Origin: an uncultured Acholeplasmataceae bacterium
GTDB lineage: Bacteria; Bacillota_I; Bacilli_A; Acholeplasmatales; Acholeplasmataceae
NCBI GenBank assembly: GCA_927439925.1
Contig: CAKMKF010000071.1
Coordinates: 1 to 44,045 of the forward strand
DNA: 44,045 bases
Direction of reading: 5' to 3'
Positions within the stretch are counted from its first letter, which is position 1. Each line of letters starts with the position of its first letter. A model generated the notes under the pieces. It was not told the DNA's origin. It did no database searches and saw nothing but the letters and a program-made list of their open reading frames with translations. Shown here in pieces: positions 1 through 44,045 of the stretch. The translations under genes were made by a program, and so were the position numbers.

Positions 1-216
1 AATGACTTGCTGCAACCAAATGGTTTTTTGTATACGGTGAATGTCCAGAAAAAGTAATGAAGAAACTAAACAATGACAATAAAATGTTTGACACTATATT
101 TTATACTTCTGCTAGAGACTATATGTTTATAGATAACGCACCATTCTTTAGTTTCGTCATTACTTTTTCTGGACATTCACCGTATACAAAAAACCATTTG
201 GTTGCAGCAAGTCATT
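1..216. repeat. Perfect 60-bp inverted repeat (arms 1-60 and 157-216, 96-bp loop) at the window edge
   Basis: Reverse complement of 157-216 equals 1-60 base for base; a further 13/16 match adjoins (61-76 vs revcomp 141-156). Confidence 0.95.
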
Positions 217-764
217 TAGAGAAGATAGAAGATTATTATGGCGATACAATACCTGAATCAATAAAGTATTATCTAGCTACTCAATTAGAATTAGATGAAA
301 TGATTGGAATGTTACTAGAAGATTTAGATAGTCAAGGTATTCTTGATGATACCGTCATTTTGTTATCAGGAGATCATTACCCATATACAATGAATCAAGA
401 TATTTATGAATCCTATACAGGCATAACAGAGTATCATTTAAAACATAAAGGAAATCTTTATATATGGAGTAATGGATTGTTAAATCAAGATGTAACAGCA
501 CTTTCCACTTCATTTGATATTCTACCGATGATTAACAACATGTTTGGCCTAGAAGGAAATTATAATCATTATATAGGCAATGACATCTTTGGGACATCAG
601 GCAATTTCGTATTATATAAGAATTACGCACTTTTTGATGGATCAAATTACATGATGCTGGAAGACTCATCAATTGATGGAAACGGATTAATGGTTCAAGC
701 AACACTTTATTATCAAGTATCGAAGAAAATTCTAAGAACCAATTATTTTAAGTTCAATGGATAG
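61..764 (+). CDS. LTA synthase/sulfatase-family protein, C-terminal part (5' end missing or replaced by fold-back)
   Basis: Motifs APFFSFVITFSGHSPYT and DDTVILLSGDHYPY, followed by the typical sulfatase C-terminal region; ORF track starts at 57 inside the inverted repeat. Confidence 0.7.
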
Positions 765-771
765 AGGTGAA

Positions 772-1782
772 ATGATGAAAATAATCATTGTCGGTGGTAC
801 TGGTTTACTTGGTTCTGCAGCTGCTAAATTAATGATTGAAAATGGCCATGAAGTTGAAGCACTATCTCTTCCACCAATCCCAAGTGAACTTGATCTTCCT
901 AAAGAAATGATTATTCATTTAAACAACTATACAACGATGAGTGATCTTGAAATTGAAAGTATTTTTAAAGAAAAAGATGCCTTCGTTTTTGCTGCTGGAG
1001 TTGATGAAAGAGTTGAGTTTGAAGCACCTGTTTACAAAGCATACGAAATGTATAATATTAAGCCTTTAGAACGCATGCTGAAAATAGCTAAAAAGGTTGG
1101 GATAAAACATGCAGTCATTCTAGGTTCATACTTCTCTTACTTTGCAAAACTGTGGAAACATATGGATTTAGAAAAACATCATCCATATATAAGAAGCAGA
1201 CTAGAACAAGAACGTGTTTCTCTATCTTTTGCAGATGAAAATTTCTATGTGAATGTTTTAGAATTGCCTTATATATTTGGAATCCAAAAAGGAAGAAAAC
1301 CGGTTTGGTCGATCTTTATTGAACAGTTCGAAAAACCAAAAACTATTTTGTTTCCAAAGGGTGGAACTAGCATGGTTACAGTCCATCAAGTTGCGCATGC
1401 AATTTACCATTCACTTCTTTATGGAGAAATGAAAAAATGCTATCCAATCGGATATTTTAATATGAAATGGAAAGTACTCATCAAAAAGGTTTTAAATGCA
1501 ATGGAAATGCCAAATAAGAAAGTCATAACTGTCCCAAACTTTTTAGCTTTAATTGGCTTTGTTAGGCTAAATAAAGAATATAAGAAAAAAGGAATAGAAC
1601 CAGGGTTATCCCCAATTCAATTCCTTAAATTAATGTCTAAAAAAACATTCATTTCTAGTGATTTGTCTCATCAATTAAAGCTACCAAATGATGATATAAA
1701 TCAAGCAATATTTGATTCAATTTCATATGCATATCAAATTCATCAAACAAATTTGGATGTGCTTGAAATGAAGGCTAAATGA
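772..1782 (+). CDS. NAD(P)-dependent epimerase/dehydratase-like (extended SDR) protein
   Basis: N-terminal MKIIIVGGTGLLGSAAAKLMIENGHEV Rossmann motif; RBS agaggtg before ATG 772/775, so the upstream ORF start at 757 is less likely. Confidence 0.75.
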   Translation: MMKIIIVGGTGLLGSAAAKLMIENGHEVEALSLPPIPSELDLPKEMIIHLNNYTTMSDLEIESIFKEKDAFVFAAGVDERVEFEAPVYKAYEMYNIKPLERMLKIAKKVGIKHAVILGSYFSYFAKLWKHMDLEKHHPYIRSRLEQERVSLSFADENFYVNVLELPYIFGIQKGRKPVWSIFIEQFEKPKTILFPKGGTSMVTVHQVAHAIYHSLLYGEMKKCYPIGYFNMKWKVLIKKVLNAMEMPNKKVITVPNFLALIGFVRLNKEYKKKGIEPGLSPIQFLKLMSKKTFISSDLSHQLKLPNDDINQAIFDSISYAYQIHQTNLDVLEMKAK

Positions 1783-1785
1783 TTG

Positions 1786-2634
1786 TTATTTGTTCACAAT
1801 TCTAGGCATTTCAGTCAGTGTAAAATTCGCTGAGTTAATGCGGTAAGTGTTTGTTCCATCACCTTCAATTTGCTCAGGATTGGTGAAATAGAGTTCACTA
1901 TTTCCTTTAACCTTAACATTGAGTAAACTGGTTATATTAATATAAATTTTGATTTTTGAAAAGATATTAATTAAGCTTGGATTATAGAAAACACTGTTAT
2001 TTTTGATAACCAAATTAATGATAACATTGTTTCTTTTTGTATGCTCATTATAAAGTAAAAATGCTCTACTTTCGTGCTCTGAAGGAGGTGTAATAAACTC
2101 GTAATTTACACCATTTCTTTCGAATCTTAGTTTATCAAAAGTGATACTAGAAATAATCTTTCCTTCAATGACACGGAATGGAATTTTTACTGAAACAAAT
2201 CGATAGTTTTCTGGATGGTTATAGACATCTTCTTCATTTAAATCCTCTTCAATCATATGAAAAATCATACTTCTTCTTTGCACAAGTCTTTCTACATATC
2301 TTTCTGATTCTGCATAGATTAGCATACGATCCATAAACTCAATAATTGAGTAATTTGAAGAAGCAAATTGTTGTTCCCGAAATAACTCTGCACGACGGTT
2401 TGTATCATCATTGATTTTACCTACCGTTCTATTATGTAGTAAGATTAGCAAGCTAAAAAGCATACTCGATAAGAATGACGCAAACGCAACAAAGACAGTT
2501 GCGACACGAATACCGATGACATTAAACATCTGGTCAAGTTCATCACCATAAAGGAGCATTAATACAGCTACGAGGAATACCGTAGATCCAGCTAGTCCCA
2601 TTACATATATAATTATATTCTTACCGTTTTTCAC
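1786..2634 (-). CDS. Hypothetical protein with two N-terminal TM segments
   Basis: Intact 282-aa ORF, two hydrophobic N-terminal stretches; no family recognised. Confidence 0.6.
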   Translation of the reverse strand: MKNGKNIIIYVMGLAGSTVFLVAVLMLLYGDELDQMFNVIGIRVATVFVAFASFLSSMLFSLLILLHNRTVGKINDDTNRRAELFREQQFASSNYSIIEFMDRMLIYAESERYVERLVQRRSMIFHMIEEDLNEEDVYNHPENYRFVSVKIPFRVIEGKIISSITFDKLRFERNGVNYEFITPPSEHESRAFLLYNEHTKRNNVIINLVIKNNSVFYNPSLINIFSKIKIYINITSLLNVKVKGNSELYFTNPEQIEGDGTNTYRINSANFTLTEMPRIVNK

Positions 2635-2723
2635 TCAATTCACTAACTTTCTTAATAATCTTGTTCTCATATTATATCACCAATTCATAAAAAATAAGCA
2701 ATAGTTATGTTATGAAAACAAAC

Positions 2724-2752
2724 TTGACATTTTTCATGAAAAGACTTATAAT
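2724..2752 (+). promoter_or_regulatory. Sigma-70/SigA-type promoter of the glp operon
   Basis: TTGACA (2724-2729), 17 bp, TATAAT (2747-2752): perfect consensus. Confidence 0.85.
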
Positions 2753-2772
2753 CAAAGTGTAACTTAAGAAAA

Positions 2773-2823
2773 GCCAAGAGAGTTAGAGCGAGGTCAAAAA
2801 ATGCTGATTCATTAGCCTTTTTG
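2773..2823 (+). promoter_or_regulatory. Putative GlpP-responsive leader (ccaagagag motif plus imperfect hairpin) upstream of glpP
   Basis: CCAAGAGAG at 2774-2782 followed by imperfect stem caaaaaatgct-gattcatt-agcctttttg; shares the motif with the leader at 3425. Confidence 0.5.
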
Positions 2824-2857
2824 CTTTGCTATTTGTTTTAAATAAGGAGGGTTCTAT

Positions 2858-3397
2858 ATGAATCAACAAGTCATTCCTGCGATTAGTAATTATGCTGACT
2901 TTAAGAAGTTTATATCACTTCCATTAACATATGGTATCCTGATGAATTTTCAACTTGCACAACTTCCAGATTTAATAAAAATCATGAAGGATAATAAGAA
3001 AAAGGTCTTCATACATTCCGAATTAATTAAAGGTCTTTCTGCTGATGAGTTTGGAGCAATCTATTTAATTCAGACTCTAGAAGTTGATGGAATCATTTCA
3101 TCTAAACCTAAAGTCATTGAGATTTGTAAAAAAAGAGGAGTTACTGGAGTATTTCGATTCTTCTTAAAAGATTCGATATCCTTACGCCAAAGTCTGGACT
3201 TAACAGAAAAATTATCTCCAGATTATTTAGAAATACTTCCTGCATTATCCACCGAAATTATTCCAGATATCAGAAAGTACACAAATGCTAAAATATGGAT
3301 GGGTGGGCTAATTAAAGATAAAAACCAAATTTTGAAATGTTTAAGTGCCGGTGCAGTGGCAGTAACATCTAGTAACCCTGAATTCTGGATTTTGTAA
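2858..3397 (+). CDS. glpP: Glycerol-3-phosphate responsive antiterminator GlpP
   Basis: 179 aa, GlpP-family features (VFIHSELIKGLSADEFG, DGIISSKPKVIE, KIWMGGLIKDKNQILKCLSAGAVAVTSSNPEFW); aaggagg RBS; adjacent glycerol genes. Confidence 0.9.
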   Translation: MNQQVIPAISNYADFKKFISLPLTYGILMNFQLAQLPDLIKIMKDNKKKVFIHSELIKGLSADEFGAIYLIQTLEVDGIISSKPKVIEICKKRGVTGVFRFFLKDSISLRQSLDLTEKLSPDYLEILPALSTEIIPDIRKYTNAKIWMGGLIKDKNQILKCLSAGAVAVTSSNPEFWIL

Positions 3398-3422
3398 GTA
3401 AAAACAATTTAATCAAAAAAGA

Positions 3423-3470
3423 GACCAAGAGAGAAAAAATAATATAAATTTGTTTTTTCTCTTTTTAAAT
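3423..3470 (+). promoter_or_regulatory. Attenuator: intrinsic terminator overlapped by ccaagagag motif, putative GlpP antitermination target
   Basis: CCAAGAGAG (3425-3433) overlaps the 5' arm of hairpin agagaaaaaa (3430-3439)/ttttttctct (3453-3462), then a T run. Confidence 0.6.
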
Positions 3471-3485
3471 TTTTAGGAGGCTATT

Positions 3486-4928
3486 ATGATCTATGATTAC
3501 GTAATAATTGGTTCAGGTATTATTGGTTCTTGTGTCGCAAGAGAACTATCGAAGTATCAAACAAAAGTCTTAGTTTTAGAAAAAGAAAATGATGCTGCGA
3601 ACGGTCAAACCATTGCGAACAGTGCGATTATCCATTCAGGCCACGATCCAAAGGAAAATACACTAAAATCAAAGCTATGTGTAGAAGGTAATAAAATGTA
3701 TGACAAAATGGAAAGTGAATTATCAATACCACTCTTAAGGACTGGTGGTTTTGTTGTTGCTAGAGGTGCTGATGAAGAAAAACTGCTTGAATCCTTATAT
3801 CAAAGAGGATTAAGTAATGGTGTTTTAGATATGTCTATTTTGAATTTTGATGAGGCTAAAAAACTTGAACCACTGTTAACTAAAGATGCTACTAAAATCT
3901 TATCTCTTCCCTCTACTAAGGTCACATATCCATGGGAAGTAGCTTTTGCATGTTTAGAAAATGCAATTAAAAATGGTGTTTCTTTTGAAAAGAATAGCGA
4001 AGTTACCGGTATAAAAAAAGTTGATGATATTTTCATCCTTGAAATTAATTATAAAACTCAAGTTCAAGCAAGAAATGTTATAAATGCAGCTGGTGTCTTT
4101 GCAGATCAAATAGCTTATATGATTGAAAAAGACATCAAATATCAAATTAAACCAAGAAAAGGAGAGTATCTAGTTTTAGATAGAAAAGCTAAAAATTTAT
4201 ATAATCACGTTCTTTATGCACTTCCAACAAGTCAAGGAAAAGGTGTCTTGGTTGTACCTCAAGTTCATGGAAATGTCTTAATTGGTCCTACTTCTTCACT
4301 TCTTGATGACAAATCATTAGTTTCTAATACATCAAGTGGTATAAAACAAATTCAAACAGACGTCAAAAGATTAGTAGATCATGTCCCTTATGAACTGAAC
4401 ATCAGAACTTTTGCAGGTATTCGAGCATCTTCAACATTTGAGGATTTTTATATAAAGGAATCAATTGAGTATAAAGGATTCTATCATGTAGCAGGTATTG
4501 ATTCTCCTGGGTTAACTGCAGCACCTGCAATAGCGAAATATCTTATAGAACAAGTCATCAGTGAGAAACTAATCAAAAATGAAAACTTTGATCCTATACG
4601 TTTGAAAAAGAAAACATTTTATAAGATGAAAGATGAAGAAATGAAAAAAGCAATTCAAGAGAATAAAGCGTATGGAAATATAATATGCAAATGCGAAAAA
4701 ATTACTGAAGCTGAAATCGTCGATGCAATCCATTCAACAATAGGTAATGATACCATTAAAGGAATAAGGAAACGCGCGCGCGCGGGAAGTGGGCTTTGTC
4801 AAGGTGGATATTGTGAGGGTTTAGTATTAAAAATTATTGCTAGAGAAACCAAACAACCACTTAATCAAATTAACTATTATAGTCTAGATACACCTATCTT
4901 AGTTAAAGAAACGAAGGTGAAATCATGA
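3486..4928 (+). CDS. FAD-dependent oxidoreductase, GlpA-like glycerol-3-phosphate dehydrogenase with C-terminal BFD-like [2Fe-2S] domain
   Basis: N-terminal YDYVIIGSGIIGSCVARELS FAD motif; C-terminal IICKCEKITEAEI...GSGLCQGGYC cysteine motif; operon with glpP and glpK. Confidence 0.85.
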   Translation: MIYDYVIIGSGIIGSCVARELSKYQTKVLVLEKENDAANGQTIANSAIIHSGHDPKENTLKSKLCVEGNKMYDKMESELSIPLLRTGGFVVARGADEEKLLESLYQRGLSNGVLDMSILNFDEAKKLEPLLTKDATKILSLPSTKVTYPWEVAFACLENAIKNGVSFEKNSEVTGIKKVDDIFILEINYKTQVQARNVINAAGVFADQIAYMIEKDIKYQIKPRKGEYLVLDRKAKNLYNHVLYALPTSQGKGVLVVPQVHGNVLIGPTSSLLDDKSLVSNTSSGIKQIQTDVKRLVDHVPYELNIRTFAGIRASSTFEDFYIKESIEYKGFYHVAGIDSPGLTAAPAIAKYLIEQVISEKLIKNENFDPIRLKKKTFYKMKDEEMKKAIQENKAYGNIICKCEKITEAEIVDAIHSTIGNDTIKGIRKRARAGSGLCQGGYCEGLVLKIIARETKQPLNQINYYSLDTPILVKETKVKS

Positions 4929-6181
4929 GAGTCGATATCGCGGTTATTGGTGGAGGTGCTGCTGGTTTATCAGCAGCTCTAGAAGCTTCAAAATCGAATC
5001 TAAAGATCTTGATTATTGAAAGAGAACTAGAATTAGGTGGAATATTAAACCAATGTATTCATACAGGTTTTGGTTTAGAAGTTTTTCATGAAGAACTAAC
5101 TGGACCAGAATATGCAGCTAGATTTATTGATCTATTAAGAGATAAAAACATAACTGTCATGCTTCACACAACAGTTGTTGATATCGTAAAAAATGAAGAT
5201 TTTGAAATTAAAACATCGAGTTTAAAAAATGGACTAAAAATTATAGAAGCAAGAGCAGTGATCCTATCAAGTGGTTGTTATGAAAGAACTCGAGGTGCAT
5301 TAATGATTCCTGGTGAAAGACCAAAAGGAATCATGTCTGCAGGAACTGCACAAAGATATTTAAATATAGATGGATACTTAGTTGGAAAAGATGTTTTCAT
5401 TTTAGGAAGTGGAGATATTGGATTAATCATGGCTAGACGAATGACTTTAGAAGGTGCTAAAGTTCATGGAGTTGCAGAAATTATGAGCCACTCTAATGGA
5501 CTGAACAGAAATATAGCCCAATGTCTAGAAGATTTTGATATTCCTTTATATCTATCACACACAGTGACAGATATTAAAGGAACGAACAGTTTAGAAGAGA
5601 TAACAATTTCTGAAGTGGATCAAGACTATAAACCTATAATCGGAACTGAAAAAGTTTTTAAAGTGGACACACTTCTACTCTCTGTAGGTTTAATTCCTGA
5701 TATTCAGTTATTTGAGTCATTATCGATAGAAACAAGTAAAATGACTAAAAGTGCACTCGTGAATCAACATTATCAAACAAATATTGATGGACTTTTTGTT
5801 TGTGGTAATGCACTCCATGTTCATGATCTTGTTGATTGGGTAACTAAAGAAAGTGAGCTCGTTGGATTAAAGGCTATGCATTATTGTCTAAATGAGCATC
5901 AAGTCATAAAAGATGAGAAACCAATTCATTTAGGACAATATATCCGCTATACTGTACCACATAAAATTGACTTTAATCAGTTAAGTGAACCTTTTGAAAT
6001 TTCATTTCGCAGTACAATAAAAATGGAAAAAGGTATTTTTAAAATTATTCAAAACGGAAAAGTGATTCGAACAAAAAAAGCGAAATATATCGCACCAGCA
6101 GAAATGGAGAAAATTTTGATCAAGCCATCTGATTTTCTATCAAAAGATGAGATATCTATCGAATTGGAGGAAATTATATGA
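4925..6181 (+). CDS. NAD(P)/FAD-dependent oxidoreductase partner of the GlpA-like protein
   Basis: MRVDIAVIGGGAAGLSAALEA, GCYERTRGALMIPGERP, second Rossmann VFILGSGDIGL; 4-bp overlap with upstream gene. Confidence 0.85.
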   Translation: MRVDIAVIGGGAAGLSAALEASKSNLKILIIERELELGGILNQCIHTGFGLEVFHEELTGPEYAARFIDLLRDKNITVMLHTTVVDIVKNEDFEIKTSSLKNGLKIIEARAVILSSGCYERTRGALMIPGERPKGIMSAGTAQRYLNIDGYLVGKDVFILGSGDIGLIMARRMTLEGAKVHGVAEIMSHSNGLNRNIAQCLEDFDIPLYLSHTVTDIKGTNSLEEITISEVDQDYKPIIGTEKVFKVDTLLLSVGLIPDIQLFESLSIETSKMTKSALVNQHYQTNIDGLFVCGNALHVHDLVDWVTKESELVGLKAMHYCLNEHQVIKDEKPIHLGQYIRYTVPHKIDFNQLSEPFEISFRSTIKMEKGIFKIIQNGKVIRTKKAKYIAPAEMEKILIKPSDFLSKDEISIELEEII

Positions 6182-6522
6182 AGAAAATGACTTGCATAGT
6201 TTGTCCAGTGGGTTGCCATTTGATCATTGATGAACATCTCAAGGTTTCTGGGAATAAATGCCCAAAAGGTGAAAACTATGCACTTATAGAGATGAAAGAT
6301 CCAAAAAGAGTATTGACTACTACTGTAAGAACAATCAGTTTATTAAATCCTCGTCTACCAGTAAAAACCAACCATCCTATACCTAAAAAGCTACTTTTTC
6401 AGGCACTTAACGAAATAAATGAAATTATCATCTCTAAAGATGTTAAAATAGGAGATGTAATCATATCGAATATTTTAAACACCGATACTGACATTATCGC
6501 AACAAAATCATTAAGTATCTAA
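6178..6522 (+). CDS. DUF1667 domain-containing protein
   Basis: 114 aa, MTCIVCPVGCHLII...VSGNKCPKGENYALIEMKDPKRVLTTTVRT; conserved position after the two oxidoreductases. Confidence 0.85.
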   Translation: MKKMTCIVCPVGCHLIIDEHLKVSGNKCPKGENYALIEMKDPKRVLTTTVRTISLLNPRLPVKTNHPIPKKLLFQALNEINEIIISKDVKIGDVIISNILNTDTDIIATKSLSI

Positions 6523-6528
6523 ATCTAA

Positions 6529-8037
<1,509 letters not shown>

Positions 8038-8048
8038 AAAGTGTGAAT

Positions 8049-8078
8049 TTGGTTCAATTCTTAAAATAGGTTTATAAT
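8049..8078 (+). promoter_or_regulatory. Promoter for Rieske-type gene
   Basis: TTGGTT (8049-8054), 18 bp, TATAAT (8073-8078). Confidence 0.5.
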
Positions 8079-8105
8079 ACTTATATAGAGGGATGGAGGG
8101 TTCAT

Positions 8106-8429
8106 ATGTTACATTATGCATTAGAATATAACGATTTAGTTAACGAATTTAAGAAAAAAGTTGTGATTGAAGGTACACCTATTATGTTAGCTTTACTCGC
8201 AGATAAAGTATATGCCATTCAAGACAAATGTACACATTTAGGTGGTTCTCTATCTAAAGGTGTTGTTGAAAACACAGAAGTGAAATGCAGATTGCATGGA
8301 GCGAAGTTTGATTTAAAAACTGGAAATGTGGTAGATAAAGCACATATTGGTTTCATCAAAATGCCTACGAAAAAAGCTAAAACATTTAGAACTGAAATTG
8401 TAGATGGTAAAGTTTTTATTGAAATATAG
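8106..8429 (+). CDS. Rieske [2Fe-2S] domain protein
   Basis: CTHLGG (CxH) and CRLHGAKFDLKTG (CxxH) Rieske ligand motifs; 107 aa. Confidence 0.9.
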   Translation: MLHYALEYNDLVNEFKKKVVIEGTPIMLALLADKVYAIQDKCTHLGGSLSKGVVENTEVKCRLHGAKFDLKTGNVVDKAHIGFIKMPTKKAKTFRTEIVDGKVFIEI

Positions 8430-8629
8430 GTCATCATAGAGAAAGTAGGCATGTTAATCCATGTCTATTTTTATATAAGAATTTTTTGACTTTTCGAAGT
8501 GAAAGGTATCTATGCAAAAAAACAAACCTCACCAAAAATGGATTGGTTGTTTCTTTAATAGTACCTGTTCTCTTATTAAGCTATGATTTAGTGTCTAGTT
8601 AATATATCTTTTGGATTCTTATACTAAAC

Positions 8630-9202
8630 TTACGAGTAAATAGTAGTAATATCTTTTGCTTTCTTTCGTGGTTTAGGTTGATTCTTAGATTCAACATAAC
8701 CAACCATAATCAATCCAGCAATGATTTCATTAGTGTTTAGACCAAGAATTTCTTTAAAAAGATCTGACTCTATGTACTTAGGTGTTTTCCAAAAACTACC
8801 ATAACCTTGTTCTTCTAATAATAGTAAAAAGTTTTGAATAACTGCTGATATTGCTTGTAGATCTTCAAGTTCATCAGCATAATCAGTATTTTTAGGCATA
8901 ACAAATGTAACAACCATTGGAGCTTGGAATACCTTCTCCATGTTTTTTTTTATGTCGTCTTTCTGTTCTTCTTTAACTTCATTAAGGTAGTTCTTTAAAA
9001 AATTCGCTTTACCACTACCTTCCAAAATGATAAATCTCCAGGGTTCTCTCATTTTATGATTAGGTGCGTAAACAGAATAATCAAGAAGTTCAATAATATG
9101 ATCAGTCTCAACTTTAGTGGATGTAAACTTATTACTACTGACTCTATTTCTAATAATATCTTTTAAAATCACGTTAACATCTCCTTCAGTTCTATCATAC
9201 AT
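8630..9202 (-). CDS. Nitroreductase family protein
   Basis: R-x-S start region (NRVSSNKFT), APNHKMREPWRFIILEG, late GLIMVGY motif. Confidence 0.85.
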   Translation of the reverse strand: MYDRTEGDVNVILKDIIRNRVSSNKFTSTKVETDHIIELLDYSVYAPNHKMREPWRFIILEGSGKANFLKNYLNEVKEEQKDDIKKNMEKVFQAPMVVTFVMPKNTDYADELEDLQAISAVIQNFLLLLEEQGYGSFWKTPKYIESDLFKEILGLNTNEIIAGLIMVGYVESKNQPKPRKKAKDITTIYS

Positions 9203-9249
9203 CTAAAATCGTTTTATTTCAAAGTACTTGTATTTTGTGCACGAAAAAA

Positions 9250-9284
9250 AGAGTAAAAGGAAAAGAGGCTATCCCTTTTACTCT
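9250..9284 (-). terminator. Intrinsic terminator after 9307-9726
   Basis: Perfect 11-bp arms agagtaaaagg (9250-9260)/ccttttactct (9274-9284), T run on minus strand. Confidence 0.8.
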
Positions 9285-9306
9285 AAGGGAGTAATGCAGT
9301 ATTTTA

Positions 9307-9726
9307 TTAGATGATACGTTTCGGGTGAAGAGGATTCCCTTGTGTCTCTTGAAATAGTTTGTCGCGAACCATGTCAAGAGCTGCTGTAATCAGCATGAAA
9401 AGGAGTGCCATGAGAATTGAAAATTGTAAGTTGAAACTTACAAAAGCGTACATAACAAAACTTACTGCAACTAAAACATACAGAAAATGCATTATTTTGC
9501 TTAATCTAGGTTTATACATACCAAGTTTATTGAAGCCTTCTTCTTGAAGAACTACAACAAAGACGATAAAAAGTATATAACCTATCATTCCTCCATAGAG
9601 AAATAGCAAGGATGTATTGTGGGTGGAATCATGACTTGGCATGATTACATCAATTAATCTTCCACCAAGAATATAAATGGTGACAAAGATTCCAATGATA
9701 AGACTAAATTTAATTATGTTTTTCAT
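9307..9726 (-). CDS. Hypothetical small membrane protein
   Basis: 139 aa, about four hydrophobic segments. Confidence 0.6.
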   Translation of the reverse strand: MKNIIKFSLIIGIFVTIYILGGRLIDVIMPSHDSTHNTSLLFLYGGMIGYILFIVFVVVLQEEGFNKLGMYKPRLSKIMHFLYVLVAVSFVMYAFVSFNLQFSILMALLFMLITAALDMVRDKLFQETQGNPLHPKRII

Positions 9727-9794
9727 AGATGATCATATCCTTTCAAGCTACTCAATTGTGCATTATGATAGACTATTAATTCAACATATCTATT

Positions 9795-10247
9795 TTAAAC
9801 TGCAAATGTCATCATTGATTCAATTGCAAATGAGAGTATCTGAGCATAAATAATGCTAGTAAGCAATGCTAAAGCATACTCCATTCTTGAACCGTTATTG
9901 ATCATGCAGGTATTGTATTTCTCTCTAATCGACTTTCTTCTTTTCAACTGAATGTAGAAAATGAAAGGTGAAACAAATATTAAGGCTGTTATCTGATAAC
10001 TGAAATCAGTCGTGTAATGAATATACTTCAGTTTAAAAGATTCAAGCAATATGTATGAAACCCACCACATTAGAATAATGCCAATTGCTAATATACAGGA
10101 TTTGCTTTTCATATGGTCATTAATTTTGTTTGTTTCCAAATTCATTTCATGAGAATTTTTGAGATATTTATTTGTTTGATGTACTCTAAAGAGTATCCAA
10201 ATAGTTAGAAAGATGGTTATAAACCAGATCATAATTGCATATGCCAT
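9795..10247 (-). CDS. Hypothetical small membrane protein
   Basis: 150 aa, several hydrophobic segments; same strand as and downstream of the repeat-peptide gene. Confidence 0.6.
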   Translation of the reverse strand: MAYAIMIWFITIFLTIWILFRVHQTNKYLKNSHEMNLETNKINDHMKSKSCILAIGIILMWWVSYILLESFKLKYIHYTTDFSYQITALIFVSPFIFYIQLKRRKSIREKYNTCMINNGSRMEYALALLTSIIYAQILSFAIESMMTFAV

Positions 10248-10318
10248 TCAGTCAACCTCAATTTGCTCAAAATTTTCATGTATCAATGAGATGAAAGTGT
10301 TTAATAAAATTCAGTTTT

Positions 10319-10368
10319 AATTGTTGCTAAAGTATTTTTTCGAATACTGAAATACTTTTGCAATAATT
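10319..10368. repeat. Inverted repeat with 19-bp arms (17/19 match)
   Basis: aattgttgctaaagtattt (10319-10337) vs aaatacttttgcaataatt (10350-10368). Confidence 0.75.
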
Positions 10369-10443
10369 TATCAGTATCTTCTCAAAACAAATCATTTGAT
10401 ATGATATAATAAGTTTATATTTATAAAGTCCAATTTGATGAAA

Positions 10444-10743
10444 TTATAAGCTTACCCAATCTGGTGCGTCGTTTCCATCAAAATCTAAACTAACCCAATC
10501 TGGTGCATCGTTTCCATCAAAATCTAAACTAACCCAGTCTGGTGCATCGTTTCCATCAAAGTCTAAACTAACCCAATCTGGTGCATCGTTTCCATCAAAA
10601 TCTAAACTAACCCAGTCTGGTGCGTCGTTTCCATCAAAATCCAGGATTGTATTTGAAGATGAATTCATCTCAACTTGTTCTAAACCGATCTTGGCAAATA
10701 AAATTACTACAAAAATTAATGCGACAGTTACTAATTTTCTCAT
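10444..10743 (-). CDS. Candidate multi-copy peptide-pheromone precursor: hydrophobic N-terminus plus five tandem 13-aa repeats DFDGNDAPDWVSL
   Basis: MRKLVTVALIFVVILFAKIGLEQVEMNSSSNTIL followed by 5x DFDGNDAPDWVSL to the stop; RBS gggagg 8 nt before ATG 10743 (ORF track starts earlier, at 10779); divergent from HTH regulator. Confidence 0.75.
   Translation of the reverse strand: MRKLVTVALIFVVILFAKIGLEQVEMNSSSNTILDFDGNDAPDWVSLDFDGNDAPDWVSLDFDGNDAPDWVSLDFDGNDAPDWVSLDFDGNDAPDWVSL
10447..10641 (-). repeat. Five 39-bp tandem coding repeats
   Basis: Units 10447-10485, 10486-10524, 10525-10563, 10564-10602, 10603-10641; identical amino acids, several synonymous nucleotide differences. Confidence 0.97.
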
Positions 10744-10762
10744 GGCTAATGCCTCCCTTTTA

Positions 10763-10784
10763 CCTAATTGTATTATCAATTAGG
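10763..10784. promoter_or_regulatory. Inverted repeat flanking the putative -10 of the repeat-peptide gene
   Basis: cctaattg (10763-10770)-tattat-caattagg (10777-10784); minus-strand GATAAT at 10772-10777. Confidence 0.5.
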
Positions 10785-10794
10785 GTAAATGAAC

Positions 10795-10810
10795 AGGGCG
10801 TATATGTCCT
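10795..10810. promoter_or_regulatory. Putative regulator operator: 16-bp near-palindrome AGGGCGTATATGTCCT
   Basis: 6/8 Watson-Crick pairs plus two G-T pairs; overlaps the position of the -35 (10795-10800) 17 bp upstream of GATAAT. Confidence 0.45.
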
Positions 10811-10846
10811 ATTCGTACAAAAAAACTGGGAAACAGAGGTGAAAAT

Positions 10847-11773
10847 ATGAAATCTCAAGATTTATGTGGATATTTAGAGCGTTTACGTTCATCTAGAAAC
10901 ATTTCACAAGAAATCTTCACAAATGGAATAGTGTCACTTAGACAATACCGAAGATATCTCACTGGTGAATCTGATATCCCTTTTCAAGTTGCTGATAAAT
11001 TGTCAGAAAGACTTGGAGTTCAAACGATAAATTTACTTGGAGAAATTGAAGCTGCAAGATTTGAAGAAAAAAGAAAAGTTGACAAATTTTATAACTCAGT
11101 TGTAAATAATTCAAAAGATGATGTTAACAGTATGATCTCTTATTTTAAAAACCTTGAATTTATCGACCCAGAAAACAAAATTTTATTCTTGCATGGATTA
11201 TCACTATATTTGCTAATCACTGATCAAGCAACACGTAGTGTTACAGTTCAAGAAAATAAAGTGTTAATCGACTACCCATCGATACTAAAGCGAACAATTA
11301 TTACACTAAATGAGTTGGTCATTTTAAGTTCAATTTTAGATTACTCAGATGACTTTGATGATTCTCAAGAAATTTCAAATCGATTGAAGTCATTTTTGGA
11401 AAATCGATCCTTTGTTATTGGAGCTGGACATGAACCTATATTCAACTTGGTTTTATTTAGATTGGCTCGCTATTCTGGAAAGAATAATCTATTCAACGAT
11501 GTTATAAGTTATTGTACAATGGGAATTGACAGAAATCATTCGCATAAATTCTACTATCTTCTTGATTACTACTATTATTATTCAGCCCTATCTTACTATC
11601 GTTTAGGAGATATTGCAAATTATGAAGCTATGCTTGTGAAATGCTTTAATGTTTTGCAAACCGAAGGTAATCAAAAAAAGATAGAGAAATTCACTAATAT
11701 GATTAACGAAGATTTTAGTATAAATTTTAAAGATTTCGTTATCGGATATTATCAAAAAATGAATCAAGATTGA
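10847..11773 (+). CDS. HTH transcriptional regulator with TPR-like C-terminus, RRNPP (Rgg/PlcR/ComR)-type candidate
   Basis: N-terminal LCGYLERLRSSRNISQEIFTNGIVSLRQYRRYLTGESDIPFQVADKLSERLGV (Xre/Rgg-like HTH); about 240-aa helical C-terminus with TPR-like HKFYYLLDYYYYYSALSYYRLGDIANYEAMLVKCF; agaggtg RBS. Confidence 0.75.
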   Translation: MKSQDLCGYLERLRSSRNISQEIFTNGIVSLRQYRRYLTGESDIPFQVADKLSERLGVQTINLLGEIEAARFEEKRKVDKFYNSVVNNSKDDVNSMISYFKNLEFIDPENKILFLHGLSLYLLITDQATRSVTVQENKVLIDYPSILKRTIITLNELVILSSILDYSDDFDDSQEISNRLKSFLENRSFVIGAGHEPIFNLVLFRLARYSGKNNLFNDVISYCTMGIDRNHSHKFYYLLDYYYYYSALSYYRLGDIANYEAMLVKCFNVLQTEGNQKKIEKFTNMINEDFSINFKDFVIGYYQKMNQD

Positions 11774-11777
11774 CATG

Positions 11778-11804
11778 AGAGCATCCTCAAAAATGCTCTT
11801 TTAT
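11778..11804 (+). terminator. Intrinsic terminator after the HTH/TPR regulator
   Basis: agagcat (11778-11784)/atgctct (11793-11799) then ttttattt. Confidence 0.75.
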
Positions 11805-11854
11805 TTCGTCTTATATTCGTTAATCGTGCTATAATGAACATAGGAGTTGATAAT

Positions 11855-13030
11855 GTGGAATCCTGTAAGATTTATCTAAAACCAAAGGAAGAAATCCGAA
11901 TAATTCAAGGTCATCCTTGGGTATATAATAACGAAATTGAACGCATTGATGGCTCTATTCAAAGTGGTGAAATCGCTTATGTCTATAGTAATAAAAACTT
12001 GTTTGTTGGCAAAGGATTTTTAAATACTTCCTCAAAGATTTTTGTTCGTATTTTATCAAGAGATGAACAGGAAGAAATCAACGAGAATTTTTTTACTGAA
12101 ATTATCAAAAAATCCAATCAATCTAGAGTTGATTTGGGGTATAAAAATAGCTATCGTGTACTTTTTGGTGAAGCAGATGGAATACCTGGATTTATCGTAG
12201 ATAAGTATGATGAATATCTTTCTATCCAAATACTTTCACTTGGCATCGACATGAGAAAAGAAATGTTTATTCGTATTTTAGTCTCTATTTTCAATCCAAA
12301 AGGTATCTATGAACGCAGCGATGTCCCTGTAAGAAAAAAAGAAGGTTTAGAACTTTTTAAGGGTGTAATCTATGGTAATGTCCCTGATATTATAACGATA
12401 AAAGAGAATGACCTATTGATGGAAATCGATCTAAAAAATGGTCAAAAAACAGGTTCTTTTCTTGACCAGCAAGACAACCATAATGCAATCAAACCTTATG
12501 TAAAAAACAAGACTGTTCTCGATTGTTTTTCTCATATTGGGGGTTTCGGATTACATGCTGCATACCATGGAGCTAGTGAAGTGACTTGCCTCGATATTTC
12601 TGAACATGCAGTTTTACAAATAGAGAAAAACGCGAAATTAAATCATTTAGAAAATGTTAAAGCTGTTAAATTTGATGTCTTTGAAGCATTAAGAAATTAT
12701 CAAAATTTAAATCAAAAATTTGATATGGTTATCCTTGATCCACCAGCTTTTGCTAAAAAAATTGAAGATATAAAGAAAGCATATCAGGGTTATAAAGATA
12801 TTAATTTACAAGCATTAAAAATCATCAATCCAAATGGTTATTTAATGAGTTGTTCTTGCTCACATTACATGTCTCCATCACTCTTTTTAGAGATGTTGAT
12901 GGATGCTTCAAATGATGCAAAACGAATTACACAAATGGTAGAATTTAGAATTCAAGGTAAAGATCATCCTGCACTTATAGGTTCTGATGAATCCTTATAT
13001 TTAAAGTGTGTTATCCTTAGAGTGAAATAG
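11855..13030 (+). CDS. Class I SAM-dependent rRNA methyltransferase (RlmI-like, PUA domain)
   Basis: PUA-like N-terminus (GHPWVYNNEI), FGEADGIPGFIVDKY, KNGQKTGSFLDQQDN, DCFSHIGGFGLHAA, LDPPAFAK; GTG 11855 has aggag RBS (ORF track start is ATG 11834). Confidence 0.85.
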   Translation: MESCKIYLKPKEEIRIIQGHPWVYNNEIERIDGSIQSGEIAYVYSNKNLFVGKGFLNTSSKIFVRILSRDEQEEINENFFTEIIKKSNQSRVDLGYKNSYRVLFGEADGIPGFIVDKYDEYLSIQILSLGIDMRKEMFIRILVSIFNPKGIYERSDVPVRKKEGLELFKGVIYGNVPDIITIKENDLLMEIDLKNGQKTGSFLDQQDNHNAIKPYVKNKTVLDCFSHIGGFGLHAAYHGASEVTCLDISEHAVLQIEKNAKLNHLENVKAVKFDVFEALRNYQNLNQKFDMVILDPPAFAKKIEDIKKAYQGYKDINLQALKIINPNGYLMSCSCSHYMSPSLFLEMLMDASNDAKRITQMVEFRIQGKDHPALIGSDESLYLKCVILRVK

Positions 13031-13049
13031 AAAAACGGAGGTGTTTTAG

Positions 13050-13592
13050 ATGTTTCAAGTATTTAAAAAACATGCACTTATTTCATTGATTGTCGGTGTT
13101 GCATTAATTGTTATGGGAATACTATTTGTATTCATTATGCCTGAGATTGGAGAAAGTATTAAGAGCTCTGCAATAGGTTTAATTATACTTCTTTTGGTTA
13201 CAATAATGATTTATCCTGAACTTAGAAAACCAAAGTCAAAGCTAGTTTTTACTTTAATGGTTGTTGAACTTATCATCACATTGTTAGTCAGTATTATGTT
13301 CATGGCGAATGTTGGTGGGGCACCTTCATTATGGTTTGGTCTAGTCATTTACACACATGGTGTCATACAATTAATCGGTGGGTATTTTAGTCAAAAGAGT
13401 CAGAATTTGTTATGGTTTATACTCTACTTAATCTTTGTTACACTTGGTGTTTATGTATTTGCAGCAAACGTTATAACTGACAGCATGCTTCTTAATTTAT
13501 TGTTAATTATGTTTGTTTTACCAGGACTATTTTTCTTGGTCGCTGGACTATTAGGGCTTAAGGATAGACCTAAAAAAGTTGTAGCAGAATAA
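13050..13592 (+). CDS. Integral membrane protein (HdeD/DUF308-like)
   Basis: About six hydrophobic segments, 180 aa; ggaggtg RBS. Confidence 0.6.
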   Translation: MFQVFKKHALISLIVGVALIVMGILFVFIMPEIGESIKSSAIGLIILLLVTIMIYPELRKPKSKLVFTLMVVELIITLLVSIMFMANVGGAPSLWFGLVIYTHGVIQLIGGYFSQKSQNLLWFILYLIFVTLGVYVFAANVITDSMLLNLLLIMFVLPGLFFLVAGLLGLKDRPKKVVAE

Positions 13593-13625
13593 ATATTTTT
13601 TACTAGAAAGAAAATTAAAACTAAC

Positions 13626-13659
13626 AAAAAAAGATACGATATTTTCGTACCTTTTTTTT
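13626..13659. terminator. Bidirectional terminator between convergent genes
   Basis: aaaaaagatacga / tcgtaccttttttt with A and T runs. Confidence 0.75.
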
Positions 13660-13681
13660 ACTCTTTTTTGTGTGTTTTTAA

Positions 13682-14911
13682 CTAGATATCTGCGTTATAT
13701 ATTTTCTTAAACTCATCTTTCATGCGTAAAGGTATCATGATGATTGCAAATATAGAGACACTAGCGGATATTAGCATAATAAGGCGATAATCGTATGTTG
13801 AGTACTCTGCAATAAAGCCGATAATTAATGCTCCAAGTATTGCTCCAAAGTTCCATAATAATCCTTGAGAAGAGTTCACTCTACCCCTCATATGATTCGG
13901 TATATAAACCTGTGTTGCAGTCATTCTAATATTGAATGAAGTTACCGATAAAAGTCCTACTAAAAAGCTCGCTGATATCATTAAAACATATGGCATATAA
14001 AGCATCGTTGCACTTAAAGCTTCAACTGTAAAATAAACTATAATTGCTATCATATAACGCTTATGTGGAGGGTACTTAAATGTGTAATGAATGATGCCCC
14101 CAACGATTCTACCAACTGAACTTGCTGTAATTAAGAACGAAAAGTCTTGCAAGGTGAATACATCGCTATTAATGAAATAAGGCATTCGAAGTAGATCATG
14201 TGACATATATACAAACGAGAATGCTGCGAACAAAATTCCAATTCCTAATATACCTTTTTCTACCTTGTAATACCTGAAGCCTTCTTTCAAATCTTCAACA
14301 AACTGTAAGCCTTTCATCTTTTTCTGATTTAGTACTTCTTCTAACTTAATTGTAGTTTCCATGATGGCTGCTATTAAGAAAGTTCCAGCATTGAATATCA
14401 TAAGTAATGCGACACCAAATTCAAAATTTTCAATCATGAATGCTGCGATAGGAGCCATGATGGCTGCTGAAATTGGCCAGATCAAACTAGACAAGGAATA
14501 CGCTTTAGAATGTTGCCCCTTTTCAATTACTTCCGGGAACATACTCATAAATGCAATCTGATAAATTGTATCCATAATTCCAAACAGCATTGCAACCAAT
14601 GTGAAGACAACAACACTAAAGAATCCAGTGAATAAAATCAATGCCATTCCAGTAAAGAATATTGTGGATAGAAAGTCTAAGGAATATATGATTCTTCTTC
14701 TTGAATGTCGATCTACAAAAGGTCCTGCGATAAAGCCTGTGATCACTCTAGGAATAATATTTGCTACTGTAAATAATGCGAGTGTTAAAGGAGAACCTGT
14801 CTCTTGATAAATGAGTATACCAAAAGCCACTCCAGCACCAATACTACCTAATGCTGAAATGAAAGATCCAAGTGTTAATATTGTAAAATTTCTAGTCCAT
14901 AGTTTTGTCAT
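13682..14911 (-). CDS. MFS transporter
   Basis: About 12 TM, motif GPFVDRHSRRRIIYSLDFLS. Confidence 0.85.
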   Translation of the reverse strand: MTKLWTRNFTILTLGSFISALGSIGAGVAFGILIYQETGSPLTLALFTVANIIPRVITGFIAGPFVDRHSRRRIIYSLDFLSTIFFTGMALILFTGFFSVVVFTLVAMLFGIMDTIYQIAFMSMFPEVIEKGQHSKAYSLSSLIWPISAAIMAPIAAFMIENFEFGVALLMIFNAGTFLIAAIMETTIKLEEVLNQKKMKGLQFVEDLKEGFRYYKVEKGILGIGILFAAFSFVYMSHDLLRMPYFINSDVFTLQDFSFLITASSVGRIVGGIIHYTFKYPPHKRYMIAIIVYFTVEALSATMLYMPYVLMISASFLVGLLSVTSFNIRMTATQVYIPNHMRGRVNSSQGLLWNFGAILGALIIGFIAEYSTYDYRLIMLISASVSIFAIIMIPLRMKDEFKKIYNADI

Positions 14912-14950
14912 TTGTTGTTCACCTGAAATAGTATATCACAATTTTTTTAC

Positions 14951-14979
14951 AAAAAAAGCAGTTCTTGGTGAACTGCACG
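14951..14979 (-). terminator. Intrinsic terminator after the GNAT gene
   Basis: gcagttc (14958-14964)/gaactgc (14970-14976); A run on + strand (T run on minus). Confidence 0.8.
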
Positions 14980-15001
14980 ATTTTAGTATTAAAATTCAAA
15001 T

Positions 15002-15529
15002 TTAGTTGAGTCTCATACCAAACTCAAGACGCACTTCTTTAGATTGAACATCATTATTGGTATAACTCATTGTATCCATTCCAACAAAGTGAAGCCCTTG
15101 TCTCATATAGAAATTTATTGCAGGTTCGTTGCATGACTGTACTTCTAAAATTATTGCTCTTGCACCTTCACTTTTAGCGAGTGCTATCATATGCGTAAAT
15201 AGTTCTTTACCATAACCTTCTTTACGATATCTCTTATCGACGACAAAATTCCAAATCCGATATCTTTTACTCCATGTCTCGAGAGATCCTTCAATCACTC
15301 CAATCATTTTCTTCTTATCGAATATAGCGAAAGCTTTAGGGTTCTCTATGTAATCTGCAAAAAGATGATCACTAAATTTTTTCTCTGTTTTCTTCATTTT
15401 CTTCTTTTTTATTGATATAGAAATGTCTTTTTTCTTTTTGATGATAACATCATAGTGAAAACGAGTTATGTACTCATATTCAATTTCATATCCCTTATAT
15501 TCATTTCTATTTAATTCTACAATTTTCAT
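15002..15529 (-). CDS. GNAT family N-acetyltransferase
   Basis: VVDKRYRKEGYGKELFTHMIALAKSEGARAIILEVQSCNEPAINFYMRQGLHFVG. Confidence 0.88.
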   Translation of the reverse strand: MKIVELNRNEYKGYEIEYEYITRFHYDVIIKKKKDISISIKKKKMKKTEKKFSDHLFADYIENPKAFAIFDKKKMIGVIEGSLETWSKRYRIWNFVVDKRYRKEGYGKELFTHMIALAKSEGARAIILEVQSCNEPAINFYMRQGLHFVGMDTMSYTNNDVQSKEVRLEFGMRLN

Positions 15530-15704
15530 GGTTAAGTTCCCCTATATTTCTTCATTATTTTATCATAATTATTCTATTTTTAAAAGTTGATTTCTACTAT
15601 GAATAGATTTTCCTGTTTTTATACGTAGTATGTGCATTCTTTTGCCATTTTTTTTAAATTAGACAAAAAAAGTAAAATATTATTCATTTTTTTAGTAAAA
15701 ACAT

Positions 15705-15733
15705 TTGTAAAGCGTTTTCTTTTTTGCTAAAAT
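15705..15733 (+). promoter_or_regulatory. Promoter of the LacI-family gene with operator-like sequence in the spacer
   Basis: TTGTAA (15705-15710), 17 bp, TAAAAT (15728-15733), extended-10 TG; GTAAAGCGTTTTC spans -35/spacer. Confidence 0.6.
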
Positions 15734-15753
15734 AGATTTAAAGAGGTGAAATT

Positions 15754-16764
15754 ATGGCAACCATTACTGAAATTGCTCAAAAAACCAATGTCTCTATTGC
15801 AACTGTTTCTAGAGTTTTAAATTATGATAAGAGTCTTTCTATATCTGAAGAGAAAAGAAAGCTTATCTTAGAAACAGCTGATAATCTAGACTATCAACCC
15901 CCAAAGCGAAAAAAACAAAACTTAAAAAAACCTTTAACCATTGGGTTAATACATTGGTATACGATGCAACAAGAATTAGATGATACCTACTACCTCTCTA
16001 TACGCTTAGGTATAGAAAGAACTTGCTATGAGCGACAAATTGAGTTAGTTAAAATATTTAAAACGAATAATGATTTCGATATCGATCACATCAAACCACT
16101 AGATGGAGTGATTGCTGTTGGAAAGTTTTCTGATGAAGATGTTAAACTTTTCGATGAGAAATTCCCAATCGTTGTATTTGTTGATTCTTCACCTGAAGAA
16201 ACTAAGTTTGATAGTGTAGTGATCGATTTTGAATCTTCTATGGTAAAAGCAATCGATTACGTATTATCTCTAGGACACAAAAAGATTGGATATATTGGAG
16301 GAAGAGAGTTTATCGGAAAAAACATGAAAGCTCTTGGAGAACGCAGAGAAATCGTGTTTAAAGAGTATCTCCAACAAAAAAATCTATTTGATGAGAGAAA
16401 TGTACATGTTGGCTCATTTACAATTGAAAGCGGCTACACCTTAATGAAACAAGCTATTGAACAAAATCATCTTCCGTCTGCATTTATCATCGCCTCCGAT
16501 GGAATGGCTATTGGATTAATGAAAGCAGCCTACGAGGCTGGCATTCGAATTCCAAGTGACCTTTCGATTGTAGGATTTAATGATATTACACAAAGTCAGT
16601 ACACCATACCACCTTTGACAACCATTAAAGTCTATAAAGAGTTTATGGGACAAACTGCAGTTGACTTGCTTATCGAAAAAGCGTTAGGGTCAAGAACAAT
16701 TTCTAAAAAAATCACGATTCCAACAGAACTTGTCATTCGTGAAAGTTGTACAAATCTAAGATAA
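15754..16764 (+). CDS. LacI/GalR family transcriptional regulator
   Basis: MATITEIAQKTNVSIATVSRVLNYDKSLSISEEKR HTH; periplasmic-binding-like C-terminal domain; heads galactan locus. Confidence 0.92.
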   Translation: MATITEIAQKTNVSIATVSRVLNYDKSLSISEEKRKLILETADNLDYQPPKRKKQNLKKPLTIGLIHWYTMQQELDDTYYLSIRLGIERTCYERQIELVKIFKTNNDFDIDHIKPLDGVIAVGKFSDEDVKLFDEKFPIVVFVDSSPEETKFDSVVIDFESSMVKAIDYVLSLGHKKIGYIGGREFIGKNMKALGERREIVFKEYLQQKNLFDERNVHVGSFTIESGYTLMKQAIEQNHLPSAFIIASDGMAIGLMKAAYEAGIRIPSDLSIVGFNDITQSQYTIPPLTTIKVYKEFMGQTAVDLLIEKALGSRTISKKITIPTELVIRESCTNLR

Positions 16765-16781
16765 AACCTGGGAGGATATTC

Positions 16782-18812
16782 ATGAAAAAAATCATATCAA
16801 TTGTTACACTCATATTATTCCTATTTATAATCGTTGGTTGTAAAGAGGATAATACACCTCAAGAATCTGAACCACCTTTCGATATTTACAATTGGACACC
16901 TACTTTAGGTTCTAGAACAAATAACGACTTATACACTAACTATGATGATTCATTTGATGCATCATCCTTTAAGATTGAGCCTATTGAGGCACTTCAAGAT
17001 GGAAAAAGAACTGATTTTATGATGGGTGTAGACGCATCCATGATTAAGAAGGTCTTAGACTCTGGTGGAGTTTATTATAATCTTGATGGGACTGAACAAG
17101 ATGTCTTTGAAATTCTATCTGATGCTGGAGTCAATTACATGCGTGTTCGTGTTTGGAATGATCCAAACTCTCCAATTGGTATTCGCGGTGGTGGAGATAT
17201 GGATATTGAAACTGCTTATTGGATAGCACAGCGTGCTAGACGCGTTAATATGAGAATCATTCTAGATCTTCATTATAGCGATACATGGGCAGATCCTGAA
17301 CACCAAGAAAAACCTTATGATTGGGAGCTTTTAAATTTTCAAGAGTTAAATGAAGCTGTTGAGCAATTTACTTATGATTCAATGATGTATTTCAAGAGTC
17401 GTGGAGTAACACCCCAAATGATTCAAATCGGTAATGAAATAAATAATGGGATGATTTATGAAGATGGTCGAATTATCTGGAATGATCCAACCTCTTATGA
17501 CCGCTTAGCTAGCCTTCTTAAATCAGGTATTGCTGGTGCTAAACGTGCTGATTCATTTGTTAAAACAATCATCCATCTTGCTGATGGTGGTAAATATTCA
17601 ATCTTTGATGATTTTTTCAATGAACTAGAAGAACGCGATGTCAATTATGACATTATTGGAGCTTCTTTCTATCCTTTCTATCATGGCACATTAGATAGAC
17701 TTGCTGATAATTTAAATCAAATAAGTGAAAAATACGATAAACCTGTTTTTGTTGCAGAGACTTCATATGCATTCACTCAAAATAGTCATTTGAATGCTTC
17801 AAATATTTTTGGTGGAAACCAAGAAGAAAATGGTGGTTATCTTGCTACCATTCAAGGACAAGCAACCTCACTTCGAGATGTTATCGAAATTGTTGCAGAT
17901 GTTCCTGAAAACAGAGGTTTAGGTATTGTTTATTGGGAACCAGCATGGTTACCAGTCGCTGGTGCTGGATGGGCTGAAGCAGGAACACTTGCGACTTGGT
18001 CAAATCAAGCACTATTCACATATAGTGGTAAAGCATTACCATCAATCAATGTATTTAAAGATGTCAGAGGAAACCAAGATGTTACAGTTAACATTATCGG
18101 ATTAAAGAGTGAAACTGTCGAAATTGGACTCAATATTGTTTCTCCAGTTGATTTAGAATCTAAAATGCCTACAACAGTTGTTGCACTTACAGATGTTGAT
18201 TCTTATATCTATGCGCCAGTTGTTTGGAATTCAACTCAGAGGTTAACAGCTGAAACTGAAGTTGGATTACATACAGTAACTGGTGTAGTGACCTACGGAA
18301 GCGAGACATGGAATGTTACAGCCAATGTACGCTCTATTCAAAACTATGTCGTCAATCCTGGATTCGAAATTGGTAAAGTTGGTGCGAATGATGAACCTGT
18401 TAAAGCACCTTGGAACGTATTTTCTACCACTGGTGATATGATTGGAAAACTTCAAACCAATAAAGATTTTAGAACTGGTGCGAATAACTATAACTATTAT
18501 CATACTGGAGCTTTTAATTATGACCTATATCAAGAAATTACTGTTCCAAATGGAACCTATAAACTATCTGCTTATATTATGGGTGAAACCAATGCTAAAA
18601 ATATCGAGCATTATATGTATGCGAAAAACTATGGTGGAGCACAACTTACACAAAATGTATTTGTTTCAGGTTGGGCAGCTGGTTACGCTTTAATCGAAAT
18701 TGAAAATATAGTTGTGACAAACGGAACTATAAGAATAGGCTTCTATGGATCGTTTAATGCTTCAACTTGGGGCCATATCGACGACTTTGAACTCGTGAGG
18801 GTTGGCGAATGA
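16782..18812 (+). CDS. GH53 arabinogalactan endo-beta-1,4-galactanase lipoprotein with C-terminal carbohydrate-binding-like domain
   Basis: Lipobox IIVGCKE; MGVDASMIKKVLDSGGVYYN, GVNYMRVRVWNDP, ILDLHYSDTWADP, QIGNEINNGM, VYWEPAWLP; gggagg RBS before ATG 16782. Confidence 0.9.
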   Translation: MKKIISIVTLILFLFIIVGCKEDNTPQESEPPFDIYNWTPTLGSRTNNDLYTNYDDSFDASSFKIEPIEALQDGKRTDFMMGVDASMIKKVLDSGGVYYNLDGTEQDVFEILSDAGVNYMRVRVWNDPNSPIGIRGGGDMDIETAYWIAQRARRVNMRIILDLHYSDTWADPEHQEKPYDWELLNFQELNEAVEQFTYDSMMYFKSRGVTPQMIQIGNEINNGMIYEDGRIIWNDPTSYDRLASLLKSGIAGAKRADSFVKTIIHLADGGKYSIFDDFFNELEERDVNYDIIGASFYPFYHGTLDRLADNLNQISEKYDKPVFVAETSYAFTQNSHLNASNIFGGNQEENGGYLATIQGQATSLRDVIEIVADVPENRGLGIVYWEPAWLPVAGAGWAEAGTLATWSNQALFTYSGKALPSINVFKDVRGNQDVTVNIIGLKSETVEIGLNIVSPVDLESKMPTTVVALTDVDSYIYAPVVWNSTQRLTAETEVGLHTVTGVVTYGSETWNVTANVRSIQNYVVNPGFEIGKVGANDEPVKAPWNVFSTTGDMIGKLQTNKDFRTGANNYNYYHTGAFNYDLYQEITVPNGTYKLSAYIMGETNAKNIEHYMYAKNYGGAQLTQNVFVSGWAAGYALIEIENIVVTNGTIRIGFYGSFNASTWGHIDDFELVRVGE

Positions 18813-21163
18813 TTTATCACATTAATTATGACTGGACTTTTATTAAAAGTGAATTGAAGGGTGACAAAAGTCAGTTCATTCAAAATGGAGAAATCATTCA
18901 TATTCCCCATACAAATCAAGAAATTCCATATAATTATGTGGATGAAAGAGACTACCAGTTTGTTTCTACCTATCAAAAAATAATAGATTATCAACCACTA
19001 TGGAAGGACAAAAAAATAACCATTCACTTCGAAAGTGTTGCACATCAAGCTACTGTTTACATAAATGGTACTTTATTAGGAGTTCATAGTGGTGGTTATA
19101 CACCATTTGAATTTGATTTAACTGCTTATTTAAACCAGGATATCAACATTCTAACTGTGATTGTTGACTCAAGAGAAACCTTAAATTTCCCTCCATTTGG
19201 AAATGTGATTGATTACCTGACATACGGAGGAATATACCGAGAGGTATATTTAAACATCAGAAATCATAGACACATTCAGGACGTCTTTGTATATGGAAAA
19301 AACTTACTTTCATTGCCAGAAATTCATGTAGATTCTACTTTTTCTACAATGGATAACTTATCTTATGAAGTTTCTATTCTTTATAAAGATACTCTTGTTC
19401 ACCAAGAACAGTTTAATGTTTCAAATGCTCAGTCAAATATTATTTTTAAAAGCTATGAACTGAAACTATGGGACATAGATAACCCTAATCTATATACACT
19501 AAATTTCGCATTGAAAGATGACAAAGAAATACTGGATGAATTATCTATCACTACAGGATTTAGAGATGCAATGTTTAAACCAGACGGATTCTATTTAAAC
19601 GGAAATAAAATAAAACTAATCGGAATGAACAGACATCAAGATTACCCATATGTTGGCTATGCAATGCCGAAAAGTGCACAGTATATGGATGCTAACATAT
19701 TAAAAAATGAATTAAACATGAATATTGTAAGAACTTCTCATTATCCACAATCTAAGCACTTTATTAAAGCCTGTGATGAACTAGGGCTCCTCGTATTTGA
19801 AGAGATTCCAGGATGGCAACACATCGGTGATGAAAACTGGAAGAACATCGCCAAAACTCATACGAAAGAAATGGTTCTAAGAGATAGAAATAACCCTTCA
19901 GTTATTTTATGGGGTGTTAGAATCAATGAATCTGGTGATGATGACCTTTTCTACAAAGATACAAATGACATCGCTCATAAAAATGATCCAACAAGACAAA
20001 CAGCAGGTGTAAGATTTATTACACACAGTAGTGTACTTGAAGATGTTTTCGCATTCAATGATTTTATACATGAGGGACATAATGAACCACTTAGAAAACT
20101 AAGTGACGTCACCCATTTGAAAAATGTGCCTTATCTTGTCACAGAACACTCCGGACACATGTTTCCAACAAAGAGCTTTGATCCTGAACAAAAACGCTTA
20201 GAACACGCTAAAAGACACATGAGAATTACGAATCATATGCTTAATGACGATGATATCAGTGGTGTTATTGGATGGTGCATGCACGATTACAATACTCATA
20301 TTGATTTTGGATCCGGTGATAAAATATGTTATCACGGTGTATTAGATATGTATCGTAATCCTAAAATGGCAGCTTACTTCTATACCTCACAACAAGATCA
20401 TACGCCTTACTTAGAAATATCTACAAACTTTAATATCGGTGAATACCCAAAAGGATTTATTGAAGATGCACTCATATTCTCGAATTGTGAAGAGGTTTTC
20501 GTCTATAGAAATGAAATGTTGATAGGATCACTTTCTCATGACCAAAACTACCCATATCTTAAATATCCACCGTTTCAAATGGATTGGTTTGGTGATTTAC
20601 TAATTAAAAATGAGGGATTAACTAAAGAGAAATCTGATTTAATTAAAAAGATTTATAAGAGTGTCGTTATTTTTGGACAACATCATCTACCAAAAGATAT
20701 CTTAAATCTTATTCAAGATTCATCAGATATTCATCTAGCCTATCAAATGTATGGGAAATACGTAGCCAATTGGGGTACAAAGAGCATCTCTTATACCTTT
20801 AAGGGATATAATAATAAAACTTTGGTCATTTCTAAAACAAGAGGAAACGACTATAAGTCAATGTTAAGAATTCAAACAGATACTACAAACCTATTCTTAG
20901 GAAATACTTATGATGTTACTAGAATCACTGTAGAGGCAGTGAATGAACATCAAGATCGCTTAATATTTGCTAATGATGCTTTCATGGTAGAAACTGATAA
21001 GCTACTTTCTGTCATCGGTGAAAAAAATCTATCTCTAATCGGTGGTATTCGATCATTTTTTGTTAAAACGAATCAAATCGAAGGTTTATCAACCATTCAA
21101 ATTCAACATCGTAATCAAATACATAAAACTCAAGTATTGGTTTCAAAGGAGGAACTTTCATGA
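18809..21163 (+). CDS. Glycoside hydrolase family 2 (beta-galactosidase-like), predicted cytoplasmic
   Basis: YQKIIDYQPLW...VYINGTLLGVHSGGYTPFEFDLT, GMNRHQDYPYVGYAMP, NIVRTSHYPQSKHFIKACDELGLLVFEEIPGWQH; no signal peptide. Confidence 0.9.
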   Translation: MIYHINYDWTFIKSELKGDKSQFIQNGEIIHIPHTNQEIPYNYVDERDYQFVSTYQKIIDYQPLWKDKKITIHFESVAHQATVYINGTLLGVHSGGYTPFEFDLTAYLNQDINILTVIVDSRETLNFPPFGNVIDYLTYGGIYREVYLNIRNHRHIQDVFVYGKNLLSLPEIHVDSTFSTMDNLSYEVSILYKDTLVHQEQFNVSNAQSNIIFKSYELKLWDIDNPNLYTLNFALKDDKEILDELSITTGFRDAMFKPDGFYLNGNKIKLIGMNRHQDYPYVGYAMPKSAQYMDANILKNELNMNIVRTSHYPQSKHFIKACDELGLLVFEEIPGWQHIGDENWKNIAKTHTKEMVLRDRNNPSVILWGVRINESGDDDLFYKDTNDIAHKNDPTRQTAGVRFITHSSVLEDVFAFNDFIHEGHNEPLRKLSDVTHLKNVPYLVTEHSGHMFPTKSFDPEQKRLEHAKRHMRITNHMLNDDDISGVIGWCMHDYNTHIDFGSGDKICYHGVLDMYRNPKMAAYFYTSQQDHTPYLEISTNFNIGEYPKGFIEDALIFSNCEEVFVYRNEMLIGSLSHDQNYPYLKYPPFQMDWFGDLLIKNEGLTKEKSDLIKKIYKSVVIFGQHHLPKDILNLIQDSSDIHLAYQMYGKYVANWGTKSISYTFKGYNNKTLVISKTRGNDYKSMLRIQTDTTNLFLGNTYDVTRITVEAVNEHQDRLIFANDAFMVETDKLLSVIGEKNLSLIGGIRSFFVKTNQIEGLSTIQIQHRNQIHKTQVLVSKEELS

Positions 21164-22449
21164 AAAAAATAGTATTAATCCTTATTCTTCTACTCGTTTT
21201 AGTAGGTTGTGAGAGAAGAGCAGTAAATAATGACTCTGAAGACATCACATTAGTCATTTGGGAGGATAACAAAAATATTGAGGTAGTAACAACCATTACT
21301 GAAGAGTTTGCGAGATTTTACGCATTCAACTACCCAAGTGCACCGAAACTTAAATTTGAATTTATTCCCCACAGCGAACAATCTTCTGTTGAAGATTTAG
21401 TGCTTGCAGGACCTGCAGGGACAGGACCAGATATTCTATCATTCGTGCATGACACATTGGATACTGCAGTTTCTGGCAATCTACTTGCTAGAAATACTTA
21501 TTCTGATAAAGTCATATCTACACACAGTGCAGAAGCTGCTCATGCTGCTTCACTAAATGGAATTATGTATGGATTTCCTATCACATCTGAATCTCAAGTG
21601 ATAATCTATCGTCAAAGTAAAATCAATGCTACTCAAATTTCAAATATTGAAACAATTATTACTCCTAGTGGAGCGAATGCTAAATTGGTTTGGGATATCT
21701 TTGAAGGTTATTATTCTTTCGGTTTATTAAATGATGCATTACTTTATGGTACTGATGGAGAAACTGTAACAGGTGTTAAATCGAGTTACCTCAATTTCGC
21801 GACACCAAATGCGATTGAAAACATTTCTTATACAAGAGAAAATTATAAAACGAATCAAAACTTAGTCATTCCTGGTAGTACAAGTGGAACTACTGATATT
21901 GAAGGCTTAAGTTTATTTCTAGCTGGTGACGTCGATGCAATTATAGTTGCACCTTACTTTTGGGCAAGTGCGAAAGAACAATTTGGTGCTGATGTAGCAA
22001 TGGCACCTCTACCATCGATTAATGAACAAGAAATGAGACCTTTTTCTGGATATAAATTGTATGGTGTCAGTCGTTATTCGAAAAATCCTGCACTAGCTCA
22101 ACAGTTAGCTGATTTCATGACCTCTGAATGGGCTCAAGCAATTCGCTTAAGAGATAAATCACTACTTCCAACCATTACATCACTAACATCAAAGCTTGAT
22201 CAAACTTCAATTGTTGTCGATTCATGGAGAATGCTTGAAACGACTCAAATTACCATTTCTGAAGCAACTTTAGTTGAAGCAAGAATATTTAAGGACTCTC
22301 TAGATCAATCGATTACAATGCCTAAAATAGCGCGTTTCTCAGCGTTTTGGATTGCTTACTCCAATAACATGAAGGCTTTATGGGAAAAATCATCATTAAC
22401 AGAACAAGAACTTATTGATTTCTTAAATAACATTACACAAAATATGTAA
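21160..22449 (+). CDS. Extracellular sugar-binding lipoprotein (ABC transporter)
   Basis: MKKIVLILILLLVLVGCERR lipobox; binding-protein motifs (LVIWEDNKNIEVV, GPAGTGPDILSFVHD, LADFMTSEWAQ). Confidence 0.9.
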   Translation: MKKIVLILILLLVLVGCERRAVNNDSEDITLVIWEDNKNIEVVTTITEEFARFYAFNYPSAPKLKFEFIPHSEQSSVEDLVLAGPAGTGPDILSFVHDTLDTAVSGNLLARNTYSDKVISTHSAEAAHAASLNGIMYGFPITSESQVIIYRQSKINATQISNIETIITPSGANAKLVWDIFEGYYSFGLLNDALLYGTDGETVTGVKSSYLNFATPNAIENISYTRENYKTNQNLVIPGSTSGTTDIEGLSLFLAGDVDAIIVAPYFWASAKEQFGADVAMAPLPSINEQEMRPFSGYKLYGVSRYSKNPALAQQLADFMTSEWAQAIRLRDKSLLPTITSLTSKLDQTSIVVDSWRMLETTQITISEATLVEARIFKDSLDQSITMPKIARFSAFWIAYSNNMKALWEKSSLTEQELIDFLNNITQNM

Positions 22450-22460
22450 AGGGAGACTTC

Positions 22461-24143
22461 ATGAACTATTTGAAGGATGGCTTGAAAAACTATATAAACA
22501 TTTTCAAGAACACCTCAAAAAGAGGAAGACTTGGAATACTTTCATCAACACTTCTTATGGCTGGTGGCTTTTTTACCAATCATTTTGTTAAAGCATTTTA
22601 TAAAGTGATTTATCATTTAATCATGCTTTATTATTTCATTGAAATAGGGTTCTCTTTTATTATCGGTACTGAAAGCTTTAGAACATTGAATATGAGATTA
22701 TATAGTCTCATTCTTTTAGGTGTCTGGATTTATTTTTATGTTAAAAATTTAAAGGAAACATTGGATTTAGCAAAGGAAGATCATTATCAAAAACCAGATT
22801 GGTTAAATCATTTAATTGAAACATGGATGAACAAGAAAAAGGCATTTCATGACTATAAAGCATTATTTAAAGCTTCAAGTGCTAAGGAGAGATTTGACTT
22901 AATCAGTCCATTTCTATGGATGGGTTTATTCCAGTTTAGACATAAGGCATTTTTAAAAGGGATTTTAATCTTTGCAATTCAAGTATTCTTTATTATTTAT
23001 TTAATGATGTTTGGAATTTATGACATCATAGATTTTATTGCCTTAGATACTTCTTATCTTCCACCAGAATTTGTTCGACCATCCACGTTTAATTTAGTGT
23101 ATGGGTTACTAGCGTTTCTAATCATCATTGTCTTCTTTTTTGTCTATATTAGAAATATACAAAGAGTGACAATCCATGTTAAAGACAAAATGTATCAAAT
23201 CAAACCATTTTTACTGGAATTAAAAGAATTAAGAGATCATAAACTTTATATCTCACTCCTTACATTCCCAATACTAGGTATTTTATCATTTACTGTGTTA
23301 CCTTTGGTTTTTATGATTGTAATCGCATTTACATCATATCAAGGAGCAGGTCAACATTTCTCATGGAATGGATTTGAAGTGTTTAGAGAGCTACTCTTTA
23401 TCTCTGATAATCTATATACATTGATATCTGTTTTAGAGTGGACTTTAATTTGGGCATTCTTCGCAACTTTTACAAACTATTTTGGAGGAATTTTCTTAGC
23501 ATCACTCATTAACAAAAAAGGAGTGAAGGGAAAGAAAATATGGCGCACCATATTTATCATCACCATGGCAACTCCACAATTTGTATCTTTACTCATTATG
23601 AATCAAATGTTCGCATTCAATGGACCAGTCAATCAATTTCTATTAAATCAAGGTTTAATTGACATTGGTATAAACTTTTGGGGTAACCAAACAAACGCAA
23701 GGATATTAATCATTATCATCAATATGTGGATTGGTATTCCATATTTAATGTTACTTACATCAGGAATACTCATGAACATTCCAGAAGAATTATATGAAGC
23801 AGCAATTATTGAAGGCGCGAATAAGCGACAGTTATTTATGAAAGTGACGATGCCTTATATGCTATTTATCACTACACCTTTACTTGTCACTGGTTTTATT
23901 CATAATATCAACAACTTCAATGTCATCTTCCTCTTGACTCAAGGAAAGCCTTTAGGGGTTGGCTTAGTCAACGCAGGGGGTACAGATATATTAATCACTT
24001 GGTTATATCAACTGACCAGATCATATCGACTCTATAATTTAAGTGCTGCAATAGGTATTATCATCTTTATCATCTCAGCAACCATTTCTCTAAGTATCTA
24101 CAGAAGAACTGCATCTTATTTGAGAGAAGGTGAATTTGCATAA
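22461..24143 (+). CDS. Sugar ABC transporter permease (MalF-like) with extended N-terminal membrane region
   Basis: EAA loop EELYEAAIIEGANKRQLFMKVTMPYM; 560 aa with extra N-terminal TM segments. Confidence 0.9.
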   Translation: MNYLKDGLKNYINIFKNTSKRGRLGILSSTLLMAGGFFTNHFVKAFYKVIYHLIMLYYFIEIGFSFIIGTESFRTLNMRLYSLILLGVWIYFYVKNLKETLDLAKEDHYQKPDWLNHLIETWMNKKKAFHDYKALFKASSAKERFDLISPFLWMGLFQFRHKAFLKGILIFAIQVFFIIYLMMFGIYDIIDFIALDTSYLPPEFVRPSTFNLVYGLLAFLIIIVFFFVYIRNIQRVTIHVKDKMYQIKPFLLELKELRDHKLYISLLTFPILGILSFTVLPLVFMIVIAFTSYQGAGQHFSWNGFEVFRELLFISDNLYTLISVLEWTLIWAFFATFTNYFGGIFLASLINKKGVKGKKIWRTIFIITMATPQFVSLLIMNQMFAFNGPVNQFLLNQGLIDIGINFWGNQTNARILIIIINMWIGIPYLMLLTSGILMNIPEELYEAAIIEGANKRQLFMKVTMPYMLFITTPLLVTGFIHNINNFNVIFLLTQGKPLGVGLVNAGGTDILITWLYQLTRSYRLYNLSAAIGIIIFIISATISLSIYRRTASYLREGEFA

Positions 24144-24997
24144 TGAGAAAAAAACAAAATAAAGAGAATATCATCAGTTATATAGCTTTAATATTACTAA
24201 GTGCGATTTGGATGGTTCCAATCATCTGGGTGATTCTAACATCACTCCGCGCAACTCCAGGTGTAGCATCCCCATCATTTATTCCAGAGTCATTTACATT
24301 CAATAACTATTTAACACTATTTAATCCAGCACCTGCTCAAGCGACATATATCAAATTTGGTAGATGGATGGCAAATACTACATTGATTGCTTTATCAAAT
24401 ATGGTATTTTCAACACTACTGATTTTAGGTGCTGCATATTCACTTTCAAGATTTAGATTTAAATCGAGAAAGGCACTCTTAAATATCGCATTGATTCTAG
24501 GGATGTTTCCAGGTTTCATGGCAATGATTGCTGTCTATTTAATATTAAATATGATTGGTTTAATCAATCAACCGATTGCACTTCTTCTCGTCTATAGTAG
24601 TGGTTCAGCCTTAGGTTTCTACATATCGAAAGGATATTTTGAAACCATTCCAATTGATTTAGATGAAGCAGCTATGATAGATGGAGCAGACCAATGGACG
24701 ATATTTATTAAGATTATTATGCCACTCACGAAACCAATTGTTGTTTATACAGCATTGGTATCATTTATGGCACCATGGATGGACTTCATTCTAGCAAGTT
24801 TAATTTTAGATGATCCTAATCAGAAAACTGTGGCAGTTGGTTTATTCGGGATGATTATGGATAATGCAGATTTATACAACAATTTCACTGTCTTCGCAGC
24901 GGGATCTGTAGTAATTGCTGTACCTATTGTTTTAATGTATGTATTTTTACAAAGATTTATCATTCAAGGCATTTCGGCTGGAGCCGTTAAAGGATAA
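24143..24997 (+). CDS. Sugar ABC transporter permease (MalG-like)
   Basis: EAA loop DLDEAAMIDGADQWTIFIKIIMPLTKP; 284 aa. Confidence 0.92.
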   Translation: MRKKQNKENIISYIALILLSAIWMVPIIWVILTSLRATPGVASPSFIPESFTFNNYLTLFNPAPAQATYIKFGRWMANTTLIALSNMVFSTLLILGAAYSLSRFRFKSRKALLNIALILGMFPGFMAMIAVYLILNMIGLINQPIALLLVYSSGSALGFYISKGYFETIPIDLDEAAMIDGADQWTIFIKIIMPLTKPIVVYTALVSFMAPWMDFILASLILDDPNQKTVAVGLFGMIMDNADLYNNFTVFAAGSVVIAVPIVLMYVFLQRFIIQGISAGAVKG

Positions 24998-25012
24998 AAG
25001 GGAGGATTTTAT

Positions 25013-27412
25013 ATGAAAAAAATATTTTCAGCGCTTATGTTAGTTATAGTTTTACTTGGACTTGCTGCATGCAAGGAGGATTTAACACCTGTTGAAACTA
25101 TTGATAATACAATAGATGCAACTCTTTTAATTGAGAATATAACACTTACAAAAGGTGAAAGTGTCAATATCGATTATCAAATTACACCTGCTGGTACATT
25201 TGGTGTTGTCACATTTGAAATTATCAGTTCCACACCAGCGAATACAATTAGCATTACAGGAACAACCTTATCTGCACTTGAAGCAGGTACTGCTAGTGTG
25301 AAAGCTACTGCTACCAACATGTCAGGTGCTTCAAAGACTTTTACTGCAGAAAAAACATTTACAGTCACTGTTGAAGCTATTCCTGTTGTTGAAGGACAAT
25401 TTGTATTAAATGGTGGTTTTGAATTTGGAATGAATGAGTGGACAGTTGAATCACTTTATGGTGATAGTGCATATGGGACAGCTGTTGTTGATAACTATCC
25501 ACATGGTGGTGAAGCAGCGCTAAATCTTTGGTATGATGATGATTTAGATGAATTATCAGACCCACTAGACTTAAAAATCAGTCAAACTTTAACAGGCTTA
25601 ACCAACGGAACTTATTTATTCTCATTATGGTATCAAGGAACAGCTACATCTATAGCGATGACTGCGAAAAATGGGGATACAGTACTAGTTACTGAAGAGT
25701 TTTCTGGTTATGATTATCGTATCGTTCCTGATCATGATGGTTATGTGAACTATGGTTTCGAAGTAGTCGTTTCAGGATTTACATCTCTTGATATTGAAAT
25801 TCACATCCTTGGTGCTGCAGAAGCATGGGGTTATTTGGATGATGTAAGTTTTAAACTAGGTACACTAGATGACCTAGAAGTCGCACCAATGTCTGGTGAA
25901 GATGGTTTTGTAAACTTCGTTGATGGTGGAACTTTTGCTAGTCTAGATGCATGGACAGTGGAAATCACAGGAGCTGCTACCAATAAAACTGCAAATCTTT
26001 CAAGCGGACGTTTATCGATTTGGGCAGATGGTTTAGCTAATTTTAAAGTCTATCAAGAAAAAACGTTAATTGATGAAACATACAATCTTGTCATTTACTT
26101 AAACGGCGGAGCTATCGGCACTGAGTTTAATGCTGATGATGCCTACGCATATGTCAAGATGGGTGAAACAGTTCATGAATTAGACCTTACACCAGAGGGA
26201 TGGAATGGTGGCGAATTAAAGAGAGTGGAATTATCTAATCTATCATTATCTGGAACTGTCGAAATAGGAATCTATATCAATTTCACTGGTGGTTCGAATA
26301 ACTGGATCAATCTAGATAATTTCGCATTATGGTCATATGAAATCGAAGTATCTGAAGATGATGTTAATGCTGCATTAGCAGTTGATGTTTTAATTGATGC
26401 ATTACCTTTAGTTACTGAATTAACTGTTGAAGACCAAGCGCTTGTTGAAGCTGCAAGAACTGCATTTGACTTACTAACACCTCTTCAAAAATCTTATGTT
26501 TTAGGTCTATCAACTCTAGTCGGACTAGAAGAAAAACTTAACCTACTCTTAACAGGTGATGCTCTAGATGTTTTCAATAGTGAAGGAACTTTCCAAGCAG
26601 GAGATTCATGGTTAATGTCTGCTGTCAATTGGACAGTAAATACTGGTAACAGTTATGTTACAGACTGGGGTTATAACAGTACACAATCCTATAATGTATT
26701 CAAAGACTTATCTATTCTCACAGGCTCAATTGAAAAAGACTTAATACTAGAAGCTGGAGATTATAATTTTTCAGTTTATATTGCAGGTGGTGGATTAACA
26801 AGCTTTATTGTCAATATTGGAACTATAACTGAAACCATTGCCGTAACCTCTGGAGATTATACATTATATAGTTTTGAATTCAGTGTGGTAGCAGGCACTT
26901 ACAAAATAGAAATTGAGATGGTAAGACCTGACACAGCTGGATGGGTTCATATTGATGATGTCACAATTACTGAAGTATTACCTTCTGCTCTAGACTTATT
27001 TAACCTAGATGCGCAATTTGAATCATCTGATTGGACAATGTCAGCAATCAACTGGACGACAACAGGTGGGAATGGATGGACTGATGGAGATTGGCCACAA
27101 GCTGGGGCACAATCATATAACTTCTTTAAAAATGTTTCAACCTTAGAAGCAACTATTTCAAGAGATCTTTTCTTAGAAGCGAATACTTACACTGTTTCAG
27201 TGTATTTTGCTGGTGGTGACCTAACAAGCCTAACCATGAGCATTGGAGATCATGATGAAACCTTTACAATCACTTCTTCTTACGCACTTTATACATTTGA
27301 ATTTAGCGTAACCGAAGGCACTTATCCAATCAGTATAACTGCGATTCGCCCTACAACTGCTGGATGGGTTCATGTCGATAATTTAGTCATCTTAGTTAAG
27401 GATGTTGAGTAA
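25013..27412 (+). CDS. Multidomain carbohydrate-binding lipoprotein (Ig-like plus CBM-like modules, duplicated C-terminal module)
   Basis: Lipobox LLGLAACKED; repeated beta-sandwich modules ending TAGWVHIDDVTI / TAGWVHVDNLVI; VNAALAVDVLIDALP...LTPLQKSYV spacer. Confidence 0.75.
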   Translation: MKKIFSALMLVIVLLGLAACKEDLTPVETIDNTIDATLLIENITLTKGESVNIDYQITPAGTFGVVTFEIISSTPANTISITGTTLSALEAGTASVKATATNMSGASKTFTAEKTFTVTVEAIPVVEGQFVLNGGFEFGMNEWTVESLYGDSAYGTAVVDNYPHGGEAALNLWYDDDLDELSDPLDLKISQTLTGLTNGTYLFSLWYQGTATSIAMTAKNGDTVLVTEEFSGYDYRIVPDHDGYVNYGFEVVVSGFTSLDIEIHILGAAEAWGYLDDVSFKLGTLDDLEVAPMSGEDGFVNFVDGGTFASLDAWTVEITGAATNKTANLSSGRLSIWADGLANFKVYQEKTLIDETYNLVIYLNGGAIGTEFNADDAYAYVKMGETVHELDLTPEGWNGGELKRVELSNLSLSGTVEIGIYINFTGGSNNWINLDNFALWSYEIEVSEDDVNAALAVDVLIDALPLVTELTVEDQALVEAARTAFDLLTPLQKSYVLGLSTLVGLEEKLNLLLTGDALDVFNSEGTFQAGDSWLMSAVNWTVNTGNSYVTDWGYNSTQSYNVFKDLSILTGSIEKDLILEAGDYNFSVYIAGGGLTSFIVNIGTITETIAVTSGDYTLYSFEFSVVAGTYKIEIEMVRPDTAGWVHIDDVTITEVLPSALDLFNLDAQFESSDWTMSAINWTTTGGNGWTDGDWPQAGAQSYNFFKNVSTLEATISRDLFLEANTYTVSVYFAGGDLTSLTMSIGDHDETFTITSSYALYTFEFSVTEGTYPISITAIRPTTAGWVHVDNLVILVKDVE

Positions 27413-28920
27413 TGGTAAAAAAAAGTATACTGCTTATTATCTTAACTACACTTATGATGACTTTGATATCTTGTACTAACTCAATAGGAGAAGAGACAGT
27501 GATTACCGATGATTCATTTATTTTCATTTATGATATGACGATTCAAGTCGATGAAATCAAAGAAATTGTAGTTCAAACCAATCTAGATTCGCTTGATGGT
27601 ATAACCTATCAAGCGAGTGGTGATGGTATTTTAGTCGACCAAAATAGAATATATGGTTTAAAAGCAGGAACAACCACTGAAGTTACAGCTATCTTAGGTA
27701 GTCTTCAATCTAAATTTAACGTCATCATTAACGCTGAATCTACAGCAGTTTCAGGTTCTCTATTTGATGAAATCACGATAGAGCCGATTGCTGAACTAAA
27801 TGGTAGAAATGATTTTATCATGGGTGTTGACTTATCATCAATTGTTGAAGTCATGAAACGTGGTGGAAAATTCTATGATGAAACTGGTAATAGAACAAGC
27901 ATATATCAACTTTTAAAGGATAACGGTGTTAACTATATAAGAATTCGATTATTTAATGACCCTGTAAGTCCGTTAGGAATTCCTTATGGCGGTGGAAATA
28001 ACGATATTGAAGTCGCTAAAAAAATAGGACATGATGCGAAGCTTTTCGGAATGAAGATCTTATTGGATTTTCATTACAGTGATTTCTGGGCAGACCCAGG
28101 TAAACAAGTCATTCCTAAAGATTGGGCAAACCTAGAAACCTCTACGGAGGTAGCTTCAGCTATCTATGATTTCACATTTGATGTCATGGAAAAGATGGAA
28201 GCTGCAGGTGCTAAAGTTGATATGGTTCAAATCGGCAACGAAATTGCCCCAGGACTTCTCACTCAAGGCACTTCAAACTATGAGGATTTAAATACAGATA
28301 ATCCCCCTAGATATCAACTTCCATCAACCATTAGTGGCTCAACTGGTAATGTTGATAATTTCGTTTTGTATTTAAAAGCAGGTTTAAATGCTGCTAAAGA
28401 TCAAAACCCAGATGTTTTAACGATGATACATATTGATCGTGGTGGAAATAACAGTTTTTACCGAACTTTTTATGACAGGCTAGAAGCCAACAATGTTGAT
28501 TTTGATATTATAGGTATGTCTTACTATGTCTTCTATCATGGACAATTATCTGGTTTCATCAATAACATCAATGATATGGCATCAAGATATAATAAACCAA
28601 TTATCGTTGCTGAAACATCCTATGCATTTACAAACCAACCAACAGCCAATGCTTCTCATGTTTTATCAACTCCTTATTACGATTACCCTTTATCTGTTCA
28701 AGGACAAGCGGATATTACGAGAGATATTATTGAAGTGGTTGCCAAAGTTGAAGATAACTTAGGATACGGAATCTTTTATTGGGAACCAGCTTGGCTACCA
28801 GTAGCAGGAGCTGGATGGGCAGGTGCAGGTTCACCAATAACTTGGGCAAATCAAGCACTATTTAGTTACCAAGGAATAAGCCTTCCATCACTTGCATTAT
28901 TTAATGAAGTAAAACCTTAA
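27412..28920 (+). CDS. GH53 endo-beta-1,4-galactanase lipoprotein with N-terminal Ig-like domain
   Basis: Lipobox MTLISCTN; FIMGVDLSSIVEVMKRGGKFYDETG, VNYIRIRLFNDP, LLDFHYSDFWADP, QIGNEIAPG, FYWEPAWLP. Confidence 0.92.
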   Translation: MVKKSILLIILTTLMMTLISCTNSIGEETVITDDSFIFIYDMTIQVDEIKEIVVQTNLDSLDGITYQASGDGILVDQNRIYGLKAGTTTEVTAILGSLQSKFNVIINAESTAVSGSLFDEITIEPIAELNGRNDFIMGVDLSSIVEVMKRGGKFYDETGNRTSIYQLLKDNGVNYIRIRLFNDPVSPLGIPYGGGNNDIEVAKKIGHDAKLFGMKILLDFHYSDFWADPGKQVIPKDWANLETSTEVASAIYDFTFDVMEKMEAAGAKVDMVQIGNEIAPGLLTQGTSNYEDLNTDNPPRYQLPSTISGSTGNVDNFVLYLKAGLNAAKDQNPDVLTMIHIDRGGNNSFYRTFYDRLEANNVDFDIIGMSYYVFYHGQLSGFINNINDMASRYNKPIIVAETSYAFTNQPTANASHVLSTPYYDYPLSVQGQADITRDIIEVVAKVEDNLGYGIFYWEPAWLPVAGAGWAGAGSPITWANQALFSYQGISLPSLALFNEVKP

Positions 28921-28926
28921 AAAAAG

Positions 28927-28959
28927 AACACATTCGCTAAACTGCGGATGTGTTTTTTG
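28927..28959. terminator. Bidirectional terminator between GH53 and galT
   Basis: aacacattcgc (28927-28937)/gcggatgtgtt (28944-28954) with A and T runs. Confidence 0.8.
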
Positions 28960-30421
28960 TTACGCTTAGGATAAATTGATGCATCGCATGCATACCTTTT
29001 TTGTCTAATTTGAATACTCCTGAATGCTCTATTACTTTTTCAAATATTTTAGCAACTTCTTCTAACAAGTATTGTTGATTGATACTTTTATTTCCAGAAT
29101 TCTTAATCTTTTGAATCCATTCTTTGTGTTTATCTAGGGAATCTGGAAAATCTATCTTATTCTTTAAATAGTCTTCAATTTGTTGAAGCTCAGTCTTTAA
29201 TCTACCAGGTAGTATTGCCAATCCCATCGCTTCAATTAATCCAATATTTTCTTTTTTTATGTGATGTACTTCTTCATGTGGATGAAAGATACCATCTGGA
29301 TGTAAGTCTGAAGTTCTATTATTTCTTAAAATAATATCCATTTCATAGAAATCTTCTCTTTTTCTTAGTATGGGAGTAATTGTTTGATGAGAGACTCCAT
29401 TTGTATTTGAAAGTATATCAAGCTCTTCATTTTGATATGCTTTCCATTGATCCAAAAATTTAATTGCTAAATTGTACAAGTCATCTCGATTGTCAGATTT
29501 AAGCCTGATTGTAGATAATGGCCAAAATAAATGACTTACATGTACATTTGAAACTTTTCCGAAATCTCTAATCTCCTTAGCAAATTCAATTGGAAAATGA
29601 TGTTTACCACCTTGGAAATGATCATGGTTTAAAATAGATCCCCCAACTATCGGTAAATCTGCATTAGAACCAATAAAATACGTTGGAAACAAATCGATAA
29701 AATCTAGAAGATAGATAAATGTTTGATGACCAATTTTCATTGGTCTGTGCATATCATGTAATATAATAGAATGCTCTGGGTAGTAAAGATATGGAGAGTA
29801 TTGAAGATGCCATTTTTCACTACCTAAAATAATAGGAACAATTCTTAAATTCATGCGTGCATTATAATAGTTTTGTTCGTTTTCTTTGCATATCACACAA
29901 AGCGGTTTACCGAGTTCTTGTTCGATGACCTTATTTTTAAGTAATGCGATCTCTCTTGGGTTTTTTTCTGGTTTGGATAAATTGATAGTTAGTTCAAGAT
30001 TTCCATAAGTTCCTGTATAAACCCAATGGATATTTTTTTCTAATCTCTTCGTTTTAATGTAATTGACATCTTTTGATAGATTGTATAGATAATTGGTAGC
30101 TTTAGAAGGTTGATTTTGATAAAGTTTACTAAAATTTTCTTTAACTTCAACTGGAGAAGGCATGACACAATCAAAAAGTTTGGCCTCAAATGCATCTCTT
30201 TCATCGATGGATATTTTTTGGATTAAGTTCTTTTCTCCTGCAGCATCGAGTAGACGAGCAAGTACATTTTCAATATCATCAAGTTCTTCAATTTTTTCAT
30301 ATGAAAAAGAATCCATATGCATCGCTTTGGACAATAAAAGAATAGCTTGATCAATATTTTCTTTTGGCATTAGATTGTGCAAGATAGCATAATCAATGAG
30401 TTGTATCAAATCTTTTTCCAT
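28937..30421 (-). CDS. galT: Galactose-1-phosphate uridylyltransferase (Firmicutes type)
   Basis: DCVMPSPVEVKENF, ATNYLYNLSKDVNYIK, LPIVGGSILNHDHFQGGKH; likely start MEKDLIQ at 30421 (ORF track 30445). Confidence 0.92.
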   Translation of the reverse strand: MEKDLIQLIDYAILHNLMPKENIDQAILLLSKAMHMDSFSYEKIEELDDIENVLARLLDAAGEKNLIQKISIDERDAFEAKLFDCVMPSPVEVKENFSKLYQNQPSKATNYLYNLSKDVNYIKTKRLEKNIHWVYTGTYGNLELTINLSKPEKNPREIALLKNKVIEQELGKPLCVICKENEQNYYNARMNLRIVPIILGSEKWHLQYSPYLYYPEHSIILHDMHRPMKIGHQTFIYLLDFIDLFPTYFIGSNADLPIVGGSILNHDHFQGGKHHFPIEFAKEIRDFGKVSNVHVSHLFWPLSTIRLKSDNRDDLYNLAIKFLDQWKAYQNEELDILSNTNGVSHQTITPILRKREDFYEMDIILRNNRTSDLHPDGIFHPHEEVHHIKKENIGLIEAMGLAILPGRLKTELQQIEDYLKNKIDFPDSLDKHKEWIQKIKNSGNKSINQQYLLEEVAKIFEKVIEHSGVFKLDKKGMHAMHQFILSVTKNTSAV

Positions 30422-30445
30422 AGTTATCCAAATGATTTTAATCAA

Positions 30446-31486
30446 TCATTTTCCCTTTCGATAAAATTGAAATACGATACTTTCTTGATAAGGTATATTC
30501 TTTTTTAATACAGAAGGATTTAAATCATCAGGATAAACACCTGCTGGTTCAAACTCACATTCAAAGGTAATCCCTTTATATGCTCCATCATCATCTATTC
30601 CAATGAGTTTCTTTTTAGATGGATATTGATGTGTGTAAATCACTACTGCTGGATAAGTAGAATAAACATCTAAACCTAAATTCGAACGAGGGTGTTCAAG
30701 TTTTGCTATAAAATTAGAACCTTTAGGGACTAAAAAGATTGTATCGATTCCCTTTTGTTTCGTTTCTTTCAAAGAATTGCTTAAATCAGAAGGAGATTTT
30801 TTAACTCTAAAGTCAAACAATGTTTGATCAACAGATGCAACCCCTTTGAACTGAAAATCACTTTCAAAAAGAACATACTGATTCGAGTTAATCATGAGTT
30901 CGTGTGAATCAACCGTTTCAAAATCAGGTGATAAGTTGAAATATATGTGATTTGTAAGATTGAGTAAAGTATTTTCATCTGATACTGCATAATAATCGAT
31001 TACGATTTGATCTTCATTATTCAGTTCATAGGAAACATACAATTTCAGATTCCCTGGGAAACCTTCTTCTCCATCAACACTGTGATAAAAAAATGTTATT
31101 TTGGCTGCATCATCTTGTATATCTTCATTTGCTAAAGAAAAATTTTGGAATGCTAGTCCTTTTTCTCCACCATGAAGCATAGATGTTTTACCTTTAGCTA
31201 TTCTCAAAGGATAGGTTTTATCTAACACTTTAAAGCTTTCACCAAATAGTCTTCCACTAACTCGACCTATGGTTTTTCCGTAGTATGATGTTGAAGTCAA
31301 AAACTCTTCAATATTTTCATTTGTTAAATTGAGTAACTGCTCAACATCGTTCTCATGTCTATAAATGACTTGATAGATTGATGCTCCATAAGAACATAAA
31401 ACCAATTTATACCCGTGGTTATTTTCTAGAGTTACAAACAAAACTTCACCAAAAGATGAAAGGTATGATACTTTATTAATCAACAT
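30446..31486 (-). CDS. galM: Aldose 1-epimerase (galactose mutarotase)
   Basis: GKTIGRVSGRL, LHGGEKGLAFQNF, NLTNHIYFNLS, GITFECEFEPAGVYPDDLN. Confidence 0.92.
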   Translation of the reverse strand: MLINKVSYLSSFGEVLFVTLENNHGYKLVLCSYGASIYQVIYRHENDVEQLLNLTNENIEEFLTSTSYYGKTIGRVSGRLFGESFKVLDKTYPLRIAKGKTSMLHGGEKGLAFQNFSLANEDIQDDAAKITFFYHSVDGEEGFPGNLKLYVSYELNNEDQIVIDYYAVSDENTLLNLTNHIYFNLSPDFETVDSHELMINSNQYVLFESDFQFKGVASVDQTLFDFRVKKSPSDLSNSLKETKQKGIDTIFLVPKGSNFIAKLEHPRSNLGLDVYSTYPAVVIYTHQYPSKKKLIGIDDDGAYKGITFECEFEPAGVYPDDLNPSVLKKNIPYQESIVFQFYRKGK

Positions 31487-32645
31487 AACTGTCTACCCCA
31501 TTTACAAAAGTTACATCATAAAATGATGCTTTTAGTCCAGTTTTAGCATGATAATCATTTCCAACTAGTGTATGAAACTTTTGAACATCTTTTTTCGGAA
31601 CGAGTGCAATTGCACATCCACCAAAACCAGCACCAGTAACTCTAGCACCAATTGCTCCATGCTTGATAGCAGAATAAACAATGGTATCTAGTTGAAACCC
31701 TGTAACTTCATAATTATTTTTTAAAGATTCATGGGAAGCAATTAACAAATCAGCAAAGACTTGTGGTTGATTATTTTCCATCGCAGTTTTCGATTGTAGA
31801 GTTCTAGCTTGTTCCGTTACTGCATGATAAGCTCGATTGAATATTTTTAAATCATCGAAATGAGGTTTAAGTTTGATTAAATCATTTTCACTTAATTCAC
31901 AAAGATAATCAACTTTTTTGTATTTCTTGATGATTGATAATGCTAAATCGCATTCTCTTCTTCGTTCATTATATTTTGAATCTGTCGTTTTTCTAGGGTA
32001 GTTTGTGTTCATAATAACCCACTCATAACCTTCAAAACTAGCGGGTACTGCAGTCGTTTTTAAAGTTGCAGTATTCATCAATAGTGCTCTATTCTTAGAT
32101 CCCTTTGCAATAACCAATTGATCCATAATACCACAGTGCATACCCATATAATTATTTTCAACGTGTTGAGAAAGTAATGCTAAATACTCTCTTGAAAGAT
32201 TTAATTGATACATTTCGTTACATATCCATGCAGTTAAGAGTTCTAATGAAGCACTGCTTGATAGTCCTGATGCTGTTGGTAAAGTTCCATATACTAGCAA
32301 ATCAAAACCATGCTCAATCTTATATTTTCTAGTTATTAATTCACTGATTATACCTTTAACATAATTAGCCCAATTGTGTTTTTTCTCAAATTCTAGGTGA
32401 TCAATATCAGTTTCGATAATTCCATCTTCCGTAAAATTTAGAGAGTAAAATCTAAAAAAACGATCAGTTCTAGCGTTTACTACACCATATGTTCCTAAAT
32501 CAATAGCAGCTGGAAACACCAAACCACCATTATAATCGATATGCTCACCTATTAAATTAACACGACCAGGTGAAAAATATGTTTTCGTTTCTGAAGTCAA
32601 ATAAGAATAGATTTTATGGAATTTTTCTCTCAAATTTCTCATCAA
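31476..32645 (-). CDS. galK: Galactokinase
   Basis: SPGRVNLIGEHIDYNGGLVFPAAID, PTASGLSSSASLE, VTGAGFGGCAIALV. Confidence 0.97.
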   Translation of the reverse strand: MMRNLREKFHKIYSYLTSETKTYFSPGRVNLIGEHIDYNGGLVFPAAIDLGTYGVVNARTDRFFRFYSLNFTEDGIIETDIDHLEFEKKHNWANYVKGIISELITRKYKIEHGFDLLVYGTLPTASGLSSSASLELLTAWICNEMYQLNLSREYLALLSQHVENNYMGMHCGIMDQLVIAKGSKNRALLMNTATLKTTAVPASFEGYEWVIMNTNYPRKTTDSKYNERRRECDLALSIIKKYKKVDYLCELSENDLIKLKPHFDDLKIFNRAYHAVTEQARTLQSKTAMENNQPQVFADLLIASHESLKNNYEVTGFQLDTIVYSAIKHGAIGARVTGAGFGGCAIALVPKKDVQKFHTLVGNDYHAKTGLKASFYDVTFVNGVDSYVD

Positions 32646-32681
32646 TTAATTCACCTTAGCCTTTAGTAGTTCATTAAATCT

Positions 32682-32733
32682 ATTATATCAAATTAAAATA
32701 AGAAACTCAATATTTAGAACACATAGTGTTCTA
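32682..32733 (-). promoter_or_regulatory. galKMT promoter with upstream palindromic operator
   Basis: Minus strand TTGAGT (32705-32710), 17 bp, TATAAT (32682-32687); palindrome tagaacac-ata-gtgttcta at 32715-32733. Confidence 0.65.
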
Positions 32734-32818
32734 TTTAAATCAATTAATTGTTTTTTACATTTATAAGGATTTGAACCCTATTTTAATGATAAAATATTAT
32801 TGTCGAGGTAAAAACTAT

Positions 32819-33427
32819 ATGAAAAAAGTACTTATTACTGGTTTTGAACCATTTGGAGGAGAGTATATCAACCCTTCTTATGAAGCTATAAAAAATATCG
32901 ATCGTAGTAATCTTAACTGTGAACTTTTCATTTTAGAAGTCCCTACAGAATTTTATAATAGCTCAAAAATAGTTATAGAAACCATGCATAAACTAAACCC
33001 TGATGTAGTCATATTGGTTGGTCAAGCTGGAGGTAGAAAAGAGATTTCAGTTGAAAGAATTGCTATCAACATTGATGATTCAATTATGCCGGATAACCGC
33101 GGAATAAAGCCAATAGATAACCCAATTTCTTTATTTGGTGAAGCAGCATATTTCTCAAGTTTACCTGTCAAAAAAATAGTTAGTGAACTCAAAAAAAACT
33201 TTATTCCTGCAAGTGTTTCAAACAGTGCTGGAACTTATGTTTGTAACCATCTTATGTATAATGTTTTACACGAAATCAAGGAAAGAGAACTTACACACAT
33301 ACAAGCGGGATTCATTCATGTGCCTTACATTCCAGAGCAAACTATTAATAAACAAAACTTATTCTCACTTGATCTAAATGTAATCACTAAAGCACTAGAA
33401 ATTATTATTGAAACTACTATTAATTAG
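32819..33427 (+). CDS. pcp: Pyroglutamyl-peptidase I
   Basis: MKKVLITGFEPFGGEYINPSYEA, VGQAGGRKEISVERIAIN, SAGTYVCNHLMY; ORF track start (32726) is upstream of the likely ATG. Confidence 0.93.
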   Translation: MKKVLITGFEPFGGEYINPSYEAIKNIDRSNLNCELFILEVPTEFYNSSKIVIETMHKLNPDVVILVGQAGGRKEISVERIAINIDDSIMPDNRGIKPIDNPISLFGEAAYFSSLPVKKIVSELKKNFIPASVSNSAGTYVCNHLMYNVLHEIKERELTHIQAGFIHVPYIPEQTINKQNLFSLDLNVITKALEIIIETTIN

Positions 33428-33437
33428 TATTGACTAG

Positions 33438-33490
33438 AGGCAGCTCATTCATGTTATTTTTAACATAATCAACGGAGTAGCCTTTTTTAT
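33438..33490 (+). terminator. Structured intrinsic terminator after pcp
   Basis: Outer arms aggcagctc.../...ggagtagcct with inner palindrome atgtta/taacat, then T6. Confidence 0.55.
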
Positions 33491-33542
33491 TTGCCATTTA
33501 ACGATTTTAAGTATATTTTAAAGGTGTAAGGTGGTGATCATT

Positions 33543-34619
33543 ATGCCAAAACTATTTATAGTTACTGGTGGTAACGGACATCTTGGAAATTCAATTATTA
33601 GAATGCTAAAAAATCAGAATCATGATGTACGCGCACTTATATTGCCTACAGATTCTAAGAAAATGCTCATTTCCTTAAATGTGCATGTATTTCATGGTGA
33701 TGTTAGAAAAATAGAGTCTCTTGAACCACTATTTGACTTAAGTGGTACAGATTATTTGATGGATGATGTTATTGTAATCCATACAGCTGGAATTGTATCA
33801 ATTTCCGCTAGAAAACATCCTATACTTGAAAGTGTAAATGTCTTAGGTACCAAGAATATTGCAGACTTATGCTTAAAATATAATGTTTCAAGACTTATCT
33901 ATGTAAGCTCAGTTCATGCAATACCTGAGTTAGAAAATAATCAAGTGATAACAGAAATTAATCATTTTGATCCAAATCTTGTTATTGGAGCATACGCAAA
34001 ATCAAAAAGTAGAGCTTCGCTATATATTATGAACATGATTCAAAAAGGATTGAATGCAATAATTGTTCACCCATCAGGAATTATCGGTCCCAATGACTAT
34101 GGACACGCTCACATGACGATGATGATTGAAGACTACTTAAATGGCTTCTTAACGTCTAGAATTAATGGAGCTTATGATTTTGTCGATGTAAGAGACGTTG
34201 CTAGCGGAATTATCCAATCCTCCGTATCTGGAAAAATTGGGGAATGCTACATACTTTCAGGTCATCGAATTGGACTTGAACTATTGTTTGAACAATTAAG
34301 AGCACTTAGTGGTAGAAAGAAAAAGATTCATGTTCTTCCAATGTGGTTTGCTAAATTAACAGCTCCTCTTGCTGAAATATTTTATAAACTTAGAAAATTA
34401 CCACCAATTTATACATCCTACTCTCTCTATACTATCCAAAGTAATTCTTACTTCTCTTATGAAAAAGCGAGAATTGATTTGAACTATAAACCAAGATCTT
34501 TAGATGAAACTCTTTATGATACAGTGAAATGGTTAGTTAAAGAAAATCGGGTGAAAAGAAATCGTATTTTAAAGTTTATCAATCAACTGAAGCCAATGCA
34601 AAAAAATAAAGGAAGCTAA
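33543..34619 (+). CDS. NAD-dependent epimerase/dehydratase family protein
   Basis: KLFIVTGGNGHLGNSIIRML, VIHTAGIVSI, YVSSVHAI, YAKSKSRAS; ORF track start is 33531. Confidence 0.85.
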   Translation: MPKLFIVTGGNGHLGNSIIRMLKNQNHDVRALILPTDSKKMLISLNVHVFHGDVRKIESLEPLFDLSGTDYLMDDVIVIHTAGIVSISARKHPILESVNVLGTKNIADLCLKYNVSRLIYVSSVHAIPELENNQVITEINHFDPNLVIGAYAKSKSRASLYIMNMIQKGLNAIIVHPSGIIGPNDYGHAHMTMMIEDYLNGFLTSRINGAYDFVDVRDVASGIIQSSVSGKIGECYILSGHRIGLELLFEQLRALSGRKKKIHVLPMWFAKLTAPLAEIFYKLRKLPPIYTSYSLYTIQSNSYFSYEKARIDLNYKPRSLDETLYDTVKWLVKENRVKRNRILKFINQLKPMQKNKGS

Positions 34620-34635
34620 CTGCTTCCTTTTTGTT
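34608..34635. terminator. Bidirectional terminator
   Basis: aaaggaagc (34608-34616)/gcttccttt (34622-34630), A and T runs. Confidence 0.75.
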
Positions 34636-34969
34636 AAGTCATTTTTCTTACATCAAATCTGTCATAATCACTTTGGTTAGCTACTAACCAATATGCCTTT
34701 CCATCTGTAGTGCGATCTAAGAACTTATAATCGACTAAGTATCTTCTCATCATCACAAAATCCTCAAACATTGGTTTAAGAATATCATTAACTTCTTTTT
34801 CTGAATACTTTCTATCATTCTCAAAGTAATGGATAACCATGCATAGCATTATATATTTCTTTTTTTCCTTTGCAGGAATCATTTTAAAAATAAGCGGATC
34901 TTTTGAAACCACAATACTTTCTACTAAAGCTTGAATATCTTCATTTGTTATTTCAAACATAATTTTCAC
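34634..34969 (-). CDS. DUF2087 domain-containing protein
   Basis: Start-to-end pattern IPAKEKKKYIMLCMVIHYFENDRKYSEKEVNDILKPMFEDFVMMRRYLVDYKFLDR. Confidence 0.8.
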   Translation of the reverse strand: MKIMFEITNEDIQALVESIVVSKDPLIFKMIPAKEKKKYIMLCMVIHYFENDRKYSEKEVNDILKPMFEDFVMMRRYLVDYKFLDRTTDGKAYWLVANQSDYDRFDVRKMT

Positions 34970-35022
34970 CTTCTTATTTCAATAATATCATGAAATTAAA
35001 CAAAAAGTCAGCGTAAACTGAC

Positions 35023-35619
35023 TTATAATTGATCGTACCAAATTTTTGCTTGATCGATTTCTTCTTTGTTTAACTGATGTCCGTGAGATGTCCAAAACAC
35101 GGTAGTTCTAGCTTCTGCACGGTCAAACATCGCATTTAATTCATCAATTTCTCCATCAGGTGTCATTTGATCATTTGTACCTGCACCAATAAAAATAGAT
35201 ACATCTTTTAGATTTGTTTTTTCAAGATTTCTGATAGGAACCATTGGATGAAAAAGTATTGCTGCGTAAAAAGGTTTATCATAATGAAGAAGTATACTTG
35301 CAGCAATATTAGCACCATTAGAATAACCAACTGGTATCACATTTGCGCGATTAAAATTATACTGCTTAGATGCATCATCAACAAATTGATAAAGTGCTTC
35401 AGTTTCTTCAGCAAGACTATCCATATCAAAAACACCCATCGCTAATCTTTTAAAAAAACGTGGCATCCCATATTCTAACACATTTCCTCTCACACTTAAT
35501 ACATTAGCATTTGGATCAATATGCTTTGCAAGTGGTAACAAATCAAACTCGTTTCCACCTGTTCCATGTAGTAATAAAAGTGTTACATCATTGGTTCCTG
35601 CTTGATAGATGTGTTTCAT
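35023..35619 (-). CDS. Alpha/beta hydrolase (phospholipase/carboxylesterase family, MhqD-like)
   Basis: LLLHGTGGNEFDLLPLA, VIPVGYSNGANIA, LFHPMVP, AGTNDQMTP, HGHQL. Confidence 0.85.
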   Translation of the reverse strand: MKHIYQAGTNDVTLLLLHGTGGNEFDLLPLAKHIDPNANVLSVRGNVLEYGMPRFFKRLAMGVFDMDSLAEETEALYQFVDDASKQYNFNRANVIPVGYSNGANIAASILLHYDKPFYAAILFHPMVPIRNLEKTNLKDVSIFIGAGTNDQMTPDGEIDELNAMFDRAEARTTVFWTSHGHQLNKEEIDQAKIWYDQL

Positions 35620-36065
35620 TTTTTTTCACCATTTAAATACATCGCTTGATATCCGACTTTCTTAAGACTATCAATTAAATTTGCCAATTCTTCTTGTGAA
35701 AGTGATTGATAAATCTGACTTAAAGTATTGACATGATTGGGGAAAATAGAACTAAAAAATTGATGTCCTTCTTTTGTTAAATCAATCATTGTTATTCTTC
35801 TATCTACTTCATCGGTTGTTCTTGAAATCATCTTCTTATTCTCTAATTTATCAATGACATATGTCATGCTTGAATTCGCCATTAAGAGTTTACTTGCAAT
35901 CGATTGAATCGGTTGTTTTCCTCGATTATAAAGCAGTTCCAAAACACCAAATTCTGAGGTGTTTAATTGATAGGATGAAATGTCATTTTTGATGACTGCT
36001 TCAACATTTTGCATCGCACGAAATAATACGGTTGTTAACTTTAAATATTCCTTGTCATAGCTCAT
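35616..36065 (-). CDS. MarR family transcriptional regulator (MhqR-like)
   Basis: wHTH NTSEFGVLELLYNRGKQPIQSIASKLLMANSSMTYVIDKLENKKMISRTTDEVDRR. Confidence 0.88.
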   Translation of the reverse strand: MSYDKEYLKLTTVLFRAMQNVEAVIKNDISSYQLNTSEFGVLELLYNRGKQPIQSIASKLLMANSSMTYVIDKLENKKMISRTTDEVDRRITMIDLTKEGHQFFSSIFPNHVNTLSQIYQSLSQEELANLIDSLKKVGYQAMYLNGEKK

Positions 36066-36076
36066 ATATTCACCAC

Positions 36077-37066
36077 CTAATCTATATATTCTTTATCATA
36101 TATTTTATCACTTCGTTTAGTTTCTATATGTCTCACTAGTTTTTCAATTTCGTCTCTCATACCTCTAAATTTAGGAGGTAGCGCAAGTGTTTCACCAAGT
36201 GTTTCATAATCTTCCTCATCATCAATAAAACCAGGGCCTTCAGTTGCGAATTCAAAGAGCATTCCAGGATATAGTCTTGTGTATAAGGATTTGAAGTAAA
36301 AACGGTCTACATGGCCAGAATGTGGCGCTCTTAGCTTGTTTAATACTTGTATCCAATCCTCTAAATCCTTTTTCTCTTCAACCCTAAATGCAACATGGTG
36401 TATACCACCAAAACCTTGTCTACCGTTTTGTAATTCAGGTCTAAATTCAACAATGACACCTGCACCATTTCCTCCTAAGCCTGTTTCATATAAAGTAAAC
36501 TTGTCTTCGACTGATATTTTTTCAAACAACAGAAATTCTTTAAGTACTTTATCAATCAAATTCAAGTTATTAACTCTAAAGAATATTGGACCTAATCCTG
36601 TTATACCAAACTCATTAGGAACGGGACCTTTTTGCCATGGAATACCTGACTCTATCCCACTTACATTTTCATCAGAAAACAATACATATTCTTGATCATC
36701 AAAATCGCGAAACTCTAGTGTTTTTCTTCCAAACATTTCTTTGATTTCAAAGTGAATTACTTTATACTTTTCAAATCTCTTTTTCCAGTAATCAATTGCT
36801 TGATTTGTGGGTACTCTAAATGAAGTTTTTGAAATTTCATTTGTTCTTTTAACAGCTTCTGCTGCACCATTAAAATCGAAGAACGTCATATCTGTTCCTG
36901 CACTGCCTAAGTCATCAGCAAAAAAGAGATGATAGGTGTTGATGTCATCTTGATTGATTGTCTTCTTAACTAATCTTAAACCTAATATATTTGTAAAAAA
37001 ATCATATATTTTTTCTGCACTACTTGTGATTGCTGTTACGTGGTGAATTCCTTTTAATTTTTTCAT
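36077..37066 (-). CDS. Ring-cleaving dioxygenase, VOC family (MhqO-like)
   Basis: MKKLKGIHHVTAITSSAEKIYDFFTNILGLRLVKKTINQDD, DLGSAGTDMTFFDF, GFGGIHHVAFRV. Confidence 0.9.
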   Translation of the reverse strand: MKKLKGIHHVTAITSSAEKIYDFFTNILGLRLVKKTINQDDINTYHLFFADDLGSAGTDMTFFDFNGAAEAVKRTNEISKTSFRVPTNQAIDYWKKRFEKYKVIHFEIKEMFGRKTLEFRDFDDQEYVLFSDENVSGIESGIPWQKGPVPNEFGITGLGPIFFRVNNLNLIDKVLKEFLLFEKISVEDKFTLYETGLGGNGAGVIVEFRPELQNGRQGFGGIHHVAFRVEEKKDLEDWIQVLNKLRAPHSGHVDRFYFKSLYTRLYPGMLFEFATEGPGFIDDEEDYETLGETLALPPKFRGMRDEIEKLVRHIETKRSDKIYDKEYID

Positions 37067-37124
37067 ATGATACCTCCATACAAACTCATTCTACTTTATT
37101 GTTTTCTTGTAATCAAGCAATATG

Positions 37125-37138
37125 TTTCGAATTCGAAA
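37125..37138. promoter_or_regulatory. Palindrome TTTCGAATTCGAAA, putative MarR/MhqR operator
   Basis: Perfect 14-bp palindrome upstream of the MhqO-like gene. Confidence 0.6.
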
Positions 37139-37245
37139 TAATATAGTTTTTTTATTAACTTATCATTTTAAATATGACCCTTTTTGATGTATAATAAGTT
37201 AAAGACATCATAAGACATCAAGTGTCTCTTAAGGTTGTGAATTAT

Positions 37246-38526
37246 ATGAAAAAGAAAAGATATTGGTATAAATTAGATAATGCTGCAAAAATATTTCCTG
37301 CTGTCTCAAAAAACGACCGTAGTAACGTCTTTCGGATATCCTTTTATCTAGATGAAACCGTTGATAAAGACATATTAGAGGCATCTGTAAATAAGGTACT
37401 TCAAAGATTTGAAACATTTGCTGTCCAGTTAAAAAGTGGACTTTTTTGGAATTACTTCGCAGACAATGAAAGACATTTTATTGTAGAGCCTGAACCAACA
37501 GAACTGTGTAAATATTTTAAAAGCACATCAAATCAAGGTTATCTATTTAAAGTATATTATTTTGAGAATAAAGTCACTTTGGAAACGTTCCATTCATTAT
37601 CAGATGGCACTGGAGCACTTCATTTTATCAAATCAATTGTTTATCAATACTTCAAACATCGTGGCTTCAAAATCGAACACGAAGGTAAAATACTAGGAGA
37701 AAAGCCAGCATCAAAGAAAGAAAGCGAAGACAACTTCGTTACAAACTATGATAAAGCATCTAGAAAAAACTTGAATGAAGAGAATGCATATCATCTTGAA
37801 GGTGAGCGCTTTGGTCAACATTGGGTCTTATTTTTAAAAGCTAGAGTCGATAGTAAGCAATTGATTGACCTTGTTAAAACTAAATATCAGTGTACAATTA
37901 CTCAATATTTTACTGCATTAAATGCTTGGAGTATCTATAAAGAAACAGTTGATTTTGTTGGAAAGAAAAAACCATTAAAAATCTTTATACCTGTCAATCT
38001 TAGACCATATTTCGATTCAGTCACTTTAAGAAACTTCTCTTTATATATTAAAGCTACTTATGATAGTGAAAGAACTGATTGGACATTTGAAAATATGCTA
38101 GAACTCACTAAGGAACAATATAGAGATCAACTTGATAAAGACAAGCTACAATCTAGAATCAGTTCTCTTGTAGGATTCGAAAAAAATCCTTTAATTCGTG
38201 CATTACCACTTGTTTTAAAACAAATCGCATTTAAAGTAGGCTATAAGATTTTAGGCGAAAGTATTTCATCTTGCTCAATTTCTAATTTAGGTAAAGTAGA
38301 TCTACCTTCAGGATTTAAAGGTAAGGTCTTAGATATAGACTTTGTCAATGCTGGTTATGGCTTAGCGATGACGTTGATTTCACATGATCAACATGTCAAT
38401 ATGATTTTAAGCTCACCACTTAAGGATATGTCAATTATGAATCATATGATTTCCTTTATGGTTAAAGATGGTCTCGATTTAATTCTCGATACCAATTATA
38501 AGGAGGGTTATGATGAGATATTGTAA
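37246..38526 (+). CDS. Condensation-domain-like acyltransferase (alcohol acetyltransferase-like)
   Basis: KKRYWYKLDNAAKIFPAVSKN, FHSLSDGTGALHFIKSIVYQYF (HxxxDG-type motif), FIPVNLRPYFDSVTLRNFSLYI; likely ATG 37246. Confidence 0.75.
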   Translation: MKKKRYWYKLDNAAKIFPAVSKNDRSNVFRISFYLDETVDKDILEASVNKVLQRFETFAVQLKSGLFWNYFADNERHFIVEPEPTELCKYFKSTSNQGYLFKVYYFENKVTLETFHSLSDGTGALHFIKSIVYQYFKHRGFKIEHEGKILGEKPASKKESEDNFVTNYDKASRKNLNEENAYHLEGERFGQHWVLFLKARVDSKQLIDLVKTKYQCTITQYFTALNAWSIYKETVDFVGKKKPLKIFIPVNLRPYFDSVTLRNFSLYIKATYDSERTDWTFENMLELTKEQYRDQLDKDKLQSRISSLVGFEKNPLIRALPLVLKQIAFKVGYKILGESISSCSISNLGKVDLPSGFKGKVLDIDFVNAGYGLAMTLISHDQHVNMILSSPLKDMSIMNHMISFMVKDGLDLILDTNYKEGYDEIL

Positions 38527-39175
38527 AACATGTCACGTACACTACGATAACACCTTAGAACACTGTATTCTTTGTAATGGTGAATTAGAAAAAGTCGGTG
38601 AAACTGAATCCACTTATAAATTCCCCGAAACAAAGAAAAGATCGAAATCAAGATTCTTCTACAGACTTTTCCTATTTCTAAATCTGGTATCTGCAATGGT
38701 AGCTTTATACATTGATTTTGCAGATGGAGTTCCTCTATCATGGTCACTTGTTGTAGGAATTACCAATATATATGTGGTTGTAATGTTTTTAGTCCTCGCA
38801 GTACCCACCATATGGACACATAGGCTTACAAAAAGTGTGATGATTACTGTATCGAGTTTAATTCTAATCGGATTAGCGATTCGCGATGTAGACTGGGCAC
38901 TAGATTATGTGCTTCCGTTTGCAATCATGAGTAATATGTTCATTATTACACTCTTGATTCTTGTCAATAAGAAAAAATGGTTTGATTATTTCTCAAGTTT
39001 AGTGATCATTTCTATTATTGGATTAATCCCAGGGTTACTCAATGTCTTAAACCTAACGGTAGTTCAATGGCCAAGTTTAGTAAGTTTTGCATATGCAACA
39101 TTTACATTGTTTGGTATCATCATCCTACCTTCACGATCAAGTCGAGAAGAATTTAAAAGAAGATTTCATATATAA
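38510..39175 (+). CDS. DUF6320-like membrane protein with N-terminal zinc-ribbon
   Basis: YCKTCHVHYDNTLEHCILCNGEL CxxC...CxxC plus several TM segments; overlaps preceding ORF. Confidence 0.65.
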   Translation: MMRYCKTCHVHYDNTLEHCILCNGELEKVGETESTYKFPETKKRSKSRFFYRLFLFLNLVSAMVALYIDFADGVPLSWSLVVGITNIYVVVMFLVLAVPTIWTHRLTKSVMITVSSLILIGLAIRDVDWALDYVLPFAIMSNMFIITLLILVNKKKWFDYFSSLVIISIIGLIPGLLNVLNLTVVQWPSLVSFAYATFTLFGIIILPSRSSREEFKRRFHI

Positions 39176-39176
39176 G

Positions 39177-39199
39177 AGACGAGAAATCGTCTTTTTTTT
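39177..39199 (+). terminator. Intrinsic terminator
   Basis: agacga-gaaa-tcgtct then T8. Confidence 0.85.
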
Positions 39200-39209
39200 G
39201 CATAAAAAA

Positions 39210-39229
39210 ACACTAGCGTTAACTAGTGT
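39210..39229 (-). terminator. Intrinsic terminator whose stem includes the stop codon of the CBS gene
   Basis: acactag/ctagtgt, A run on + strand; TAG stop at 39223-39225. Confidence 0.7.
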
Positions 39230-39660
39230 ATTTGATGATGATTACCATTTGTGTTTCCATTTGGAGTCATTTGTTTAACCATATAATTGAATATATCTTT
39301 TCGAGTGATAATTCCAATGAATGCCCCAAAATCATCTAGTACTGGTACAAAGTTTTGTTTTGTAGCAACTTCGATGATGTCTTCCATATTGGTATGAATA
39401 GGTACAGATACATTATCTTTATTTCTAGGAACTGCTGAAACTGTTGTACTCTCAGTTTTATCAAAGCTCATTTGATGATCTTTAATATACCAAAGTAAAT
39501 CTCCTTCACTCAATGTACCAACATAATCTCCTTTTTTGTTTAGAATAGGAATCGAGTTGTAGCGATAGATTTGCATTTTTTCAAGTGCTTGTCTAATGGT
39601 GTAGTCACTAAAGATATACGCTACCTTTTCTTTAGGTGTTAAGCAAAATAATACGTTCAT
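39223..39660 (-). CDS. CBS domain-containing protein
   Basis: Two CBS motifs: IYRYNSIPILNKKGDYVGTLSEGDLL and QNFVPVLDDFGAFIGIITRKDIFNYM. Confidence 0.88.
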   Translation of the reverse strand: MNVLFCLTPKEKVAYIFSDYTIRQALEKMQIYRYNSIPILNKKGDYVGTLSEGDLLWYIKDHQMSFDKTESTTVSAVPRNKDNVSVPIHTNMEDIIEVATKQNFVPVLDDFGAFIGIITRKDIFNYMVKQMTPNGNTNGNHHQIH

Positions 39661-39810
39661 TTTTTTCTCCTTTAAATTCGAAATGATGATTTTCTTGATA
39701 CAAGAAGAATTTTAAATTTTCTAAATTTTTCTATGCTGAAATGCTGTTTTTAGCTCATCTTTTTTTGCATCTTTATTATATCATAGATATAATGATTTGT
39801 ACAGTGAAAA

Positions 39811-39824
39811 TGATAACGCTTCCA
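39811..39824 (-). promoter_or_regulatory. CRE-like catabolite-response site TGGAAGCGTTATCA
   Basis: Matches TGNAANCGNTNNCA at every defined position on the minus strand, upstream of TGTACA-17-TATAAT. Confidence 0.55.
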
Positions 39825-39835
39825 TTTAAGAAAAA

Positions 39836-39865
39836 AAGGACCAAATTGATAAACAATTGGTCCTT
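39836..39865 (-). terminator. Intrinsic terminator after gltS-like gene
   Basis: aaggaccaaattg / caattggtcctt with A run on + strand. Confidence 0.8.
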
Positions 39866-39875
39866 AAGTTGTATA

Positions 39876-41321
39876 CTAAGCCTTAGGATTTTTCTTAAGT
39901 AGGATAAATACAAATGTAATAAAGAGTACAATACAAATTCCTAAAGTAATTAAAGCTTGCATGACACCGTTAGGAGCGAAGCTTGCTAAAAGTAAAATTG
40001 GGAATCCAAACAAAATAGCTGTAGTTGTACCGGTGACTAGATCGGTTGCTGCAGGTGTTTCATATTGCGAGTCTACTTCTCTAAGTAATGCAATACCTGT
40101 TGATGCTGTACCAGTCATTGTTCCATACATTCCTGCAAATGCTTGAAGTGTATATTCCTTATAAACACGTTTTGTAATTTTGTGGATGAAAAACATAGTT
40201 GCTGCTCCTGCTACAGATGTAATAATAAGGAATGTAATCCATACTTGAGCTGAAGCGAGGTCTTGAACATTAATTGAAATAATAGATGCGACAACCATGA
40301 AATCAAAGACGACACCAGCAATTCGATTTAACATATAATTGTTTGGATATTGTCTTGTCATAATATTTTTTGAACGTAGGTAGTTGAATAATTTTTTCAT
40401 GAGCAATGCAATGACCATACCAAAGATAAAGTTAAAGCCCCAAATGAGTGAGTTGACCATTCTATAGATACCTTCATTTAATGATGCTAGTTTGGATAAT
40501 CCAAACATTGTTAAGAAGGTAATACCATAAACCAAGAGAATTAAACTGATTTGAACTGTAAGTTTATCAATTGATTCAGCCACAGGAATTTCATCAGGTG
40601 ACTCAACTTCTTGAATGCTTGTAAGATGTACTGTAGATTCTTCACCTGTAACTTTTTTATTGTAAACTTTATTTAAATAAATGACCCCACCTATACATGC
40701 CCAAATGAAACCCATCGATGCAATCGCTAAACCATAGGATTGACCACCAACAAAGCCTGTAACAACACCTTGTGCATTTTGGAAGTTCTCATAAACAATA
40801 CCGAAATTATTAGCCTGCCCAGGTCCTTGTCCAAATCCAAATGGAACAAGCAGTCCAGTAGCAAGTCCTGGACCGGTCTTGAAGACTGGGAAGATTGTGA
40901 ACGCTAGAATTGCTGTAATGGTTATACCGATAATCCCTTGAAGTAAATAAGAAGACACGATAACCATCCCATTATAATAACTATGTGCACGATTGGTTTT
41001 AATCTTAAACTTTTCATTAACCTTTAAACCCATCGCGATAAATCCTAATGCAATCGTATGATAAGTAACAAGATTTAAAAACGAATTAAACTTATCAATT
41101 TCACTAACATCCATAAACCAAGATACACCTGTCATTGGACGAACAATAGCTTCCTTAATAATAAGTCCTATCAGACCTGCAATAACAGAGGTAGGTAATA
41201 ATGATTTTCTTAAGATAGGTATTTTTCGTCTTATAACATTTCCGAGCAATAGTAATGCACTTAAAATCAATACGTAAATAATGACTCCCCAAATAGCTAG
41301 TGATTCGTAGTTTGATATCAT
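39876..41321 (-). CDS. Sodium/glutamate symporter-like (GltS family) membrane protein
   Basis: LPTSVIAGLIGLI, TYHTIALGFIAMGLK, LLVPFGFGQGPGQANNFG, GMYGTMTGTASTGIALLREVD. Confidence 0.8.
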   Translation of the reverse strand: MISNYESLAIWGVIIYVLILSALLLLGNVIRRKIPILRKSLLPTSVIAGLIGLIIKEAIVRPMTGVSWFMDVSEIDKFNSFLNLVTYHTIALGFIAMGLKVNEKFKIKTNRAHSYYNGMVIVSSYLLQGIIGITITAILAFTIFPVFKTGPGLATGLLVPFGFGQGPGQANNFGIVYENFQNAQGVVTGFVGGQSYGLAIASMGFIWACIGGVIYLNKVYNKKVTGEESTVHLTSIQEVESPDEIPVAESIDKLTVQISLILLVYGITFLTMFGLSKLASLNEGIYRMVNSLIWGFNFIFGMVIALLMKKLFNYLRSKNIMTRQYPNNYMLNRIAGVVFDFMVVASIISINVQDLASAQVWITFLIITSVAGAATMFFIHKITKRVYKEYTLQAFAGMYGTMTGTASTGIALLREVDSQYETPAATDLVTGTTTAILFGFPILLLASFAPNGVMQALITLGICIVLFITFVFILLKKNPKA

Positions 41322-41402
41322 AGTTACTCCTTGTGCTTTTTTTGTTAGAGTTTTACTCTTAATGCAATTATACTAAAAAGAATTAAAAATGAAAAGAAAA
41401 AA

Positions 41403-41427
41403 AGAGGTAAAGAATATCCTTACCCCC
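41403..41427 (-). terminator. Intrinsic terminator after ald
   Basis: ggtaa...ttacc arms, A run on + strand. Confidence 0.55.
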
Positions 41428-41436
41428 TAGATTATG

Positions 41437-42537
41437 CTACATTTTTAAGTAATCTAAATTGAATGCTTCACATACGCCTTCGCATGTGCATTGACCATAC
41501 CAAATATTAACGCCCATTTTTAATGCATTGGATAAGTTAATTGCAGTATCTAAACCTAAATTAGCAATCATCAGACCATATTTTAGTGTTGCGTTGTTTA
41601 AGGCAATTGTAGATGTTCTAGGAACAGCTCCTGGCATGTTTGCTACACTATAATGGATAACTCCATCTACTTCATAAATTGGATTATCATGATAAGTTGC
41701 TCTTGCATGTTCAGTTGATCCACCTTGGTCGATTGCTACGTCAACAATAACGCTTCCTGGTCTCATCTTCTTATAAAATGATTGTTTAATTAATTTTGGT
41801 GCTTTCGCTCCTGGTAGTAAGATTGCACTCACGACTAAATCAGAGTTGATAACAGTTCTTTCAATGTTATCTGCACTACTATATAGCGTTTTAATTCTAT
41901 TTCCATAGATATCGTCTAAATAAGTTAACTTCTTTAAATTGATGTCTAGAATCGTTACATCCGCTCCAAGACCAACTAGCATTTTTAAAGCATTTTCTCC
42001 AACTACACCTGCACCAATAATACAAGCTTTAGCTGGTTCAACTCCTGGTACGCCTGAAACAAGTACACCTGAACCACCAAAAGGTTTTTCTAAGTACTTA
42101 GCACCTTCGATTGCTCCAAGTCTTCCTGCAACTTCACTCATTGGTTTTAAACAAGGAAGTGATCCATCATCAAGGGTGATGGTTTCATAAGCAATCGATT
42201 GAGTCTTTGTATCAATCAATCGTCTAGTGAGTGCTTCATTTGCAGCTAGATGAAGGTAAGTATATAAAATTAAACCTTCTCTTAAATATTCAAATTCTGA
42301 TTCTAAAGGTTCTTTAACCTTAACAATCATTTCAGATTTTTCCCAAACCTCTGCCGCGGTTTTCAAAATCTTCGCACCTGCATTTACATAGTCCTGATCT
42401 ATAAATCCAGAACTAATTCCTGCCATAGACTCAACAAATACTTGGTGTCCGTGATTGACATATTCTTTAACAGCACTAGGCGTTAAACCAACACGGTACT
42501 CTTTGTTCTTTACTTCTTTGACTGTCCCGATAATCAT
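41437..42537 (-). CDS. ald: Alanine dehydrogenase
   Basis: MIIGTVKEVKNKEYRVGLTPSAVKEYVNHGHQVFVE, VKVKEPLESEF, LYTYLHLAANEALT, VIVDVAIDQGGSTEHARATYHDNPIYEVDGVIHYSVANMPGAVPRTST. Confidence 0.95.
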   Translation of the reverse strand: MIIGTVKEVKNKEYRVGLTPSAVKEYVNHGHQVFVESMAGISSGFIDQDYVNAGAKILKTAAEVWEKSEMIVKVKEPLESEFEYLREGLILYTYLHLAANEALTRRLIDTKTQSIAYETITLDDGSLPCLKPMSEVAGRLGAIEGAKYLEKPFGGSGVLVSGVPGVEPAKACIIGAGVVGENALKMLVGLGADVTILDINLKKLTYLDDIYGNRIKTLYSSADNIERTVINSDLVVSAILLPGAKAPKLIKQSFYKKMRPGSVIVDVAIDQGGSTEHARATYHDNPIYEVDGVIHYSVANMPGAVPRTSTIALNNATLKYGLMIANLGLDTAINLSNALKMGVNIWYGQCTCEGVCEAFNLDYLKM

Positions 42538-42610
42538 TTTTTTCTCCTCTTAAATTAATCGTATCTGATACGTTTATTGTAACATATATTAATGATTTTT
42601 TAACCCTAAA

Positions 42611-43237
42611 TTAAACATTATTTTTGTTATTTTGATAATGCTTTAAAATGATTGTTTTCATTTCGTTTTTATCTTTTAATAGTTCATGAATATGATTCAA
42701 ACCATCTCTATTTTTTTTCGTTTCCAACCACAGTTTTAAATATCCATTCGGACCATACTTTTCTTCAATATGGTCATACGCTCTTACAAAATGATCTTCA
42801 AAACTAAGATCTGGATAATGCTTTAATCCAAATAATACAGTTCTTAAGATAACAATATCAGGATCAATATCACGATCTGCTTCTGCAATGATTTTTCCAT
42901 AAATTGTTCTAGGTTCATAATCATTTGATGCTCGGTGGTCTTCAACTGCTTCTTTCATAATGATTCTTTGTTCTTCAGTAAAATATTTTTTGAGTTCTTC
43001 ATCATTATACAAAAATAGACCACCAGTTAAATGGTGATCGTTACGACCGAACTTATTTCCGATATCGTGAAAACAAGCAACGACGTAAACCATGTCCATA
43101 TCAACATCATAATCCTTAGCGATTTCTAAAGAGTTGATAATGACAGTTTCCACATGATCCATTTGATGTGCTTGATCAAAATGACGATAGATAGGAATGA
43201 TTTGTTGATAAAGATAAGTGAGCAATGATTTTTCCAT
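42611..43237 (-). CDS. HD domain-containing phosphohydrolase
   Basis: DQAHQMDHVETVIINSLEIAK...VVACFHDIGN HD signature, later EAVEDHRASN. Confidence 0.88.
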   Translation of the reverse strand: MEKSLLTYLYQQIIPIYRHFDQAHQMDHVETVIINSLEIAKDYDVDMDMVYVVACFHDIGNKFGRNDHHLTGGLFLYNDEELKKYFTEEQRIIMKEAVEDHRASNDYEPRTIYGKIIAEADRDIDPDIVILRTVLFGLKHYPDLSFEDHFVRAYDHIEEKYGPNGYLKLWLETKKNRDGLNHIHELLKDKNEMKTIILKHYQNNKNNV

Positions 43238-43244
43238 TCAAACC

Positions 43245-43667
43245 TCAGATGTTAATATTGGCTTTTTTTGAGAGTGATAAAAACATTTTTTTGTCGGATT
43301 TATAAGAGAGTTTAGATAATACTTCAGAAGCATCAACCCAAACTGCATCTGCAATTTCTTCTTCTTGTGGCTGTAATTCAATTGTTTTTGCTTTTGCTAG
43401 AAAGTAAACAACGCTTTTTATGACGCCTTCTTTTGGATAATATCTAGTTTTTTCTTTGATGTGGGGATAAATTTCAACATCAAGTCCTGTTTCTTCCTTT
43501 ACTTCTCTTGCAGCTGTCATTTTTTCGGATTCATTGAGTTCGACATGTCCCTTTGGAAAGCCGAATCTTAACCCATGACGCTGTTGCACTAATACAAATT
43601 GAAATCTGTTTTGGTGTTTTCTAAAGATGACTGCTCCACATGATTTTTCTTTGGTCAAAACCATCAC
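43245..43667 (-). CDS. NUDIX hydrolase
   Basis: Nudix box GHVELNESEKMTAAREVKEETGLDV. Confidence 0.93.
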   Translation of the reverse strand: MMVLTKEKSCGAVIFRKHQNRFQFVLVQQRHGLRFGFPKGHVELNESEKMTAAREVKEETGLDVEIYPHIKEKTRYYPKEGVIKSVVYFLAKAKTIELQPQEEEIADAVWVDASEVLSKLSYKSDKKMFLSLSKKANINI

Positions 43668-43760
43668 CTTCTTTATATAACTACCTAAAGTATATCATAG
43701 TCTTCTTTGATTACATCAAATAATGATTGAAATTTGCTATTTTTTTACGTGCGAGTTGGA

Positions 43761-43789
43761 TTGATAAAACCGGTACCATCATGTATAAT
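43761..43789 (+). promoter_or_regulatory. Promoter upstream of glgA
   Basis: TTGATA (43761-43766), 17 bp, TATAAT (43784-43789). Confidence 0.75.
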
Positions 43790-43836
43790 AGAGGTAATAA
43801 ATAGGGATTTAAGTCTAATCATAGAGGTGAGGATGC

Positions 43837-44045
43837 ATGAAAATCTTATTCTGCAGTTCAGAAGCATTTCCTTTCAGTAAAACCGGTGGTTTAGCAGACA
43901 TGGCCCTTTTTTTACCCAAATCATTAATTGGAATCGGTCACGAGGTTAGAATAATCACTCCGTATTACAAGAATATCGGTAAGCACCATAAAGATATGAA
44001 ATATTTAGGGGCTGCTACCATAGGAATGGGTGGCATTGAAACAAT
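43837..44045 (+). CDS. glgA: Glycogen/starch synthase, N-terminal fragment (runs off window)
   Basis: MKILFCSSEAFPFSKTGGLADMALFLPKSLIGIGHEVRIITPYY; absent from ORF track because it is truncated. Confidence 0.88.
   Translation, partial: MKILFCSSEAFPFSKTGGLADMALFLPKSLIGIGHEVRIITPYYKNIGKHHKDMKYLGAATIGMGGIET

Follow-up and report, generated by a model that had tools for sequence, protein, structure and literature searches.

A divergent gene pair in the 44,045-nt stretch of Acholeplasmataceae DNA analysed here (the window) very probably encodes a self-contained RRNPPA-type peptide signalling module, a conclusion reached without binding, cleavage, secretion or expression data. The precursor gene (10743–10444, minus strand) encodes 99 amino acids, MRKLVTVALIFVVILFAKIGLEQVEMNSSSNTIL followed by five copies of DFDGNDAPDWVSL that run up to the stop codon. 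It begins with a hydrophobic export-type N terminus, MRKLVTVALIFVVILFAKIG (10684–10743, minus strand), which is kept in homologues; here and in the homologues this feature was judged by inspection only, with no signal-peptide predictor and no secretion data. Tandem Repeats Finder (TRF) places the five 39-bp units at 10447–10641 on the minus strand (195 bp, period 39, 5.0 copies, 94% matches, score 341); the only other tandem array in the window is far weaker. The regulator, or receptor, gene (10847–11773, plus strand; 308 amino acids) lies 103 bp away. All of this, from the export-type N terminus and five identical 13-aa units to the divergent neighbour, is exactly as an earlier sequence-only reading had described it, and the ribosome-binding site it had noted is GGGAGG (10752–10757, minus strand), 8 nt before the ATG. 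That reading had proposed a quorum-sensing system, which receptor fold and gene pairing now strongly support on computational grounds; peptide binding, processing and density dependence remain inferred. No Rfam RNA family was found within the window. Elsewhere in it (3486–8037), open reading frames resemble a glycerol catabolism cluster (FAD oxidoreductases and a glycerol kinase-like protein), by reading only.

The circuit we propose builds on what was observed: the fold of the receptor, its pairing with the precursor gene, selection acting on the units, the operator, the geometry of the promoters and the recurrence of targets. Its other steps are inferences, namely export, cleavage, re-import by Opp, binding of the peptide, activation and dependence on density. 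In RRNPPA systems a small propeptide, encoded right next to the receptor, is exported by Sec or PptAB, and the mature peptide returns through Opp and binds the TPR-type helical domain of the receptor. The precursor would leave the cell, with Sec export inferred from the hydrophobic N terminus, and extracellular cleavage of its tandem units would release multiple copies of a single short peptide with a DF..x[GD]xP[ED] core. An oligopeptide transporter may then re-import the peptide. The window's genome has genes that such steps would need: four OppA-type proteins, whose use here is inferred, two M50 proteases and one S26 signal peptidase. Inside the cell the peptide is predicted, from fold and pairing, to bind the neighbouring regulator in its helical C-terminal domain. 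A candidate ligand of the window regulator is LDFDGNDAPDWVS or a shorter core, without binding data; in Peloplasma aerotolerans the candidate signal peptide is LDFHNSGNPEYEE. The regulator would bind AGGGCGTATAYGYCCTAT and activate the precursor gene in positive feedback, a step for which sites and spacing are seen and binding and activation inferred. It may activate in the same way a small dispersed regulon of Band-7/SPFH, exported 182-aa and AAA ATPase genes.

An N-terminal helix-turn-helix (HTH) domain is common to RRNPPA receptors except Rap. In the window regulator this part spans residues 1–65 (10847–11041, plus strand), marked by an HTH_3 profile in relatives and by higher conservation: identity to the closest orthologue is 97% in the HTH part versus 83% in the rest of the protein. 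AlphaFold2 modelled the regulator with a mean pLDDT of 91 from a family alignment of 42 sequences, and a Foldseek search of the PDB returned the PlcR–PapR–DNA complex first (3u3w, E = 2.5e-7) and ComR next (5jub, E = 8e-6). The 50 listed matches are RRNPP-type, including also Rgg2, Rgg3, PrgX, ElrR, NrpR of Streptococcus salivarius and RapF, at 10–16% identity and moderate TM-scores of 0.26–0.58; 4ryk, a putative Listeria regulator, is among them and was not placed further. The proposal of an RRNPP-type regulator with an N-terminal HTH thus held when modelled. The TPR-like C terminus, also proposed, stood on fold and not on sequence profile: no TPR family passed its cut-off, and only one of 15 family members gave a weak TPR_8 match. 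This domain assignment therefore rests on the predicted fold, which matches PlcR, ComR, Rgg2, PrgX and RapF. HTH_3 matches 12 of the 15 members, with the window protein below the curated cut-off; Pfam and NCBIfam found only a weak HTH in it, although the structural model and its PDB matches include this part. Across Pfam, NCBIfam and PDB sequences we detected no significant full-length similarity to Rap, Rgg, ComR, NprR, PlcR, PrgX or AimR, only HTH-level matches. Of the solved RRNPP-type regulators, only ElrR of Enterococcus faecalis (5v5t) gives a marginal sequence match, in the HTH (E = 0.007–0.03); unlike that region, the C-terminal domain has no significant sequence match and is matched by fold only. 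HTH-level matches together with 10–16% structural identity indicate a protein that is RRNPPA-like and outside the named subfamilies. Its length falls within the 250–500 amino acids spanned by RRNPPA receptors (PMC10075063).

Between the divergent genes lies a putative operator, AGGGCGTATATGTCCTAT (10795–10812, plus strand), for which there are no binding data. It is kept in orthologues and found genus-wide; in several species it is a perfect palindrome, AGGGCGTATACGCCCT, and in Acholeplasma it reads ACACGACATATATGTCGTAT. The window's genome holds four exact copies of AGGGCGTATATGTCCTAT against about 4e-5 expected at an assumed 33% G+C. Pattern-based searches found sites in 19 of the 20 genus genomes, the 19 that carry the regulator; G037 lacks both, and a reversed control pattern had no sites in the genus genomes. 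Home and remote sites share an ATGACC variant in G030 and G042, and site variants likewise match within each of G022, G023, G024 and G025. Across 61 sites, which include both home and remote ones from species related to each other and so are not independent, a TANAAT-like −10 element peaks at a single offset, 22 nt past the operator (mean match 4.93 of 6, versus about 1 to 3.3 at other offsets), and most sites show this fixed spacing. At the precursor gene the probable −10 box at this offset is TACAAT (10767–10772, minus strand).

The operator lies just upstream of the −35 position and keeps a constant spacing to the −10 box, an arrangement that is also seen at promoters activated by ComR (PMC4072589) and that suits an activator. 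These features argue that the palindrome sites form an activator regulon, with binding by the regulator and activation both inferred. The sign of the peptide effect does not follow from them. The free regulator might itself repress or activate and be switched off by the peptide, as in AimR and Rap systems; both signs are known among RRNPPA receptors (PMC11343458). A second dyad, CCTAATTGTATTATCAATTAGG (10763–10784), lies over the precursor −10 region and suggests further control. It recurs in most genus orthologues, its role is unknown, and no other copy was found in the window's genome at up to three mismatches. Set against the operator position and the −10 distance, we regard this opposite sign as unlikely without dismissing it, and retain peptide-dependent activation as the working reading.

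The remote operator sites in the window's genome lie at three genes, one for a Band-7/SPFH membrane protein (C205), one for a 182-aa protein of exported type (C152) and one for an ATPase of the AAA_15 type (C12). Band-7 recurs most often among the targets, in 12 genus genomes, with one copy apparently disrupted; others in the genus encode DUF2691-like, radical-SAM (L139, G034:C63; L148, G040:C73), large secreted CBM96-containing, trypsin-like and NA37 proteins. PADLOC found two operator-linked genes that resemble anti-phage proteins, NsnB/AriA-like (E = 1.6e-31) and PDC-S60 (E = 3e-24), at L043 (G000:C12) and L154 (G043:C34), which suggests that some species place defence under density control. 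Five genomes of genus g10 have a remote site upstream of a HAD-like phosphatase gene, named by reading. At these loci (L212, L213, L216, L217 and L220) about 130 nt between the operator and the phosphatase gene are conserved, have no Rfam match and end in a terminator-like GCCCTTTTT, with a tmRNA on the other side; this stretch is possibly a regulated small RNA. Acholeplasma (g2) yielded no firm remote target, its best site matches being at the home locus.

Regulator homologues occur in 43 of 88 family genomes and in 19 of 20 genus genomes; in a class-wide sample of 397 genomes, profile search found them in 67. Among the named carriers are Peloplasma aerotolerans, Acholeplasma laidlawii, A. 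granularum, strains MO-XQ, zrk7 and zrk2, and many Acholeplasmataceae, Mollicutes and Izemoplasmatales metagenome-assembled genomes (MAGs); the window's own genome is an 81% complete MAG. No homologue was found in the 300–900 kb genomes of genus g11, which we infer to be phytoplasma-like. A phage arbitrium-type origin is not supported: viral contigs in the scan lacked a relative of the regulator, and the flanking genes are conserved and chromosomal.

The expectation that homologues would be paired with small exported-type ORFs was met: by our count in one genome scan, a divergent ORF of this kind accompanies the regulator at 37 of 43 assessable loci, leaving out four more that were truncated or incomplete. 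The same pairing appears in the family and class samples; the scanned sequences are related by descent, so these counts are not independent events. This pairing also bears on whether the precursor is instead a repeat peptide exported for a structural, adhesive or antimicrobial role and controlled by a regulator that senses another ligand. Exported repeats can indeed be surface or antimicrobial products, and other exported proteins appear to be under the regulator's control. Yet the single-unit Acholeplasma precursors, at 55–58 amino acids, are not large enough to make a repeat polymer, the fold of the regulator is that of a peptide receptor, and the two genes have been kept together over large divergence; we consider a structural or antimicrobial role improbable and read the precursor as the source of a signal. 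Separately, a paralogue of the regulator (35% identical) occurs at L002, L068 and L091 and, in the window's genome, at G000:C204:4885-5790. It is divergent from a conserved 56-aa ORF without a hydrophobic leader, whose unit-like core, KFSDVGIPDIVS, might serve as a leaderless or internal signal; export is thus not universal.

Within the window array, the five units differ pairwise by 32 synonymous and no nonsynonymous changes (pS 0.45, pN 0), which indicates that each copy is under selection for one peptide. Pooled over 28 precursors, the differences are 1416 synonymous versus 280 nonsynonymous, and unit identity is 98% within genes versus 43% between species. Synonymous divergence within the arrays means that they are not freshly copied DNA; chance is excluded, since the units are the same as protein while differing synonymously, and orthologous loci in other species carry their own, different arrays. 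Unit number ranges from one, in Acholeplasma, to ten (L195). At L004 and L046 (HGW-Tenericutes-2) the precursor frame is shifted within the array, and assembly error could not be distinguished from real loss. Arrays share the core [LIV][DG]F..x[GD]xP[ED], or, in longer form, [LIV][DG]F[DE][DN]x[GD]xP[ED]x[VI]. Its spacing is constant while linker length varies, from which we infer that the core is the signal. The motif was not seen at L090, the most distant of the 37 paired loci. Each species has a unit sequence of its own, uniform among the copies within a gene, which makes a species-specific signal probable. The suggestion that the repeats form an acidic Ca2+-binding surface peptide, prompted by the resemblance of the window's DFDGND to a DxDGxD loop, can be set aside almost entirely, as units elsewhere read GFRNSGLPE, DFANSGTPE and DFHNSGNPE, and between species F, P and their spacing are kept (F and P near-invariant) whereas the acidic positions and DxDGxD are not.

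Among known systems, ComR/ComS of streptococci shares the receptor fold. In Acholeplasma orthologues the operator core GACATATATGTC is like the ComR-box TAGTGACATATATGTCTCTA (PMC5131891). The streptococcal promoter reads GACA N4 TGTCCTG N20 TA (PMC4072589, PMC5131891), and here too the box stands at a near-fixed distance from TATAAT, with one base more than the N20 that follows TGTCCTG in ComR promoters (PMC4072589). ComS is short, single-copy and PptAB-exported, without repeats in 394 cases (PMC9765709); in contrast, the Acholeplasma-type precursor is longer, of exported type, present with 1–10 unit copies and divergent from the receptor gene. The best fold match is to PlcR/PapR, from the Bacillus cereus group, which also has an exported precursor beside the receptor; PlcR is about 12–14% identical to the window regulator. 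Its operator, the PlcR box, presumably differs from the window palindrome. Repeats occur in some PlcR propeptides, and in Bacillales systems the pheromone gene lies downstream rather than divergent (PMC9765709). Rap3T and Rap105 of Bacillus phages are similar in having several pheromones per exported Phr precursor, with the pheromone regions most conserved (PMC11343458); unlike the HTH-bearing window regulator, Rap acts on proteins. The earlier reading took tandem copies to be untypical of bacterial pheromone genes, which the literature contradicts: as many as six pheromone copies have been described in AimR, NprR, PlcR and Rap systems (PMC9765709), and experiments have been done on tandem Phr precursors, with one to four copies (PMC11343458), against up to ten here. 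The multi-copy idea is accordingly not new.

What is new is the subfamily in Acholeplasma-type Mollicutes, in which arrays reaching ten copies are common and the two genes diverge around a ComR-like box, together with the predicted regulon. We found no link of Acholeplasma to RRNPP-type or peptide-pheromone signalling in the open-access papers searched; subscription literature and preprints were outside our scope. The three RRNPP surveys compared here do not mention Acholeplasma, Mollicutes or Tenericutes.

If the module operates as proposed, the Acholeplasma group would gain a quorum-sensing language whose receptor, ligand, operator and regulon are predicted and could be tested at once in the cultured relatives Peloplasma aerotolerans and Acholeplasma laidlawii. 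The natural series of one to ten units, with almost exclusively synonymous variation within genes, would let one ask what drives precursors to accumulate copies, and how the code can shift without losing recognition. More tentatively, and with somewhat less than even confidence, we suggest that free-living, wall-less relatives of Acholeplasma have, as a basic feature, a peptide language specific to each species, which the smallest genomes of the family would have lost. In it, tandem pheromone arrays, identical copy by copy, may feed an autoinducing, ComR-like switch; at high density this would turn on membrane and secreted functions together, along with anti-phage-type ones in some species.
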